A DNA stretch of 64,000 nt. Origin: Gluconobacter morbifer G707. Its GTDB lineage: Bacteria > Pseudomonadota > Alphaproteobacteria > Acetobacterales > Acetobacteraceae. Numbering within the stretch: the stretch's first letter is position 1; each line of letters starts with the position of its first letter. Position numbers and translations under genes: made by a program. The DNA lies in the NCBI RefSeq assembly GCF_000234355.1, contig NZ_AGQV01000001.1:744001-808000 (forward strand). Direction: 5' to 3'. The notes beneath the pieces are model-generated. The model was given only the letters and a program-made list of their open reading frames with translations, was not told the DNA's origin and searched no databases. This document shows positions 1 through 64,000 of this stretch, one piece after another.

Positions 1-73
1 TGAAAAGGCCAAACAGCCCGCGTGAGCGGCTTTTGCCCTGATCGTCCTGTCGGTCGTTGTTTTCGTCGCTCAT
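1..73 (-). CDS. CorC/HlyC-type protein, N-terminus only (partial)
   Basis: Only the first 24 codons lie in the window; the gene runs off the left edge. Read on the minus strand it starts ATG-AGC-GAC and gives MSDENNDRQDDQGKSRSRGL followed by FGLF. This charged, Asp/Arg-rich start is typical of CorC/HlyC (TlyC) CBS-domain proteins, which follow ybeY in many Proteobacteria. The ATG overlaps the ybeY stop codon by 4 nt (ATGA), so it is the last visible gene of the miaB-phoH-ybeY operon. The assignment rests on position and start style only, because no CBS or transporter-associated domain is visible. Confidence 0.6.
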   Translation of the reverse strand, partial: MSDENNDRQDDQGKSRSRGLFGLF

Positions 74-561
74 GCCCGGACCTTTCCACCCTGCCGCCAT
101 GGGTCACCAAACCCGAGCGCACGCATTGTCCGCGTCTCGACGCCCTCCATCTCGCGGGCTTCCCCCGGATGGTGATGATCATAACCTGCCAGATGCAGCA
201 GGCCATGCACGACAAGATGGGACAGGTGGGCCCGCAGGGAGCGCCGTGCCGCCTGCGCTTCGCGTCGGACGGTTTCATAGGCGAGGATGATGTCCCCGCC
301 ATGCTGCGGCGAGACAGGCTCGAACGTCAGGACGTTCGTTGGCTTGTTCCGGTTGCGGAAATGGCCGTTGAGCCGCTTCACGACCCGATCGGTCGACAGC
401 AGGATGGAAGGTGGCGGCGAGACCGCGAAATCCGGCCCGCCCTGGCGCGGAACGGCAGCGATGGCACGCCGGACGACCCGCTCCGTATCAGGGACGGAGG
501 CGCGCCATCTGGCGTCCTCAATGATGATGTCAGTGCCGGCGTGTGGACTTGGAGGTTCCAT
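70..561 (-). CDS. ybeY: Endoribonuclease YbeY (rRNA maturation factor)
   Basis: This is a 163-residue metal-dependent RNase acting in 16S rRNA 3'-end maturation and ribosome quality control. The zinc-binding signature HGLLHLAGYDH is near residues 113-123, preceded by the family's TNVLTF strand near residues 77-82. The reading frame is open upstream to 744, but the start at 561 (MEPPSPHAG) gives the normal family length and leaves a 32-nt overlap with phoH. Its own stop overlaps the next gene by 4 nt. The order miaB-phoH-ybeY-corC is a classic conserved operon, which strongly supports the call. Confidence 0.96.
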   Translation of the reverse strand: MEPPSPHAGTDIIIEDARWRASVPDTERVVRRAIAAVPRQGGPDFAVSPPPSILLSTDRVVKRLNGHFRNRNKPTNVLTFEPVSPQHGGDIILAYETVRREAQAARRSLRAHLSHLVVHGLLHLAGYDHHHPGEAREMEGVETRTMRALGFGDPWRQGGKVRA

Positions 562-1696
562 TGTTTTCCCGGCGCAGCCTGTTCCGGAAGACGTCCCGGG
601 CGGCTGGCGCTTTCTGTTCATAGGCATCGACAATGCGGCTGACCAGCGGATGGCGCACCACATCTTCGGAAGAAAAGCGTGTAATGCCGATTCCCTTGAT
701 GCCTTCGAGGGTCTCGACCGCTTCCCGCAGCCCGGATGACACACCGGAGGGAAGGTCGATCTGGCTCAGATCACCTGTCACCGCCATGCGCGTTCCTTCC
801 CCCAGACGGGTAAGGAACATTTTCATCTGGGCCGGGGTCGTATTCTGGGCTTCATCCAGAATGACGTAGGAATGAGCCAGCGTCCGTCCGCGCATGAAAG
901 CGAGCGGCGCCACCTCGATTTCCCCTGTTCCCATGCGCCGGACGACCTGATCGCCTGGCATCATGTCATTGAGGGCGTCGTAGAGCGGACGCAGATACGG
1001 ATCGATCTTCTCGCGCATGTCACCCGGCAGGAAGCCGAGACGTTCTCCGGCTTCAACCGCCGGGCGCGAAAGAATGATCCGGTCCACCTGTCCGGCCAGC
1101 AGCATGCCTACGGCCTGAGCTACAGCCAGATAGGTCTTGCCCGTTCCCGCTGGTCCGATCCCGAAAACCAGATCCGTGCGGGCCAGCATGTCCATGTAAG
1201 CTGCCTGACCGTGTGAGCGGGGCGCAATGACCCCGCGCTTGGTCCGGATGGCGGGCAGGTCCGTCAGTGGATCAGAGTTTTTCTCCGCCCGCTCGGGACG
1301 GCGGCGCTCATCGTGACGGTGCCGGGGCTGACGTGCGGCCGGCGCCGGGGAGGGAGAAGACGGCGTCCGGGCTTCACGGACGGGCAGGGCCGTCAGGCGG
1401 ATCACGCCATCGACCTGCGAACTGTCCAGCGTGCCACCCTGCTCAAGCTGGTTATACAGGGCGATAATCGCGGCCTGCGCCCGGCCTACGGCGTCATTTT
1501 CGCCGGAAATGGCGATCTTGTTGCCACGGCAGGAGAGACGGACGTCAAACCCCTCTTCCAGCCGCACGAGATGGCGGTCATGGTCGCCCAGCAGCCGCTG
1601 GAGGAGGATATTGTCGCTGAAGCGCAACGCGACCGTGCGGTTGCCTTCGGGACCGGAGTCCATGGTTACAGGACGGGTCGGGGGTGTTGTCAGCAA
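530..1696 (-). CDS. phoH: PhoH family ATPase
   Basis: A 388-residue PhoH-like protein, a P-loop NTPase related to the helicase fold and generally linked to RNA metabolism alongside YbeY. Walker A is GPAGTGKT at residues 181-188 and Walker B is VILDEAQN about 90 residues later. The N-terminal part (about residues 20-90) resembles a KH-like RNA-binding region, followed by a low-complexity Pro/Arg linker (about 108-140). The start at 1696 overlaps the end of miaB by 7 nt; a second ATG at 1663 is possible. The 3' end overlaps ybeY. It lies inside the miaB-phoH-ybeY operon. Confidence 0.95.
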
Positions 1697-3099
1697 GCGG
1701 AAGCTGTCTCCCGGATCAGAGTGCCGCGAAGGGAATTTGTGTGGCGTGCGGTGATGGCCACTTTCACGATGGAACCGATCAGATGGTCCGGCCCATCGAA
1801 ATGGACGGGCTGGAGGTAAGGGGAGCGCCCGGAAAGCTGCCCGGGCAGACGGCCCCGTCCGGTGATTAGGATGTCCTGCATGGTCCCGACCAGGTCGGCA
1901 TTGAAGGCATCCTGCTGCTCACGCAGGAGGGCCTGCAGTTCGGCGAGGCGACGGTCTTTCACGTCCTCGGGGACCTGCATCGGCTGTCCGGCAGCGGGTG
2001 TTCCGGGGCGGGGAGAGTATTTGAAGCTGTAGGCACTAGCAAAACCGATGTCCCGCACAAGCTGCATGGTTGCTTCGAAATCCTCCTCCGTCTCGCCCGG
2101 ATGGCCGACGATGAAGTCGGAAGACAGGGCAATGTCCGGCCGTGCCTCGCGCAGGCGGTGCACGATGTCCCGGTATTCATCGGCGGTGTGTCCGCGGTTC
2201 ATGGCCCTGAGGATGCGGTCCGATCCGCTCTGTACCGGCAGGTGCAGGAACGGCATCAGGGCCGCATTCTCCCGATGGGCTGCGATCAGGTCGTCTTCCA
2301 TGTCCCGGGGATGGGAGGTCATGTAGCGGACGCGTGCAAGGCCCGGAATTTTTGCCAGATCTGCCGTCAGTTCCGCCAGTGTGGCGCTTGCGCCGCTGCC
2401 ATCGTCGCCATGATAGGCGTTGACGTTCTGGCCAAGCAGCGAAATCTCGCGCACACCGCTGTCCACCATGCGGCGTGCCTCTGCCAGAACGGACTGGACC
2501 GGGCGGCTCGTCTCCGCGCCGCGCGTATAAGGCACCACGCAGAAAGAACAGAACTTGTCGCAGCCTTCCTGAATGGTCAGGAAAGCCGTTAGGTTACCCT
2601 GTGACTGTGGGGCGGCCTGTTCCGGCAGGAAATCGAATTTCTGTTCTACGGGGAAATCCGTCTCGATGACGGCATTACCCGCACGCGCGGCCCGGGCCAC
2701 CATTTCCGGCAGGCGATGATAGGTCTGCGGTCCGAGCACCAGATCGACGAATGGCGCACGGGCCAGGATTTCCGCCCCTTCTGCCTGGGCCACACATCCC
2801 GCCACCGCGATGATCGACCGGTCATGACCCGCCTGCATGCGTTCTTCGCGCATCTTGCGCAGGCGTCCCAGTTCGGAAAAGACCTTCTCCGTCGCGCGTT
2901 CCCGGATATGACAGGTATTGAGGATGACCATGTCGGCGTCTTCGGGACGCTCAACCGGCGCATAACCCAGAGGCCGCAATACATCCGCCATGCGGGCGCT
3001 GTCATAGACGTTCATCTGGCAACCCCATGTGATGACATGCAGGTTGCGCGATACGCGCGCGGTGGCTTCTGGGGGCGTGGGAAACGTCTGAGTGGTCAC
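1690..3099 (-). CDS. miaB: tRNA-2-methylthio-N6-dimethylallyladenosine synthase MiaB
   Basis: A 469-residue radical-SAM methylthiotransferase that modifies i6A37 in tRNAs reading U-starting codons. The N-terminal UPF0004 domain has the three cysteines of the auxiliary iron-sulfur cluster (C27, C63, C102). The radical-SAM CxxxCxxC motif is C180, C184 and C187, and a C-terminal TRAM domain follows from about residue 400. The length is normal for MiaB. It is the first gene of the operon; about 240 nt without a recognisable gene separate it from the acyltransferase gene upstream on the same strand. Confidence 0.97.
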
Positions 3100-3337
3100 G
3101 GTCTTGTTCCGGGGCTGGCAGAATCAGGCACACACATCGGGGCAGGAGCGGCTAGGGTCAAGCCTGATCCGGATAGGGGATGGCAGGACAGGGAAAACCG
3201 GCATGATGTCAGACAGGCCTGAATGGGAACTACCGCCTCCGGGAGAACGCGAGATTGCGTCCACTCTTCCTGACCAAAAGTGGAGCGTGCATGGGCCGTA
3301 AGTCAAGATAAACCTGCATCTGGCGGGGGAAAATGCG

Positions 3338-4294
3338 TCAGGTTTCATCCTCGTCCCGTCGGCCGTGGCGCAGTTCGGCAGCGCCTTCGTTTACGGCTTG
3401 GAATGTGGCATTAGCGAGCTGCTTGCGGCTCTTGAAATCGTCGGGGTCAAGCGGCGGATGCATCAGAAGGGTCGCTCCCATCGAACGCCATTGCCCGAAC
3501 GACCAGATGTGGGGCGTCAGATCCATGTCGCCATACCATGAAAAGACGTTCCGGCGGCTGCGTCCGACCGGGAGGCCTTCCAGCCGGTCGTAAACGAGCG
3601 AAATGGGCTGGATCAGGACAGGCGGAGCTTTCTCGGCCTCCTTGCGTTCCAGCCGGCCCGGCTTTGCGATCGCGAAAAAGGACGACATGAACTGAAGCAC
3701 GCGGGACCCGTCGGAAGACGTGCCTTCCGGGAACAGCACGATGTCGCTCCCGCTTCGCAGACGTGCCGCCATTTCCGCGACTTCGCGGCCCGTGTCGCGG
3801 CGGTTGCGGGAGACGAAAATCGTCCCGCCCACGCGGGCGGCGCTACCGATGAGGGGCCATGCGCCGATTTCGCCCTTCGCGACGAACACGACAGGAAGAA
3901 CGCTCCCGATCACCACGATATCGAGCCAGGAACAGTGATTGGCGACGTAGACGACAGGCCGTGCCCCGCGCTCGACGTCCTTACGGCTGCGAACGCCTCC
4001 TGCGATCCGCCCCACCACGCGGGTCCGGATCCCGAGGATCCGGCCGATCCCTTTCCAGAACAGGCGGGGAAACAGAATTTTCGCCGGACCCGGCAGGCGG
4101 ATGAGAATCCCCTGAATGCTACAGATCCAGAACCCCCAGAGCAGCACAAGGACTAGCCGTACCACGCATTGCACACGCCCCATCAGGGTCGAGGGCGTGG
4201 TCGGCTGGAATCCGGAGAAATCCGCATTCTCGTCGAGGACCGGGCGGCTGTGACTGCGACGGCTGGATGGGTTCTGGGCATCATGATGGGACAT
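3338..4294 (-). CDS. PlsC-type lysophospholipid acyltransferase
   Basis: A 318-residue 1-acyl-sn-glycerol-3-phosphate acyltransferase-like membrane enzyme. A hydrophobic segment (about residues 44-66) precedes the acyltransferase core, which has the catalytic NHCSWLD box (H near residue 120) and the FPEGT substrate-binding box about 80 residues later. The frame is open to 4360, but the ATG at 4294 (MSHHDAQN) gives a better N-terminus. It is divergent from tamA, with about 90 nt between the starts. Whether it acylates lysophosphatidate or another lysolipid, such as an ornithine lipid precursor, cannot be decided from sequence. Confidence 0.85.
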   Translation of the reverse strand: MSHHDAQNPSSRRSHSRPVLDENADFSGFQPTTPSTLMGRVQCVVRLVLVLLWGFWICSIQGILIRLPGPAKILFPRLFWKGIGRILGIRTRVVGRIAGGVRSRKDVERGARPVVYVANHCSWLDIVVIGSVLPVVFVAKGEIGAWPLIGSAARVGGTIFVSRNRRDTGREVAEMAARLRSGSDIVLFPEGTSSDGSRVLQFMSSFFAIAKPGRLERKEAEKAPPVLIQPISLVYDRLEGLPVGRSRRNVFSWYGDMDLTPHIWSFGQWRSMGATLLMHPPLDPDDFKSRKQLANATFQAVNEGAAELRHGRRDEDET

Positions 4295-4383
4295 GGGGGC
4301 TGAGTGATACGGTTTTCGATCCGCCGAGACAATCTTGTTTGTCCATTGCGCAATAATCATTCAGGTGAACCGGAGCTGATGGC

Positions 4384-6690
4384 ATGTGCACCCTTGACAG
4401 GAGGGAGATGAAAAGGCTCCTCAGGGATATGCGGCCGCTTCTGTCGGGTCCGCGCCTTCCGATCGGTCTGTTTCGTGGATCGGTCGTATCTTCAAAACGG
4501 ATTTCAGGAAGCCCGGTGAAGTCAGCTCGCCGTTCAGCCGCTCTCCCCATGTCTTTTGCGCTCGGCGTGATGACAACCGTCTTCTGCACCATGGGCCCCC
4601 ATAGCGCCTTGGCCAGGAAGGCCGCCCACGCCCAGAAAACGGATACTCCGGGCGGAGAGCCGGCGGTTGCCTACACCGTGACGGTCACGCCCACGAAGAA
4701 CACGGAACTTGACGCCGCCATGACGGCATCGTCGCAGCTCAAATCCCTTCAGGCGTCCCATGCCGTTGGAGGTTATGCGCTCGCCGGACGGATCCGTGGA
4801 GATTATGACCGTGTGAAAAACGCGCTGGAATCATTCGGCTATTACGCCGGAACCATCACCATCACCGTGAAGGCGAATGGCCATACGCTTGATGGCCGCG
4901 ATCCGACTGTTCCTGATGTGCTGCGCGCTCTGCCTAAAGGGCAGAAAGCCACCATTACGATCTCTGCCCAGACTGGTCCCCAGTTCCATCTCGGAACCGT
5001 TTCCCTCACCACGCCGCCCCCCGCCCGGACCGCGACCCCGGCCGATGTCTCTGCCGTGAAGGCAGGGAACGCTACGGCGGGGCAGACTGTCTCCTCATTC
5101 TCCAGTGGAAAGGCCGGACGGCAGACGACGCATCCGGGAGGAAAGAGCGCACAGACCCCACAGGGCAATGCCGCTCCGCCCACATCGCAGGCCGCGGCGG
5201 CGGAAAGCACGCCCGTCACACTGACGCCGGAGGAACAGAAGGCTTTCAACCTGCGATCGGGGCAGCCCGCTGTCGCGGCTGATGTGCTGGCGGCGCAGTC
5301 CAATCTGCTGAACCATCTGCAGGAAGAGGGATACGCGACGGCAACCGTTTCGACGCCGCTAGCTTATCTGCGGCCGCAGACGAAGACGCTGGATGTGGTG
5401 TTCCGCATCCAGCGCGGGCCACGTCTGGTCATCGGTCCCATAGGCATGAATGGACTGAAAAACACCCATCAGTCCTATCTCCGCCGCCGCATTCCCCTGC
5501 ATGAGGGAGAGCTGTACCAGCCGTCCCGGATCGAAAATGCCCGTCAGGATCTTGCAAGCACGGGTGTCTTCTCTTCCGTGCAGGCCAACAACGCCCCGCC
5601 CATCGTCACACTTCCGCCCGCGGAGAGCATGGTCCCGGGCATTACGCAGGCCATGCCGGTGCGGTTCGACTTCAAGGAATCCAAACCCCGGACCGTGGCC
5701 GCGGAAGTCGGATATTCGACCGATCTGGGCGAGCGTGCCGGTGTGAGCTGGACACATCACAATATCCTCGGCAATGCCGAACAGCTTCGCCTGACGGCGC
5801 TCATCACCGGTCTGGGCGGCTCGGCGCAGCAGGGGCTCGGTTATGATTTCTATGCTGACTTTCTCAAGCCGGACTTTCTGCACAAGGGTCAGAATCTGAG
5901 TGTACGTCTCGAAGGAATCCGTCAGTGGCTGTATTCCTATCACCAGACCGCCATTCTGGGGCGGGCGGGCATCACCCGCCATGTAGGACGGTACTGGAGC
6001 CTCTCCGGCAGTCTTTCAGCCGAGCAGGAACAGATCCAGCAGTTTGGCACTACGCGAAACTACTTCATCATCTCTGCGCCGCTCTATGCCAACTTCGATA
6101 ACACCCAGCTGAGCAACCCGATCGATCCTGCCACGCATGGTGTCCGGGCTTCCCTCTCCGCCACACCTTCCGAGTCGCTGGAAAGCGGCTCCTCGTTCTT
6201 TGCCATTCTGTCCGCACAGGTTTCCACCTATTTCGATCTTGCCCATCTGGGGCTGACGAAACCGGGGAAGAGCGTCATCGCCGTGCGTGGTCTGGTCGGA
6301 TCCGTCCAAGGTGCCTCGACCTTTCAGATCCCGCCTGATCAGCGGCTCTATGCCGGTGGTCCCTCAACCGTGCGCGGATTCCGCTATCAGGGTGTCGGTC
6401 CACAGTACGGGCATACGAAATACGGCATCGGCGGCACCTCCATGGATGCTGGCTCCGTCGAATACCGTCAGCGACTCCCCTGGAATCTGGGTGTGGCAGG
6501 TTTTGTGGATGCCGGTCAGGTCGGGACGGGATCCCGGCCGGGTGAAGGCAAGCTGCGCGTGGGTTATGGTGGTGGCGTGCGGTATTTCACGCCGATCGGG
6601 CCTGTCCGTGTGGATGTGGCGCTGCCTATGAACCGCCCGGTCGGTGGCGACAAATGGGAACTCTATTTCGGCCTCGGGGAGACGTTCTGA
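4384..6690 (+). CDS. tamA: Translocation and assembly module outer-membrane protein TamA
   Basis: A 768-residue Omp85-family protein. An N-terminal targeting region (hydrophobic stretch near residues 56-78) is followed by POTRA-like repeats (about 95-210 and 290-390) and a C-terminal beta-barrel (about 420-768) ending in an aromatic residue (GLGETF). The barrel contains the GGPSTVRGFR-type loop-6 motif of Omp85 proteins. It is longer than the roughly 580 residues of E. coli TamA because a low-complexity Ala/Pro/Thr/Gly linker (about 208-290) separates the POTRAs. The start is uncertain: ATGs at 4384, 4408 and 4549 are all possible, and AGGAGG lies just before 4408. It overlaps tamB by 1 nt, so the two are translationally coupled. 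Confidence 0.92.
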   Translation: MCTLDRREMKRLLRDMRPLLSGPRLPIGLFRGSVVSSKRISGSPVKSARRSAALPMSFALGVMTTVFCTMGPHSALARKAAHAQKTDTPGGEPAVAYTVTVTPTKNTELDAAMTASSQLKSLQASHAVGGYALAGRIRGDYDRVKNALESFGYYAGTITITVKANGHTLDGRDPTVPDVLRALPKGQKATITISAQTGPQFHLGTVSLTTPPPARTATPADVSAVKAGNATAGQTVSSFSSGKAGRQTTHPGGKSAQTPQGNAAPPTSQAAAAESTPVTLTPEEQKAFNLRSGQPAVAADVLAAQSNLLNHLQEEGYATATVSTPLAYLRPQTKTLDVVFRIQRGPRLVIGPIGMNGLKNTHQSYLRRRIPLHEGELYQPSRIENARQDLASTGVFSSVQANNAPPIVTLPPAESMVPGITQAMPVRFDFKESKPRTVAAEVGYSTDLGERAGVSWTHHNILGNAEQLRLTALITGLGGSAQQGLGYDFYADFLKPDFLHKGQNLSVRLEGIRQWLYSYHQTAILGRAGITRHVGRYWSLSGSLSAEQEQIQQFGTTRNYFIISAPLYANFDNTQLSNPIDPATHGVRASLSATPSESLESGSSFFAILSAQVSTYFDLAHLGLTKPGKSVIAVRGLVGSVQGASTFQIPPDQRLYAGGPSTVRGFRYQGVGPQYGHTKYGIGGTSMDAGSVEYRQRLPWNLGVAGFVDAGQVGTGSRPGEGKLRVGYGGGVRYFTPIGPVRVDVALPMNRPVGGDKWELYFGLGETF

Positions 6691-9600
6691 TGCGGCATTG
6701 GCTGACGCAACACCGGAAACTTCTCCTGCGGATCGCGGCTGGCGTAGTTGCGGTTCCAGTCGGGCTTGTGGTGCTTGCACTTGTTGTCGTGCTGGTCGGA
6801 ATCAATATAGGTCCGGGCCAGCGACTGATCGAACGCAAGGTCGGTCCCCTTACGGGCGGAATGGTGCAGATTTCCGGTCTTCATGGGATGCTTCCCCAGC
6901 ATCTCGCCCTGACGAAACTGGAGATTCGAGACACAAAGGGAACGTGGCTCGAACTGGATGATTTCGACCTGCGCTGGTCGCCGCTGTCACTCCTGCATTT
7001 TGATGCTTCCGTCAGTAATCTGAGTGCCTCGCGGCTGGCTGTAACGCGGGCGCCCGTTTCAGAGTCTTCCTCGTCTTCGGAGACATCCTCTTCCAGTTCC
7101 GCTCCATCGAAGCTGAACCTGCGGGTCGATCTCGCCCGTCTGGATGTCGGCCGGATTGAGATCGGTCCCTCCTTCACGGGGCAGGCGAGCGTGTTCTCGC
7201 TGAACGGGCACGCCCATATCGCCAGCATTGCGCCATTTCTGAACGGCGTAACGCTCAAAACCCTGCCTGTCATGGATATGGGGCTGGGGCTTAAGCGGCT
7301 GGATGTTCCCGGTGGCCTGACCCTGACGGCCCAGACACCCCGCAACCGTCTGGCGCTTGACCTGCATTTTCAGGACGCCGCAAACGGTTTCATCACCACT
7401 CTCGCCAAAACGCCGCAGCTTGATCCGCTGGACCTGCATCTGAACCTGACCGGACCGCGTGATGCTGCCATTCTTGCGTTCGGACTGACTGCCGGACCGG
7501 TCACGGCGTCCTCCAGTGGAACGATCAACCTCTTTACGCGCGCCGGTGATCTGCACGTGAAGGCCAACGCTCCAGCCATGACCCTCAGGCCCGGTCTGAG
7601 CTGGAACGCTATCACACTGGAGACGAACCTGCATGGTCCCCTGATGGCTCCGAACGGACAGGGTGCGTTCGACATCGACAGCCTGAGCGCATCCGGGGCG
7701 GCCATCGGTCATCTGCATGCGCAGTTTGACGGCACCGAGGGCGCCAGCCCAAGCGATACGCTGGCGCATCTGACTGCCGTGCTGGACGGTCTGCGCCTGC
7801 CGGGCTCCCAGCCGCGTCTTCTGGCGGCCGCGCCACTGACGCTGGATGTCAGCGCTCATCCGCTGGCAGCGACCATGCCGGTCGTGGCGAAGATCGACCA
7901 TCCGCTGATCCATGCCAGCGCCACAGCGGACATCAAACCTGCCGCGAAGGGACATCTTTCCCTTTCCCTGCCAGATCTTCAGCCTCTGGCAGCGATGGGC
8001 GGCACGCAGCTGAAAGGCAGCGCGGGTCTGGAGGCAGATTTCGCGATGCCCCGTACGACCCATGATGATCTGACCCTGAACAGCACGGGCACGCTTTCCC
8101 TGACGGGAGGGCAGGCACAGGCCGTCAGCCTGATCGGTCGTGACGGACATTTCGCTGTCCAGCTTGCAAAGTCGCCTGCCAATGTCCTGACACTGCGGAA
8201 CTTCGGGCTGGATGGCCGGGCGCTGCATCTTCTGGTGTCTTCGGTCGTCGATCTCGCCCACGGCAACACCATGCAGACCCAGGCCTCTCTCTCCCTGCCG
8301 GATCTGAAACAGGTCAGTCCGGCCATCCAGGGGAAGACGGTCCTGAAGGCCACGGCGGACGGTCCGACCAGCGATCTGGCGGTCAAGGCCGATCTGTCGG
8401 GTGATTTCGGTACGAAGCAGGTCGCTAAGGGACCGATCGCGCTGGATGCGGATTTCCAGCATCTGCCATCGCGCCCTCAGGGAACGCTCAAGGCACACGG
8501 CACGCTCGATCACGCGCCTCTTCTGCTTGACAGTGCCTTGCAGCAGGATGATGCGGGTGCCTATCACCTGACGTTGACCAAACTCGACTGGAACAGCCTG
8601 TCCGGACACGGCAGGCTGAAGCTGCCAAAAGGCGCGAAGGTTCCTCTCGGGGATCTGGATGTCGGGGTCAGGAATCTCGCGGATTTCCGCCGCCTGATCG
8701 GACAGGCCATCGCCGGCCATCTCACACTGGCCATTCACACGACGGAGGCGGCCAGCGCGCCGCCTGTGGTTCATATGGGGCTGGACGGGATGCTCGTCAT
8801 GCAGCAGGCAAGCGTGCAGGCCCTGAAGGTGTCGGGTACCGTCACAAATCCCATCGATAACCCCAATCCCAATCTGACGCTGGATGTCTCCGGGCTCAGG
8901 GCGCAGGGCATAACGGGCAGGGCGCATGGAACTGTCCGCGGCCCGCAGAGCGGCATGGCCATCGTTCTGACCGGTGCGTTCCAGAATGTGGCCGGTGCGC
9001 CAGCGGATATCGACACGTCACTCCTGCTCGACATGCCGAAAAAGACCGTCCGGCTGGACCGCCTGACGGCTACGGCCAAGGGGGAACACATCCGTCTCGG
9101 CGGTCCGGCCAATGTGTCTTTCGGCAAGACGATGGGCGTCGATCACCTGCGGGCAACCGTGGCGCCGCAGGGCGTATCCCCCGCGACCATTGATGTCGCC
9201 GGGACGTTCAAACCCAATCTGAACGCAACCGTCCGGCTGGAGAATGTATCCCCCGCGATTGCCCGTCCTTTTGCGCCTGATCTCGCAGCCAGAGGTACGA
9301 TTTCGGGCAATGCGAAACTCGGTGGCACGATCGAGGCTCCGACTGGCACCGTTTCCCTGACCGCGCGGAACCTGCATATGCAGACGGGGCCGGCCGCTTC
9401 CCTGCCGGCCGCGCAGATCCTGGCCAATATCGGCCTTGCAGGGAAAACGGCGAAAGTGGACGTCTCCATGGACGCCGGAGCAAAAGTGGCTCTGGCTGTC
9501 CGCGGTACCGCCCCCCTGTCCAGTACCGGCCCTATGGCGCTGGCGACGACCGGGCATGTTGACCTCTCGGTTGCGAATGCCGTCCTGGGCGCGAACGGGA

Positions 9601-10847
9601 TGGGCGTCGCCGGACAGGTTGCCATCAACATGAACGTGGCCGGTACGGCGTCCCAGCCCCGTGCATCCGGACAAATCGCGCTCCAGAATGCGGCTTTCGA
9701 TCATTACGCGCAGGGTGTGCGGCTCAATAACATCAACGGTACGCTGGTAGCCTCTGGTGACAGCATCGCCATCAATCATATCCTCGCCCATGCCGGGGCG
9801 GGAACCATCGCGCTGGATGGCACGGTCGGCGCTTTCCGGCCGGACCTGCCCGTTGATCTGCATATCGTCGCCACGAAGGCGCGCCCGATTTCGAGCGATC
9901 TGCTGACCGCGACGATCAACACCGATCTGCATGTTCATGGACAGGCCACGACGCGGCTGGATGTGGACGGCAAGGTCGTTATTCCCAATGCGACGATCAA
10001 CATTCCGGATTCCATGCCGTCTTCCGTGCCGCAATTGACCGTCATCCGACCCGGAGAAAAAGCTCCCTCCGCCTCGGATAGCAGTCTGATCATCGGTCTT
10101 GGAATCGATGTCGTCTCGCCGGGTGAGTTCTTTGTGCAGGGGCATGGCGTGTTCGCGGAGATGCAGGGAACGCTGCATGTCCGTGGCACCAGCAGCGCGC
10201 CGGACGTGACCGGAGGATTTGATCTCAAGCGTGGCAATTTCAATCTCGGCGGCGTCAATCTGAACTTCACGCACGGGCGCGTCGGCTTCAATGGTTCGGG
10301 CGTGAGGCACAGCCTCGATCCGACGCTGGATTTCCGGGCGGACCGCAATGCCAGCGGCACTGTCGCCAGTCTGCTCGTGACAGGATATGCCAGCGCGCCG
10401 AAGATCGATTTCAGTTCCGTTCCCAGCCTTCCGCGGGATCAGGTTCTGTCCATCCTTCTGTTCGGAACGGACAGCCATTCCCTGTCCACGACGCAGCTTG
10501 CCGAGCTTGGTGCCGCAGTGGTGCAGCTTGCAGGCGGGTCCGCCTTCGATCCTTTGAGCAAGATCCGCAATACGCTCGGACTGGACCGTCTGGCGATCGG
10601 CGGTGGCAGTGGCGTGGATAACGGCGGCACCAGCGTCGAAGCTGGCAAGTATGTCATGAAGGGCGTGTATGTCGGGGCCAAGCAGGCCACGTCCGGCTCC
10701 GGCACGCAGGCGCAGGTTCAGGTTGACCTGACCAAGCGTCTGAAGCTGAACACGACGGTCGGAACGGGTGGACAGGTGACAGGCTTCACCACGCCGGAAA
10801 ACGATCCTGGATCGAGCGTGGGCCTGTCCTACGGCTTCAGTTACTGA
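6690..10847 (+). CDS. tamB: Translocation and assembly module inner-membrane protein TamB
   Basis: A 1385-residue AsmA-like protein that partners TamA and, as now understood for the family, bridges the periplasm for phospholipid transport and outer-membrane protein assembly. One N-terminal transmembrane anchor (about residues 12-38) is followed by very long repetitive beta-rich sequence and the conserved C-terminal TamB (DUF490) domain (about 1000-1385), ending in the aromatic GLSYGFSY. A serine-rich run at about residues 118-135 (SESSSSSETSSSSS) is unusual for the family. The start is the ATG fused to the tamA stop (TGATG). The last 7 nt overlap the convergent gene that follows. Confidence 0.93.
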   Translation: MRHWLTQHRKLLLRIAAGVVAVPVGLVVLALVVVLVGINIGPGQRLIERKVGPLTGGMVQISGLHGMLPQHLALTKLEIRDTKGTWLELDDFDLRWSPLSLLHFDASVSNLSASRLAVTRAPVSESSSSSETSSSSSAPSKLNLRVDLARLDVGRIEIGPSFTGQASVFSLNGHAHIASIAPFLNGVTLKTLPVMDMGLGLKRLDVPGGLTLTAQTPRNRLALDLHFQDAANGFITTLAKTPQLDPLDLHLNLTGPRDAAILAFGLTAGPVTASSSGTINLFTRAGDLHVKANAPAMTLRPGLSWNAITLETNLHGPLMAPNGQGAFDIDSLSASGAAIGHLHAQFDGTEGASPSDTLAHLTAVLDGLRLPGSQPRLLAAAPLTLDVSAHPLAATMPVVAKIDHPLIHASATADIKPAAKGHLSLSLPDLQPLAAMGGTQLKGSAGLEADFAMPRTTHDDLTLNSTGTLSLTGGQAQAVSLIGRDGHFAVQLAKSPANVLTLRNFGLDGRALHLLVSSVVDLAHGNTMQTQASLSLPDLKQVSPAIQGKTVLKATADGPTSDLAVKADLSGDFGTKQVAKGPIALDADFQHLPSRPQGTLKAHGTLDHAPLLLDSALQQDDAGAYHLTLTKLDWNSLSGHGRLKLPKGAKVPLGDLDVGVRNLADFRRLIGQAIAGHLTLAIHTTEAASAPPVVHMGLDGMLVMQQASVQALKVSGTVTNPIDNPNPNLTLDVSGLRAQGITGRAHGTVRGPQSGMAIVLTGAFQNVAGAPADIDTSLLLDMPKKTVRLDRLTATAKGEHIRLGGPANVSFGKTMGVDHLRATVAPQGVSPATIDVAGTFKPNLNATVRLENVSPAIARPFAPDLAARGTISGNAKLGGTIEAPTGTVSLTARNLHMQTGPAASLPAAQILANIGLAGKTAKVDVSMDAGAKVALAVRGTAPLSSTGPMALATTGHVDLSVANAVLGANGMGVAGQVAINMNVAGTASQPRASGQIALQNAAFDHYAQGVRLNNINGTLVASGDSIAINHILAHAGAGTIALDGTVGAFRPDLPVDLHIVATKARPISSDLLTATINTDLHVHGQATTRLDVDGKVVIPNATINIPDSMPSSVPQLTVIRPGEKAPSASDSSLIIGLGIDVVSPGEFFVQGHGVFAEMQGTLHVRGTSSAPDVTGGFDLKRGNFNLGGVNLNFTHGRVGFNGSGVRHSLDPTLDFRADRNASGTVASLLVTGYASAPKIDFSSVPSLPRDQVLSILLFGTDSHSLSTTQLAELGAAVVQLAGGSAFDPLSKIRNTLGLDRLAIGGGSGVDNGGTSVEAGKYVMKGVYVGAKQATSGSGTQAQVQVDLTKRLKLNTTVGTGGQVTGFTTPENDPGSSVGLSYGFSY

Positions 10848-12445
10848 CGCTCGTCCACAGCCTTTTCAAGCAGGTCAGCTACACGGCTCACCACATCCGT
10901 CCAATCCCGGAAACAGGTCTGGCGGACGATCCGTAACTGTGGGTACCAGGGGCTGTCCTCCCGGTCGTGAAGCCAGCGCCAGCAGTTGTTGAAGCGGTCC
11001 ATCATGATGACCGGTTTGCCCATCCCGCCTGCCAGATGCACCATCGAGGTATCGACCGAAACCACGATGTCGAGATTGGCGACCAGGGCCGCCGTGTCGT
11101 CCATATCCCGGCACTCGGGCATGTAATCCACGAGATGGGCCGGGAAATCGGCAATCTGGCTGGCGGCGGCATCCTTTTGAAGGGAATAGAACGTCATGCC
11201 GTTGACGGCGGAAAGCGGAGCCAACCGGAGCAGGGGAATGGACCGCTGGCGATCCACCATCATGGCGGCCGTGTTCTCCGGGCGGGCGCCACCGGCCCAG
11301 ACAAGTCCGACCCGAAGCTGGTGATCAGCCTTCAGGCGGTCTTTCCAGAGATCCGCCTTGACCGGGTCCGCCGAAAGATAGGGAACCGGAGCGCCCATGG
11401 CGTCAGGTGTGCCCGCAAAAGCGCGTGGCAGGCTGATGAAGGGGCAGTGATAGTCGAATTCGGGCGTGGTCCCACCGACCTGAACATGGGAAACACCTTC
11501 GACGCGGCGGCAGATGGCGGCCAGCGTCTCCGCGCCCCAGATATGTATGATGGCGCCTGTCCTGCCGAGGGCCGGAATATAGCGCAGATACATGAGCGTA
11601 TCGCCCAGACCTTCTTCCTGCGTAACCAGCACGCGCTTACCCCGGAGATCGATGTCCGGGGAAATGTTGGGCAGGAGTCTGTCCAACGGCAGGTTTGTAT
11701 GCCCCGGCAATCCGAAGCGCCATTCATGCTCGGCCCAGCCCTGCGCCATGCGTCCGCTCTTGAGCATGGTGATAGAGTGGTTGAGCCGGAGCTGAGGCTC
11801 CTGTGGCGCGAGCGGAATGGCCTGTCGGTACAGGTTCGCCGCTTCTTCGAGTCGGCCGATGCTGCTGAGAATGCAGGCCTTGTTGCAGATGGCGGCCCAG
11901 TCTTTCGGGGCGCTCTGGCGCAGGGTATCCATCAGGGTCAGGGCTTCGTCGAACTCGCCCTTTTCCGTCAGGATCATGACCAGAAGGTTCAGGGCGGACT
12001 TGATGCCCGGGCGGCGTCGCAGGCTCTCGCGGATAAGGGCTTCGGCTTCATTGAAATGTCCCTGATGCAGCAGAAGCGTCGCCGCAGCTTCCAGCAGACG
12101 TGTATCCTGCGGCGCCAGTTTCCGGCATTCCCGCAGCAGCGGCAGCAGTTCATGCCGAAGCCCGAGGCCCGGTGCCTCGTCGATCAGTCCTGTAATGGGA
12201 TGTGGTCCGTAAGGCGTGCTGGCCTGTTCCAGTTCGGCCGCGGCTTCTACGTGACGGGAGAGACGGAACAGAGCCCTGGCCCGCAGCAGGGCGGCCGGGA
12301 TCCGAACTTCCGGTGTGGAAGGCAGATCCTCGACAACGACAAGATCCAGAACGCGCTCCGGCTGGTTTGCATGGAGGGCTGCGACAGCGTCCTTCAGCGG
12401 ATTTTCATCCGCAGCCGTTTCCGCGGGGTCCAGTACAGCCGACAT
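10841..12445 (-). CDS. TPR protein with C-terminal glycosyltransferase-like domain
   Basis: A 534-residue cytosolic protein. The N-terminal half (about residues 20-240) is a series of tetratricopeptide-type helical pairs. The C-terminal half (about 265-530) looks like a GT-B glycosyltransferase of the GT9/GT41-like type, with VLVTQEEGLGDTLMYLRYIP near 270-290, GLVWAGG near 375 and a VDTSMVHLAGGMGKPV segment near 470 that matches the donor-site end of such folds. Bacterial homologues are usually called tetratricopeptide or glycosyltransferase family 9 proteins, and their acceptors are generally unknown. It lies 15 nt downstream of the response regulator on the same strand, and its 3' end overlaps tamB by 7 nt. 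Confidence 0.75.
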   Translation of the reverse strand: MSAVLDPAETAADENPLKDAVAALHANQPERVLDLVVVEDLPSTPEVRIPAALLRARALFRLSRHVEAAAELEQASTPYGPHPITGLIDEAPGLGLRHELLPLLRECRKLAPQDTRLLEAAATLLLHQGHFNEAEALIRESLRRRPGIKSALNLLVMILTEKGEFDEALTLMDTLRQSAPKDWAAICNKACILSSIGRLEEAANLYRQAIPLAPQEPQLRLNHSITMLKSGRMAQGWAEHEWRFGLPGHTNLPLDRLLPNISPDIDLRGKRVLVTQEEGLGDTLMYLRYIPALGRTGAIIHIWGAETLAAICRRVEGVSHVQVGGTTPEFDYHCPFISLPRAFAGTPDAMGAPVPYLSADPVKADLWKDRLKADHQLRVGLVWAGGARPENTAAMMVDRQRSIPLLRLAPLSAVNGMTFYSLQKDAAASQIADFPAHLVDYMPECRDMDDTAALVANLDIVVSVDTSMVHLAGGMGKPVIMMDRFNNCWRWLHDREDSPWYPQLRIVRQTCFRDWTDVVSRVADLLEKAVDERQ

Positions 12446-12460
12446 GCAACTCTCCTCCGA

Positions 12461-12835
12461 TCAACCGGAATGCGCCATGTCCTGAAGGGCGTCCAGTATG
12501 CTCGCAAGAGTATAGGGTTTGGAAATGAAACGGTCACGCGAGGGGTCGTTTGATGTCTCGTTGCGCCTCAGGTCTCCGTGCCCGCTGATGTAGATGACAG
12601 GCAGATCCGGCCATTTTTCCCGGGCGGAACGGCTGAGCGCCATCCCGTCTCCATCCGGCAGGGTGACATCGGCCACCACGGCGTCCAGAGCGGCCGTCTG
12701 TGTGATGATGGCTTCGGCTTCAGCACAGTTTCCGGCTTCCATGACCGTCAGATCATTATCCTGCAGGAATTCCGCAAGACAGGTCCGGATCAGGAAATCA
12801 TCCTCGATAAGGAGGACGGAGAGGGAAGGTTTCAT
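12461..12835 (-). CDS. Single-domain response regulator (receiver only)
   Basis: A 124-residue CheY-like receiver with no output domain. It shows the acidic pocket E11-D12-D13, phosphoacceptor D56, the Ser/Thr switch S84 in ISGHGD and the conserved K106 in SKPY. All residues needed for phosphorylation are present. No histidine kinase is encoded nearby. It lies 6 nt after the SDR gene and 15 nt before the TPR/glycosyltransferase gene, so it is probably co-transcribed with both. Its partner and output cannot be told from sequence. Confidence 0.88.
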   Translation of the reverse strand: MKPSLSVLLIEDDFLIRTCLAEFLQDNDLTVMEAGNCAEAEAIITQTAALDAVVADVTLPDGDGMALSRSAREKWPDLPVIYISGHGDLRRNETSNDPSRDRFISKPYTLASILDALQDMAHSG

Positions 12836-12841
12836 ATGCGT

Positions 12842-13642
12842 TTACGATGACCAGTTTTTTTCGAAATCGTCATAGAGGGTCAGTCCTCCGTCCACATACA
12901 GGGTCTGTCCCGTGATGTAGGAACTGTCCTCTGCGGCCAGGAAGGTGATGGTATCGGCGATTTCACGACTCTCCCCAGGGCGCTTCATGGGGATATGACT
13001 GGAAACGGCCTTATATTGCTTGGGATCATCGGTCCACGAGCTGTTGATCGGTGTGACGATGGCGCCCGGCGCAACCGCGTTGACCCGGATGTTCCGGCCG
13101 GCATATTCCAGCGCCAGCGTGCGGACGATATTTCCAACCGCGCCCTTGGAGGCGGAATAACCCAAGTAATGCGGCTTGGGAATAGCCTGGTGAACGGAGG
13201 AATTTACAATGATCGTGCCCCTGATACCGTTTTCCAGCCAGTAGCGGATGGCCTCGCGACAGCACAGCATAACACCCGTGACATTCACGGCCATCACGCT
13301 TTCGAAGTCTTCCAGCTTGATATCTTCGGAGGGGCAGGCGATCTGGTATCCCGCATTACAGACCAATACGTCCAGGCCCTTCATGGCTTTGATGCTTTCG
13401 GCCATGATGTTTTTGACGGCTTTTTCCTTCGAGATGTCACCGGTTGCGATCGGGTGTTCACCTTCGGCAACCTTTGGCATCTTTGCCTGAACGGCTCGGA
13501 GCTTGTCTTCCTTGCGGCCATTGATGGCGACCTGCGCACCTTCTTCGGCGAAGCGGATGGCGGTTGTCTCACCGATGCCCTGTGAAGCACCTGTCACGAA
13601 GACTTTTCTGCCGGCAAAGCGATCTTTGTAAGGGGCGGGCAT
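12842..13642 (-). CDS. Short-chain dehydrogenase/reductase, glucose 1-dehydrogenase-like
   Basis: A 266-residue classical SDR. The Rossmann cofactor motif TGASQGIG is near residues 18-25, NAG near 98, the catalytic Ser near 148 and YxxxK (YSASK) near 161-165. An Asn-Gly-Arg-Lys sequence after beta-2 (INGRK) suggests NADP(H) preference. In Gluconobacter such soluble enzymes reduce or oxidise sugars and polyols in the cytosol. The start at 13642 (MPAPYKD) follows a strong ribosome-binding site (AGGAGAGGTGAGG); the longer open frame to 13714 is not used. It is the first gene of an apparent operon with the response regulator. The substrate is a family-level guess. Confidence 0.85.
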   Translation of the reverse strand: MPAPYKDRFAGRKVFVTGASQGIGETTAIRFAEEGAQVAINGRKEDKLRAVQAKMPKVAEGEHPIATGDISKEKAVKNIMAESIKAMKGLDVLVCNAGYQIACPSEDIKLEDFESVMAVNVTGVMLCCREAIRYWLENGIRGTIIVNSSVHQAIPKPHYLGYSASKGAVGNIVRTLALEYAGRNIRVNAVAPGAIVTPINSSWTDDPKQYKAVSSHIPMKRPGESREIADTITFLAAEDSSYITGQTLYVDGGLTLYDDFEKNWSS

Positions 13643-13741
13643 ACTGTCCTCACCTCTCCTGAAAACTGAAATGGGTGTGAAGCGGCAATCTTGGATGTGC
13701 CGCTGCTTTGCCAACGCGAAAGAAACGGGGAGGGATGCAAT

Positions 13742-13782
13742 AAAAAACCGGCTCTTTTCCGGATGATGAGGGAAAAGAGCCG
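13742..13782 (-). terminator. Rho-independent terminator after carD
   Basis: A perfect 12-bp stem (13749-13760 with 13771-13782) encloses a 10-nt loop. On the minus strand it is followed by GTTTTTTA. It lies 20 nt after the carD stop and before the SDR gene, so it separates the two transcription units. Confidence 0.85.
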
Positions 13783-13801
13783 TGTGGTCGTTTTGGAAGC
13801 C

Positions 13802-14389
13802 TCAGGCGGCTTTCATGGTTTTGGTCAGGTTTTCGAGGACCGTGGCCGGGTCGGTGTTTTCCAGAACGGCCACTTCCGCAACGAAACGTTCCTGTGCGGC
13901 TTCGAACAGCTTGCGTTCTGAGAAGCTGCCGTCGAGACTGTCCACGTTGCGACGCAGATCCCGCAGGACCTCGGCAATCTGGATCAGATCGCCGGAATTG
14001 ATCTTTTCCTGATAGGCCACGGCGCGGCGGGCCCACATGCCTTTGCTGACATGGGGCTTGCCCTTGATGACAGTCATCGCCTTGTCCACGATGTCCCGCG
14101 TGACGATCTTGCGCAGGCCGGCCTTGCGGGCCTTGGCCAGAGGGATGCGAAGCGTCATCTGGTTGCCGGGAAAGGAGATCTGGATCATCTCGATGGCCGT
14201 ATCGGCAACCTCGACCATTCCGATCCTGTCCACCCGGCCGACGCCATGCGCTGCGTAAACGATGGAGTCACCCTCGCGGAAGGGATCCTCGTCATGATCC
14301 GGCTCGGTCTGGGACGCGGTGTTCTTGGCTGCGGCACGCGCCATTTCGTCGGTCATGCCGCCCTTCTGGGGTGTCTTGAAGGTGTTCAT
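13802..14389 (-). CDS. carD: CarD family transcriptional regulator
   Basis: A 195-residue RNA-polymerase-binding regulator. The N-terminal CarD/TRCF-RID domain (about residues 38-95) contains the characteristic GDSIVYAAHGVGRV start, and a helical CarD C-terminal domain (about 100-195) follows. Family members bind the RNA polymerase beta subunit and stabilise open promoter complexes. The frame is open far upstream to 14812, but that part is antisense to the bestrophin gene; the ATG at 14389 (MNTFKTPQ) gives the usual length. It has its own terminator. Confidence 0.93.
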   Translation of the reverse strand: MNTFKTPQKGGMTDEMARAAAKNTASQTEPDHDEDPFREGDSIVYAAHGVGRVDRIGMVEVADTAIEMIQISFPGNQMTLRIPLAKARKAGLRKIVTRDIVDKAMTVIKGKPHVSKGMWARRAVAYQEKINSGDLIQIAEVLRDLRRNVDSLDGSFSERKLFEAAQERFVAEVAVLENTDPATVLENLTKTMKAA

Positions 14390-14444
14390 AGAGACGGAAT
14401 ATAGCAGAAAAACCACTTTCTGTCTTGTGCCTTCGCGCTTTATC

Positions 14445-15320
14445 TCACGGCTGTACGCCATCCACGGCAGCAATGGGTGGTGGTGCTTCGTCTCCGATGG
14501 GCTGGAGCAGGTCGCGTTCAATGTTCCGTGCCATGGTCGCCATCGGCAGGGAATGGACGCTGCTGGTGAAAGGCTGCTGAAGATCGCGGCCGCTGCGATC
14601 AAGCATCTGGAACAGGACGCCGATGATGCTGGAGCCCAGCGGGGTGATCCAGCCCAGCGTCTGCACGGCCGAGAGTGGAAGGATGATGCAGAACAGATGC
14701 GTGACGAGTTCCGGTAGAAGCGAATACTGGGCGGGGAGTGGTGTATTCCGGATGCGTTCCAGTCCCCCCTGGGCGTTGGCAATGTCCGACAGGATGCGGT
14801 CAACCGTGCCATGAACGGCGCCGTCGATGTTCAGATGCTCCACCTGTTCGCGCACGCCCAGCCCGATTTGGTAGAGCAGGGCATTGGCTGCGTTCGAGCA
14901 GGCAAAGACCCGGCCATACATCTCCGGTGTCAGCAGACGACGGACATCCTCACTGGGTGCGTCCCCCCGCAGGGCGGCGCGCAGGACATGAGGGTAGGCT
15001 GCCATGGCGCGGGCAAGATCCGGACGGCCCCCGAGAAGGGAAGCCGCCTCACGCCCGAATGATCGGCAGTTATTGGTGATGGCTCCCCAGAGCGTGCGAC
15101 CTTCCCACCAGCGGGCATAGGCTGCGTTGTTGCGCATTCCTAGGAACAGTGCCAGTGCCGAGCCCATGAGTGAGATCGGAAGGGCAGGCTGTTCCATCCA
15201 CTCCTGATGGTAGATCTGAAAGAGGATCACCACGACGCAGTCCCACAGTGCCAGGATCAGCAGGGGAGGCAGGGATTCCCAGAACAGAATGGCCAGTCCG
15301 TGCCGACGGTTAACGATCAA
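14445..15320 (-). CDS. Bestrophin-like (UPF0187) membrane protein
   Basis: A 291-residue integral membrane protein of the bestrophin/UPF0187 family, whose bacterial members form pentameric ion channels. There are two N-terminal hydrophobic segments (about residues 8-32 and 42-62), the conserved RNNAAYARWWEGR stretch near 63-75, and a C-terminal hydrophobic pair (about 205-245) before a conserved Pro-rich end. Length and layout fit. The downstream neighbour is carD (55 nt). The ion carried is unknown. Confidence 0.82.
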   Translation of the reverse strand: MIVNRRHGLAILFWESLPPLLILALWDCVVVILFQIYHQEWMEQPALPISLMGSALALFLGMRNNAAYARWWEGRTLWGAITNNCRSFGREAASLLGGRPDLARAMAAYPHVLRAALRGDAPSEDVRRLLTPEMYGRVFACSNAANALLYQIGLGVREQVEHLNIDGAVHGTVDRILSDIANAQGGLERIRNTPLPAQYSLLPELVTHLFCIILPLSAVQTLGWITPLGSSIIGVLFQMLDRSGRDLQQPFTSSVHSLPMATMARNIERDLLQPIGDEAPPPIAAVDGVQP

Positions 15321-15553
15321 TCGCGCGTCTCCACATGAGGATTAAGGAAGCCTTCAAGACTATCGACCAAAGGCACACCCGGCCAACAGCAAAACATTTC
15401 AGTTCGTTATCCCCTGACGGGTATTTGAAAGACTGTCCGGACGCAGGCGCGATATCCCCGGCACCGTTGGAAGGAAAATGCCGTCGGCCCCTTGCCGAAA
15501 CGGCTTTTCATACGACACCCTGACCGGACTGAATGTTACCGGAGATCGCTGAC

Positions 15554-16669
15554 ATGGATGTAACCGCAGCAATTGCGTTCGAGGCAGGTCGTCCTCTCGA
15601 GATTGACACTGTCCAGCTTGAAGCCCCGCATGAAGGGGAAGTGCTGGTGGAAATCATGGCTACCGGCCTGTGCCATACAGACAAGTACACCCTCTCCGGT
15701 CAGGACCCGGAAGGGCTGTTTCCTGCTATCCTGGGCCATGAAGGAGCTGGGATCGTCCGGGAGGTCGGACGCGGCGTGAAGCACCTGAAACCAGGGGATC
15801 ATGTCATTCCGCTCTACACGCCCGAATGTAGGGAGTGTCCGTCCTGCCTGTCGCGCAAGACCAATCTCTGCACGTCCATCCGGTCCACGCAGGGCCGGGG
15901 CGTGATGCCGGACGGAACATCGCGCTTTTCCTGCAAGGGACAGCCAATCCATCATTACATGGGCTGCTCCACCTTCGCGAATTTCACCATCCTGCCGGAG
16001 ATTGCCCTAGCCAAAATCCGGCCCGACGCCCCGTTCGACAAGGTCTGCTATATCGGCTGTGGCGTGACGACCGGCATTGGTGCTGTCCTGTTCACGGCGA
16101 AGGTCGAACCGGGTTCCACGGTTGCGGTTTTCGGTCTTGGCGGAATTGGCCTCAATGTCATCCAGGGGGCGAAGATGGTGGGGGCCAACCGCATCATCGG
16201 CATCGATCTCAACCCTGAGCGGGCCGATATCGCGCGCAGGTTCGGCATGACGGATTTCGTCAACCCGGCTGATCTGGGCCCTGACGGTGATCTCGTCGGC
16301 CATCTGATCGAGATGACCGGCGGTGGTGCGGATTATACATTCGAATGCGTCGGGAACGTAAAACTCATGCGGCAGGCACTGGAGAGTGCCCACCGTGGCT
16401 GGGGTGTGTCCTGTGTAATCGGGGTAGCCGGAGCGGGGCAGGAAATCAGCACGCGTCCTTTCCAGCTGGTGACCGGTCGCCGCTGGATCGGGTCAGCGTT
16501 CGGTGGTGCGCGTGGGCGTACGGATGTGCCGAAAATCGTAGACTGGTACATGGAAGGGCGGATCGATATCGATCACCTCATCACGGACACGATCCCTCTG
16601 TCGGAAATCAACCGCGGTTTCGACATGATGGGTAAGGGCACCAGCATCCGTACCGTGGTGGAGTACTGA
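15554..16669 (+). CDS. adhC: S-(hydroxymethyl)glutathione dehydrogenase / class III alcohol dehydrogenase
   Basis: A 371-residue zinc-dependent medium-chain dehydrogenase that oxidises S-hydroxymethylglutathione to S-formylglutathione. It has catalytic-zinc ligands C40 and H62-E63, the four-cysteine structural zinc loop (PECRECPSC...C, about residues 89-106) and an NAD-binding FGLGGIG motif near 194-200. The ATG at 15554 is preceded by GGAG; the open frame continues 21 nt upstream. fghA follows after 3 nt, forming the classic glutathione-dependent formaldehyde detoxification operon. frmA is an equivalent symbol. Confidence 0.95.
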
Positions 16670-16672
16670 GGT

Positions 16673-17521
16673 ATGACGGAACCCGGTATTGTTGGCAGAT
16701 ATGCCTGTTTTGATGGTGAACTCCGCTTTCTGCGTCACAATTCACAGTCTCTTGGTGTTCCGGCGACGTTCGGCCTGTTTCTTCCGAAGCAGGCGCTGGA
16801 GGGGAAGACCGTTCCGGTCATTCACCTGCTTGCCGGGCTGACGGCCACGCAGGAAACTTTCCTGATCAAGGCCAATGCCCTTCGTTTCGCGGCACAATAT
16901 GGCATTGCTCTCGTCGCGCCGGACACGTCCCCGCGGGACACCGGAACGAAAGGCGAGAATGACGACTACGATCTCGGCACGGGAGCCGGTTTCTACATCG
17001 ATGCTACAGCCGAACCCTGGGCTCATCACTATCAGATGGGTCGTTATGTCGGGGAGGAACTCCCGGCTCTGACAGAACAGCTCTTCCCGCTGGACGGTAC
17101 GCGCCGCGGCATCATGGGGCATTCCATGGGTGGTATGGGCGCGCTCGTTCAGGCGCTGCGTTATCCCGAACGCTGGAAAACAGTGTCTGCTTTCGCGCCT
17201 ATTGGCAACCCAAGCGCGGTGCCGTGGGGACAGAAGGCTTTTGATGCGTATTTCGGCGGTGATCCGGCCAAATGGCAGATCTGCGATCCGACTTTGCTCC
17301 TCCGTTCAGGTCACTGCCATCCATCTACCATTCTGGTGGATCAGGGGCTGATGGATCAGTATCTGGCGGATCTGAGGCCGGATGCGCTGGAAGAGGCGGC
17401 GAAAGAGGTAGGACAGGCGCTCGACCTCCGCCGGCATGCTGCCTATGACCATTCCTATTGGTTCGTGCAGAGCTTCATTGCCGACCACATGGCACATCAT
17501 GCGAAAGGACTCTCCGCATGA
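16673..17521 (+). CDS. fghA: S-formylglutathione hydrolase
   Basis: A 282-residue alpha/beta hydrolase of the esterase D family that cleaves S-formylglutathione to formate and glutathione. The nucleophile elbow GHSMGG places the catalytic serine at residue 151, and the DHSYWF stretch near residue 262 carries the catalytic histidine. It directly follows adhC, so the two enzymes act in sequence. Its stop codon overlaps the start of the RNase T2 gene by 4 nt (ATGA). Confidence 0.95.
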   Translation: MTEPGIVGRYACFDGELRFLRHNSQSLGVPATFGLFLPKQALEGKTVPVIHLLAGLTATQETFLIKANALRFAAQYGIALVAPDTSPRDTGTKGENDDYDLGTGAGFYIDATAEPWAHHYQMGRYVGEELPALTEQLFPLDGTRRGIMGHSMGGMGALVQALRYPERWKTVSAFAPIGNPSAVPWGQKAFDAYFGGDPAKWQICDPTLLLRSGHCHPSTILVDQGLMDQYLADLRPDALEEAAKEVGQALDLRRHAAYDHSYWFVQSFIADHMAHHAKGLSA

Positions 17522-18300
17522 TGCGGCTGGCCCTTCTAGGGCTGTGCGGGGTTCTTGCAGGTTGTGCGGGGCCTTCGCCACGTGGGCCAACTCTGACGCC
17601 CACGGCCCATACGGATTTCGCACATGATACGCTCGCCCTGACATGGCAGCCTGGATTCTGCGCCACGGGATCGGGCTGTCTGCCGGATCAGCCGCACAAC
17701 CTCTCCATCGGGCTTCATGGCCTGTGGGCGTCGGAACCGCATGCACTGGAAGCGAAAAATATTCCGGTGCAGACCTGGTGGCGTCAGGGCTGTGACCTTT
17801 ATGATCACGATGACCAGCCTCCCGTTCTGCAATCTGTCACGCAAGCCGGAATAGCGGCCGTCATGCCACATCTGAAATCCCCGTTGCATGTGCATGAATA
17901 TACCAAGCATGCGCGCTGCTTCGGCTATCCGGCTGACCGGTTCTTCGTCACGTCCATGCAGTTGCGGAGCAGGCTGGCTGCGTCCGGGTTCGGTCTCTGG
18001 CTGGCGCAGCAGGCCGGTTTTCAGGTGCGGAGGGAAGATATCCTGAGCACGTTCGCGCAGATGACTGGCGCCACACAGCCCCGTGCGCTTCAGCTTCGCT
18101 GTGAGCCGGATGCGGCCACGAAACAGCCTGTCCTGACGCAGCTCTGGTTCACACTGGATCCTGCCAGACTGAACAGCTTTCCTGCCGGGACGTCCTATCT
18201 GCCGTCTCCGGATGACCAGAACGGCTGTCCGGCCAGTTTCCTTGTTCCGGGCTGGCCCTTGCAGGCTGTTGTGGGAACACAGGCGGTTCAGCGGCCGTAA
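17518..18300 (+). CDS. RNase T2 family ribonuclease, predicted lipoprotein
   Basis: A 260-residue T2-type RNase. It has both catalytic signatures: CAS1 as IGLHGLW (His near residue 63) and CAS2 as HEYTKHARC (Glu and His near residues 125-129). A lipoprotein signal (MMRLALLGLCGVLAGC, lipobox LAGC) predicts a lipid-anchored envelope or periplasmic enzyme, unlike the soluble RNase I of enterics. It is translationally coupled to fghA by an ATGA overlap, an unexpected partner for formaldehyde detoxification. The 3' end overlaps convergent hisI by 13 nt. The function is clear from the motifs; the biological role is not. Confidence 0.88.
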   Translation: MMRLALLGLCGVLAGCAGPSPRGPTLTPTAHTDFAHDTLALTWQPGFCATGSGCLPDQPHNLSIGLHGLWASEPHALEAKNIPVQTWWRQGCDLYDHDDQPPVLQSVTQAGIAAVMPHLKSPLHVHEYTKHARCFGYPADRFFVTSMQLRSRLAASGFGLWLAQQAGFQVRREDILSTFAQMTGATQPRALQLRCEPDAATKQPVLTQLWFTLDPARLNSFPAGTSYLPSPDDQNGCPASFLVPGWPLQAVVGTQAVQRP

Positions 18301-18722
18301 AGGTCTTCGGGGCTGATTTCGGGCCGTGAGGTGTCTCGCAGTCCGTCCGGCGTAACGCCATGATAGAAGCAGCTCCGGCGTCCGGTATGGCAGGCCACGC
18401 CCGTCTGTCGGACAGTCAGGAGAACGGCGTCCATGTCGCAGTCGAGGCGTGCTGCGAGCAGTTTCTGCTGCTGGCCCGAGGTTTCGCCCTTACGCCACAG
18501 TTTCTGCCGGCTGCGGGACCAGTAACACACACGGCCCGTCGTCAGGGTTTCCTTCAGGGAGTCCGCATTCATCCAGGCCAGCATCAGGACTGTTCCGTCC
18601 GTATCCTGCGCGATGGCCGAAATCAGTCCGTCTGAATCAAATTTCACCTGGCTGATGATGTCATCCACAACACCGGAGGACGGGGGAAGGTAAGTCACGA
18701 ACGCATCTCCGAAGGGAACCAT
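18288..18722 (-). CDS. hisI: Phosphoribosyl-AMP cyclohydrolase
   Basis: A 144-residue single-domain HisI (no HisE fusion) that opens the purine ring of PR-AMP in histidine synthesis. It has the conserved DCDMDAVLL zinc/magnesium-site segment and the TGVACHTGRRSCFY cysteine/histidine motif. The ATG at 18722 is internal to the end of ygfZ (28-nt overlap) and gives normal length; the frame is open to 18758. It is not next to other his genes. Its end overlaps the RNase T2 gene on the other strand. Confidence 0.93.
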   Translation of the reverse strand: MVPFGDAFVTYLPPSSGVVDDIISQVKFDSDGLISAIAQDTDGTVLMLAWMNADSLKETLTTGRVCYWSRSRQKLWRKGETSGQQQKLLAARLDCDMDAVLLTVRQTGVACHTGRRSCFYHGVTPDGLRDTSRPEISPEDLYGR

Positions 18723-19507
18723 TGTGGCCAGTCTATTGTAACCGGCTGGCCATTGCATGTCAGGTCAGAAGCCTGCCAGGCTTCGCGTCGGAGCATGGTC
18801 AGCCCGCGGTGTCCGGAGCGGGATCGCAGATCCCCTATCTCCCGGCCCCCCATCAGGATCGTACCGCCTTCCGCCGGGAATGGGGCGCCCTGGAGGGAAA
18901 CTGGCAGCAGGCGCCGTCGGACCAGTCCGCGATAATGGGTCCGGGCCGTCAGTTCCTGTCCCATGTAGCAGCCCTTTTTCCATGAAATGCCATGCAGGAG
19001 GTCCATGTCTCCTTCAAGGGCCAGCGTCTGTTCAGGTTCGAAATCCATGACGTCAGGCAGGCCAAGCGGCAGACGCCGGATCAGATAGTGACTGGCGTCC
19101 TGTATGGGGTCGGGAAGTGCCCCCACGAGCGCGCGCCAGCCGGCACCGTCGCATCGGGGGTCGGGAGCATGGCAGAACGCTGTTTCCGGAGCCGGCGTTG
19201 CGTGATCTCCGGCAATGACGTGCAAGGCCGCAGGTTCGATCTGGACATCCGCCCGGAGGCGGAAGCGGGAGAGACGTTTCGTCAGCATCTCCGCATGTGC
19301 GGCTGCGCAGTCCATGAAAAGACTGCCGTCCTGCTCCATCAGGAAAAATTCGCTTAGCCAGCGCCCCTGCGGGGTCAGCAATGCGCTCCAGACGGCCTGC
19401 CCGGCGGTCAGGGACAGGAGATCATTGGTGACAAGCCCTTGCAGGAAGGTGGTTCTGTCCTTTCCTGAAAAGCGAAGGACGGATCGATGGGTCAATGACT
19501 CGATCAT
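18695..19507 (-). CDS. ygfZ: Folate-binding protein YgfZ (GcvT-like, Fe-S cluster maintenance)
   Basis: A 270-residue COG0354 family protein with the diagnostic KGCYMGQE motif (about residues 178-185) followed by RTHYRG. The family binds tetrahydrofolate and supports the assembly or repair of certain iron-sulfur enzymes such as MiaB. It overlaps hisI by 28 nt and is probably co-transcribed with it. The roughly 490-nt region upstream is shared with the divergent Mla-type operon. Confidence 0.9.
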   Translation of the reverse strand: MIESLTHRSVLRFSGKDRTTFLQGLVTNDLLSLTAGQAVWSALLTPQGRWLSEFFLMEQDGSLFMDCAAAHAEMLTKRLSRFRLRADVQIEPAALHVIAGDHATPAPETAFCHAPDPRCDGAGWRALVGALPDPIQDASHYLIRRLPLGLPDVMDFEPEQTLALEGDMDLLHGISWKKGCYMGQELTARTHYRGLVRRRLLPVSLQGAPFPAEGGTILMGGREIGDLRSRSGHRGLTMLRREAWQASDLTCNGQPVTIDWPQWFPSEMRS

Positions 19508-19995
19508 CAGGGATAAAGACCTGTGTTCCAGCGGTATCGAGCCGAACCGCCCGGGGTGAAATGAAAAGCCTGTTGTTCAGCGCGAAGGACGAAGCCTGCG
19601 CGCGTGGAAATTCAGCATGATTTTCCGCACTATACACGAAACAGGACCATGCCTCTGAAAATGATGGATATTTTTCTTTGTTATTGTAAAAATTGTTTCA
19701 GCATCACAGAAGTGCTGATCTGTCTTTGTGACAGGATGGCAAAAAGACAGCTTTTTCTGTGCCGGGCCGCTGATCAGGCGGATTTATGTTGTCTGGTCAG
19801 GGGAAAGTCGCAGATCCTGGTTTTTTCATGCCGGGTTGTTCCAAGAAGACCATGAAAAGGCAAAAATTCCTTTTCGGTTATCGGAGCATCTCGTTGGAAG
19901 AGAGCGGGTTGCGGTCCGTCATTACTCGGAGGATATTGCATTTGCGGTCAGTCATGCGTCCGCAACCGTACCGCCGACTGTCGGAGTGAAAAACA
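19508..19995. other. Intergenic control region between ygfZ and the Mla-type operon
   Basis: This 488-nt stretch holds no gene I can support; the open frames in it are short and family-less. It is more AT-rich than its surroundings, especially 19655-19705 (runs of T and A, a plausible promoter zone). It contains a short inverted repeat, TCAGCA...TGCTGA, at about 19697-19718 and a pair of direct repeats listed separately. It lies between divergent genes and so probably carries promoters for both. Confidence 0.5.
19909..19955. repeat. Direct repeat pair upstream of the cyclase-like gene
   Basis: Two 14-nt copies of TTGCGGTC(C/A)GTCAT occur at 19909-19922 and 19942-19955, differing at one base. 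They are 33 nt apart, about three helical turns, and the second ends 40 nt before the TTG start codon. This placement suits a regulator-binding pair, but no known operator is recognised. Confidence 0.4.
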
Positions 19996-22341
19996 TTGTC
20001 CGCTGACGAGATCGTTGATCCGAACCAGAGCCCGGCCAGCAGCCGACGACGGATCTTCCAGATCCTCGGCCCGATCATTGGCGTTCTTCTGGTCATTGCC
20101 ACGATCACGATCCTCAGCCTTCATAATTACCAGACGACCCGCAAGGGCGCGATTGCCCTGTCCAATGACCTGCTCCGCAGCCAGCAGCGGTACGTTACAC
20201 AGGAGGTCAGGGACTATCTCGTCCCGGCATCCAACGGTGCCCTTATTGCGGAGGACATGCTTCGTGGTCCCCTGACGGACCAGACACCCAACACGTTCAT
20301 GCTCTATGGCCGCTCTGTTCTGACGCATATGGCCCAGGTGGACAGTTTCTATATCGCCAATGACCAGGGGCAGTTCTGGATGGTGACCCGTCACGGACAA
20401 GGCGGGTTTGAGGAGACGCATTTCACCACAGAAAACGGCAAGCAGATTTATCGGCACAACTACGTTGATTCGAACGGTAAATTCACCGGGACGGGGATGG
20501 ATCCGGCTTCGGGTTATGATGTGCGGACGCGTGACTGGTTCAAAAAAGCCATCAAGCGTGAACATGACACAGGGCGGGAACTGCACTGGACCGACCCCTA
20601 TCCCTATATTTCCACACATCAGTTCATCCTGACGGCTTCCATCGCCTTTCCGGGACAGGACGGGCATACGACCGTCTTTGCCATCAATATCTCCCTCAAC
20701 CAGATGACGGATTTTCTCAATCATCTTCAGGTAGGGCGGAGCGGGCAGGCCGTGATCGTGGATCTGCACGGTCATGTCATTGCCGGCCATAATCTGCGGA
20801 CCAGTGCGGGCGATACAAACTTCGACCCGTCGACAATCCAACTGGACCCGAAAACGCAGCCGGTTTTCACCCGTGCCCTGAACATGTTCCTCGTCAAGGG
20901 ACCACAGACTGGGCTCGTCAGGGAGGGCGGCCGGAATTATGTGACGATTGCGTCCGTGCTGCCGTTCGTACATCGGCGATGGGTTCTGCTGCTGAACGCG
21001 CCGGAAGACGATTTCGCGGATTTTGCCGTAACGGTCAGACGACAGAATATCGGCTTTTCCCTTCTCGTGATCGGTCTGGCATCCGTTCTGGCAATTGCAC
21101 TGATCGCGCAGGGGCGGCATGTGGAACGCCTGCGCAAGCGGATGAACCGCGATCGCGCGCAGGTCCGGGAAGAAAATGTCACGGTTCAGGCAATCGCCAG
21201 CACGCCGGACCTGTTTGATCCTACTCATGACGCGCCGGTCCTGACAGAGGCACTGGCCGTACGGACGGGTTCGCGGAGGGCCAGTCTCTGGCGTCTTCTG
21301 TCCGAAGGTGACCGGCTGATCTGTGAGGACGCTTTCGATGCGGCCCGTGACGTGCACAGCACGGGCATGGAGATCAGTCGCAGCGAAAACGGAAAACTGT
21401 TCGACGCCGTGACGGAGGGGCATGTCCTCTCGATTGCCAATGCGTCCCAGGATGACCGCGTCCAGACCTTCCAGCGGACCGTCATGCGGACTGTCGGAGC
21501 CGACAGACTGTTTCTTCAGCCGGTGGTGTATGGTCATCAGGTCGTCGGGGCCATCGTGCTCGAAAACCCGACGGTTGTGGAGACGATGGAGCATATCGTT
21601 GCTTTTGTTGCTTCCATCGTAGCGCTGCGCTTCTCCTATGCCTATGACGAGATGGGCGATGGACAGGGCAAGACTTTCAGCCTGACCCAGAGCAGCCAGA
21701 AAACCCGTTTCGACGAAGGTTTTCTGCTGGAGCCAGGAGAAGAACAGAAAACGCAGGGGGAAGCGGGGCACCCTGACGGGGTATTACCGGCCGGGGTCTA
21801 TCCGCAGGTTCCGGTGATGGTCATCTCTTTTGATGATCCGTATGGCAGCAACCGTGACAGCATTGTCCGGGCGATGAAGGTGGTTTCTACCCTCAGCCAG
21901 GATATCCAGCGCATCGCTGACGAGAAAAATCTCTTCTCCGTGCAGGTCGTGAGCAACCGAGTTGTTCTGGTGGGTGGAATCAGCCAGACGCCGGACACGG
22001 AGGCCGCGCTTCGTCTTGCCGATGCAGCCGTGTCCATCCGGGAGGTCTGCCTTTCCACGCTAGCTGCTGCGGATATTGATCCTGTCTTTAGGATCGGACT
22101 GGATGTCGGGCCGGTCATGGCCAGCATGCTGGGCACCAATCCGGCCATCTTCAATGTCTGGGGTGAGGCTATCAATGTGGCTGAACTGCTGACGGCCAGT
22201 GCTCCGGATGCCGGAACCATCCAGGTTTCCGAACATGCCTATGCCCTGCTGCGGGAGCATTTCCTCTTCCGTCCACGGGGCATGTTCTATCTTCCCAGCA
22301 GTGGCACGACCCGCAGCTTCGTTCTGGCCGGCCGTCGATGA
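19996..22341 (+). CDS. Membrane sensor with extracytoplasmic, GAF and degenerate cyclase domains
   Basis: A 781-residue protein. Transmembrane segments at about residues 22-44 and 352-373 flank a large Cache-type extracytoplasmic sensor domain. A GAF-like domain (about 390-550) and a class III adenylate/guanylate cyclase-like domain (about 595-781) follow. The cyclase fold is recognisable from RIGLDVGPVMASMLGT and NVWGEAINVAEL. However, the metal-binding aspartates seem lost (VVSNRVVLVGG where active enzymes have a Gly-Asp), and the catalytic Arg after the conserved Asn is Leu. Cyclase activity is therefore doubtful. The start must be TTG at 19996: an in-frame stop lies 9 nt before it, and no ATG occurs before the first membrane segment. 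An ATGA overlap couples it to mlaE. Confidence 0.8.
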   Translation: MSADEIVDPNQSPASSRRRIFQILGPIIGVLLVIATITILSLHNYQTTRKGAIALSNDLLRSQQRYVTQEVRDYLVPASNGALIAEDMLRGPLTDQTPNTFMLYGRSVLTHMAQVDSFYIANDQGQFWMVTRHGQGGFEETHFTTENGKQIYRHNYVDSNGKFTGTGMDPASGYDVRTRDWFKKAIKREHDTGRELHWTDPYPYISTHQFILTASIAFPGQDGHTTVFAINISLNQMTDFLNHLQVGRSGQAVIVDLHGHVIAGHNLRTSAGDTNFDPSTIQLDPKTQPVFTRALNMFLVKGPQTGLVREGGRNYVTIASVLPFVHRRWVLLLNAPEDDFADFAVTVRRQNIGFSLLVIGLASVLAIALIAQGRHVERLRKRMNRDRAQVREENVTVQAIASTPDLFDPTHDAPVLTEALAVRTGSRRASLWRLLSEGDRLICEDAFDAARDVHSTGMEISRSENGKLFDAVTEGHVLSIANASQDDRVQTFQRTVMRTVGADRLFLQPVVYGHQVVGAIVLENPTVVETMEHIVAFVASIVALRFSYAYDEMGDGQGKTFSLTQSSQKTRFDEGFLLEPGEEQKTQGEAGHPDGVLPAGVYPQVPVMVISFDDPYGSNRDSIVRAMKVVSTLSQDIQRIADEKNLFSVQVVSNRVVLVGGISQTPDTEAALRLADAAVSIREVCLSTLAAADIDPVFRIGLDVGPVMASMLGTNPAIFNVWGEAINVAELLTASAPDAGTIQVSEHAYALLREHFLFRPRGMFYLPSSGTTRSFVLAGRR

Positions 22342-23150
22342 AAGTGCCGAACCGCATCATTCTCCTGCGCCGCTTTCTGATCCGTCTGGGTTATTTCACC
22401 CGGACGCAGATGCGCTTCACCCTTATGGTGATCGGTGGTTCGTGGGGCGTGCTCCGGGAGGCATGCAGCCCGACAACCTGGCGGCGGACGGTGCGCATCG
22501 AATTCTGGCAGAGTCTGCATCAGGCAACGGGCGGAGGCCTGATCAGCGTGCTGGTGACTGGAGCCCTGACGGGGTTCGGTATTGTGGCGCAGGCGGTGTA
22601 CTGGCTCGGTTTTGCCGGTTTGGCCCAGATGACGGGGTCGATCCTGTCTACTGTTCTCGTCCGGGAAATCGCTCCGGTCCTGGTCGGAGTCATTCTGCTG
22701 GGGCGGTCAGGAATGCTCATGCTGACGGAGCTGGGTACCCTGACGGTCGGGGGGCAGATGCGTGCGCTGACCGGCATGGGCATCGATCCGTTTCTGACTT
22801 TCCTTGTGCCTCGCACACTGGCCATGACGATCAGTGGCTTTACGCTCGGCATCATTTTCAGCATGGCGGCGCTTCTGGTCGGATTTGCCGTCTGCCGGGT
22901 CGAGGATGTCGTTACTATGCCGATCTGGGCCTTTTTGGACCAAGTTATCAGCAGCATGCATCCAATCGATTATTTCGTTATCCCTGCCAAGTTCACATGT
23001 AGCGGGTTTGCGGTCGGTGTCTGTTCCTGTCTGTCAGGCATGGATGTCACGACGGAGGATGACCTTTCTTCTCTCATGCCTCGTGGCTTTGCACGCGGGA
23101 TGCTGACCATCATGGTCATCAACGTCATTTTCAGCGTGAGTTTTGACTGA
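22338..23150 (+). CDS. mlaE: MlaE-type ABC transporter permease
   Basis: A 270-residue permease of the MlaE/YrbE family, the inner-membrane part of MCE lipid transporters. An amphipathic N-terminal helix is followed by about five membrane segments (about residues 68-270). It contains the family's ILSTVLVREIAPVLVGVILLGRSG region, here near residues 100-127. It overlaps the cyclase-like gene by 4 nt and is followed at once by the ABC-like subunit gene, giving the order permease, ATPase-like, MlaD, lipoprotein. Confidence 0.9.
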   Translation: MKVPNRIILLRRFLIRLGYFTRTQMRFTLMVIGGSWGVLREACSPTTWRRTVRIEFWQSLHQATGGGLISVLVTGALTGFGIVAQAVYWLGFAGLAQMTGSILSTVLVREIAPVLVGVILLGRSGMLMLTELGTLTVGGQMRALTGMGIDPFLTFLVPRTLAMTISGFTLGIIFSMAALLVGFAVCRVEDVVTMPIWAFLDQVISSMHPIDYFVIPAKFTCSGFAVGVCSCLSGMDVTTEDDLSSLMPRGFARGMLTIMVINVIFSVSFD

Positions 23151-23151
23151 C

Positions 23152-23871
23152 ATGGCTGATGAACGGGACATGCTCTCCAACGCCCTCAATCCGGTTCTCG
23201 AACTGCTGGACGCTGTTCCGCGCTTCGATGAAAGCGGGCTCGTTTCCGCGAAATACAACTTGCATCTCGATGCGGGGGAATGTGCTCTGATTGAGTGTCG
23301 CGACATGACGCAGGCCAGTCTGTTCGCCGATATGTGCCTTGGTCTTGTCCCACTGTCGGACGGACATATCCGCTGCATGGGGCTGGACTGGAGTGACCTG
23401 AATGAGCGCCGGAGCTGGGCCCTGCGTGGTCGCTGTGGGCGAATTGTGATCGGTGGCGGGTGGATCGACCTTTACGGGACACACATCAACATTCTCTGGC
23501 CCCAGCTTCATCATACCCGCACGCCAATGGACAGGCTCGTGACGCAGGCGGGGCATCTTGCCACGCGTTTCGGTTTGCCGGGCCTGCCAGTAGTTCCGCC
23601 GGGGCGACTGTCCGCGGCGGACCGGCAGCGCGCGGCCTGTGCGAGGGCGTTTCTGGGTGAACCGTCGCTTCTTCTGCTGGAACACCCCATGGAAGGCGCG
23701 TCTGATATCATGATGGAAGCTTTTCTCTCCACCCTGACGGATGCGCGGGACCGGGGGTGCGCGGTTGTCTGGTTTGCGCCTGATGAGAGCGGATGGGGCG
23801 ATTATGCGTCTGATGCGACAATACGCCTGCGACTGTATGATGATGGTCTGTTTTCAATGAGGGGTTCGTGA
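23152..23871 (+). CDS. MlaF-position ABC subunit lacking ATPase motifs
   Basis: A 239-residue protein in the slot of the MlaF ATPase. The overall ABC fold can be followed, but every nucleotide-handling motif is changed. Where Walker A should be (after GECALIE, residues 49-57) the sequence is CRDMTQASL, with no glycine-rich loop or lysine. The Q-loop Gln is missing near 101. The signature is LSAAD (153-157). Walker B is LLLLEHP (173-179), with the usual Asp-Glu replaced by Glu-His. The H-loop His is Ala near 209. The frame is intact and coupled on both sides, so this is not a decayed gene. ATG at 23152 is preferred; a TTG lies 9 nt upstream. Probably a pseudo-ATPase. Confidence 0.82.
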   Translation: MADERDMLSNALNPVLELLDAVPRFDESGLVSAKYNLHLDAGECALIECRDMTQASLFADMCLGLVPLSDGHIRCMGLDWSDLNERRSWALRGRCGRIVIGGGWIDLYGTHINILWPQLHHTRTPMDRLVTQAGHLATRFGLPGLPVVPPGRLSAADRQRAACARAFLGEPSLLLLEHPMEGASDIMMEAFLSTLTDARDRGCAVVWFAPDESGWGDYASDATIRLRLYDDGLFSMRGS

Positions 23872-24827
23872 TGTTTCGTGTGCGCCAGACCGATTCCGCG
23901 CAACCGCTTTTCCAGAACCGCTATGCGGATGAATGGGTCGGGCTCCTGGTTCTCGGTGCCGTCGTCCTGTTCTCAGTGGCAGTGATCGAGGCCGGCTTCC
24001 TGAAACAGTGGCTCACACCAGAGAAAAAGATCCATTTCGTGCTGCCTGAAAGCGGTGTGGCCGGTCTGGGTATTGGCGATGACATCGAGGTGATGGGCGT
24101 GCATGCCGGTGAAATCCGCCATCTGAAGCTTAATGACAGCGGTCGGATGTATGCAGAAGGGTATATCGATCCGCAGTTCGTGCCCTTCATCCGGCAGGAC
24201 AGTACGGCCATCATCCGGCATCGTCTGATCGTGGCCGGGGCGACCTATATCGAGCTGGATCGCGGTAAGGGGCAGCCCTTGGACTGGAAATATGCCGTCA
24301 TGAAGGCCACGGTCGAGCCCAATCCTGCAGATGTCATCACCAAGACCGTCACGGATCTGCGCAACCAGCTCGTTCCTGCCATGCAGAACGTTCAGAAAAT
24401 CACGGCGCAGGTCAACGACATGGTTACGGACATGCGGAAGGGTAAAGGCACGGTCGGAGGGTTGCTGACAAAGGATGACGTGCTGAACGAAGCCAATGCG
24501 GCGCTCCAGCATCTGGATCAGGTTATCGCAGGGCTGAAACCGATCGAGAAACAGGCGGGAAGTGTCATGGTCAAGGCGGATGGCAGCATGAAAAATGTCC
24601 GCTCCGCCACGGATACGCTTCGCAAGGCAATGCCGCAGGTCCGTGAGACGGTCAACCACACGGACGAGGCCACCGCGGCCCTGCCGGCCCTCATCACGCA
24701 GGCGCAGGCGAGCGCCAACAGTTTGCGCAAACTGACCGACCAGCTTCGCGGACTGTGGCTGCTGGGCGGCAATGGCAAGACAGAACCAAAGACACGCCGT
24801 CTTCCGGCGCAGGCGGTGCGGCCATGA
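23871..24827 (+). CDS. mlaD: MlaD-type MCE domain protein
   Basis: A 318-residue substrate-binding component of an MCE lipid transporter. One N-terminal membrane anchor (about residues 22-44) is followed by a single MCE domain (about 52-125) and a long helical, coiled-coil-prone C-terminus (about 140-295) carrying the KGKGTVGGLLTKDD motif typical of MlaD-like proteins. The start overlaps the preceding stop by 1 nt (ATG at 23871); a GTG at 23868 is an alternative. It is coupled to the lipoprotein gene by a 4-nt overlap. Confidence 0.9.
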   Translation: MFRVRQTDSAQPLFQNRYADEWVGLLVLGAVVLFSVAVIEAGFLKQWLTPEKKIHFVLPESGVAGLGIGDDIEVMGVHAGEIRHLKLNDSGRMYAEGYIDPQFVPFIRQDSTAIIRHRLIVAGATYIELDRGKGQPLDWKYAVMKATVEPNPADVITKTVTDLRNQLVPAMQNVQKITAQVNDMVTDMRKGKGTVGGLLTKDDVLNEANAALQHLDQVIAGLKPIEKQAGSVMVKADGSMKNVRSATDTLRKAMPQVRETVNHTDEATAALPALITQAQASANSLRKLTDQLRGLWLLGGNGKTEPKTRRLPAQAVRP

Positions 24828-25756
24828 TGCGCATCCTTCTGGCCTGCTGTGCTTCTGGTCTGCTGCTGGCTGGATGTTCCTCCGCCGGGGGCAGCCATGG
24901 ACCGAAGCCGGATCAGTCCTATGATGACGCCATGGATACGGCGCGCAGCGTTTATGACAGCGGTCAGATCACGCAGGCGGAAGCACAATACCGGTCTGCC
25001 TATGACCGCGCGCTTCTGCGTGATGACGTGGACCAGATCCATGAAGCCGGCTTCAATCTGGCGACGGTCCTGCTTAACGAAAATCAGCCCAGGCGTGCCC
25101 TGATCATTCTGGGCAAGGTGGAATCCGCCATGATGGCGCGGCATCGAGCGGATCTGGGGGATCTGAGGGTTGTCGAGGCGGCGGCGCTGTATCGTCTCGG
25201 GGATATTTCGGGTGCCCAGCAGAAGGTACAGGGGGAAGTGCAGTCGGCGGATACGGGCATCCGGGAACGCGCCCTTTACCTGACGGGGCTCTGTGCCTCG
25301 GACCTGCGGCAGGGGGATGTCCTGTCGCAGGCTGTCACGCAACTGGGGCTGTCTCCTGAAAAAGGTGCTCGGACAGACCGGGACGAACTGCTGGCCCGGC
25401 TGGACCTGCTCCGTGGCCATCCTGTGGAAGCGTTGGGTCTGGCCGAAACGGTGGTGGATCGCCGCCGTGACAGGCTGGATTATCGTGGAATGCGTCGTGC
25501 GCTTCTTCTGGCCGCTCAGTCAGCTGATGCTGCCGGGCAGAGCCAGCAGGCCGCTCGTCTGCGTCAGCAGGAAGATGACAGCCTCAGACAGTCCGATCAG
25601 CAGAGAAGCGTGCGGGGTGAGGTCAGTGACGCCCCGGACACCACAGGCCACGACGACCGTGTCAACGTGTCCGTCAGTCTGCGTAATCCTGGCAGTCCGA
25701 TCCGAATCAACAGCGTATCGGCAGGGCAGGTCGGAGACACCGGAGGCACCCAGTGA
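24824..25756 (+). CDS. Lipoprotein with TPR-like repeats, last gene of the Mla-type operon
   Basis: A 310-residue predicted lipoprotein with an N-terminal signal ending in the lipobox LLLAGC (Cys near residue 18). The body (about 35-270) is alpha-helical with TPR-like periodicity, and a short Ser/Asn-rich tail follows. It starts inside the mlaD stop (ATGATG). The position suggests an outer-membrane or periplasmic partner of the MCE protein, comparable to the ABC-type auxiliary lipoprotein slot (PqiC/MlaC-like positions), but it does not resemble MlaC or PqiC by sequence. No specific family recognised. Confidence 0.78.
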   Translation: MMRILLACCASGLLLAGCSSAGGSHGPKPDQSYDDAMDTARSVYDSGQITQAEAQYRSAYDRALLRDDVDQIHEAGFNLATVLLNENQPRRALIILGKVESAMMARHRADLGDLRVVEAAALYRLGDISGAQQKVQGEVQSADTGIRERALYLTGLCASDLRQGDVLSQAVTQLGLSPEKGARTDRDELLARLDLLRGHPVEALGLAETVVDRRRDRLDYRGMRRALLLAAQSADAAGQSQQAARLRQQEDDSLRQSDQQRSVRGEVSDAPDTTGHDDRVNVSVSLRNPGSPIRINSVSAGQVGDTGGTQ

Positions 25757-25796
25757 CCAGAAAGTGCAGGCGCTGACGAGAGTGAATACCCGGTAT

Positions 25797-25827
25797 CCGG
25801 GGAGCTTTTATGGCTGGTGCTCCCGGG
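25797..25827. terminator. Possible bidirectional terminator hairpin
   Basis: A 9-bp stem with one mismatch (25797-25805 with 25819-25827) lies in the 82-nt gap between the converging Mla-type operon and the Hsp70 gene. There is no clear T-run on either strand, so terminator function is only suggested by position. Confidence 0.3.
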
Positions 25828-25838
25828 TGTGCTTGCGT

Positions 25839-27137
25839 CTATCCGGAGCAATGCGCCTGTTCGATCAGCGCCAGTCCCTCCGCCACGGAAACGAATTCTG
25901 AGCCGGTATCAATCTTCTCCGGACCGAACCGATTGATAAACAGCTGCCTTACGGCCGGAACAAAAGATGTGCCTCCGGTCAGGAAGACACGGTCAATTTT
26001 TTCCGGTCCGGTTTCAGCATCTTCCATCGCCCAGCCAATGGCTGTATCCAGCCGCGACAGATCCGGGGCGATCCAGCTTTCGAATGCCGTGCGGGTTATG
26101 GTCTCTTTTATATGCAGATCGCGGTGCGTGAAGCGCAGGACGGTCTGCTCCTGACGGGAAAGTTCGGTTTTGGCGCGTCCTATGGTGCGATACAGGTTCT
26201 GGCTCTCCTGATCTTCGATCAGCCTCAGGAGATTCCGGAGCTTCTGCGGATCGGAGGCTGTTTTCGCTACATCGGCAATGCTGCGCAGGGTCTGGGGCGT
26301 GCGCATCAGTGAGAGGCGATGCCACCGCCCGAGGGAAGCATACCATTCCGCGGGAACAGGCAGGGGCTGGCCGCCCATGACGCGATAGGTCGTTCCTTTC
26401 CCGAGCGCGGGCGCCACTACGTTTTCGATGATTCGGTAATCGAACTGGTCTCCTGCGATGCCAACGCCGGAATGTCCCAGTGTAAGCGTGCGGGGCGAAC
26501 CTTCCGGATCAAAGCGCATGATGGAGAAATCGCTCGTGCCGCCTCCGAAATCGCCAACCAGAACAGTAGCCGGACGATCGAGTCGCTGCATGAAACGCCA
26601 GCCGGCCCCCTCTGGCTCCAGAACGACGCGGGGTTCGGTAAAGCCGGCTTCCAGAAAGCTCTCTTTCAGGCGCAGCACGCCCAGTGCGTCATCGGCCAGT
26701 TCGCCGGCGAATCGGACCGGACGACCGATCGTGACGCTGACCTGTTCCGGCGCAAGTTCTGCCTTTTCCATCAGCGCGCGCAGGAAACGTGCAATCATGG
26801 CCTGAAGTGTCATGGTGGTATTGAAAACGCGTGTCTCGCGGAAAGAACCCTGAGCGAGATAGGTCTTCATGGACATAATCAGACGGTTTTCGGCCGGATC
26901 ATCCAGATAGGTTTCGATCGCATCAACGCCGATTGCGTCCTGCAGGATGCGTCGGCTTCCAGCCTGCTCCTGCCACAGACAAAGCAGGGTGCGGCAGGTT
27001 TCGCTTGCGGCACTGTCCACGAAGCTGAACAGAGCAGGGTGTGTCTGGCCGTTTTCGTCCGAGATGACGATGACGCTGTTGGTGGTGCCGAAATCAATGC
27101 CGACGCGAATCTTTGCTGTGGATGGCTGCGTCGTCAT
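25839..27137 (-). CDS. Hsp70 family protein, YegD-like
   Basis: A 432-residue actin/Hsp70-fold ATPase. It has phosphate-1 motif GIDFGTTNS at residues 13-21, phosphate-2 VGDFGGGTSDFS near 194-205 and an adenosine motif FLTGGTSFVPA near 390. It lacks the roughly 200-residue substrate-binding and lid domains of DnaK. This matches the YegD class of short Hsp70 relatives, whose clients are poorly known. It is monocistronic, convergent with the Mla-type operon. Confidence 0.88.
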   Translation of the reverse strand: MTTQPSTAKIRVGIDFGTTNSVIVISDENGQTHPALFSFVDSAASETCRTLLCLWQEQAGSRRILQDAIGVDAIETYLDDPAENRLIMSMKTYLAQGSFRETRVFNTTMTLQAMIARFLRALMEKAELAPEQVSVTIGRPVRFAGELADDALGVLRLKESFLEAGFTEPRVVLEPEGAGWRFMQRLDRPATVLVGDFGGGTSDFSIMRFDPEGSPRTLTLGHSGVGIAGDQFDYRIIENVVAPALGKGTTYRVMGGQPLPVPAEWYASLGRWHRLSLMRTPQTLRSIADVAKTASDPQKLRNLLRLIEDQESQNLYRTIGRAKTELSRQEQTVLRFTHRDLHIKETITRTAFESWIAPDLSRLDTAIGWAMEDAETGPEKIDRVFLTGGTSFVPAVRQLFINRFGPEKIDTGSEFVSVAEGLALIEQAHCSG

Positions 27138-27321
27138 CTGTCCCGTTCCTGTCCCAAAAGCGCAAAGGGCGTGGGTTTAGGGAAGAACGGCAGGACGGCC
27201 AAGAGAGAATATGGTTTTCCGCCATCCCGGCGCAGGAAAAGGGTGTTTGGTATTATTCATGCGCCGGGGTAACCGGCAGAGGGAGCGACCGTGAGGTTCA
27301 CTCTCTGCCGCAGGGATGACC

Positions 27322-28362
27322 TTAGGATAGCGCGACTTCGCAGGCCCTGTCTTCCGGAACGCTCGGGCGGAGGGTTCCCATTTCAGTTTCGGACTGAACC
27401 ATTGGCGTCATGCCGAGGTGCTTCAGAAGCTGGCGGTCCCGGTGCTCGGCGGGGTTGGGCGTGGTCAGGAGCTTTTCGCCGCAGAAAATGGAGTTGGCTC
27501 CGGCTAGGAAGCACAGGGCATGGGCTTCATCCGTCATGTTTTCACGGCCGGCTGCGAGACGCACATGACTTTCCGGCATCATGATGCGGGCGGTGGCAAT
27601 CATGCGGACGAAGGTGATCGGATCCACGGCTTCCGCCTCACCCAGAGGAGTGCCTTCCACACGGACGAGAAGATTGATCGGCACGCTTTCAGGATGCCTG
27701 GGAAGATTGGCCAGCGTCATGAGCAGGCCTGCGCGGTCTGACAGGTCTTCGCCCATGCCGACGATACCGCCGCAGCAGACATTGATCCCGGCATCCCGTA
27801 CATTGGCCAGCGTATCGAGGCGCTCCTGATAGGTGCGGGTTGAGATAATGGTGTTGTAGAACTCTTCGGACGTGTCGAGGTTGTGGTTGTAGTAATCCAG
27901 GCCCGCGGCCTTGAGGCGCTGTGTCTGGTCGGTATTCAGCATGCCGAGGGTCACGCAGGTTTCCAGCCCGAGCGACTTCACGCCTTCGATCATGTCACAG
28001 ACCGCGTCAAGGTCATGCTCCTTGGGAGAACGCCAGGCTGCTCCCATGCAGAATCGGCCCGCGCCGGCTGCCTTGGCGGCCCGGGCTTCCTTCATGACGG
28101 CTTCGACCGCCATCAGGCGTTCGGCCTTGACGCTTTTTTCGTGCAGGGCGCTTTGCGGGCAATAGGCGCAGTCTTCCGGACAGCCGCCTGTCTTGATCGA
28201 CAGGAGCGTGGAAATCTGCACTTTTGTGGGGTCAAAATAGCGCCGGTGCATCTCCTGCGCACGGAACATGAGGTCCGGGAAGGGAAGGTTGATAAGGGCT
28301 TCCACCTCATCGCGTGTCCAGTCGTGGCGGACATCGGGCTTGGTCATGGTCTGGGCCGTCAC
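27322..28362 (-). CDS. bioB: Biotin synthase
   Basis: A 346-residue radical-SAM enzyme that inserts sulfur into dethiobiotin. The SAM-cluster cysteines are C61, C65 and C68 in CPEDCAYC. The YNHNLDTS segment and the Arg/Cys residues of the second cluster region follow in order. The start is GTG at 28362, backed by GGAG 8 nt upstream; an ATG at 28347 has no such site. No other bio gene is adjacent. It is divergent from the ferritin-like gene. Confidence 0.96.
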
Positions 28363-28463
28363 GGGGCAATCTCCAACGTTTCTATCTCACACCTACCCAA
28401 AACTGCGTGTCCGTGTCATCTGATCGTCACGACCCGGAGACGGAAAAATCGACGAGGCAACCG

Positions 28464-29285
28464 ATGAAACACTGGCGTATCGAGCAGATGGACTGGGATT
28501 CCTTTGATCCCGCCCGCGTGGACCCCGAGATCATCCCGTTGGTCAAGGCGGCGTCCGTAGTGGAAAAGAACGGCCTCGACTATGCGGAATATCTGCGCCG
28601 TGTCTTCGTCGGGGATCCTGATTTCAGCCAGGCTGCCGAGAACTGGGCGGTCGAGGAGGTCCAGCACGGAGACGCACTGGGCCGCTGGGCCATGCTGGCC
28701 GATCCGTCCTGGGACTATGAAACAGCGTTCCAGCGTTACCGCGACACCTACAAGATTGATGCGGACGTGGATGCCTCTATCCGCGGTTCGCGCACGGGGG
28801 AACTGATTGCGCGCTGCATGGTCGAGACCGGTACGTCGTCGTTCTATACCGCGCTGGCGGATGCGACGGATGAGCCGCTGCTCAAGGCCATCTGCAAGCA
28901 GATCGCCGCCGATGAATACCGGCATTTCAAACTGTTCTACGATCACATGCACCGCTATCTGAAGCGCGAGAAGCTGAGTGTATGGGCGCGGACGCGCATC
29001 GCGCTCGGTCGGGTGACGGAAAGCGAGGATGACGAACTGGCCTCGGCTTACCATACGACCAACGAACCGGTTGGCATGACCTACGATCATCAGCGCTGCA
29101 TTGCGGCCTACATGTCCAAAACACTGGGTTTCTATCAGCCGAAACATGTCGATCGTGTCACGGCCATGATCTTCAAGACGATCGGCTTTGCGCCCCATTC
29201 CCGCTGGCAGAAACTGGCTGCGAAAGGAGTCTATAACCTCATGCAGTGGCGCAGGCGCAGTTTCCGGCGGCAGGTCGCAGCCTGA
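28464..29285 (+). CDS. Ferritin-like di-iron protein
   Basis: A 273-residue soluble helical protein with a full set of candidate di-iron ligands in ferritin-like spacing: E34, E64/E65 and H68 (EEVQH), E121, and E151 with H154 (EYRH). This is the pattern of ferritin-like oxidases and acyl-ACP-desaturase relatives. The C-terminus is basic and aromatic. The start at 28464 follows a GAGG site; the open frame upstream is antisense to bioB. The reaction is unknown. Desaturase, oxygenase and iron-storage-like roles are all possible. Confidence 0.72.
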   Translation: MKHWRIEQMDWDSFDPARVDPEIIPLVKAASVVEKNGLDYAEYLRRVFVGDPDFSQAAENWAVEEVQHGDALGRWAMLADPSWDYETAFQRYRDTYKIDADVDASIRGSRTGELIARCMVETGTSSFYTALADATDEPLLKAICKQIAADEYRHFKLFYDHMHRYLKREKLSVWARTRIALGRVTESEDDELASAYHTTNEPVGMTYDHQRCIAAYMSKTLGFYQPKHVDRVTAMIFKTIGFAPHSRWQKLAAKGVYNLMQWRRRSFRRQVAA

Positions 29286-29364
29286 GCCAGCTGAAAAAGG
29301 AAGACGGCGGGATGGCCTTATGTCATGAAAGGCGTGTTCTTTACGCCTGCGTCAGGAGATCAAG

Positions 29365-29997
29365 ATGACTGTCCCTCCGTGTTTCTCCCGCCGTCTCGTT
29401 CATGGTGTTACGGCACTTCTCTGTGCAGGTGGTATCGTGCAGGCGCCTTTGGCGAAAGCTGATCCCTATTCCCTGCCGATTGCCACTTCAGGTCCTGTCC
29501 GGAGCGACGCACCGGACCCCATGACCCTTTCCGCCCAACAGCTTGCCCGGCAGGTCGGGTATGCCCGCTTTACTGATCCGAACTGGAAGGTCGGGACAGT
29601 GCGGCACATGGTCATGTTCCGGTACACCAAGGGTTCCACACCTGCGCAGCGGGCTGAAGTGACGGCCCGTTTCATGCATCTGGCGGTGGACAGCCGGCGT
29701 ATGGACGGCATGCCTGTGGTTGTTAGCGTGGAAAGCGGTTTCCAGAACAGTGGCGAAGGGGTCGGGAATGGTCTTCAGCAGGCGTTCCTGGTCACATTCC
29801 GTTCGGAAGGAGACCGGAACTACTATGTTGGCAAGCCAGTCGTGACCGATGCGGCGTTCTTTGATCCGGCTCACGAAGCCTTCAAGGAGTTTTCTGCGCC
29901 TTACCTCGAAAAGGTAGTGGTGTTCGATTATGACGTGGCGGCTGTTACGACGCCGCAGGAACCAGGGCGGAAGAAGTATCACACATCACGTCGCTAA
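29365..29997 (+). CDS. Secreted Dabb (stress-responsive alpha/beta barrel) domain protein
   Basis: A 210-residue protein with an N-terminal signal sequence (about residues 1-32, ending ...APLAKA). A Dabb-like dimeric ferredoxin-fold domain spans about residues 78-185 (VRHMVMFRYTKGSTPAQR start, FKEFSAPYLEKVVVFDYDV end). Dabb proteins are usually cytosolic and of varied function, so the exported location is notable. It lies about 80 nt after the ferritin-like gene on the same strand and before the peptidase gene. The function is not known. Confidence 0.75.
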   Translation: MTVPPCFSRRLVHGVTALLCAGGIVQAPLAKADPYSLPIATSGPVRSDAPDPMTLSAQQLARQVGYARFTDPNWKVGTVRHMVMFRYTKGSTPAQRAEVTARFMHLAVDSRRMDGMPVVVSVESGFQNSGEGVGNGLQQAFLVTFRSEGDRNYYVGKPVVTDAAFFDPAHEAFKEFSAPYLEKVVVFDYDVAAVTTPQEPGRKKYHTSRR

Positions 29998-30074
29998 CGT
30001 CTGGCGTACCGTGTGCGAAACGTCTTTTTGACGGAAGAATATCTTATGCCGCATAGTGGAAGAAACGCTATGAT

Positions 30075-32171
30075 ATGAGGCATAATGTGACAAAGTCATT
30101 ATTTTCCCGGCATTTTCTGATCCGCAGCGCCAGTATTCTGGCGCTGGCGGCAGGAATTATGGGAACTGGCGCCCAGGCAGCCGGATATGATCCGGGTTGG
30201 GGCTTCGACGAAGCCGGGATGAACCGCAGCGTCAAGCCCGGTGATAATTTTTTTGAATATGCCAACGGAACATACCTCAAGAACCTCAAAATTCCGGGGG
30301 ATATGAGCAGCTACGGCCCGTTCCGTATCCTCTACGAACTTTCCCTGGAAAGGCAGCGGACCATTCTGGATGAAGCCCGCGGGCATGTGTCTGACCAGCC
30401 TTCGGACGATATGGGCAAGATCGGCACGTATTACGCCAGTTTCCTTGATGAGAAGGCCGTGGATCGTCTTGGTGCGAAGCCGCTTGCACCTGACCTTGAA
30501 ACCATCCGGACGGTGGGGGATTCGAAAAGCCTTGCGGCGGCTTTCGGTTCCTCTCTGAAGTCCCTGTCCTTCACCACATTCCAGATTGGCGTCGAACAGG
30601 ATCAGAAAGATCCAACGCGCTATATGCTGATGCTGGACCAGGGCATGAGTATCGGTGTGAGCGGTGGTCTCGGTTTACCGGACATCAGCTATTACACGGA
30701 CCCGAAACTGGCGGACAAGAAAACGGCTTACCGAGCCTATATCCAGAAGCTGCTGACCCTGGTGGGATGGCCGGACGCCGCCCGGAATGCGCAAGCTGTA
30801 GTGGATCTGGAAACGGCTATTGCGAAGGTCGAGATCCCGCGCGATCAGACGCGCGATCCGCTCAAGACCTACAATCCCATGCCTGTTTCGCAGCTTCAGA
30901 AGCTGGCCCCGGATTTCGACTGGACCTCGTTCCTTGTCGCGGCTGGCCTGCCTGCGGACGGGCTGGCGGAGCGCAATGTGGATGTACGTGAACCCCCCGG
31001 GGTGGCGGCTATTGCGAAAGTCATGAAGGGAGCAGACTTCAGCACGCTTCAGGCATGGCTCGCCTTCCATCTGGCTGACAACGCTGCACCCTATCTGTCA
31101 CATGACTTCTCCGTGGCGTCTTTCCAGTTCAATGGTCATGTCCTTCAGGGCGTGGCACAGCAGTCCCCCCGCTGGAAACGTGGCGTTCGTGTCACGAACA
31201 GTGCTATGGGATGGGCACTCGGCAAGGTCTATGTGGCCCGCTATTTCCCGCCTGCCGCGCAGGCGCGGATCACGTCTCTCGTGCAGGAAGTGAAGACCGC
31301 CTTCCACGATCGTCTGGCGCAGAACAGCTGGATGGATGAACCGACCCGCAAGGCTGCGCTGAACAAACTCGATCACTTCGCCATCCAGGTCGGTTATCCG
31401 AAGAAATGGTGGGATTACAGTCATTTCGTGGTCCGTAAGGGGGACGTGTACGGCAACGCCGTTCGTGGGGCAGCTTTCAACTGGCAGCATGAGCTCGACA
31501 AGCTCGACAAGCCGGTGGACCGCGATGAATGGGGCATGACGCCGCAGACGGTGAATGCCTATAACGATCCGACAATGAACGAGATCGTCTTCCCGGCAGC
31601 CATCCTTCAGCCGCCGTTCTTCGACCCGCAGGGCGACATGGCCGTGAATTACGGTGCCATCGGTGGCGTCATCGGGCATGAAATGAGCCATGGTTTTGAC
31701 GATCAGGGACGTCATTATGACGAACATGGCCGTCTGCATGACTGGTGGTCCAAATCTTCAAGCGATGCGTTCCAGAAGCTGGCGGATCGTCTGGGCGCGC
31801 AGTACGACGCGCAGGAAGTCCTGCCGGGACTTCATGTGAATGGCAAGATGACGATGGGCGAGAATATCGCCGATCTAGGGGGCATGAATCTTGGTCTTCA
31901 GGCCTATCACAATTCCCTGCACGGAAAGGCCCCGACTACGGTTTACGGTCTGACGGGGGACCAGCGGGTCTTCCTGGGCTGGGCGCAGGTCTGGCGTGAG
32001 AAGGATCGTCCGGACGCCCTGCGTCAGCAGGTGCTGTCCAATGAACATGCTCCGGCCATCACCCGCGTCAATGTCCCGGCCCACAACATCGATGCTTGGT
32101 ATGACGCATTTGGCGTTCAGCCCGGTCAGAACCTCTATCTCGCCCCCGATCAGCGCGTAAAGATCTGGTAA
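30075..32171 (+). CDS. M13 family zinc metallopeptidase (neprilysin/PepO-like)
   Basis: A 698-residue exported endopeptidase. A signal peptide (cleavage near GTGAQA, about residue 35) is followed by the M13 N-terminal domain (about 50-440), starting with the typical KPGDNFFEYANGTYL. The catalytic C-terminal domain contains the zinc motif HEMSH (residues 535-539), the third-ligand motif ENIADLGG near 595 and a VNxPAHN segment near the end. It predicts periplasmic or surface oligopeptide cleavage. The length is normal. It has its own short upstream region. Confidence 0.95.
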   Translation: MRHNVTKSLFSRHFLIRSASILALAAGIMGTGAQAAGYDPGWGFDEAGMNRSVKPGDNFFEYANGTYLKNLKIPGDMSSYGPFRILYELSLERQRTILDEARGHVSDQPSDDMGKIGTYYASFLDEKAVDRLGAKPLAPDLETIRTVGDSKSLAAAFGSSLKSLSFTTFQIGVEQDQKDPTRYMLMLDQGMSIGVSGGLGLPDISYYTDPKLADKKTAYRAYIQKLLTLVGWPDAARNAQAVVDLETAIAKVEIPRDQTRDPLKTYNPMPVSQLQKLAPDFDWTSFLVAAGLPADGLAERNVDVREPPGVAAIAKVMKGADFSTLQAWLAFHLADNAAPYLSHDFSVASFQFNGHVLQGVAQQSPRWKRGVRVTNSAMGWALGKVYVARYFPPAAQARITSLVQEVKTAFHDRLAQNSWMDEPTRKAALNKLDHFAIQVGYPKKWWDYSHFVVRKGDVYGNAVRGAAFNWQHELDKLDKPVDRDEWGMTPQTVNAYNDPTMNEIVFPAAILQPPFFDPQGDMAVNYGAIGGVIGHEMSHGFDDQGRHYDEHGRLHDWWSKSSSDAFQKLADRLGAQYDAQEVLPGLHVNGKMTMGENIADLGGMNLGLQAYHNSLHGKAPTTVYGLTGDQRVFLGWAQVWREKDRPDALRQQVLSNEHAPAITRVNVPAHNIDAWYDAFGVQPGQNLYLAPDQRVKIW

Positions 32172-32252
32172 GGGTCGTGACAAAGCGGGACGTGAGGCCT
32201 ATCTCATGCCCTTACGTTTCTTATTTCTTTCTGACTGACGGGCGCGAGTTTC

Positions 32253-32978
32253 ATGACGCAAATGACGATTGGCCATCTGTACACTTCGCTTCATGCCGGG
32301 TGTGCCAGCGCGGTGGCCCGCGTTCTCGAGGCGCATGAAGTCGAGGTCGAATATATTGATCTTGATCCCGAGGACATGGCGGACGTCATGGAGGCGGGGG
32401 AGGTCGATCTGCTGGTATCGGCATGGTTTCCGCGGGACGAAAAGCTGGCTGTTCCGGGGACCCGCATGATCGGAGACCTTTACCAGCCGGTCGTCAGTTT
32501 TGCAGCCCTTTCGCCGCTTGGCGAGGTAACGACCCTGACGGCATCGGATGTAGACCGGATTATTGTCGCGGAAGACAGTTGGGTCGCCTTTGAAAAGGCG
32601 CAGGGTCGTCTTCCTGCCCTGTCAGGGCTTCCCGTTGAGATTACTGGAGAGGCCGCACTGATCGAGCGGCTGGAAAAAGCCCAGGAAAACGGGGAGAAAC
32701 CTCTGGTGGTGGCGACTCAGCCCCATGCGGTTTTCCATGTTCCCCTGCTGACCGTTCTGGATGATCCGGAACGCCTGCTGGGTGGTGAAATGTCCGCACG
32801 GATGATCCTGCGGGAAGCTGTGGCGCGCGCAGCTGATACGGACCTGCTGGATGAGCTGTCCGAAATGATGCTTGGCAACAAGGTCATGAGTGCGCTGGAT
32901 TACTGTATTGCCGTGGAAGGGCAGGACCCGGAAGAGGCTGCCGAAGCATGGCAGCGCGGCCGTCTCATCGGTCGCTAA
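32253..32978 (+). CDS. OpuAC-like glycine-betaine-binding domain protein without signal peptide
   Basis: A 241-residue protein resembling the solute-binding domain of glycine betaine/proline transporters. A Rossmann-like lobe has an EYIDLDPEDMADVMEAG...DLLVSAWFPRD segment, comparable to the ligand-site AW stretch of OpuAC proteins. There is no signal peptide, lipobox or membrane segment, and no transporter ATPase or permease nearby, so it may be a cytosolic ligand-binding or sensor protein. It is followed by a strong terminator. Confidence 0.6.
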   Translation: MTQMTIGHLYTSLHAGCASAVARVLEAHEVEVEYIDLDPEDMADVMEAGEVDLLVSAWFPRDEKLAVPGTRMIGDLYQPVVSFAALSPLGEVTTLTASDVDRIIVAEDSWVAFEKAQGRLPALSGLPVEITGEAALIERLEKAQENGEKPLVVATQPHAVFHVPLLTVLDDPERLLGGEMSARMILREAVARAADTDLLDELSEMMLGNKVMSALDYCIAVEGQDPEEAAEAWQRGRLIGR

Positions 32979-33006
32979 GACTGGCCGGAGCAGATAACTC
33001 AGGAAG

Positions 33007-33041
33007 AAGGTCGGGTCAGTCTTATGACCCGACCTTTTTTT
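33007..33041 (+). terminator. Rho-independent terminator
   Basis: A perfect 12-bp stem (33007-33018 with 33025-33036) and 6-nt loop, followed by seven T residues on the plus strand. It ends the transcript of the OpuAC-like gene and sits 2 nt from the stop of the convergent SDR gene. Confidence 0.92.
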
Positions 33042-33042
33042 G

Positions 33043-33822
33043 TCAGCGATAGACGAGACCGCCGTCGATCATGACCGACTGACCTGTCATGTAGTCGGCG
33101 TCACTGCTGGCAAGATAGGAGACGAAGCCGGCAACATCATCGCCGGTCTCCACACGTCCCAGCGCAATGCCATCAACGTATTTCTTGTAGGTGCTTCCGA
33201 TCTCGGCGCCCGTGATTTCCGCCATTCCCTTGTCGATCGAGACCCACATATCGGTTCCAACGATACCCGGACAGTAGGCGTTGACGGTGATTCCGGAAGA
33301 TGCAAGCTCCTTGGCCGCAGCCTGTGTCAGGGCACGGACGGCGAACTTGGTGGCGGAGTATGCGCCCAGAAGCGGAAAGGCGTCATGGCCGGCAATGGAG
33401 CAGGCATTGATGATCTTGCCTTTCGTGCCTTTGTCCTTAAAGAGCTTGGCAGCCCCCTGAATGCCCCACAGAGTACCGTCCACGTTGATGCGGAAGATCT
33501 TTTCGAATTCATCCGGCTGGATGTCGATGACCTGCCGGACCTGACAGATCCCGGCATTATTGACCATGATGTCCAGTCCACCGAGCGCCTTGGCACCTTC
33601 TGCCAGCGTGGCATGGAACTGGTCACGGTTGCTGATATCCGCGGTCAGGGAAATCGTCTTGCGACCGAGCGCTTCGATTTCCTTTCCCGTCTGAAGCAGA
33701 ATGTCGTGCTTGACGTCGAGCAGAATAATATCAGCGCCGTCCTTGGCGAGGCGAAGGGCGATGGCCTTGCCGATACCCTGTGCAGCTCCGGTAACTGCGG
33801 CAACTTTACCCGAAAGAGACAT
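33043..33822 (-). CDS. SDR family acetoin reductase / 2,3-butanediol dehydrogenase-like
   Basis: A 259-residue classical SDR with TGAAQGIG near residues 10-17, NNAG near 88-91, a catalytic Ser near 141, YSATK near 154-158 and a C-terminal MTGQSVMIDGG. An Asp after beta-2 (LLDVKHD) suggests NAD(H) preference. Overall it resembles BudC-type meso-2,3-butanediol dehydrogenases/diacetyl reductases, which interconvert acetoin and butanediol in the cytosol. The start at 33822 follows GAGAGGAAA; the frame is open to 33849. Substrate identity is inferred. Confidence 0.82.
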   Translation of the reverse strand: MSLSGKVAAVTGAAQGIGKAIALRLAKDGADIILLDVKHDILLQTGKEIEALGRKTISLTADISNRDQFHATLAEGAKALGGLDIMVNNAGICQVRQVIDIQPDEFEKIFRINVDGTLWGIQGAAKLFKDKGTKGKIINACSIAGHDAFPLLGAYSATKFAVRALTQAAAKELASSGITVNAYCPGIVGTDMWVSIDKGMAEITGAEIGSTYKKYVDGIALGRVETGDDVAGFVSYLASSDADYMTGQSVMIDGGLVYR

Positions 33823-34077
33823 ATGGATTTCCTCTCTCATTCTCCGCATGTAAGGCGGTTGGAATGATATTAGGAATGTTCATGTCCTTTCACATTGATT
33901 TTCCACAAAAAAAGAACGGTTTTCGTTTGAAGACACGGCAACGTGTCCTGACGGAGAAAGAAATGGCGATAGAGGGACGAGAAACGAGAATGGGAAGCAG
34001 GGGAATGGCTTTACCCGGTTTCCGGATGACAGGGAGTGCGTTAAATAATCGTTATAAATTATTGCAGGCGACCCTGA

Positions 34078-34956
34078 ATGAATCTTTCTGAAAGCACGAG
34101 TGCCGTTTTTGAGACCTTTAACGGCCTTAGTGATGAAGAATGGCTTCATGTTCTGGTGTCTTCCCTGAAGGTTCCGGAAATTCAGAGGGTACCCATGCCG
34201 GGTTTCCCGCCTGAAGGGCTGCAGCGGGAAATCCATGGACACCAGGGAGAGGTGTCCATCCATGAGGCCCATGTCTTTTATCGGGAAATCAAATCCTACT
34301 GCGCCTATGCCGGACGACCGGTGCGGCCTGAGACGGTTCTGATGGATTTCGGCTGCGGCTGGGGGCGGATCGTGCGTCTCTTCATGAAAGATATTCTTCC
34401 TGAAAACCTGTATGGCGTGGAGGCGACAGACCGTTTCCTGATGGCGGCAAGGCGTGCCAATCCGGCTTTGAAATTTCTGGATTGCGGGCAGGTGCCCCCT
34501 TTGCTGCTGAAAGCGGAAAGTCTCGATCTCGTGACGTCATGGTCTGTCTTTTCCCATCTTGACGAATTTCTGGCGTCGCACTGGGTGCGGGAATTCCATC
34601 GTCTTCTGAAGCCTGACGGGTTGCTTGTCCTGACAACACAGAGCCGACGGTTCATCGGGTTCTGCGCTGAACAGCGGCTGCGACGGGCGTCGGGCATGAA
34701 ACTGGATCACCCATGGCATGAGGCCTGTGCTGACAGTTTTACGGATGAAGCGCAGGCCAATGCCCAGTTTGAGGCGGGCAGGTTTCTGCATGCGGCGTCT
34801 GCGCGGCCGCCTCATCCGCAGGCACATTATGGCGAGGCCATCATCCCGCGTAATTATGTTCTCAAGGCATGGGGCGGACTGTTCAGGCTGGTGGAGTATC
34901 TCGACAATCCGGTCCGGTTGCCGCAGGTTCTGATCGTCCTTCAGAAGATCGGCTGA
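34078..34956 (+). CDS. SAM-dependent methyltransferase
   Basis: A 292-residue class I methyltransferase. Motif I is VLMDFGCGWGRI (about residues 87-98), an acidic residue follows beta-2 (GVEATD), and the post-motif LLKPDGLLVLTTQ is near residue 183. The substrate is unknown. The start has only a weak ribosome-binding site, and an AT-rich patch with a TTATAAAT box and a 6-bp inverted repeat (34044-34063) lies just upstream and may be its promoter. The next gene on the strand, 42 nt on, is the frameshifted secreted protein. Confidence 0.8.
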   Translation: MNLSESTSAVFETFNGLSDEEWLHVLVSSLKVPEIQRVPMPGFPPEGLQREIHGHQGEVSIHEAHVFYREIKSYCAYAGRPVRPETVLMDFGCGWGRIVRLFMKDILPENLYGVEATDRFLMAARRANPALKFLDCGQVPPLLLKAESLDLVTSWSVFSHLDEFLASHWVREFHRLLKPDGLLVLTTQSRRFIGFCAEQRLRRASGMKLDHPWHEACADSFTDEAQANAQFEAGRFLHAASARPPHPQAHYGEAIIPRNYVLKAWGGLFRLVEYLDNPVRLPQVLIVLQKIG

Positions 34957-34998
34957 TCGTCGGCCAGCCGGTCCTGATTGCAGAAAAGGGAGGGCGCG

Positions 34999-35741
34999 AT
35001 GCTCATGCCCCGCTTCGGACTCCTGGCAGCGTTTCTGGTTGCTGGAAGTCTGGCTGTCCAACCATTTTGCGCACGAGCGGAAACGGTTCAGGTTACGGGT
35101 CATTCCTGCGTCCGGTTAACGTCCTATCGGCGGGTGGCTGGCCTTTACCGGCGGTTTGAACGGTTTCCTCCAGAAATTCGTCAAGGATTGTCCCTGCATA
35201 TCCTGGGGGTCCTTCAGCCGGGGGAAGGTGATCCGTCACAGGCGAATGTCGTAATACGGGCGGAGCAGGTGAATATCCCTCTGTTCGCCGGGCAGGACCG
35301 GGAGATGCATCTTCCCCTGATCGATGCCTTGTGGACTAAAAATCCGCCTCTGTGCGGGACAGTGCCCAAGGGCGGGAAGGCTGTTCTGGAAGTCGCGCTG
35401 AAGGTTGCCACTCCCGATCCGGTCCGTTTTACGAAAGCGGATGCGCAGCGCTGGCTGCGTCAGATGAATGCCTGTATCCGTGACCTGACTGGTGTGATGA
35501 TTGCATTTTTCTCCCCGATGCTCACAGACTCAAGGTTGAGCTCGCGCCCGGGGCATCTTTCATGGCGGATACCCCTCAGGGGACCAGACGTGTAGCGTTC
35601 AACGGGCAGAGCGTACCTCTGACCGTTCTGCTTCGTCCGGCAGATTATCCTGATGGTGCGCTGTTCCGGTCTGACCGGCGTTTCCGGGGCGTTTTCATCC
35701 GTATTCCCGGCGATGCGCATTTCACGTTCGATGACCTTTGA
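34999..35741 (+). pseudogene. Secreted protein of unknown family, frameshifted
   Basis: The first frame starts at ATG 34999 (after AGGGAGG) with a signal peptide (about residues 1-28, ending CARAE) and runs to a stop at 35595 (198 residues). The coding signal then continues in the -1 frame (...AHRLKVELAPGASF... to ...DAHFTFDDL) and stops at 35741. The switch lies within about 35500-35530, in a stretch of five T and four C residues. Joined, the product would be about 245 residues. No family is recognised. It could be a real inactivating indel, a sequencing or assembly error, or slippage at the homopolymer run; the first two are likelier. Confidence 0.7.
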
Positions 35742-35816
35742 TGCACGGATCATTTGACAGCGCGCGCACAAAACCGCATCACCCAGAACCAGTTTTTCAT
35801 GCCAGCAGGGGTGTTC

Positions 35817-36761
35817 ATGTCGGTTCACGCATTTGTCTTTCCGGGGCAGGGTAGTCAGTCTGTCGGGATGGGGCGCGCCCTGCATGATGCCTTTTCCTCT
35901 TCCCGTCGGGTTTTTCAGGAAATCGACGAAACGCTTGGCGAGCATCTGACAAAGCTCATGTTCGAAGGTGATGCCGCCGAACTGACCCGTACCGAAAACG
36001 CCCAGCCCGCCCTGTTTGCCGTTTCCATGGCAACGGTTCGTGCGCTGGAAAGCGAAGGCGGTTTCCGTCTGGCGGACAAGGCAGCCTTGGTGGCCGGTCA
36101 TTCACTGGGAGAATATTCCGCGCTGGCTGCAGCTGGAACGCTGGCCATTGATGAAGGCGCACGCCTGCTGCGTCTGCGCGGACGCGCCATGCAGCAGGCC
36201 GTGCCAGCAGGTGAGGGAGGCATGGCGGCGCTTCTGGGGGTGGATACGGAGCAGGCACGATCCATCTGTGAGGACGCCGCACAGGGCGATACGCTTGAAG
36301 TCGCCAATGACAATGGCGGCGGGCAGATCGTCGTTTCCGGCAAAATGGAAGCTGTTGACCGTGCCATCGCGCTGGCGAAGGAGCGCGGGATCAAACGAGC
36401 CGTGAAGCTGCCGGTATCTGCACCGTTCCATTCGTCCCTGATGGCGCCTGCCGCCCGCGAGATGGAAGAGGCTCTTTCGAAAGCGACGCTCAGGGTGCCC
36501 TCCGTTCCCGTCATTGCCAATGTGACGGCCGCCAAGGTGACGGACCCAGAGACCATCCGCAAGCTGCTGGTTCAGCAGGTGACAGGAACGGTCCGCTGGC
36601 GCGAAAGCGTTGAAGCCATGGTCGGCATGGGAGTGACGGACATGCACGAACTGGGTGCGGGGAAGGTCCTGTGTGGACTGGCCCGTCGTATTGCTCCGGA
36701 CCTCAGAACGGATAACGCCGGAACTCCGGATGAAATCGAAGCGCTGCTCAAGACCCTGTAA
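35817..36761 (+). CDS. fabD: Malonyl-CoA:ACP transacylase
   Basis: A 314-residue enzyme that loads malonate onto ACP for fatty acid synthesis. It has FPGQGSQ near residues 8-14, the nucleophile motif GHSLGEY with Ser96, and a downstream PFHSSLM histidine motif near residue 202. The start at 35817 (MSVHAF) gives standard length and has AGGGG upstream; the frame is open to 35754. It is the first gene of the fabD-fabG-acpP-fabF-mltG cluster, 12 nt before fabG. Confidence 0.97.
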   Translation: MSVHAFVFPGQGSQSVGMGRALHDAFSSSRRVFQEIDETLGEHLTKLMFEGDAAELTRTENAQPALFAVSMATVRALESEGGFRLADKAALVAGHSLGEYSALAAAGTLAIDEGARLLRLRGRAMQQAVPAGEGGMAALLGVDTEQARSICEDAAQGDTLEVANDNGGGQIVVSGKMEAVDRAIALAKERGIKRAVKLPVSAPFHSSLMAPAAREMEEALSKATLRVPSVPVIANVTAAKVTDPETIRKLLVQQVTGTVRWRESVEAMVGMGVTDMHELGAGKVLCGLARRIAPDLRTDNAGTPDEIEALLKTL

Positions 36762-36773
36762 GGACAACGGATC

Positions 36774-37514
36774 ATGTTTTCTCTTTCCGGAAAGATTGCT
36801 CTCGTCACCGGTGCCTCGGGTGGTATCGGAACGGCCATTGCCCGTCAGCTTCATGCACAGGGTGCGACCGTTGTCCTCAGCGGTACGCGTGAGGCTGTTC
36901 TGCAGGAGCTGGCCGAAAGTTTTGGCGAGCGTGTGCATGTCGCCGTGGCCAACCTGTCCGAGCCGGCGGAAGCGGACAGTCTTGTGGCGAAGGCGGAGGA
37001 GGTGGCGGGTGCACCGCTGGACATCCTCGTCAACAATGCTGGTCTGACCCGCGATACGCTGGCCATCCGCATGAAGGACAGCGACTGGTCCCAAGTCATG
37101 ACGGTTGATCTGGAAAGCCCGTTCCGCCTGGCGCGGGCCGCCCTGAAAGGTATGTTGCGGCGGCGGGCTGGCCGCATTATCTCCATATCCTCCGTCGTGG
37201 GGACGACCGGCAATGCCGGACAGGCCAACTATGCTGCTGCAAAGGCGGGTATCGTGGGCATGAGCAAGTCTCTGGCGCAGGAAGCAGGGCCGCGTGGGGT
37301 GACCGTCAATGTCGTGGCTCCGGGTTTCATCGAGACTCCCATGACAGATGTGATGCCGGAAAACATCAGGGAGAAGCTGGTGGGGTCCATTCCGCTTGGT
37401 CGGATGGGGAATGCTGATGACGTGTCCTCCGCCGTAGTGTATCTGGCATCCGATGAGGCCGCCTGGGTCACCGGAACCACCCTGCACGTTAATGGCGGAA
37501 TGGCGATGGTGTAA
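36774..37514 (+). CDS. fabG: 3-oxoacyl-ACP reductase
   Basis: A 246-residue NADPH-dependent SDR of fatty acid elongation. It has TGASGGIG (residues 12-19), NNAG near 88, a catalytic Ser near 140 and YAAAK near 153-157. The length and the position between fabD and acpP make this the housekeeping FabG rather than one of the sugar SDRs in the window. It has an AAGGA ribosome-binding site. About 210 nt without a gene separate it from acpP; that gap probably holds an acpP promoter. Confidence 0.96.
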   Translation: MFSLSGKIALVTGASGGIGTAIARQLHAQGATVVLSGTREAVLQELAESFGERVHVAVANLSEPAEADSLVAKAEEVAGAPLDILVNNAGLTRDTLAIRMKDSDWSQVMTVDLESPFRLARAALKGMLRRRAGRIISISSVVGTTGNAGQANYAAAKAGIVGMSKSLAQEAGPRGVTVNVVAPGFIETPMTDVMPENIREKLVGSIPLGRMGNADDVSSAVVYLASDEAAWVTGTTLHVNGGMAMV

Positions 37515-37723
37515 GGAGACGCTTGGCCTTTCCGGTCAAAGCGTGCTAATCGCGCGCTGCTTTGCCCAGCCTGATGAAGGCTGATGTCCGGTTCGTCCGG
37601 CGGCAACGTCTTTCCCCGGAAGGGAAGGCGGCCCTGCGCTGGAGGGATCTGTGGCCCCCCGGACAGGCAGACGGCGCAACGAGTTTTTTTGTAACGCCCG
37701 GGATGGGCATAAGGAACGAACAG

Positions 37724-37963
37724 ATGAGCGATATTGCTGACAAGGTGAAGAAGATCGTTGTCGAGCACCTCGGCGTTGACGAAAGCAAGGTGACTCCGGA
37801 CGCTTCCTTCATCGACGATCTGGGCGCTGACAGCCTCGATACGGTTGAGCTGGTCATGGCTTTCGAGGAAGCATTCTCCGTCGAGATCCCTGAAGACGCC
37901 GCCGAAAAGATCGCGACCGTCAAGGACGCCATCGATTACATCGAGAAGCAGAAGGCAGCCTGA
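37724..37963 (+). CDS. acpP: Acyl carrier protein (primary)
   Basis: A 79-residue acidic carrier protein. The phosphopantetheine attachment site is Ser37 in [17 protein letters not shown], a canonical match to fatty acid synthesis ACPs. The start at 37724 (MSDIADKV) is preceded by AAGGA. It is distinct from the second ACP at 52861-53115, whose serine lies in a less acidic FDSLAVMNF context. Confidence 0.97.
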
Positions 37964-38090
37964 GCCTCTTTGCATACGGAGCCGGGCACGCCCGGTTCCC
38001 CTGTCTTTTCAACAAAGACCAGACTACAAGGATGCGGCTTTTTCCCGGCCGTATCGGTTACCGGATCATAACGTGAGACATGAGGCATCA

Positions 38091-39374
38091 ATGAGTGGGA
38101 CTGCAATGAACGGAAGGCGCGTTGTCGTCACCGGTATTGGCGTTGTCAGCCCCCTCGGCGTAGGTGCGGAACTGACCTGGAAACGCCTGATCGAGGGTCA
38201 GTCCGGTATCAGACGTATTACGCATTTCGATCCGTCCGGTCTTCCGGCCCAAGTTGCCGGCGAAGTGCCAGATGGGCCGACTGCGGAAGGCGGTCTCACG
38301 TTGTCCGACTGGGTCCCCGTCAAGGACCAGAAGAAGATGGATCGCTTTATCCATCTGGGCTTGGCTGCGGGAATCCAGGCTGTTGAGGATTCTGGATGGA
38401 AGCCGGAAGATGAGGACGATCGCTGCGCCACAGGTGTGATGATCGGTTCCGGAATCGGCGGTCTCCAGACGATTTATGAAGCATCGCGGACGGTTGCGGA
38501 AGGACGTGCGCGGCGGCTTTCCCCATTCTTTATTCCCTCCGCCCTGATCAACCTGATTTCCGGCCATCTTTCGATCCGTTACGGATTCAAGGGGCCGAAC
38601 CATGCGGTTGTCACAGCGTGTGCGACTGGGGTTCATGCCATTGGCGATGCTTCCCGGCTGATCCAGTACGGAGATGCGGATGTCATGGTCGCTGGTGGCG
38701 CGGAAGCAGCCATCTGTGAACTGGGAATTGCCGGATTCTCTTCCGCGCGCGCACTTTCCACCGGGTCGAACGACAATCCGGCGCAGGCATCGCGTCCCTG
38801 GGACAAGGATCGTGACGGATTCGTCATGGGCGAAGGCGCGGGTGTCGTGGTCCTGGAAGAACTGGAACACGCCAAACGGCGCGGTGCGAAGATCTACGGC
38901 GAAATCGGTGGCTATGGCCTGTCCGGTGACGCCTATCACATTACCGCTCCCGCCGAAGGGCATGAAGGGGCGTTCCGGGCCATGAAGGCCGCCCTGCGCA
39001 ATGGTGGCCTGACACCGGCGGATATCGATTACGTCAATGCCCATGGAACCTCCACCATGGCGGACGACCTTGAACTGAATGCTGTCGAGCGACTCTTCGG
39101 AGAGCATGCGAAGAGCATCGCCATGTCTTCCACCAAGTCTGCCATTGGCCATTTGCTGGGGGCTGCAGGGGCGGTTGAAGCCATCTTCTGTCTTCAGGCG
39201 ATCCGGGACGGTGTGGTGCCTCCGACGCTGAACCTTGATAATGCCGAGCGTGAGAGCCTGATCGATCGCGTGGCCAACAAGGCACAGGAACGGAAGGTAG
39301 ATGTCGCTCTTTCCAACAGTTTCGGATTTGGCGGAACGAACGCCAGTATTATCCTGAAGCGCTTCAAGGACTGA
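38091..39374 (+). CDS. fabF: 3-oxoacyl-ACP synthase II
   Basis: A 427-residue condensing enzyme with the Cys-His-His triad: the nucleophile cysteine is in VTACATG, a histidine in NAHGTSTMADD and another in KSAIGHLLGAAGA. It closes with FGFGGTNAS. The start at 38091 (MSGTAMNG) fits the family; a second ATG lies at 38106. It extends saturated and unsaturated acyl-ACP. acpP is 127 nt upstream and mltG 16 nt downstream, the conserved Proteobacterial order. Confidence 0.96.
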   Translation: MSGTAMNGRRVVVTGIGVVSPLGVGAELTWKRLIEGQSGIRRITHFDPSGLPAQVAGEVPDGPTAEGGLTLSDWVPVKDQKKMDRFIHLGLAAGIQAVEDSGWKPEDEDDRCATGVMIGSGIGGLQTIYEASRTVAEGRARRLSPFFIPSALINLISGHLSIRYGFKGPNHAVVTACATGVHAIGDASRLIQYGDADVMVAGGAEAAICELGIAGFSSARALSTGSNDNPAQASRPWDKDRDGFVMGEGAGVVVLEELEHAKRRGAKIYGEIGGYGLSGDAYHITAPAEGHEGAFRAMKAALRNGGLTPADIDYVNAHGTSTMADDLELNAVERLFGEHAKSIAMSSTKSAIGHLLGAAGAVEAIFCLQAIRDGVVPPTLNLDNAERESLIDRVANKAQERKVDVALSNSFGFGGTNASIILKRFKD

Positions 39375-39390
39375 GGAATAGGCTGGACGC

Positions 39391-40437
39391 ATGCCTGATG
39401 GTGAAGAAGACTCCCGGAAAAGCCTTCTGAGTTTTCTTCCGCCAAAGGCTGGTCGCAAGGCTGCATTCTTTCTGGTGCCTTTCCTGTGTGTCGCGATCGC
39501 GGCGGCCGGTTATGGGCATTACACAGATCCTGGGCCGCTGCCGAAAACGCAGGTTTTTGTCATTCCGCATGGCAACAACGCGCGTGTCACGAAGGCCCTG
39601 CAGGATGATGGTATCCTGTCCCCAACCTGGGCTTCGGGAGCGTTCTTTCGTCTTGCTGCTTTCCTGACGCATCGGGACGGACAGATCCACGCTGCCGAAT
39701 TCGAATTCCCTGACCGGGTATCCGTAGCGCATGTGCTTGAAATCCTGCGGCATGGACATCCAGTTTCCCATCAGGTCACGATTCCCGAAGGGCTGACGGC
39801 CCTGAAAATCAGGGATATTCTTCGTCGTGCTCCTGCCCTGACAGGGGATGTTCCGGAGTTCGCCGAAGGCAGCGTCTATCCACAGACGCTTTCCTATGTC
39901 TGGGGAATGAACCGTCAGGGGCTGGTCAGCCGACTGCAGAAGATGATGCAGACCCATCTGGACACGGTCTGGAACGGTCGGGATGTGGAAGCGCTTGACG
40001 GATTGATCCAGTCCCCACAGGAACTGCTGGTTCTGGCCTCCCTGATCGAACGGGAGAGTGCGATGGAATCGGAGCGTCCCATGGTGGCGCGTGTTTTTCT
40101 GAACCGCCTCAGGCTGGGAATGCGGTTGCAGACGGACCCCAGCGTCATTTATGGCCTGAGTAATGGCTTGGGAACGCTGGACGCTCCCTTGTCGCATGAA
40201 GATCTTCAGACGCCTGGCCCCTATAACACCTATCTTCAGGCTGGCCTGCCGCCTGGTCCCATCTGCTCCCCGGGACTGAGCGCCCTGACCGCAGCAGCCC
40301 ATCCCGCAGAGGGCAAGATGCTGTATTTTGTGGCGACCGGGAATGGCGGTCACAGTTTCGCTGAGACCCTTTCCGACCAGGACAGGAATATCCGTGCCTA
40401 TCGTGCCCGGATGGCGGACCCCGCGTCTCAACCCTGA
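39391..40437 (+). CDS. mltG: Endolytic murein transglycosylase MltG
   Basis: A 348-residue inner-membrane lytic transglycosylase (YceG) that cleaves nascent glycan strands and sets their length. There is one N-terminal transmembrane helix (about residues 24-42), a LysM-like domain (about 50-110) and a catalytic domain with the Glu in LASLIERES (near residue 215), TDPSVIYG and the YNTYLQAGLPPGPI box. It directly follows fabF and ends at a bidirectional terminator. Confidence 0.94.
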   Translation: MPDGEEDSRKSLLSFLPPKAGRKAAFFLVPFLCVAIAAAGYGHYTDPGPLPKTQVFVIPHGNNARVTKALQDDGILSPTWASGAFFRLAAFLTHRDGQIHAAEFEFPDRVSVAHVLEILRHGHPVSHQVTIPEGLTALKIRDILRRAPALTGDVPEFAEGSVYPQTLSYVWGMNRQGLVSRLQKMMQTHLDTVWNGRDVEALDGLIQSPQELLVLASLIERESAMESERPMVARVFLNRLRLGMRLQTDPSVIYGLSNGLGTLDAPLSHEDLQTPGPYNTYLQAGLPPGPICSPGLSALTAAAHPAEGKMLYFVATGNGGHSFAETLSDQDRNIRAYRARMADPASQP

Positions 40438-40442
40438 ACAAA

Positions 40443-40474
40443 AAAAGGCGCTCTCCTAGTGGGGAACGCCTTTT
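40443..40474. terminator. Bidirectional terminator between mltG and the SYLF gene
   Basis: The outer stem AAAAGGCG/CGCCTTTT (40443-40450 with 40467-40474) encloses an inner CTCC/GGGG pairing. There are A residues upstream and T residues downstream, so it can serve both converging genes. Confidence 0.8.
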
Positions 40475-40509
40475 GGTCTGTCTACAGCTGGTCAGAGATG
40501 TGGTCAGGG

Positions 40510-41403
40510 TCAGTGACCGACCCGTCCAAGGGATTCGCTCTTCACTGCGCCCTGCTGCGCGTTATAGGGGCGGCTGGAATCATAATTAGAGGGGTAAGGA
40601 CTGCTTCCCGTTTCCGATGCGGTGCCGGTCGTTGTGGAATGTGCGGTTGAGGTGGTTCCGGCAGCGGTAGCTGTGGTGGAGCGGGCAGTCGTGGCCGTTG
40701 GAACCTGTGCGATGGACATCAGCATCCTGCGCAATGGGTCCGCGGCCGGATTGTTGACCCGCATCGTGACGATAATATCCTCCGGGCCGACGCTCTGGTT
40801 GTAATAGGCACGGTTGGCGCCGCTATCGACTGTCAGTTTGGAGCCGCCAAGTGCTGCACCGGCATAGAGGCCTTCGTTTTTCTGTGCGGCGTAGATATCG
40901 GTGTTGCTGGCGCCTGCGGTACTGTCCTGAAGGCCAGTACCGATACTGGCAAAGGAAGCGGAAGCAGAGGCATCAAACTTGAACTGGCTGTCCAGCATGG
41001 CCTGAATGCCGCGCTGGGACATGATGAAAAAGATCATCTCCGAACTCTGCACGCCAAGCTGGAAACCCAGTGATCCCGTTCCAAGCCGGTAGAATGCCGG
41101 GTCGGACCAGGAACCGCGGGCATCGCGGCTCAGGAGTAGGCAGCGACCGCCGGACCCACCAATCCCAAAGGACATATTCAGGACAGACGGGCACACCATG
41201 ACGGCCTTGGCCTGTGCGAGAAGTTTTTGGGACCGGGAGCGCGGTGTGGAACCGGAGAAAATATCCTGTACCGCCAGTGTCGCCTTGTCCACGATGATCT
41301 GCTGCTGGCTGGCTGTGGTCTGGGCCTCACTGGCACAGGCTGAAAGGGCCGTGCAGCCGGAGGCCATGAGAATGGTCGAACGCAGGAGACCGGACAGGGT
41401 CAT
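40510..41403 (-). CDS. SYLF (Ysc84) domain lipoprotein
   Basis: A 297-residue protein with a lipoprotein-type signal ending in LSAC (Cys near residue 23). A SYLF/Ysc84 lipid-binding domain (about 45-235) follows, with recognisable segments GIGGSGGRCLLLSR, SLGFQLGVQSSEMIFFIM and GASNTDIYAAQKNEGLYAGAALGG. The C-terminal tail is low-complexity Thr/Ala/Ser-rich (about 230-270) and poorly conserved in such proteins. The start at 41403 is chosen for the signal and an upstream AAGG; the frame is open to 41448. An envelope lipid-associated role is likely but undefined. Confidence 0.85.
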   Translation of the reverse strand: MTLSGLLRSTILMASGCTALSACASEAQTTASQQQIIVDKATLAVQDIFSGSTPRSRSQKLLAQAKAVMVCPSVLNMSFGIGGSGGRCLLLSRDARGSWSDPAFYRLGTGSLGFQLGVQSSEMIFFIMSQRGIQAMLDSQFKFDASASASFASIGTGLQDSTAGASNTDIYAAQKNEGLYAGAALGGSKLTVDSGANRAYYNQSVGPEDIIVTMRVNNPAADPLRRMLMSIAQVPTATTARSTTATAAGTTSTAHSTTTGTASETGSSPYPSNYDSSRPYNAQQGAVKSESLGRVGH

Positions 41404-41492
41404 AGAGGCTACCTTCTGCAGAATGCGGGAGAAATCATGTTCCCGCACTATGCGCGAAATGCGGCCGAATCACGAGCAGGGAAAGACGAAAG

Positions 41493-42281
41493 TCAGATTT
41501 CGACACCGAAAGCCTGGGAAAGGATGGGGGCGAGTGCCGGGGCTGCTGCGAGGATGGTGGCTCCGCCCGTCAGGCCGCCACTCTGAAGAAAGGGAGAAAC
41601 TGCAGCTCCGGCCTCATCCAGAATGATCAGGGCTGCCGCGACGTCCCAGAGCTGGATCACGATCTCCAGATATCCGTCACTCCGGCCACAGGCCACATCC
41701 GTCAGGGCAAGCGCACCGGACCCGCCGGACCGCGGCATGGCTCCCATCGCCATGATGGCTGCGATCTTCTCTTCAAATATACCTTTCGGCACCCGGGCAG
41801 ACCATCCCATCTCGACCATGGCTTCCTGTGGATTGGCGATAGGGGAGGCCTTGATGCGCTTTCCATTCAGAAAAGCTCCATGGCCCTTGCGCGCTGTGAA
41901 GACTTCCTGCAACGCAGGCGCATCGATGATCCCGGCAACGGGTGTATCCCCGTCCAGAAGGCCGAGGGAAACACACCAGCGATCACGGCCACGGGCGAAG
42001 TTGGACGTGCCGTCGATCGGATCAACCACCCAGCGGAAGCGACCCTGCCGGGTTGTGCCGTTTTCCTCGCCCTGAAAACCATCATCCGGGAAAAGCTCCT
42101 GAATGCGGGCGCTGATGAGAGCTTCCACAGCGCCGTCCGCTTCCGTCAGATAATCCTGTCGGCCTTTCAGGGTGCCGGTTGGGCCTCCGGGCGCAGGACG
42201 CATGGAAAGGGCAAGGGCCGCAGCGTCACGAACAACGCTGCGGGCGGCTTCAAGGCGGACGGCGACAGGATCGAAAGACAT
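41493..42281 (-). CDS. Inositol monophosphatase family protein
   Basis: A 262-residue lithium-sensitive-type phosphatase. The metal-site motifs are present: GEENG near residues 71-75, DPIDGTSNF near 87-95 and WDVAAALIILDEAG near 213-226. Family members dephosphorylate inositol phosphate, histidinol phosphate (HisN) or 3'-phosphoadenosine phosphates. Sequence alone does not decide among these. It lies 10 nt downstream of mmcB on the same strand. Confidence 0.88.
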   Translation of the reverse strand: MSFDPVAVRLEAARSVVRDAAALALSMRPAPGGPTGTLKGRQDYLTEADGAVEALISARIQELFPDDGFQGEENGTTRQGRFRWVVDPIDGTSNFARGRDRWCVSLGLLDGDTPVAGIIDAPALQEVFTARKGHGAFLNGKRIKASPIANPQEAMVEMGWSARVPKGIFEEKIAAIMAMGAMPRSGGSGALALTDVACGRSDGYLEIVIQLWDVAAALIILDEAGAAVSPFLQSGGLTGGATILAAAPALAPILSQAFGVEI

Positions 42282-42291
42282 GGGGAAAGTC

Positions 42292-42819
42292 CTATTCAGC
42301 GCGACGTGCGGCGCGCAGGGAGGCTGTGATGGCCGGGTCTTCCAGCGACATGAGGCGGCTGGCGCCTGTCATGGCGAAAAGGTGAAGGAGAGTTCGGCGG
42401 CGTGCCGGAGGCAGTTTGTGCAGGGCGGGTTCGCGCAGAATGGCGCATTCCGGCACGATACTGTCACGCAGGCTTTCAGGTACCATGCTCAGTCCGACGC
42501 TGATGATACCAACATCCGCCGGCAGGAGTTCGGTGGGAAAGCGGTCATCCACGGCGAAAAACAGGCGGTCGGACCAGTTCCGGTATTCGTGCCATTTGCG
42601 GTCTGTCTGGAAATCCCGCACTCCGGACTTGATTTCGATGCAGGTAAGGGAGTGATCCGGCAGGAGCGCCATGACGTCAGCGCGGCGACCGGCGGCAGGG
42701 AGGGAAAACTCGTTGATGGCGCCCCAGTTCATGTTACGGCATAAGCCGAGAACCGCACGCCGGATGGCAAGCTGGGTCTCTGGCAGACCGGGAGAGATGT
42801 CGGAAAGAGCGGCACTCAT
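42292..42819 (-). CDS. mmcB: MmcB family DNA repair protein
   Basis: A 175-residue protein of the alphaproteobacterial MmcB family, a putative PD-(D/E)xK nuclease linked to mitomycin C resistance and SOS response in Caulobacter. The nuclease core is visible as D48 in GRRADVMAL and E62-x-K64 in CIEIKSG, followed by the conserved KWHEYRNWSDRLFFAV. The length is typical. It is divergent from the propeller-protein gene at 42898 and upstream of the inositol monophosphatase-like gene. Confidence 0.88.
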   Translation of the reverse strand: MSAALSDISPGLPETQLAIRRAVLGLCRNMNWGAINEFSLPAAGRRADVMALLPDHSLTCIEIKSGVRDFQTDRKWHEYRNWSDRLFFAVDDRFPTELLPADVGIISVGLSMVPESLRDSIVPECAILREPALHKLPPARRRTLLHLFAMTGASRLMSLEDPAITASLRAARRAE

Positions 42820-42897
42820 GGTTCCATCTTGCCCTGATCTGCGCTTTACGTCTTCCCCTGTCGTTCTTTTTCATCATCCAGTTTACGGGAGAGTGTC

Positions 42898-43791
42898 ATG
42901 CCGTTCCTCCGGACCGATCACTGGCGTAGCGCGATCATTCATGCACCGCTGGCCGAACTTGTCCGTTCCGGGAGCCTGAACGGCCATCCCGTGACGCTTC
43001 TGCCCGATATCGGCGATCATCGGTTTCTGGCAGATCCGTTCGGATTATGGCGTGACGGACAGCTTTATGTTTTTGCAGAGGCCTATGACTATCGTCAGCC
43101 CCACGGGGTGATCGAGGTTCTGGCCTATGACCGGACTGGCCATCTTGTTCAGCGTGAAACTGTTCTGAAGGAAGACTGGCACCTCTCCTATCCCTACGTT
43201 TTCGAGCATGAGGGGGAAACCTATCTGCTGCCGGAAGCCAGCGAATCCGGGCGGCTGAGCCTTTACCGGTCGGTGGCGTTTCCATGGGGATGGGAAAAGG
43301 TGGACGCGTTTGATTTTCCCATTGGTGCGATCGATGCCACGCCGTTTCATCATGCCGGACGCTGGTGGATGTTCTGGACGCCACCGGGAAGCCGGGACGA
43401 GCGTCAGAGCATGCTTCATATCTCCGTAGCGGACAGCCTTTTCGGTCTCTGGCAGGACATGGGTCTTTTTCTCAAGGATCGGCAGGGAGCCAGACCTGGC
43501 GGAACGCCGGTTGTCGTGGAAGGGGAAATCTTCCTGCCGACACAGGACTGCCAAGGCACGTATGGAAGAGCCATCAGACTGCTCAAGATTGAAGGGCTGG
43601 AGCGTGGGTTGCCGAAAGTCACACCTGACCTGATGCTGCAAAGCCCGGCTGTGTTCCGGCGTCATTATCCCGACGGGATGCATACACTGTCCGCTGCAGG
43701 ACAGGTCACGCTGATTGATGTCAAAAAAGTGGGGCTTGGACCGAAACGGGACCTGTTCAATCTGCGCCGGAAGCTGGGCGTCGGGGTGTAA
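42898..43791 (+). CDS. Beta-propeller protein, GH43-like / GINT1 N-terminal-like
   Basis: A 297-residue protein without signal peptide. It resembles the five-bladed propeller domain shared by GH43-like proteins and the N-terminal part of plant glucosamine inositolphosphorylceramide transferase: HRFLADPFGLWRDGQLYVFAEAY near residues 40-62, HLSYPYVFEHEGETYLLPEAS near 96-116 and a WWMFW strand near 158. In bacteria this domain often sits in polysaccharide or glycolipid clusters, and here it borders the sphingolipid island. Whether it binds or hydrolyses a glycan is unknown. Its end overlaps the convergent GT4 gene by 35 nt. Confidence 0.62.
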   Translation: MPFLRTDHWRSAIIHAPLAELVRSGSLNGHPVTLLPDIGDHRFLADPFGLWRDGQLYVFAEAYDYRQPHGVIEVLAYDRTGHLVQRETVLKEDWHLSYPYVFEHEGETYLLPEASESGRLSLYRSVAFPWGWEKVDAFDFPIGAIDATPFHHAGRWWMFWTPPGSRDERQSMLHISVADSLFGLWQDMGLFLKDRQGARPGGTPVVVEGEIFLPTQDCQGTYGRAIRLLKIEGLERGLPKVTPDLMLQSPAVFRRHYPDGMHTLSAAGQVTLIDVKKVGLGPKRDLFNLRRKLGVGV

Positions 43792-44857
43792 AGCCCGGAA
43801 GCCTGTCCAGCACGGCATTGCCATGCTCGGCAAAGGCTTTCGGCCCAAAACGTTCAAGAACCCGCTCCCGAGAGAGACGGCCCATTTCGGCTAGCTTTTC
43901 AGGACGCTGAAGCAGGTCGCCGATCGCGGAAGCCAGAGCGGGAGCATTGTTGAACGGGACGATTTTTCCTGTTCTTCCCTCTTCGATCGTGACCGCCAAT
44001 TCGCCCGCCGGAGTCGCGACAATGGGCAGGCCGCAACTCATGGCTTCATGAGCTGCGACGCAAAGCCCTTCCCAGTGAGAAGGCTGGACATAGAGATGCA
44101 GCGTTTTCATGAAATCCAGAGGGGCCGTGTAGTGCCCAAGAAGCTCTACCGGCAGATCGCTGTTCCTGATACACTGAGCTAGAGAGGCCTGTTCCGGGCC
44201 ATCACCTGCGATTAGAAGACGGAATGGCGGCAAGCCGGGACGATCTTTCAGAAGTCTGATGGCTTCGCAGAGAAAGTCATATCCCTTGACGGCATGAAGG
44301 CGTCCGACCGTGCCGATGCGGACCGTCTGGCCCTGCTTCCAGGGGGATGCAAGAGGCGTATCCGGGTTGGCCCGAAAAATCGGCCAGCACAGCAGATTAT
44401 TTTTCAGACCCAGTGTACGGCGCGCAAAATTCTCGACTGTACGGGAATCTGCAATCCAGAGCGTTGTACGTTTGCGGCAGAGACGCAGGAGAAAGGCATT
44501 GGCGCCTTTCAGTCGGGCTGAATGCTGCCAGTGCACCGTAGGGACATTCAGCCTGTTGGCAACGAGTTGGCCCAGCAGGCTGGCGCGGGTCAGGGACGTC
44601 CAGATCAGGTCTGGCTGAAACGCCTGAAGTTCACGGCTCAGCCAGCGATAGGCCGCGACATGGTCCTTCAGTGTTCCTGAACGGACTCTGACGGGGACGC
44701 CGGCGTTTTCGAGAAGGGGAACAGCCAATGCGTCCTTTGGAGCCAGACCGAAGACCGTGACATCTCCTCCCCGGGCGCGGAGAAGGGCGACAATATCGGG
44801 AATGGGCATCTGCGCCCCCCCGCATTCCACCGAATTGATGACGTAGGCGACTTTCAT
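43757..44857 (-). CDS. GT4-type glycosyltransferase
   Basis: A 366-residue GT-B enzyme. The N-terminal acceptor domain starts MKVAYVINSVECGGAQ; the C-terminal donor domain has IGTVGRLHAVKGYDFL near residue 185 and the EX7E-type segment SHWEGLCVAAHEAMSCGLPIV near 265-285. It probably transfers a sugar from a nucleotide or polyprenyl donor to a lipid or glycan. The start at 44857 overlaps the NTP-transferase gene by 4 nt; the long open frame upstream is antisense. It is last in the operon with lptF, lptG and the hydroxylase, suggesting a glycolipid product. Confidence 0.88.
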   Translation of the reverse strand: MKVAYVINSVECGGAQMPIPDIVALLRARGGDVTVFGLAPKDALAVPLLENAGVPVRVRSGTLKDHVAAYRWLSRELQAFQPDLIWTSLTRASLLGQLVANRLNVPTVHWQHSARLKGANAFLLRLCRKRTTLWIADSRTVENFARRTLGLKNNLLCWPIFRANPDTPLASPWKQGQTVRIGTVGRLHAVKGYDFLCEAIRLLKDRPGLPPFRLLIAGDGPEQASLAQCIRNSDLPVELLGHYTAPLDFMKTLHLYVQPSHWEGLCVAAHEAMSCGLPIVATPAGELAVTIEEGRTGKIVPFNNAPALASAIGDLLQRPEKLAEMGRLSRERVLERFGPKAFAEHGNAVLDRLPGFTPRRPASGAD

Positions 44858-45609
44858 GCTGTCCGTCGTGCCAGAAGACGTTCGCTCAGTTCCAGATCGG
44901 CTGGTTTGTCCACATCCACTGCTGCTTCTCCGTCGGCGAGGGGAACCAGACGGACCCTTGCATCTGTCAGGTGTTCGATCCGTTGGTACAGGGCCCTGGA
45001 ATCCAGACGTCCCAGCAGGGCCCGGATCAATGTGCTCACCCCGAGCGTCAGGGCCATTTTCAGGGGATGCTTCCGGTTCTGTTGCAACTGCTTCCACAAT
45101 TCCACGACATTCCGGGCCTTTGGCGTTCCCATCCAAAAAAGATTGCAGCCGGAAAACTGCATGTCAGACAGGTGGATATAAGTCCGTTTCGTGCCCGGGA
45201 CGTCCCGCTCGACCGTGGAACGCAGGGCGACGGCTGCCGCAAGATCGCAGCCGGCCGTTCGGGAGAGAAATTCCGTAATCCATTCAGGCTTCAGAAGCGC
45301 ATGGTCCGCAGTGGTGACTAGGCAGGGCGTTCCGATGCGTGCCAGGGCATCGGCCACGCTTTCACTCGGGGTTGAAGCGGATTTCAGGATTCGGGCGTCC
45401 CCGGCAATGGCTTGGATGGCTTCCGGATTTTCAATGCTGATGGTTATTGGTCCCAGACCGGGCGTATGTCTCAGCGTCTCCAGCACGCGGGTAAGCATCG
45501 GCTGGCCGGCGACGCGCAGGAGCGCCTTGTGGGAAACCCCGCCAAGTCTGGCCAGAGGATCATCTTCTCCGTCTCGCGAGCCTGCAAGTACGAGAACCGG
45601 CAGTGTCAC
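44854..45609 (-). CDS. NTP-transferase domain protein (MobA-like nucleotidyltransferase)
   Basis: A 251-residue protein with a GT-A/NTP-transferase fold. The N-terminal nucleotide loop is VLVLAGSRDGEDDPLA with a following KALL lysine, then TTADHALL as the metal-binding DxD-like strand near residue 100. It ends with a VDVDKPADLEL motif, typical of MobA and IspD-like cytidylyltransferases. It probably activates a small alcohol or sugar phosphate. It is joined by 4-nt overlaps to the fatty acid hydroxylase upstream and GT4 downstream, so it may supply a head-group donor for a lipid. Confidence 0.8.
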   Translation of the reverse strand: MTLPVLVLAGSRDGEDDPLARLGGVSHKALLRVAGQPMLTRVLETLRHTPGLGPITISIENPEAIQAIAGDARILKSASTPSESVADALARIGTPCLVTTADHALLKPEWITEFLSRTAGCDLAAAVALRSTVERDVPGTKRTYIHLSDMQFSGCNLFWMGTPKARNVVELWKQLQQNRKHPLKMALTLGVSTLIRALLGRLDSRALYQRIEHLTDARVRLVPLADGEAAVDVDKPADLELSERLLARRTA

Positions 45610-46406
45610 GCTGCGCGACTGCGATCTGAGGCCGGGCGGGCGCCGTCGGGACGGTCCTTGGGTGGGGCGCCCGTCAGGTCCATGACCCAGGGATAACGCT
45701 CGGCTTCCTTGACGTCATAGCCCAGATTAAAGACGTGTCTGCTGCGCTTCCGGTCGCGGCTTTCCTTATAGAAACTGCCGAAAAGCCGGTCCGGCACATA
45801 ATTTGTGATGCCGTAATTGCCGTCTTCGTCGTGAAAGTGGTGCAAGACGTGAAGCTGCTTGATATGCGACACCCATTTCCAGCGCGGCTTGTAGGCCAGA
45901 TGCTGGATGCAATGGAAAAACTCATAGATACAGGTCATCACGAGCGCCATGCACAGGGCAGAGAATGCGCCGCTCCAGCCGCCGATCAGAGCGCCGATGG
46001 GCATGGTTATGATGGCCATGGTGGGGATCGTGTTCAGGGGTGAGCCAAACAGTACATCCAGCAGGTGAGGGTCCTGATGATGGTCAAAATGGATGCGTTT
46101 CCAGAGTGCCGCGGTCCAGTGGTTACGATACAGCCAGCGGCCGTGCAGGATGAAACGGTGGATCAGGTACCAGACGAGTGGGTAGATCACGATCACCGCA
46201 GGAACGGGAATGGTCGTTGCCCAGAAACCGTGGGAGAGACGCAGTGCAGCGAAAGCCGTTGCGGCGATCAGCGCGAAATAAAGCAGAATAGTCGGGTACG
46301 TCAGGTAGGCATACCAGAGCTGCGGCAGGTTCATCTTGCCGAGATCGAAGCTTCGTCCGGTCCGGATCGCCGACATGTTGCCCCACGGGGCCTTGAACTT
46401 GCTCAT
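45606..46406 (-). CDS. Sterol desaturase/fatty acid hydroxylase superfamily protein
   Basis: A 266-residue membrane di-iron enzyme. Histidine boxes are visible in order: HRFILHG (near residues 83-89), HFDHHQDPH (near 107-115), HCIQH (near 164-168) and HVLHHFHDE (near 185-193), set among hydrophobic segments. This is the fatty acid hydroxylase fold used for sphingolipid fatty acid 2-hydroxylation and sterol or carotenoid oxidation. Hydroxylation of a ceramide acyl or long-chain base is the best guess, given the nearby serine-palmitoyltransferase-type gene. It has 4-nt overlaps with lptG and the NTP-transferase gene. Confidence 0.85.
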   Translation of the reverse strand: MSKFKAPWGNMSAIRTGRSFDLGKMNLPQLWYAYLTYPTILLYFALIAATAFAALRLSHGFWATTIPVPAVIVIYPLVWYLIHRFILHGRWLYRNHWTAALWKRIHFDHHQDPHLLDVLFGSPLNTIPTMAIITMPIGALIGGWSGAFSALCMALVMTCIYEFFHCIQHLAYKPRWKWVSHIKQLHVLHHFHDEDGNYGITNYVPDRLFGSFYKESRDRKRSRHVFNLGYDVKEAERYPWVMDLTGAPPKDRPDGARPASDRSRAA

Positions 46407-47512
46407 TTTTCCTCCATCCGCAGGAGCCAGGTCAGTCCCAGAAGAATGCCCAGAACCGGTCCGACCATAACGGCCAGTGGCGCGGTCAGCGTCCCGGCAT
46501 TTCCCATCGCGGAAATCATCCCTTGCAGGATCACGAAACCCATCCCGGCCGCAAGGACATAGACGGGCAGCGGGTTACGAAGTCCTGCCCTGGGAGGGAT
46601 ATAGATCACTGGGAGCGTCAATAGAAGCATTACCGCAATATCTAGTGGCAGGACGAGTGTGCTGAAGAGTGCCATGCGATAGGTAGCGCGCGACAGGCTA
46701 GCCGGTGCACCTTTGTGAAGAATGGCGCTGATCTGGCCTGGTGTTACCGCGGCTCCGCTTTCGGAAAGGATCATGATCGTCGATGGAGTCGCGGGAATAT
46801 CGTAGTTGCTGTCGCCGTTCGTGACCTTCACGAAGGCCTGATCAGCCGACAAGGTCAGATCCTTCGCACCGGTCGGATGCCAGGTGCCGTTGGTATAGGT
46901 AAGGGTGTCGGCATGTTCCGTGCCGATCAGGAGGCCACCCGGATCACGGTGATAGATAGTGACGTCCCGCAGGAATGTTCCGCCCTGCGCGTAGCTGCCG
47001 ATCCGGACCAGTGTCGGCCCTGCCCGGAACCAGAGGACACGTTTTTCCTTGTTGTCCAGTTTATCGGCATCTGGGTCGGTTTTGTTCCACCAGGTGGCAA
47101 GGGCCTTTTCACTGGCGGGCACGACCCAGTATTGGGTGATCATCCCGGCACCACCCATGATCACCACAGAGGGAGCCAGCACTCTGAACAGCATGATGGT
47201 GGACATGCCTGCCGCGCGAAGGGCTGCCATTTCGCTTGAAAGGGTCAGCTGCGTCAGAAGGAACAGGGCCCCCATCATGAAGGCGAGGGGCAGGATGTCG
47301 ATGCTGATGACCGGCAGATGCAGGAGCGAAAACGTCAGAATCCCCCTGATTCCCAGATTGCGATCCAGAATGGGAGTCGTCTGCTCTAGGAGGGCCAGGA
47401 TTTCCATCAGCGCGGCGAGAACGCCGCCACAGATCACGACGCGTCCCAGAAGGGCGCGATTCAGCCATCGCAGGAGAACGAGGCGTGGTGTGTCGCTGGA
47501 GGGTGATGTCAT
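46403..47512 (-). CDS. lptG: LptF/LptG permease family protein (LptG position)
   Basis: A 369-residue YjgP/YjgQ-family inner-membrane permease. Three N-terminal membrane helices (about residues 25-48, 60-85, 108-130) and three C-terminal ones (about 285-305, 315-335, 340-362) flank a periplasmic beta-jellyroll domain (about 140-270). In the canonical system LptFG with LptB extracts LPS to the periplasmic bridge. No lptD, lptB or lptC lies nearby; instead the gene is bound by overlaps to a lipid hydroxylase and glycan enzymes. The pair could thus be a second, specialised lipid exporter or simply a relocated LptFG. Confidence 0.87.
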   Translation of the reverse strand: MTSPSSDTPRLVLLRWLNRALLGRVVICGGVLAALMEILALLEQTTPILDRNLGIRGILTFSLLHLPVISIDILPLAFMMGALFLLTQLTLSSEMAALRAAGMSTIMLFRVLAPSVVIMGGAGMITQYWVVPASEKALATWWNKTDPDADKLDNKEKRVLWFRAGPTLVRIGSYAQGGTFLRDVTIYHRDPGGLLIGTEHADTLTYTNGTWHPTGAKDLTLSADQAFVKVTNGDSNYDIPATPSTIMILSESGAAVTPGQISAILHKGAPASLSRATYRMALFSTLVLPLDIAVMLLLTLPVIYIPPRAGLRNPLPVYVLAAGMGFVILQGMISAMGNAGTLTAPLAVMVGPVLGILLGLTWLLRMEEK

Positions 47513-48666
47513 GACACAGGTCGCCGGATCAGTTTACGCCGCCGCCATGATCCGCGGGAACGACGCAGAAGGGTCGCAAGGCAGCCAATACAGAAAACTG
47601 CTTCCGGCACCCAGATGGCGGCCCAGATCTTCATGCGTCCGGTGGCGGCAAGACTGTGGCCGAATGTCAGAAGCTGGTCGAAGCCGAGAAGAATGACGGC
47701 GACCGTGATCAGCCCCCAGATGGAGCGCCGGCGCCGGCCATTGATGGCCAGTGCGACAGCGAGGGGCGGAATGAAGGGAATGGCAAGCGCACGGGCCAGC
47801 CGGAAGTCCATTTCCGCACGCAGAGTGCGATATTCCATCCCGGGAACGCCATGACGCAGGTCATGGGCCAGTTCGAACTGGGTCAGTTCTCGTGCGTCCG
47901 CCCCACGGGAGCGGAAAGTCGTATCCTTCTGTGGCCGGTCAATGATCCGGACCACATGCTCGAAATGGGTCACGGTCGGCTTGTGGCCCGGTGCTGCGGG
48001 GAAGGGGTCATCCACGATTTCCCCGTTCCACAGGTCAAGGCGCGTGCTGCGGGAGCGTTCGGAGATGGTGAGTGTACCCGTTTTAGCCGTGATGATATGG
48101 GCAACACCGTTCTTGTTCATCTCGCGGATGAAAACCCGGGCAAGCCGGGTTCCGGCATGCGTGACTTTATCTGCCGTCATGACGGCGGAATTTGACGTGG
48201 AAGCGAACATGCCGGCCTGGAGATGGGGGGCCCAGCCGGTATGTTCGGCAAAGTAGAAGCCTGCCCTGTAATCGTAGCGTGCCACGGGCTGGATATAGCC
48301 ATAGAGCAACATGCTGGCGGCGCTGAGCACAAGACCGACCAGCATGAAAGGGCGGGCGATGCGAATCAGGGAAACGCGGGCTGCCTGCAGGGCATCGATC
48401 TCATTGTTGTCGCTCATGCCGCGGATGGTCAGGAAAACCGCGATGCACAGGGCTGCAGGCAGGGCGATGCCAAAGTAATGGGGCAGGAGATCGGTTAGCA
48501 GCGCGATGCAGGTTGCGAGTGAACTGCCTGCCGAGGCCAGATAATCGAACAGGGCAAGCAGGCGTTCCAGCAGAAGAGCGACAAGCATGGCCGCCAATGC
48601 GACGAAGAAGGAAGGCGCCATCTGCCGGAGCAGATAAAGGTCAAGAATCTTCGCCTTCTGCTTCAC
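47509..48666 (-). CDS. lptF: LptF/LptG permease family protein (LptF position)
   Basis: A 385-residue YjgP/YjgQ permease with the same six-helix plus periplasmic-domain layout, including the MSDNNEIDALQAARVS coupling region near residues 85-100. The start is taken as GTG at 48666, which gives a GTGA overlap with the preceding stop and has AAGGA 7 nt upstream; an in-frame GTG at 48690 is the alternative. Its end overlaps lptG by 4 nt. It is second in a six-gene overlapping operon. Confidence 0.87.
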   Translation of the reverse strand: MKQKAKILDLYLLRQMAPSFFVALAAMLVALLLERLLALFDYLASAGSSLATCIALLTDLLPHYFGIALPAALCIAVFLTIRGMSDNNEIDALQAARVSLIRIARPFMLVGLVLSAASMLLYGYIQPVARYDYRAGFYFAEHTGWAPHLQAGMFASTSNSAVMTADKVTHAGTRLARVFIREMNKNGVAHIITAKTGTLTISERSRSTRLDLWNGEIVDDPFPAAPGHKPTVTHFEHVVRIIDRPQKDTTFRSRGADARELTQFELAHDLRHGVPGMEYRTLRAEMDFRLARALAIPFIPPLAVALAINGRRRRSIWGLITVAVILLGFDQLLTFGHSLAATGRMKIWAAIWVPEAVFCIGCLATLLRRSRGSWRRRKLIRRPVS

Positions 48667-49571
48667 GAGCCCATCCTTCCCGGCCGACACCAGGATGCCC
48701 GTTCACTGACGGAGCCATCAACCCGGTGCCGGGACAGGTTTATGCGCCAGCCGGAGCCGTCACGATGAATGGCCAGATGGTTCCAGCAGGCCTGACGCTG
48801 TGGCGTCGTGCTGGTCAAGGAGGCGGAAGCGACGCCCAGGAGCGGGATATCCGTTCCCGGGATGCGGGTCAGGGTTGCGTCATGGGAATGACCGTGCAGT
48901 ACGATTTCCGCTCCCGTCCGCTGGAAAAGATGCGCGACTTCCCGGGAATCCAGCAAGGATTTACGCCAGGGCACCAGTCCACGGCGGGGCGGATGATGAA
49001 TCATCACCACGCGACACAGGCCTTTTTCCCCTAATCTTTCCAGCAGTCGCTCCAAGCGGGTCCTCTGTCGGGCGCCGACGTGGCCACAGGCCATGAAGGG
49101 TGGGGTCGGAATGCCGGAATTGACGCCGACAACCGCGACATCATCATGAATGCGGACATAGGGGAATGTATCGGCTGCCCAAGGCCTCCACTGGGCCAGA
49201 CCCGTGGTTTCCGGCTGTTTTACCATGCAGTCATGATTACCTGGTATGACCATGGCGGGAGCGGGCAGGGTTCTGAGCCAGCGTGCTGCAGAGGCGAATT
49301 CAGCAGGTGTGCCGAAATTGGTCAGATCCCCACTGACGAGAATTCCGTCCACCCCCGTCTGTCCAATATCGCTCACCAGTGCTTCGCAGGTTGCGGCCAG
49401 ATGGACGTGTCTGCGGAATCTTTTCCAGGAAACGAGGCTGAGTGCACGTTTGTTCAGGATTTCCTGCCAGCGGACAGGAGGCGGCGGCAAATGGGGGTCA
49501 GAGATATGAGCCAGCGTGACAACGGACTTGCCCCGCGGAGAGGAAAAATCTGCGGGTTGGTCGTGGGACAT
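48663..49571 (-). CDS. Calcineurin-like metallophosphoesterase
   Basis: A 302-residue metallophosphoesterase. All metal-site motifs are present: DPH in HISDPHLP near residue 25, GDLTNFG near 82-88, GNHDC near 113-117, a central MIHHPP near 196-201 and HGHSH near 231-235. No signal peptide is seen, so it is probably cytosolic. It is the first gene of the operon with lptFG. It may cleave a phospho-lipid or nucleotide intermediate (UDP-2,3-diacylglucosamine pyrophosphatases share this fold), but it does not clearly match LpxH or LpxI. It is divergent from the lipid-kinase gene, 49 nt away. Confidence 0.85.
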   Translation of the reverse strand: MSHDQPADFSSPRGKSVVTLAHISDPHLPPPPVRWQEILNKRALSLVSWKRFRRHVHLAATCEALVSDIGQTGVDGILVSGDLTNFGTPAEFASAARWLRTLPAPAMVIPGNHDCMVKQPETTGLAQWRPWAADTFPYVRIHDDVAVVGVNSGIPTPPFMACGHVGARQRTRLERLLERLGEKGLCRVVMIHHPPRRGLVPWRKSLLDSREVAHLFQRTGAEIVLHGHSHDATLTRIPGTDIPLLGVASASLTSTTPQRQACWNHLAIHRDGSGWRINLSRHRVDGSVSERASWCRPGRMGS

Positions 49572-49620
49572 GAGAGGAACAGGGCCTTGTCAATCTTGGG
49601 GCCAGTCTCAAGGGGAACCC

Positions 49621-50649
49621 ATGTTCTGGCGGGAGCATCATAGCCATGCTAGACCCGCCCGCATAGCACCGAACGTGAGACTGAAGAATCCCCCCATAGT
49701 GCGACTTGCCCTGATCCATAATGCCCGAAGCCGCAAAAATCTGCGCAACGGTTCCGTCTTTGCTGCCGAAGCGGCGGCGTTTCTGGGCGAAAACTTTGTT
49801 CCTTCCGACAGTCGGGAAGGAACAACGGAACACGTTCGCCAGCTCTATGAACGTGGTATCAATACCATAGCGATTGATGGCGGAGATGGCACGGTCAGTA
49901 CGGCGCTGACGGCCATTGCCCGGGCCTATCCTCCTGACCGTCTGCCTGACATCGTGGTGCTGGCGTCCGGCAATACCAATCTGATCGCTGGTGACGTCGG
50001 GTTTGGTCTGCGCGGGCGGGAGGCGCTTCAGCGTCTGCGGCAGGACGTGCCTCTGCGCTCCGGAATGAGAACACCGATCCGTCTGTCCTGGCCGGGCAGC
50101 GACCGTCTGCCAGTTCTGGGGCTGTTTGGCGGATGTTCGGGCTATGCCCGGGCGGTACGGATTGCCCACTCTCCAACGATACTGCGTTTTGCGCCGCACG
50201 ATCTGGCCGTTGGCATCACGCTGCTCAGTACGGTTGTCAGTCTTCTCTTCCGGTCCAGTCGCCGGAAATGGCTCAGCGGGGACGAACTGCGTATCGAAAC
50301 GGGTGGTCATGTCTATGATGGCCGCAGCTTCATGTTCCTGACGACAGGGCTTGCCCGCCTGTCGCACCGGATCTGGCCCTTCTGGGATGCGGAACCGAAT
50401 GTGGAAGGGCTACGTTATCTGGATGTGAGTGCCTATCCTGAAAGTCTGGCCCGGGCCACGATGGCTCTGCTCTGCGGTCGCGCGCCCCGCTGGCTCCGTC
50501 TTCATCCGGATTATGTAAGCGGCCGTACGGATGACATGCTGCTTAGAACGGAAAGTGATTTCGTTCTGGATGGAGAGGTTTTCACGGCTCTTCCCAATGG
50601 TCTCATCCGTCTCGAACGTGCCCCGGCCTTCAGGTTTCTCCATGCCTGA
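49621..50649 (+). CDS. Diacylglycerol kinase catalytic domain protein (lipid kinase)
   Basis: A 342-residue DAGK/YegS/sphingosine-kinase-type enzyme. The nucleotide-binding GGDGT is at residues 87-91, followed by ASGNTNLIA (the family's GTxNxxA-like motif) near 115-123, and a C-terminal DGE near 320. Bacterial ceramide kinases of the Caulobacter sphingolipid pathway belong to this superfamily, and this gene is between the hydroxylase operon and the serine-palmitoyltransferase genes, so ceramide phosphorylation is a reasonable inference. The start at 49621 has AAGGGGAA upstream. It overlaps the next gene by 8 nt. Confidence 0.8.
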   Translation: MFWREHHSHARPARIAPNVRLKNPPIVRLALIHNARSRKNLRNGSVFAAEAAAFLGENFVPSDSREGTTEHVRQLYERGINTIAIDGGDGTVSTALTAIARAYPPDRLPDIVVLASGNTNLIAGDVGFGLRGREALQRLRQDVPLRSGMRTPIRLSWPGSDRLPVLGLFGGCSGYARAVRIAHSPTILRFAPHDLAVGITLLSTVVSLLFRSSRRKWLSGDELRIETGGHVYDGRSFMFLTTGLARLSHRIWPFWDAEPNVEGLRYLDVSAYPESLARATMALLCGRAPRWLRLHPDYVSGRTDDMLLRTESDFVLDGEVFTALPNGLIRLERAPAFRFLHA

Positions 50650-51616
50650 TGCACTCGAACAACGCCTGATTGGTGAGCTGACAACGGCCGTTGATCCGGC
50701 CGTCGTGGCGTTCGCGCACAACCTGGCCCAGTCCATGCCGGCGCCTCCGCTGGGTGTTCTGTTCTATGGCTCCATGCTTCGGTCAGCTGATCCTGACGGG
50801 ATTCTCGATTTTTATATCATCACGGAGACGGCACGGGATTTTCCGGGCGGTTTTCTGGCCCGAGCTGCCAATCGCCTGCTACCTCCCAATGTCCGTTACG
50901 CGGAGTTCACAGCGTCCGATAACCGTATCCTGCGGGCCAAGATTGCGATTTTGTCCCGAGCTCAGTTTGCAGCGCGAACCAGTCTGGCGTCACTGGACAC
51001 CACGCTCTGGGCACGTTTCTGTCAGCCGGCTCGGCTGATCTGGGTCAGAGGGCCGGAAGCCGCTGATGCACTGCTCGACCTGATTGCGCGCTGTGTAACC
51101 ACGGCAGCCTGCTGGAGCGCCTTGCTTGGAGAGCCGCGCATGACGGCGCTCGGTTTCTGGCGGACGCTTTTTGCCCAGACCTATGCCTCTGAACTTCGTG
51201 TCGAAAAAAAAGGCAGGGGAAACAGTCTATTACAAGGACAGGAGGCGCGTTACGCTGCGCTGCTGGCCCTTGGATGGGCGAGGGCACATCTTCAGTTTTC
51301 CGCAGACGGACAGCTGTTGGAACCCGTGATTCCACGGGAACTGCGTCTGAAAGCGGTACAGCGCTGGCAGCTTGTCCGGCGAACGGGTCAGCCGCGGAAT
51401 GTCATGCGGTTGCTGAAAGGAGCCTTCACATTTGAAAACGGCGCGTCTTACCTCGCCTGGAAAATCAGGCGGCATACCGGTTTTGATCTGAGGCTCTCAG
51501 CGTTTGAACAACGTCATCCGCTTCTGATGCTGCCTGCGCTTCTCTGGCGGGCACGGAAGCTCTGGAACCGCCCTCAGGATGGTATGGTTCCAGAAAAGAA
51601 AAACGGGACACAATAG
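50642..51616 (+). CDS. Nucleotidyltransferase-like protein coupled to the lipid kinase
   Basis: A 324-residue protein. The region near residues 37-55 (LFYGSMLRSADPDGILDFYI) resembles the Gly-Ser...Asp-x-Asp/Tyr start of polymerase-beta-type nucleotidyltransferases. The rest is helical and basic toward the C-terminus, with no membrane segment. The start inside the kinase stop region (8-nt overlap) implies a joint function, perhaps activating or modifying a phosphorylated lipid. No confident family assignment. A strong bidirectional terminator follows its stop. Confidence 0.6.
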   Translation: MPDALEQRLIGELTTAVDPAVVAFAHNLAQSMPAPPLGVLFYGSMLRSADPDGILDFYIITETARDFPGGFLARAANRLLPPNVRYAEFTASDNRILRAKIAILSRAQFAARTSLASLDTTLWARFCQPARLIWVRGPEAADALLDLIARCVTTAACWSALLGEPRMTALGFWRTLFAQTYASELRVEKKGRGNSLLQGQEARYAALLALGWARAHLQFSADGQLLEPVIPRELRLKAVQRWQLVRRTGQPRNVMRLLKGAFTFENGASYLAWKIRRHTGFDLRLSAFEQRHPLLMLPALLWRARKLWNRPQDGMVPEKKNGTQ

Positions 51617-51653
51617 AAAAGCGCCGGACAGACCAGCCTGTCCGGCGCTTTTC
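51616..51653. terminator. Strong bidirectional terminator
   Basis: A perfect 16-bp stem (51616-51631 with 51638-51653) with a 6-nt loop, four A residues at one base and four T at the other. It lies between the converging nucleotidyltransferase-like and serine-palmitoyltransferase-type genes and can end both transcripts. Confidence 0.93.
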
Positions 51654-51670
51654 TTGCATCGAGTAGAAAA

Positions 51671-52864
51671 TCAGAGCCCGAATTCTCTGGCCAGTTTGCC
51701 AAACACGTCAACGGCCTGATCAATTTCCCGTGCTGAATGCGCTGCCATGACCGAACAACGCAAAAGAGGCCTGTTATCAGGCGTGGCCGGGGGAAGGGAG
51801 AGGTTGACGTAAACCCCATGCTCCAGGAGGGCGTTCCAGAATGCGACGGCCTGTTCAACGGTTTCAAGCGTGACAGCCACAACCGGAGAAACGTGGGAAC
51901 CTGTGCTGAGACCTGCGTCCTGCAATCCCTTGTGAAGCCTTGCGGAATTTTCCTGAAGGCGTGTCCTCAGTTCGGGATGTGCCTCCATTTCATCCAGCGC
52001 AGCAAGGGTTGCTGCGATGATCTCGGGAGGCAGCGAAGCCGTGAACATATAGGGCCGGGAGCACAGACGCATGAGGTTCACGCCATCATGGTCCGTAACG
52101 CAGTATCCTCCGACCGTACCCAGGGATTTGGAGAAGGTGCCGACCACGAAATCGATCCCGTCCTCGCAGCCCTGAAGCTCAGCAACACCACGGCCATGCT
52201 TACCCAGAACCCCGAAGGAGTGGGCTTCATCGGCCATCAGATAAGCACCATGGCGCTTCTTGATGTCGACGAATTTGTCCAGCGGGGCGACATTCCCCGT
52301 CATGGAATAGATACCTTCGGCGATGATGAGTTTGGCGCCCTGATGATCTTTGACGCGGCTCAGACGCTTTTCCAGGTCGGCAGGATCATTGTGACGAAAG
52401 CGGATGACCTGTGCTCCGGAGAGCTTGGCGCCGTCATAGATGCTGGCGTGGCTGTCTGCATCCAGGAAAAGGATGTCATTTTTGTTCACGAGGGCGGAGA
52501 TGGTACCCAGATTGGCCTGATAGCCGGTCGAGAACACCATGCAGTGCTTGCGATGGAAAACCTGTGCCAGGCGCTGTTCAAGCTGCTTGTGCAGGCCGAA
52601 CGTACCATTGGCGATCCGTGAGCCGGTTGTACCGACACCCATGGTGCGCGCCGTTTCGATGGCGGCATCCGCAGCGTGTTTCGACTGGCTCAGGCCAAGA
52701 TAGTTGTTCGTTCCGAACAGGAGCGTCTCACGTCCTTCAATGATGCCGACAGTAGCCGACAGGGGATGGTCAATGACGACTTCGAATGGATTGCGCGGGA
52801 AATGCGCGGTCAGCCCGTCATAAGCTGCACGCAACGCGGCATGCTTGGCGAAAATGTCAGTCAC
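51671..52864 (-). CDS. spt: Serine palmitoyltransferase-type alpha-oxoamine synthase
   Basis: A 397-residue fold-type I PLP enzyme of the alpha-oxoamine synthase family. It has the substrate-loop GVGTTGSRIANGTFGLH (about residues 76-92), H139 in DADSHASIYDG, DEAHS at 212-216 and the PLP lysine K246 in GTFSKSLG. The choices within the family are serine palmitoyltransferase, KBL, BioF and ALA synthase. The overlapping dedicated ACP gene and nearby acyl-AMP ligase strongly favour SPT, which makes 3-ketosphinganine, as in Caulobacter and Sphingomonas. Start and ACP stop overlap by 4 nt. Confidence 0.87.
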   Translation of the reverse strand: MTDIFAKHAALRAAYDGLTAHFPRNPFEVVIDHPLSATVGIIEGRETLLFGTNNYLGLSQSKHAADAAIETARTMGVGTTGSRIANGTFGLHKQLEQRLAQVFHRKHCMVFSTGYQANLGTISALVNKNDILFLDADSHASIYDGAKLSGAQVIRFRHNDPADLEKRLSRVKDHQGAKLIIAEGIYSMTGNVAPLDKFVDIKKRHGAYLMADEAHSFGVLGKHGRGVAELQGCEDGIDFVVGTFSKSLGTVGGYCVTDHDGVNLMRLCSRPYMFTASLPPEIIAATLAALDEMEAHPELRTRLQENSARLHKGLQDAGLSTGSHVSPVVAVTLETVEQAVAFWNALLEHGVYVNLSLPPATPDNRPLLRCSVMAAHSAREIDQAVDVFGKLAREFGL

Positions 52865-53115
52865 GCCTGGTTGGCTTTCAGCGTATGCAGGCAGACGGCC
52901 AGATCATTGATCGTCCGGATATCAGCCAGTTTGTCGAGCGGGACCGAAACGTCAAGTTCGTCTTCGATTTCCATGACGAAATTCATGACGGCAAGGCTGT
53001 CGAATGCCAGATCTTCGACGATCTTGCTGTTGCCATCGATGTCCCGGGGAACTTTCGGATTGGCAAGCAACTTGTCGATGATCATCTGCGAAATGGCGGC
53101 GACACTGTCAGTCAT
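52861..53115 (-). CDS. Dedicated acyl carrier protein for SPT
   Basis: An 84-residue ACP with phosphopantetheine Ser40 in LAFDSLAVMNFVMEIEDEL. It differs clearly from the primary acpP in this window and is 4 nt overlapped with the SPT gene. This matches the AcpR-type carrier that delivers the acyl chain to bacterial serine palmitoyltransferase. The acyl-AMP ligase gene upstream on the same strand is the likely loading enzyme. Confidence 0.9.
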   Translation of the reverse strand: MTDSVAAISQMIIDKLLANPKVPRDIDGNSKIVEDLAFDSLAVMNFVMEIEDELDVSVPLDKLADIRTINDLAVCLHTLKANQA

Positions 53116-53181
53116 GAATTGGGCTCTCGGTCTCTTGAACTGTTGGGGCGGCCTTATGCGCCAAACTGCGCAGGACTGCCA

Positions 53182-53213
53182 CCCGTTCCTGCATCTAAAC
53201 TTGCAGGAACGGG
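53182..53213. repeat. Intercistronic hairpin between the ligase and ACP genes
   Basis: A perfect 12-bp inverted repeat (53182-53193 with 53202-53213) with an 8-nt loop lies in the 115-nt gap between the acyl-AMP ligase stop and the ACP start. There is no T-run on the minus strand, so it is more likely an mRNA-stabilising or processing element, or an attenuator, than a simple terminator. Confidence 0.6.
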
Positions 53214-53230
53214 CATACGGTATCGGATTG

Positions 53231-55042
53231 TCAGGCGGCGGACGTCGTGGTTTCCGGGTGGAGGTCGAACTGTCCGGTGAGGAGCATGGTTTTCGCCTTT
53301 GCGCGTGTCAGCTTGCCCGATGACGTCTGGGGCAGGGTACGCGGCGGTACGAGAATGACCTTGACATCGACACCGTGCTGGCGACGGAACACGCTGGCCA
53401 CTTCATCCCGAAGCTGATTACGGCTGGCTTCTTCCGTCGCGCGGCACTGAACCAGCGCGACGATGTTCTCGCCGTCTTCCGTATCCATGGAGAAGACGGC
53501 CACATCGCGTGAACGCAGGGTGGGAACTTCGCTTTCCGCCGACCACTCAAGATCCTGCGGCCAGATATTGCGGCCGTTGATGATGATGAGGTCCTTGGCG
53601 CGTCCTGTGACAATGATCTGTCCTTTCAGATGATAGCCAAGGTCGCCCGTGTTCAGCCAGCCATCGGCGTCCAGGACGGCTTCCGTTTCCTCCGGGCGCC
53701 GGAAATACCCGCACATGAGGCTCGGCCCGCGCACATAGACTGTGCCAACGTGTCGTTCGGGCAGGATCCTGCCTGCCGGGTCACGGACTTCGATCTGATG
53801 GTCTGGCAAGGGAGCGCCACAGAGGACGAAGGTCCGCAGGGCATGTGTGGGGTCATTGCAGGGTTCGGCGATCCCGTTCTTTTCCAGCGCCCGCAGGTCG
53901 ATCGTATCTGTCTGGATGCCGGTATCGAGTGGTGCGAAGCTGATGGCCAAGGTCGCTTCCGCCATGCCGTAGCTGGCGACGAAAGCCTTGGGATTGAAGC
54001 CGTTGGAGACGAAGCGCTCGGCAAACCCTTCGAGGATATGAGGGCGGATCATGTCTCCGCCAATGCCGGCAATACGCCAGCAGGACAGATCGAGCTCGGT
54101 CTGTCCGCTGCGTCGTGCGCAGAGTTCGTAGCCGAAGGATGGACTGTATGCGATCGTGCCGCGATTGCGGGAGATCAGATCCAGCCAGACATGCGGGCGG
54201 CGGGCAAACTCCCGGGTTGGCAGCAGATCCACGCTGAGCTGGCAGGTCAGAGGCGTCAGAAAGAAACCTACCAGTCCCATATCATGATAGAGCGGCAGCC
54301 AGGACACGCAGCGGTCATTGCGCGGGTCTTCGGCTGGATGGACTTTCAGTCCGTCACGGGCAATGGCGCGGGCATTGGCCATGCCGGCGGCCTGCGTGAC
54401 GGAGACACCCATCGGGAAACGGGTGCTGCCCGAGGAGAACTGGAGATAGGATAGATCTGAAGAACGGATTTCCGGTAGGTCGACATTCGCTTCCGCGTGA
54501 CGATACAGGTCAGCGGGAGAGCCGCCAAAAACCAGATCCAGCCCGTCCACGATGTCTGAAGTCCAGCTGCCGATCACGTCCGGAACCACCACAGCCCGTG
54601 CAGCAGCGCTTTCAACCATGCCGCGCAGGGTTGAGACGTAGCCTTCCCGTCCTCCAAAGGCGACGGGCAGAGGCAGAGGAGCTGGGACAAGGCCCGCATA
54701 CTGACAACCGAAGAAAATGCGGGCAAAGTCCCCGTCACTTTCTGCCACGATGGCCACGCGGTCTCCAGCCGTGAGTCCCAGACCCAGCAGGCGCCGCGCC
54801 ATGGACTGCGCCTGCTCGCGAAGGGCACGATAGGGCAGTGCCTCGAGAAGCTGTCCGCGGCCTGAGTAGATGTTGAATCCACTTTCACCTTGGGCTGCGT
54901 AGTCGAGCGCTGCGGCAAAGCTGGAGAAGTCCCCGTAGCGCCGGGTCAGGCCCGAGCGGCTGGGCGTGGGGGCGGAAGGGGCGGTGGGGTTCTGGTTGGC
55001 CTCGGTCAAACCTTGACTAGCTCCATTTGGATCGCCGGACAT
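53231..55042 (-). CDS. Fatty-acyl-AMP ligase / acyl-ACP synthetase
   Basis: A 603-residue adenylate-forming enzyme. Core motifs are the phosphate loop SSGSTRFPMGVSV near residues 205-217, YGMAEAT near 362-368 and the WLNTGDLGY hinge region near 465. The size and motif style match fatty-acyl-AMP ligases, which pass acyl chains to carrier proteins rather than CoA. In this context it should activate a fatty acid and load the dedicated ACP for SPT, like the AasR role in Caulobacter. The start overlaps the preceding stop by 1 nt (TGATG). Confidence 0.88.
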   Translation of the reverse strand: MSGDPNGASQGLTEANQNPTAPSAPTPSRSGLTRRYGDFSSFAAALDYAAQGESGFNIYSGRGQLLEALPYRALREQAQSMARRLLGLGLTAGDRVAIVAESDGDFARIFFGCQYAGLVPAPLPLPVAFGGREGYVSTLRGMVESAAARAVVVPDVIGSWTSDIVDGLDLVFGGSPADLYRHAEANVDLPEIRSSDLSYLQFSSGSTRFPMGVSVTQAAGMANARAIARDGLKVHPAEDPRNDRCVSWLPLYHDMGLVGFFLTPLTCQLSVDLLPTREFARRPHVWLDLISRNRGTIAYSPSFGYELCARRSGQTELDLSCWRIAGIGGDMIRPHILEGFAERFVSNGFNPKAFVASYGMAEATLAISFAPLDTGIQTDTIDLRALEKNGIAEPCNDPTHALRTFVLCGAPLPDHQIEVRDPAGRILPERHVGTVYVRGPSLMCGYFRRPEETEAVLDADGWLNTGDLGYHLKGQIIVTGRAKDLIIINGRNIWPQDLEWSAESEVPTLRSRDVAVFSMDTEDGENIVALVQCRATEEASRNQLRDEVASVFRRQHGVDVKVILVPPRTLPQTSSGKLTRAKAKTMLLTGQFDLHPETTTSAA

Positions 55043-56172
55043 CAGGCGGCCCTTTGCAGAAAATCAACGATGGCATCCGCAGCGGCGGGGGCCGTGGGCT
55101 CGTCGCCTAGAGTCTCGAATGTCTCTAATACATATTGACGCTGGGTCTCAAGAAAACGTGGATGGGTTTCGAATGCCCGTTCGATTTCAGCGCCGGGGTC
55201 AGCCATTCTGTCCGTTACCGGACCGAGCGTCCATGACAGATAATTGGGATCGTTCTGCCATTTTGCATGATGGGCATTCAAAAAAAGACAGGGACGCGGG
55301 CGAACCATGAATTCCGCGACTTGGCTGCTGACATCGCCCATGTAAAGATCAGCCGCCATTGTGTAGGTCATGTCAATGCTGCGTTCGCTTCCAGGGTCTA
55401 TGATCATATGGGGAAAGCGTCCGTATTCCTGTTTCAGAGCCTCTCCTTCCTTGCGCCGGTTGTCAAAGAGGCGGAAATGGGGCGCAAAAATCAGGTTATA
55501 GCGGTCTTGATGGGCAAAGAATTCAAGAATACGAGGACCCATTGAGGACCAGGATGAAAACCGCTTCAGGAAATGCGGATTATACAGGATCGTAGGCCGG
55601 TCATTATCGAAAAGCTTTGGCCGATGGGCTTCGAGTCTGCGGACCAGATCGAATTTCGCATAGGTGCCCCGATGATAAAAACCGGAGCGAATGATCTTTT
55701 CACGTAGCATTCGCTGCTCCACTTTCCGGCCCGGAACCAGCAGGAAGTCAAATTTCCTGAGGTGTCGGGCAAAACCGATAGCGCGATCGCCCGCGCCGTG
55801 TCCGGTCCAGATCATGCGCGGATGCGTAACTCCCATGTGGCGGAGTTGCAGGGAGGTAGCTTCGGGCACGATGATGGCGTCAAATTTCTGGAAATAACGC
55901 CGGGCGAGAAACAGGCCCATCAACCGGTCTATCACACGCAGACCATGTTTTTCGATTCTCTGTCTCTGACGTGGAGAGAGAGGCAGCAGATCGAACTGCA
56001 CCCGGGCCTCTGGGTACAGGCTTGCAAGCGAGCGCGCGAGTTCCATGTGGCTGATGGTCAGGCAGGACACATGCACCGCGACGTCGGGATGGCGTGCGGA
56101 CATCTCCAGCGCGACTGGCAGGGCATGGAGAGTCTGGTGTCGCTGGGCGATCAGGGGAAAAGCGACCTTCAT
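55042..56172 (-). CDS. CDP-glycerol glycerophosphotransferase-like enzyme
   Basis: A 376-residue GT-B-like protein with no signal peptide. The C-terminal half contains MAADLYMGDVSSQVAEFMVRPRPCLFLN-type sequence near residues 280-310, matching the donor-site region of TagF/CDP-glycerol:glycerophosphotransferases. TGHGAGDRAIGF near residue 125 matches the HGxG-type loop of that family. Position suggests it transfers a phosphoglycerol- or sugar-like head group to ceramide or another lipid. The start at 56172 overlaps the flippase stop by 4 nt; the longer open frame is antisense. The donor is inferred only. Confidence 0.75.
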   Translation of the reverse strand: MKVAFPLIAQRHQTLHALPVALEMSARHPDVAVHVSCLTISHMELARSLASLYPEARVQFDLLPLSPRQRQRIEKHGLRVIDRLMGLFLARRYFQKFDAIIVPEATSLQLRHMGVTHPRMIWTGHGAGDRAIGFARHLRKFDFLLVPGRKVEQRMLREKIIRSGFYHRGTYAKFDLVRRLEAHRPKLFDNDRPTILYNPHFLKRFSSWSSMGPRILEFFAHQDRYNLIFAPHFRLFDNRRKEGEALKQEYGRFPHMIIDPGSERSIDMTYTMAADLYMGDVSSQVAEFMVRPRPCLFLNAHHAKWQNDPNYLSWTLGPVTDRMADPGAEIERAFETHPRFLETQRQYVLETFETLGDEPTAPAAADAIVDFLQRAA

Positions 56173-57533
56173 GCCGTGGCCTGTCCCTGGCCGGTGGCGC
56201 GCAGAACAAAGAAGAACTGTGTCAGGATCAGAAGCGTGACGCCGGCGAGGGTTGCCGGTCCAACGCCACTCAGCCCGTAGCGGTGAACCATGAACAGAAG
56301 AGCCGGCAGGAAAAAGAAACACTCGAGGCAGCGCGCCTGGATAGCGGAACCTGAACGGTTGATGGTGAAAAGCAGCGGCTCTAGCGGCAGTCCCCACACC
56401 GTGACCACTTCGGCCGCAAGCAGCCAGAGCGTCACCGGCATGGCCTCCATCGCGCCCTTGTGGCCGATATAGAGCTGAAGCAGTGGCTGGCCTGCGAAGA
56501 AAGTCAGGAGAAGAAGAGCGGTACCGATACCACCAGCTGCAAGTGCGACCTGCCCTGTCAGACGGTAAAGCCGTTTCATGGCCCGGTCACGGCGCAGGCG
56601 AGCCATTTCCGGATAAACGGTGGTCTGGATCAGGGTTGCAGGTTTTGCGATGCCTGAGGCGATCTGACTGGCAATGCGATAATACCCGGCGCTTGTCGGG
56701 CCTACGAAGGCACCGACGACAAGTGTGCCGATATGCCCGAAAGCCAGCGCTAGAGTAGAATTCAGATTGGTGTTGACAGCAAAGCGCCAGATACCGGGAT
56801 AGGATGCAAAGAACCGCCGGTTCCAGAGTTCCGGCACGATGCTGCGCATTTCATGGAAAAGGCCCCGGATCAGGTCACGGCGATGCATTTCGCGGGCCGC
56901 CATGAAGAAAATTGTCCCCCATGCCACCATTTCCGCAAGGATCCAGACCGTCGCCAGTCCCGCCACGGACGCGAAACCCAGTCCCAGAGTCGCCGTACCG
57001 ATGACCCGAACGATGGTTGCGACCGTGCTCTGGGCGGAAAGCAGGTCATAGCGGTCAAAAACCCGCAGCAGCCCAGTGGGGGTGGCAGACGCCATGAAAA
57101 GGATGGATACGCAGTAGATCACACCGATAACATGGATCTGTGAAGGCCAGCCCAGTGCAGTCATGGCCATGATGCTGATCAGGACCCCGCCTGCAAAGCC
57201 GATCAGCCCGCCGCAACTGTCGAGCAGGAGGCTGAAGGCCACGATCCGCTGAAAGCCGCGGCGATCACCGTTTGTCAGGGGGCGCAGGCCATAGTGAAGC
57301 ACCGTCTGCCAGGACTGGAAGTCCACGACATCGCCCATTGTCCGTGCAAAGGCGTACATCATGGCCACCAGGCCGAAATTGTAACTGCCCAGCAGATGGG
57401 TTGCCATCCAAACATGCACGAGGCTGAGAGGGGCGTTGACCGCCCGGCCTCCCAGCAGGACGCCGAGATTGCTCATGACCCGCCGGACACCGCCGGCTTT
57501 GAGGGGGGAAGATGACGTTATGTCGTCTGACAT
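56169..57533 (-). CDS. Wzx-type lipid/oligosaccharide flippase (MATE/MOP fold)
   Basis: A 454-residue integral membrane protein with about 12-14 hydrophobic segments spread evenly from residue 20 to the end. The polysaccharide-transporter style region GPTSAGYYRIASQIASGIAKP is near residues 274-294. The MOP superfamily includes Wzx and MurJ flippases. It heads the five-gene minus-strand set with the glycerophosphotransferase-like enzyme and the SPT system, and so may flip a glycolipid or ceramide derivative. The substrate is unknown. Confidence 0.82.
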   Translation of the reverse strand: MSDDITSSSPLKAGGVRRVMSNLGVLLGGRAVNAPLSLVHVWMATHLLGSYNFGLVAMMYAFARTMGDVVDFQSWQTVLHYGLRPLTNGDRRGFQRIVAFSLLLDSCGGLIGFAGGVLISIMAMTALGWPSQIHVIGVIYCVSILFMASATPTGLLRVFDRYDLLSAQSTVATIVRVIGTATLGLGFASVAGLATVWILAEMVAWGTIFFMAAREMHRRDLIRGLFHEMRSIVPELWNRRFFASYPGIWRFAVNTNLNSTLALAFGHIGTLVVGAFVGPTSAGYYRIASQIASGIAKPATLIQTTVYPEMARLRRDRAMKRLYRLTGQVALAAGGIGTALLLLTFFAGQPLLQLYIGHKGAMEAMPVTLWLLAAEVVTVWGLPLEPLLFTINRSGSAIQARCLECFFFLPALLFMVHRYGLSGVGPATLAGVTLLILTQFFFVLRATGQGQATA

Positions 57534-57762
57534 CAGTTTCCGGGAACTTTCCTGATGGTCCTAGCGTTGCGATAGGTTCGCCAAGAAATAGGCTTTCGCG
57601 CGGAAATCGGAACTCACGTTTTATGACGGAACGTTGCAGTTTCCTGCCGCGCAGCGCCAGGATGTAAGAAAAGTACTGTGATTACAGGCTTTTCTATGGC
57701 CCAGAACCGTGTCTAGATGAAGGCTGCTTCCCAAGTATGATCAAGAGCGGACAGCCCCATCC

Positions 57763-58920
57763 ATGAAGAAAACCATTCCTGATGCAGCGTCGGCACGGGC
57801 AGGGGCCTGGCTGACAGTCGATCTGGACGCCATCAGTGCCAATTATGGTCTTCTGAGCAGGATGTGCGCTTCCGCCGAGTGCGCTGCAGTCATCAAGGCA
57901 GACGCTTACGGACTAGGAGCGGAACGTATCGCTCCGCTCCTGGAAGGGCAAGGCGCACGGACATTTTTCGTGGCACATCTTGATGAAGGGATCCATCTCC
58001 GTACCATTCTGCCGGAAAGACGCATTTTTGTTCTGCACGGTTTCATGCCGGGCTGTGCCGCCACAATGGCAGATCATGGCCTGCTGCCGGTGCTGAATGA
58101 CCTGTCACAGGTGGAGGAATGGAAAGCCCTCTGTGCTCTGAAAGGACAGGCGCTTCCAGCGGCATTGCAGGTTGACAGCGGTATGTCCCGTTTTGGCCTG
58201 TCTGAAGCGGATCTCGAGAACAGGGCCCAGTTCGAGGGACTGTCACTGCACCTGATCATGAGTCATCTGGCCTGTGCGGATACACCCGATCATCCCGCCA
58301 ATGCCCGCCAGCGGCAGCGTTTCTTGGAGATGGCGGCTTTTTTTCCGAGGATTCCGCGTTCGCTTTCCGCATCATCCGGAATTTTCCTGGGGCCAGAGTA
58401 TCATTTTGAACTGACCCGTCCGGGCGCGGCGCTTTACGGTATCGCTCCACAACCGGGCAACCGCTCCCTTTCTCCTGTGCTGGGGCTGGATGCGCGGATC
58501 GTTCAGATCCGCACGGTCAGGGCGGGAGAGCGTGTCGGATATGGCCTGACATGGGAAGCACAGGAACCAACCCGGATTGCAACGCTTGGACTGGGCTATG
58601 CGGATGGATTTTTCCGGGCGCAGGCGGGGGAAGCGTCGGTCTGGCACGGATCGAAACGACTGCCAGTCATCGGGCGTGTTTCAATGGACAGTATCTGCAT
58701 TGATCTAAATGCGGCTTCTGAAAGCCTTGAACCTGGCGATGTTCTTTCAGTAGTGGGGCCTTGTCAGGACGTGGATGCACTTGCTGCGTCTGGAAAGACG
58801 ATTGGATATGAGGTGCTGACTTCGCTGGGAAGCCGTTTCCATCGTTTCTATAAGCAGAGCCAGAGGGATTTGCAGAATGATAGCCGTCCGGCTGTTCGCG
58901 CTGAAGGAGCAGACGGCTGA
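57763..58920 (+). CDS. alr: Alanine racemase
   Basis: A 385-residue PLP enzyme that makes D-alanine for peptidoglycan. The PLP lysine is K45 in VIKADAYGLG. The N-terminal barrel continues with SGMSRFGL near residue 138, and the catalytic tyrosine is in VGYGLTW near residue 262, followed by GYADGF and RVSMD. The C-terminal end is slightly extended and polar. It is the only gene of its transcription unit and is convergent with the HD-domain gene. Confidence 0.95.
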   Translation: MKKTIPDAASARAGAWLTVDLDAISANYGLLSRMCASAECAAVIKADAYGLGAERIAPLLEGQGARTFFVAHLDEGIHLRTILPERRIFVLHGFMPGCAATMADHGLLPVLNDLSQVEEWKALCALKGQALPAALQVDSGMSRFGLSEADLENRAQFEGLSLHLIMSHLACADTPDHPANARQRQRFLEMAAFFPRIPRSLSASSGIFLGPEYHFELTRPGAALYGIAPQPGNRSLSPVLGLDARIVQIRTVRAGERVGYGLTWEAQEPTRIATLGLGYADGFFRAQAGEASVWHGSKRLPVIGRVSMDSICIDLNAASESLEPGDVLSVVGPCQDVDALAASGKTIGYEVLTSLGSRFHRFYKQSQRDLQNDSRPAVRAEGADG

Positions 58921-59007
58921 TCTCTGGCAGGCGGAATATCTGCATCCGGACGGCAAACAGGGCTAAGGCTGGAAAGGTGCTGCCGGTCAGGCCGGGGTTG
59001 TCGTGCT

Positions 59008-59595
59008 TCAGTCTGCCAGCAACGCCCGTGTTCCATGCATGTTGCGTTTTGTCGCCTGATCGAGAATGTCCCGGATCTGACGTGTCAGTGTCGAGTGGTC
59101 TGTATATCGGCGACCGTAGGTAAGATTGAACGCGTAGTCGAAATCGGAAGGGTTCTGACCGGTGTTGTGCTGACTGATGGTTTCGATTTTATCGAATGCC
59201 TTGGCAAGGCGTGCCTCGGGTGTGGAGGCTGCTTCATATTCGTCCCACAGGGACAGGAATTCGTCGCGAAGAGAAATAGGCAGGGATTCCATGATGACCA
59301 GAAGGTCTTCGCGTTCCTGAACGGACTTGTTCGCGGATGCCAGGACGGAAATGGCGGGAATATCGCCGTGGATGGCTTCGCCCAGATCATGGATGATGCA
59401 GATTTTCAGGAGTTTCAGCAGATCAATGTCCGGCATCTGGTCAGCGAACGTCATGATGAGCAGGCAGAGCGCCCAGCTATGCTCGGCCGTGCTTTCTGAC
59501 TGGCCACCAAGGGTGTAGGTCCGTCTCAGGACATCCTTGAGGCGCGTGGCTTCCCGCATAAAGTCCAGACGTTTTGTAATGTCGTCTGACGTCAT
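59008..59595 (-). CDS. HD-domain protein, YfbR/HDDC2-like 5'-nucleotidase
   Basis: A 195-residue HD phosphohydrolase. Metal ligands are H39 in AEHSW, H69-D70 in IIHDLGE and a later D near residue 138. The spacing and the EHSW/HDLGEA motifs match the YfbR/HDDC2 group, which hydrolyses deoxynucleoside 5'-monophosphates. It is a cytosolic enzyme, possibly in dNMP pool control. It lies 55 nt downstream of the small membrane protein gene on the same strand. Confidence 0.85.
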   Translation of the reverse strand: MTSDDITKRLDFMREATRLKDVLRRTYTLGGQSESTAEHSWALCLLIMTFADQMPDIDLLKLLKICIIHDLGEAIHGDIPAISVLASANKSVQEREDLLVIMESLPISLRDEFLSLWDEYEAASTPEARLAKAFDKIETISQHNTGQNPSDFDYAFNLTYGRRYTDHSTLTRQIRDILDQATKRNMHGTRALLAD

Positions 59596-59650
59596 GTCTC
59601 AGTATCCTGTCCAATGTGTCTGATACGGCATGGGAAAATGGCTCCCTGTC

Positions 59651-59776
59651 CTACATAACCAGGGCATAAAGTGTCAGATAGGCGAGTAGAACAGCGATGA
59701 TCAGTACAGCAAAGACCGCGATGAAACCGGGGCCTTTCTGAAGTGAGCGGATGAAGTCCACGAAAAATTTGGCCAT
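59651..59776 (-). CDS. 41-residue single-pass membrane protein
   Basis: A short open frame starting ATG at 59776 with GGAG 9 nt upstream and ending TAG at 59651. It encodes an amphipathic, basic-Phe-rich N-terminus (MAKFFVDFIRSLQKG) followed by one strong hydrophobic helix (about residues 17-41). The codons use the high-GC style of neighbouring genes. Its strand and spacing suggest co-transcription with the HD-domain gene. No known family is recognised. Confidence 0.62.
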   Translation of the reverse strand: MAKFFVDFIRSLQKGPGFIAVFAVLIIAVLLAYLTLYALVM

Positions 59777-60051
59777 GCGGGAAATCTCCGGTCCCGGAAG
59801 GGCGAGCATCAAGGATCAGGCCTGCCCTTGCTGTTTGGTCGGAAATTGATCCTAGCATCAAACTGACATTGGGTCGCCCCATGGCTGTTCATATTTGTCA
59901 GGAAGTCGCGGGAATATGGATTTTTCGCGATGTCGGAGAAAGGAAAGCCCGGATGGCGCTGATCCCTTCATCTCTGTGCCTGTCCGGATTATCCATAGGG
60001 CCATGAACTTTTCTTCCGCAGTGCCGACCTTTCAGATCGGGGATACGAACC

Positions 60052-61464
60052 ATGACATCCACTGAGAACGGCACAGGCTGGTTTCCTGTTTCCCTGCGCC
60101 TGAAAGGGGCGCGGGTGCTGTTGGTGGGCGGTGGGGAAATTGCGGCCAATAAGGGAAGGCTGCTTCTGGACCATGGCGCGCGTATCGAAATTCTTGCTGA
60201 CAGGCTTGGGCCGGTTGTTCGAGGGTGGGTTGAAAGTGGACAGGCCCTGCATGTCGGGGACCATGCCAACGCGGAGAACTTGCAGGCACTGCTGCCGGGA
60301 AGCCGTCTGGTTTACGCCGCCACGGATGACCGTGCCGTGAACCGGCAGGTCGCGGCCATGGCAGACCGTTTCAATATCCCCGTCTGCGCGGTGGATGATC
60401 CGGAACCTTCCAGTTTCATTACCCCGGCGCAGATCCGGCGTGGCGTGGTGCGGGTGGCAATCTCGACTGGCGGGGCCGCGCCGGTGCTGGCCCGGCGACT
60501 TCGGGAGCGGATTGAAGCCCAGTTACCCCTCGGAACCGCTGCCCTTGCGGATTATATGCAGACAAGGCGGGTGCGCGTTTCGGGGCGGTATCCTGATGTG
60601 CGGATACGCAAACGCATCTGGGAAGACTTTTTGGATGGACCCGGTGCCGAGGCAGCTTCTGCGGGAGAAGACAACCGTGCGGATACCATTCTTGAGGCGC
60701 TTCTCGCCAATCCCGTCCGTACTGGGGAGGTCTGGCTGGTTGGGGCAGGACCGGGCGATCCGGACCTGCTGACGCTCAAGGCGTTGCATCTGATGCAGAA
60801 CGCGGATTCTGTACTTTATGACAATTTGCTGTCCCCGGATCTGCTGGAACTCGTCCGCCGGGACGCGGAAATGGTGTTTGTGGGCAAGCAGCGGGATCGC
60901 CATGCCTTGCCACAGGAAGAGATCAATCAGGAAATGATCCGTCGTGCTAGTGCCGGGGAGCGGGTCCTGCGCCTCAAAGGGGGCGATCCTTTCATTTTCG
61001 GACGTGGCGGAGAAGAAATCGAGGCGCTCGTTGGCGCTAGTGTGCCATTCCGCCTTGTACCAGGGATTTCTGCGGCCAATGGGTGTGCGGCATATTCCGG
61101 TATTCCGCTGACGCATCGTGACTGCGCGCAGGCCTGTCTTTTCGTCACGGGTCATGCCCGTGCTGACGGGAGGTTGGATCTGCCATGGAAAGATATGGCG
61201 GACCGCCGCCAGACCGTCGTGATCTATATGGGAATTTCCACACTGGAGCAGCTTGTCACGGGGCTGAAGGAACAGGGGCTACCCTCTGACTGGCCCGTTG
61301 CCATCGTGGAGCGTGGCACCCAGCCTGCCCAGCGTGTGCTGACTGGAACGCTGGATGACATTGCCGCCCGCACCCGGGATGAAGGGGTGAAATCTCCGGC
61401 GCTTGTCATTATCGGGCAGGTGGTGAGGCACCGTGTGATTTCGCCCGTCGCCCTGACGAACTGA
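60052..61464 (+). CDS. cysG: Siroheme synthase CysG (dehydrogenase/ferrochelatase plus uroporphyrinogen-III methyltransferase)
   Basis: A 470-residue bifunctional protein. The N-terminal precorrin-2 dehydrogenase/sirohydrochlorin ferrochelatase part (about residues 1-210) has the NAD loop [14 protein letters not shown] near 21-34. The C-terminal SUMT part (about 222-470) starts with [19 protein letters not shown] and contains [17 protein letters not shown] near 305-321. It makes siroheme from uroporphyrinogen III for sulfite or nitrite reduction. The full-length fusion is intact. Confidence 0.96.
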
Positions 61465-61468
61465 ACCG

Positions 61469-61499
61469 CGGAAGGTATGCATTCAATGCATACCTTCCG
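61469..61499. repeat. Perfect 14-bp inverted repeat after cysG
   Basis: A 14-bp uninterrupted stem (61469-61482 with 61486-61499) and a 3-nt loop lie 5 nt after the cysG stop and 87 nt before glsA. No T-run follows. It could be a factor-assisted terminator, an mRNA stabiliser or a regulator site for glsA. Confidence 0.7.
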
Positions 61500-61586
61500 G
61501 CATGCCATGAGGGTTGCGGGAAGAGGGAGTGGCAGAGAAAGGTAATCTCTCTGATCGATCATCTCCCTGAAAAGACCGGTTTTTCC

Positions 61587-62525
61587 ATGACACAGATTGC
61601 TGACATTATCGCTGCTATTGCAGAAGAAATGCGCATAGCAGCCGAGCGAGGAACTGTCGCAAGCTATATCCCGCCCCTCGCACGCGTGGATCTGGGACGG
61701 TTCGGCATGGCGGTTATAGATGCAGACGGTCATTGCCATATTGTGGGAGATGCTGATGAGCCGTTCTCCATCCAGAGCGTTTCCAAGGTCTTTTCGTTCA
61801 GCATGGCCCTGAACGCGATGGGGGAGGAAATCTGGGCGAGGGTCCGTCAGGAGCCGTCAGGCAGTCCGTTCAATTCCATTGTTCAGCTTGAAAGCGAATT
61901 TGGCATTCCCCGCAATCCGTTTATCAACGCGGGGGCCATTGTCGTGGATGATATCCTTGTTGCCCGGTATGGCAAAGACGGTGCGCAGAAACGCCTGCTG
62001 GATTTCCTTCGTTCACTGGTCAGTGCGCCAGATGCTATCCAGATGGATCGGGATGTGGCGCGACAGGAAAAGGAAACGGGTTTCCGCAATATCGCTCTGG
62101 CCAATTACATGCGGACGTTCGGCAATATCCGCAATCCGGTCGAAGACACGCTGGACTTCTATTTTCATCAGTGTGCGCTCACGATGAGTTGTCGCCAGCT
62201 AGCGGAGGTTGGCACCTACCTGATGATGGAAGGACGTAACCCCCGCACGAAGGAACAGGTTGTCACGCCCCGCCATGCGCAGACCGTTCTCGCGCTTATG
62301 ATGATGTGTGGTCATTATGACGGGTCAGGGGCGTTCGCCATTCGTGTCGGGTTGCCGGGAAAATCAGGCGTGGGCGGTGGGATTCTTGCCGTGGCGCCGG
62401 GTATCGCCTCCATTGCGGTGTGGTCACCGGGGCTGAACGCGCAGGGCAACTCCCTGCTGGGGACGCGGGCTCTGGAACGTCTGGTACAGCAGACTGGCTG
62501 GTCTGTTTTCCGGCCTTCGTATTGA
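61587..62525 (+). CDS. glsA: Glutaminase
   Basis: A 312-residue serine-dependent beta-lactamase-fold glutaminase that converts glutamine to glutamate and ammonia. The catalytic SxxK is S64-V-S-K67 in [20 protein letters not shown] near residue 112 and the [12 protein letters not shown]-terminal block are family-typical. The length is normal. It lies after cysG, separated by the hairpin, and is convergent with mntH, 13 nt away. Confidence 0.95.
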
Positions 62526-62538
62526 AAGTCGGGGCTTT

Positions 62539-63909
62539 TCAGCTGGACAGGGTATCGTAAAGCAGCTTGAAGTTCAGGAGAAGAATGAAGGCTGCTACAC
62601 TCCATGATAGTAGGCGTATGGCGGGTGAAATGACGAATTCTCCCATTTTTCGTTTGTCGGAAACGAATTTCACCAGAGGAATGACTGCGAAGGGTAACTG
62701 AAGCGAGAGGATGACCTGACTGGCCAGCAACAGCATGCCAACGCCCTGATCACCGTACAGGACTGTCACGATGGCGACCGGGATGATGGCCAGTCCCCGG
62801 GTCAGGAGGCGTCGGGCCCAGTGCGGGATCCGCAGCCGGAGGAAGCCTTCCATGATGATCTGGCCCGCCAGAGTGCCTGTAACGGTGGAATTGGTGCCGG
62901 CTGCGAGAAGAGCCAGTGCAAACAGGGTAGAGGCCATTCCCAGCCCAAGGATGGGTGACAGAAGTCGATAGGCATCCTCGATTTCCGCTACCCCCTGATG
63001 ACCGGTTGTATGAAAGGCCGCGGCCGCGACGACGAGAATGGCCCCGTTGATGAAAAGAGCCAGCATCAGCGCTATCGTACTATCCAGCGTGGACCAGCGG
63101 ATGGCGTCCCGTCGTCCGGCAGGCGTGCGCTCGTAAGCGCGTGTCTGAACGATTGAAGAATGCAGATAAAGATTATGCGGCATGACGGTTGCGCCGATAA
63201 TGCCGATGGCAATGTACAGCATGGACGGATCCGTCACGATCCCGGTTGGCGGTAACAGGCCGGCCAGTACGTCTCTGACCGGTGGGGCCGCGGCCACAAC
63301 CTGAATGCCGAAACAAAGCGCGATGATGCTGAGCAGGACGATTACGAAGGCTTCGAGGTACCGGAAACCACGGTTCATCAGAAGAAGAACGATCAGCGCA
63401 TCGAAAATGGAGAGTAGCGCTCCGCCCAGCAGAGGAAGGCCAAAAAGAAGCTTCAGGGCTACTGCCGTACCAATTACCTCTGCAAGATCACACGCAATGA
63501 TCGCCAGTTCGCAGGCCAGCCACAGGACGATATTGAGGGCAGGATGAAAATGATCCCGGCAGGCCTGTGCAAGATCGCGCCCCGTTGCAATGCCCAGGCG
63601 GGCGGAAAGCGCCTGCAACAGGATGGCCATCAGGTTGGATAGCATGATGATGCTCAGAAGCGTGTAGCCGAACTGCGCCCCACCCTGAAGGTCCGTCGCC
63701 CAGTTACCCGGGTCCATATATCCGACAGACACCATGTAGCCCGGGCCGACAAAAGCCAGAAACCGCCGGAACCATGACGCGCCAGCGGCAGGAACCCGGA
63801 CGGATGCAAAAGCTTCCGGCAGGCTGGGGCGGTCTTCGTCCGTGTCTCGGGAAAAACGCCAGCCCGAGCCAGAAGCGGAGTTATCAGACGGGGAAGGTTG
63901 GCTGGACAT
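62539..63909 (-). CDS. mntH: NRAMP family Mn2+/Fe2+ transporter
   Basis: A 456-residue proton-coupled divalent metal transporter with 11 predicted membrane helices. The metal-site motif DPGN is near residues 66-69 ([11 protein letters not shown]), and the [10 protein letters not shown] segment with the second metal-binding Met/His region is near 244-253. The soluble N-terminus (about 45 residues) is polar and Ser/Pro-rich. Manganese is the usual substrate in bacteria. The upstream region carries an inverted repeat consistent with metal-dependent repression. Confidence 0.94.
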
Positions 63910-63955
63910 AAGGATGACATTCTTACGGAAAGCAATGAAATATTCAATATGCTAT

Positions 63956-63974
63956 ATATCTGAAGGGCAGATAT
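63956..63974. promoter_or_regulatory. Operator-like inverted repeat upstream of mntH
   Basis: The palindrome ATATCTG-aaggg-CAGATAT sits 47 nt before the mntH start, next to a second AT-rich stretch (63940-63958, AATATTCAATATGCTATAT). Both could bind a dimeric metal regulator of the MntR or Mur/Fur type. The assignment rests on position and symmetry only. Confidence 0.45.
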
Positions 63975-64000
63975 TGCCGATGGAAACGGGAAGCGGGCCA

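Follow-up and report, generated by a model that had tools for sequence, protein, structure and literature searches.

The window, by which we mean the whole stretch of 64,000 nucleotides analysed here, belongs to the 2.9-Mb genome (G000) of Gluconobacter morbifer G707 and carries five plus-strand genes whose ends overlap or nearly touch (Table 1). They encode, in order, a cyclase-like sensor, an MlaE permease, an ABC subunit in the place of the ATPase, an MCE protein and a lipoprotein, and the same five-gene order is found in 114 of the 122 loci that we collected (a count that includes repeats, as five loci duplicate the sequence of another), out to Desulfobacterales MAGs and Skermanella. The preliminary description had placed an intact gene in the MlaF slot beside permease and MCE genes, and open reading frame, Pfam matches and gene order bear this out: the third frame runs uninterrupted from an ATG at 23152 to a stop codon at 23869-23871 and encodes 239 amino acids. 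We refer to its product as pseudo-MlaF.

Table 1. Genes of the operon and sites within them (positions in the window)
Feature	Position	Strand	Basis
Gene 1, sensor: dCache, GAF and C-terminal class III cyclase-like domain; start codon uncertain	19996..22341	+	Pfam PF02743, PF01590, PF00211
Gene 2, MlaE-family permease	22338..23150	+	PF02405, 131.5 bits (cut-off 22.5)
Inferred cytoplasmic coupling-helix stretch, permease residues 133-145; acids replaced by G139 and R142	22734..22772	+	Alignment
Gene 3, pseudo-MlaF (ABC nucleotide-binding domain without ATPase residues)	23152..23871	+	ORF, alignment, AlphaFold2, structure matches
Former Walker A, residues 49-56, CRDMTQAS	23296..23319	+	ORF translation, alignment
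Former Q-loop Gln position, I100	23449..23451	+	Alignment
Former signature, residues 153-158, LSAADR, with new conserved D157	23608..23625	+	D157 in 112/116
Former Walker B, residues 173-179, LLLLEHP, with new conserved E177	23668..23688	+	E177 in 115/117
Former H-loop His position, P210	23779..23781	+	His in 2/117
Gene 4, MCE (MlaD-type) protein	23868..24827	+	PF02470, 37.2 bits (cut-off 25.1); AlphaFold2
Gene 5, predicted lipoprotein	24824..25756	+	Lipobox; weak TPR-like similarity below Pfam cut-offs

In the AlphaFold2 model of the MCE protein (mean pLDDT 76.7, pTM 0.52), a long N-terminal helix (residues 18-49), which we have taken as transmembrane, leads into the MCE domain (53-149) and a helical tail (about 153-299), the length of which is a prediction, as the tail is weakly modelled with block means of 47-73 beyond residue 230. 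This predicted layout resembles that of other MCE needles. The lipobox Cys18 of the lipoprotein (24875-24877) forms an invariant column in a 39-row alignment, and the protein is predicted to reside in the outer membrane. Under the limits applied, neither Pfam nor NCBIfam gave a PqiC-like (DUF330) match to the lipoprotein, and Pfam gave no STAS (MlaB) or MlaC match among the five proteins of the operon.

ATP-site motifs of pseudo-MlaF and its homologues

We set the motif positions of pseudo-MlaF by alignment to the two canonical MlaF proteins of the same genome. Residues 49-56 align without gaps to the canonical GGSGSGKS, and the Walker A loop with its lysine is replaced as had been claimed (CRDMTQASL, residues 49-57). 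The claims that the Q-loop Gln is gone and that Walker B reads LLLLEHP also hold; within the latter, the Asp has become Glu and the catalytic Glu has become His, giving EH in the window. For the H-loop, the reported loss of the His stands, but the residue aligned to it is P210 and not the Ala first named, which precedes it; a strand of the AlphaFold2 model (residues 204-209) ends just before P210. The LSGGQ signature, which the preliminary list did not contain, is lost as well and reads LSAAD at residues 153-157, while the D-loop aligns ambiguously, with an Asp (D185) that may still occupy it. What these residues do in MlaF is set out in passages of PMC7784689 and PMC8241846. We confirm that the observation on this subunit is real and that it is larger than first described.

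AlphaFold2 (46 sequences; pLDDT 93.8, pTM 0.90) predicts an ABC nucleotide-binding-domain fold for pseudo-MlaF, with a helix that begins at residue 52, within the former P-loop. The nearest solved structures are the ABC domains of LolD, FtsE, YbbA, MacB, MetN and MlaF; as FtsE, LolD and MacB are no worse matches than MlaF, structure alone cannot assign an MlaF origin.

A first search for relatives gave some ABC match in 59 of 60 genomes, of which 29 close sequences (the window included) stood apart from weak remaining matches. All 29 are without the Walker A Lys, the signature glycines, the Walker B Asp and the H-loop His, and in L030, which is among them, the Q-loop column holds Gln and the catalytic position Glu. 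The named scan returned 39 family loci plus one ordinary ABC ATPase; the family loci come from Gluconobacter, Neokomagataea, Saccharibacter, Swaminathania, Ameyamaea, Endobacter and other Acetobacteraceae, and beyond that family from Skermanella, alphaproteobacterial and Rhodospirillales MAGs and three deltaproteobacterial MAGs. Together with the window, 2 further loci and 80 from numbered genomes, these 39 make up a census of 122 loci, from which 117 distinct sequences were aligned. The census omits an ABC ATPase from Oceanospirillum that retains Walker A and has 22% identity (L073) and a weak match (L033); two loci outside it (L188, L189) look by eye like two more degenerate members. Four damaged-looking carriers, G174, G368, G339 and G317 (loci L176, L177, L135 and L136), were kept in the counts: in G174 (L176), a small genome, the whole operon appears fragmented, through either decay or sequencing error, in G368 the match is in two pieces, and G339 and G317 have one in-frame TGA each in the matched stretch.

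The Walker A Lys occurs in none of the 115 scorable homologues (two have gaps), its place being taken by Ala in 82 and Arg in 5. The Walker B Asp is found in one sequence of 117, with Glu there in 115, and the signature glycines are kept in 5/116 and 6/116. The H-loop His, rare in the census, is also retained in a pseudo-MlaF fragment outside it (L194). As the Q-loop Gln is kept in 26 and the catalytic Glu in 12 of the 117 homologues, the loss is not uniform across positions; the lysine is present in no sequence. We used as a control 22 same-family canonical MlaF loci, selected because they neighbour strong MlaE matches and resemble the canonical MlaF of the genome, a choice biased to intact proteins: here Lys is kept in 21/21, Gln in 21/21, both glycines in 22/22, Asp in 22/22, Glu in 21/22 and His in 22/22 (rows that are partial are L201 for MlaF and L211, L212 and L214 for the neighbouring MlaE). 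The loss of these residues is shared family-wide, and the refuting case named in the preliminary description, close relatives with intact Walker A/B, did not occur among the 117 sequences.

Ranked by conservation among 225 columns of the pseudo-MlaF alignment, the Q-loop position comes 222nd, residue 53 224th, G155 212th, the catalytic Glu 164th and the H-loop 160th, and the Walker A columns are spread between ranks 89 and 224, some of them holding new preferences (CRD at 49-51, Ala55). Other positions are invariant in the family (R92, G96, H121, G144, R165) or nearly so (E177, W80, W104), and the old ATP site has gained two near-invariant acids, E177 and D157. We read this pattern, on the alignment, as a sign that selection maintains a property different from ATP hydrolysis. 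The two acids, along with the homologues that keep the catalytic Glu or the Q-loop Gln, would suit a pseudo-MlaF that still hydrolyses nucleotide through an unusual site built, for example, on E177 and D157. We hold this to be highly improbable, given the P-loop lysine missing from all scorable homologues, a former P-loop that is partly helical in the model and several other contact positions that are among the most variable columns.

Conservation of the operon and its partner genes

The eight loci that depart from the standard gene order comprise two contig ends (L034, L170), a split operon (L163, with its other half in L198) and five loci of one genus (L162, L164, L165, L167, L175) in which no cyclase-like gene was found and the other four genes are kept, suggesting that the sensor is dispensable. 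Pairwise dN/dS was calculated for 20 Gluconobacter sequences from pairs with dS of 0.1 to 1.2 (78 pairs for the pseudo-ATPase). The medians are 0.054 for the sensor, 0.033 for the permease, 0.071 for the pseudo-ATPase, 0.040 for the MCE protein and 0.106 for the lipoprotein, indicating that all five genes are under purifying selection; in a dead gene the ratio would be near 1. The losses in pseudo-MlaF are not due to chance or sequencing error, because the lysine is missing throughout the census and this gene's median ratio is so low; with the frames open and the losses shared family-wide, we likewise rejected a pseudogene. The earlier suggestion that this subunit is kept and should be unable to hydrolyse ATP is thus supported by the census, the canonical control, purifying selection and operon conservation.

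At an E-value limit of 1e-25, pseudo-MlaF was found in 137 of 397 sampled Acetobacteraceae genomes, and operon regions were taken from 80 of these carriers. The other 260 genomes fell below threshold, which suggests that it is dispensable in many Acetobacteraceae. A class-wide sample contained six carriers among 385 genomes, two of them outside Acetobacteraceae. In trees that included 28 of the 122 pseudo-loci and had no outgroup, pseudo-MlaF forms one side of a branch with support of 100/100, and its MlaE likewise with 97/91, the MlaE tree carrying a long-branch warning; the simplest history that these unrooted trees suggest would be a single old conversion of pseudo-MlaF and its MlaE.

An operon version with a canonical MlaF was sought through the lipoprotein, which is present in 142/397 family genomes compared with the 137 for pseudo-MlaF (the E-value limits differ). 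No canonical MlaF lay beside the lipoprotein in the visible parts of the nine fetched places that had no listed pseudo-MlaF (L190-L198, nine genomes; L199, of 100 bases, and G156, a further genome with the lipoprotein only, were left out). Four of these places are contig ends (L192, L194, L195, L196), and in L190 and L191 the lipoprotein occurs without MlaE, the ABC matches there being presumably fused exporters on the opposite strand. In L193 (5748-7597) and L197 (1123-3074), which belong to one Acetobacteraceae genus, an MCE gene and a lipoprotein gene form a pair without MlaE or ATPase beside it, and the MCE protein of these pairs seems by eye to begin with a signal peptide. Such pairs standing alone suggest that the parts may have other uses.

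A coupling helix joins MlaE to MlaF, according to passages of PMC7790496 and PMC8241846, which number the flanking helices differently. Within the stretch where we infer this helix to lie, canonical MlaE proteins have Asp in 21/22 (one gap) as opposed to Arg or Lys in 94/112 pseudo-operon permeases, and three residues earlier an acid in 18/22 as opposed to Gly in 106/112. This change suggests that the permease has adapted to the pseudo-ATPase.

The search for a second MlaF that the preliminary description had proposed found canonical MlaF genes beside both other MlaE genes of the genome. Two or more MlaE matches were obtained in each of the 80 sampled carriers (in G174 they are weak and perhaps fragments), and three or more in 11 of another 12, the exception being G793, a MAG with one. 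These genes could supply a canonical MlaF for a heterodimer with pseudo-MlaF in which one site works, as happens in heterodimeric ABC exporters. In a composite ABC site, however, the Walker A/B motifs of one subunit come together with the signature of its partner (passages of PMC7756269), and a heterodimer should lack a complete ATP site because pseudo-MlaF has lost Walker A/B plus the signature that would serve its partner. With neither composite site complete and the coupling-helix acids gone from the partner permease, we consider this arrangement unlikely. A canonical MlaF homodimer might instead dock on the operon's MlaE under some conditions, with pseudo-MlaF as placeholder or inhibitor; the canonical protein is present in the genome, and mycobacterial MceG may offer a precedent for an ATPase that is encoded separately. 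The basic residue in place of the coupling-helix Asp and the clean split of both pseudo-MlaF and its MlaE from the canonical ones make this very unlikely in our view. Of the two options raised earlier, a complex that works without hydrolysis is therefore favoured, while an ATPase partner from elsewhere is possible but disfavoured by the loss of signature and Walker A and by the changed charge of the coupling helix.

The sensor gene is present in 115 of the 122 loci. Its cyclase-like domain (PF00211, 8.4e-15) matches adenylate cyclases in the PDB, and we scored 110 sequences at columns with established roles in these enzymes, leaving aside the first metal Asp, which lies outside the reference fragment. 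The second metal Asp is found in 8, the purine-site Lys in 33, the transition-state Arg in 6 and the transition-state Asn in 26 (the window included), while the base-recognising Asp is found in none, with Asn there in 100. The domain looks, from these residues, like a pseudo-cyclase that is without most catalytic residues, so that, taken with pseudo-MlaF, neither of the operon's nucleotide-using domains looks catalytically intact. FtsEX acts without transport, and the operon might similarly be a sensor or mechanical relay, not a lipid transporter, in which the pseudo-ATPase couples the cytoplasmic pseudo-cyclase to the periplasm. The wide occurrence of the degenerate sensor and the place of FtsE among the best structural matches to pseudo-MlaF agree with a relay, but MCE and MlaE are lipid-transport families and the five loci of one genus keep the rest of the operon without a cyclase gene, and so we judge a relay quite unlikely.

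Proposed mechanism and related systems

On balance we lean towards the operon encoding an MCE/MlaE-type envelope lipid complex with a non-hydrolytic pseudo-ATPase as scaffold or gate, through which lipid flow would probably be passive. Pseudo-MlaF, folded as an ABC nucleotide-binding domain, would most likely dock on MlaE as a structural or regulatory subunit and hold the permease without ATP-driven cycling. MlaE, the helical-tailed MCE protein and the lipoprotein would assemble into a conduit leading from the inner toward the outer membrane, through which lipid would pass down its own gradient, and the sensor with its degenerate cyclase domain probably regulates this conduit. The word exporter, used for the complex in the preliminary description, is unsupported. 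It is tempting to speculate further that the complex is an ATP-free, signal-gated bridge whose motor was converted once, long ago, which allows phospholipid to diffuse from the inner to the outer membrane and is gated by the pseudo-cyclase sensor; we regard this fuller version as possible and distinctly tentative.

The inner-membrane partners with which PqiB and LetB function have no ATPase domain (PMC12436622, in part), and lipid has been reported to pass from MlaD to MlaC spontaneously and independently of ATP, the hydrolysis of which is said to prevent this transfer (PMC10212509, in part). Both fit a passive complex, perhaps one running from the inner to the outer membrane. The same passages of PMC10212509 state that genetic evidence is strongly in favour of canonical Mla as a retrograde, ATP-dependent transporter, so that even the parent system is not accepted as working by passive anterograde flow. 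More generally, the direction of MCE/Mla lipid movement to or from the outer membrane, and the part played by ATP, are disputed in passages of PMC10212509 and PMC10665443.

Compared with E. coli MlaFEDB, the pseudo-operon appears to be without a working ATP site and has no STAS (MlaB) or MlaC match, and it adds a long helical MCE tail, a sensor gene and a lipoprotein gene. Closer in layout is Brucella MpcEFDA, which also consists of MlaE, an MlaF-like subunit, a needle-tailed MCE protein and a lipoprotein encoded last; in the passages of PMC12436622 that describe it, however, MpcF serves a well-conserved transporter as its ABC ATPase, MpcE carries a STAS domain and MpcA is PqiC-like, a Pfam match that the lipoprotein here does not show. 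PqiABC and LetAB resemble the pseudo-operon as MCE bridges working without an ABC ATPase (PMC12436622, in part), and differ in that the partners are PqiA and LetA instead of MlaE, that each MCE protein has several MCE domains and that there is no pseudo-ATPase. ABC exporters with one degenerate site have similarly lost catalytic residues (PMC7756269, in part), but they keep one active site, whereas pseudo-MlaF is a single gene that has lost Walker A, Walker B, signature and H-loop. Our comparison with known systems otherwise covered the open-access literature, in which no description of such a pseudo-MlaF system was found among the matches listed.

Mycobacterial Mce transporters combine helical-tailed MCE proteins and MlaE-like permeases with a separately encoded ATPase, MceG; MceG is taken as a working ATPase, and the mycobacterial Mce operon is not known to contain a pseudo-ATPase. 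The word cyclase is absent from the main text of an MCE gene-neighbourhood survey (PMC5561183). The loss of most catalytic residues from the cyclase-like domain and the replaced coupling-helix acids of the permease are new in this analysis.

A conserved pseudo-ATPase in the motor's place suggests that a lipid machine without an ATP motor of its own exists in acetic acid bacteria and in a small number of others. It would be a family-wide case of a one-gene ABC subunit losing Walker A, Walker B, signature and H-loop together. An Mla-like complex kept under selection with a motor that has no ATP site amounts to a natural experiment on the role of ATP: if the complex moves lipid, conduction by MlaE and MCE proteins needs no ATP, and the ATP-free direction could be read from it.

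The pseudo-MlaF complex would be one of several envelope systems in this genome, which elsewhere encodes two MlaC-family genes and other MCE genes, among them a PqiB-like ORF with three MCE-domain matches (G000 C7:123173-124231). About 9 kb upstream of the operon lies TamB (6654-10847, with a PF04357 match at its end), preceded by an ORF that we take to be TamA-like (4384-6690). As TamB is encoded, another inner-to-outer route probably exists, and two candidate envelope lipid systems, TamA-like/TamB and the pseudo-MlaF operon, lie close together. On its other side the operon adjoins a minus-strand ORF (25839-27137) that is presumably Hsp70/DnaK-like, a relative of which is found near the operon in L057.
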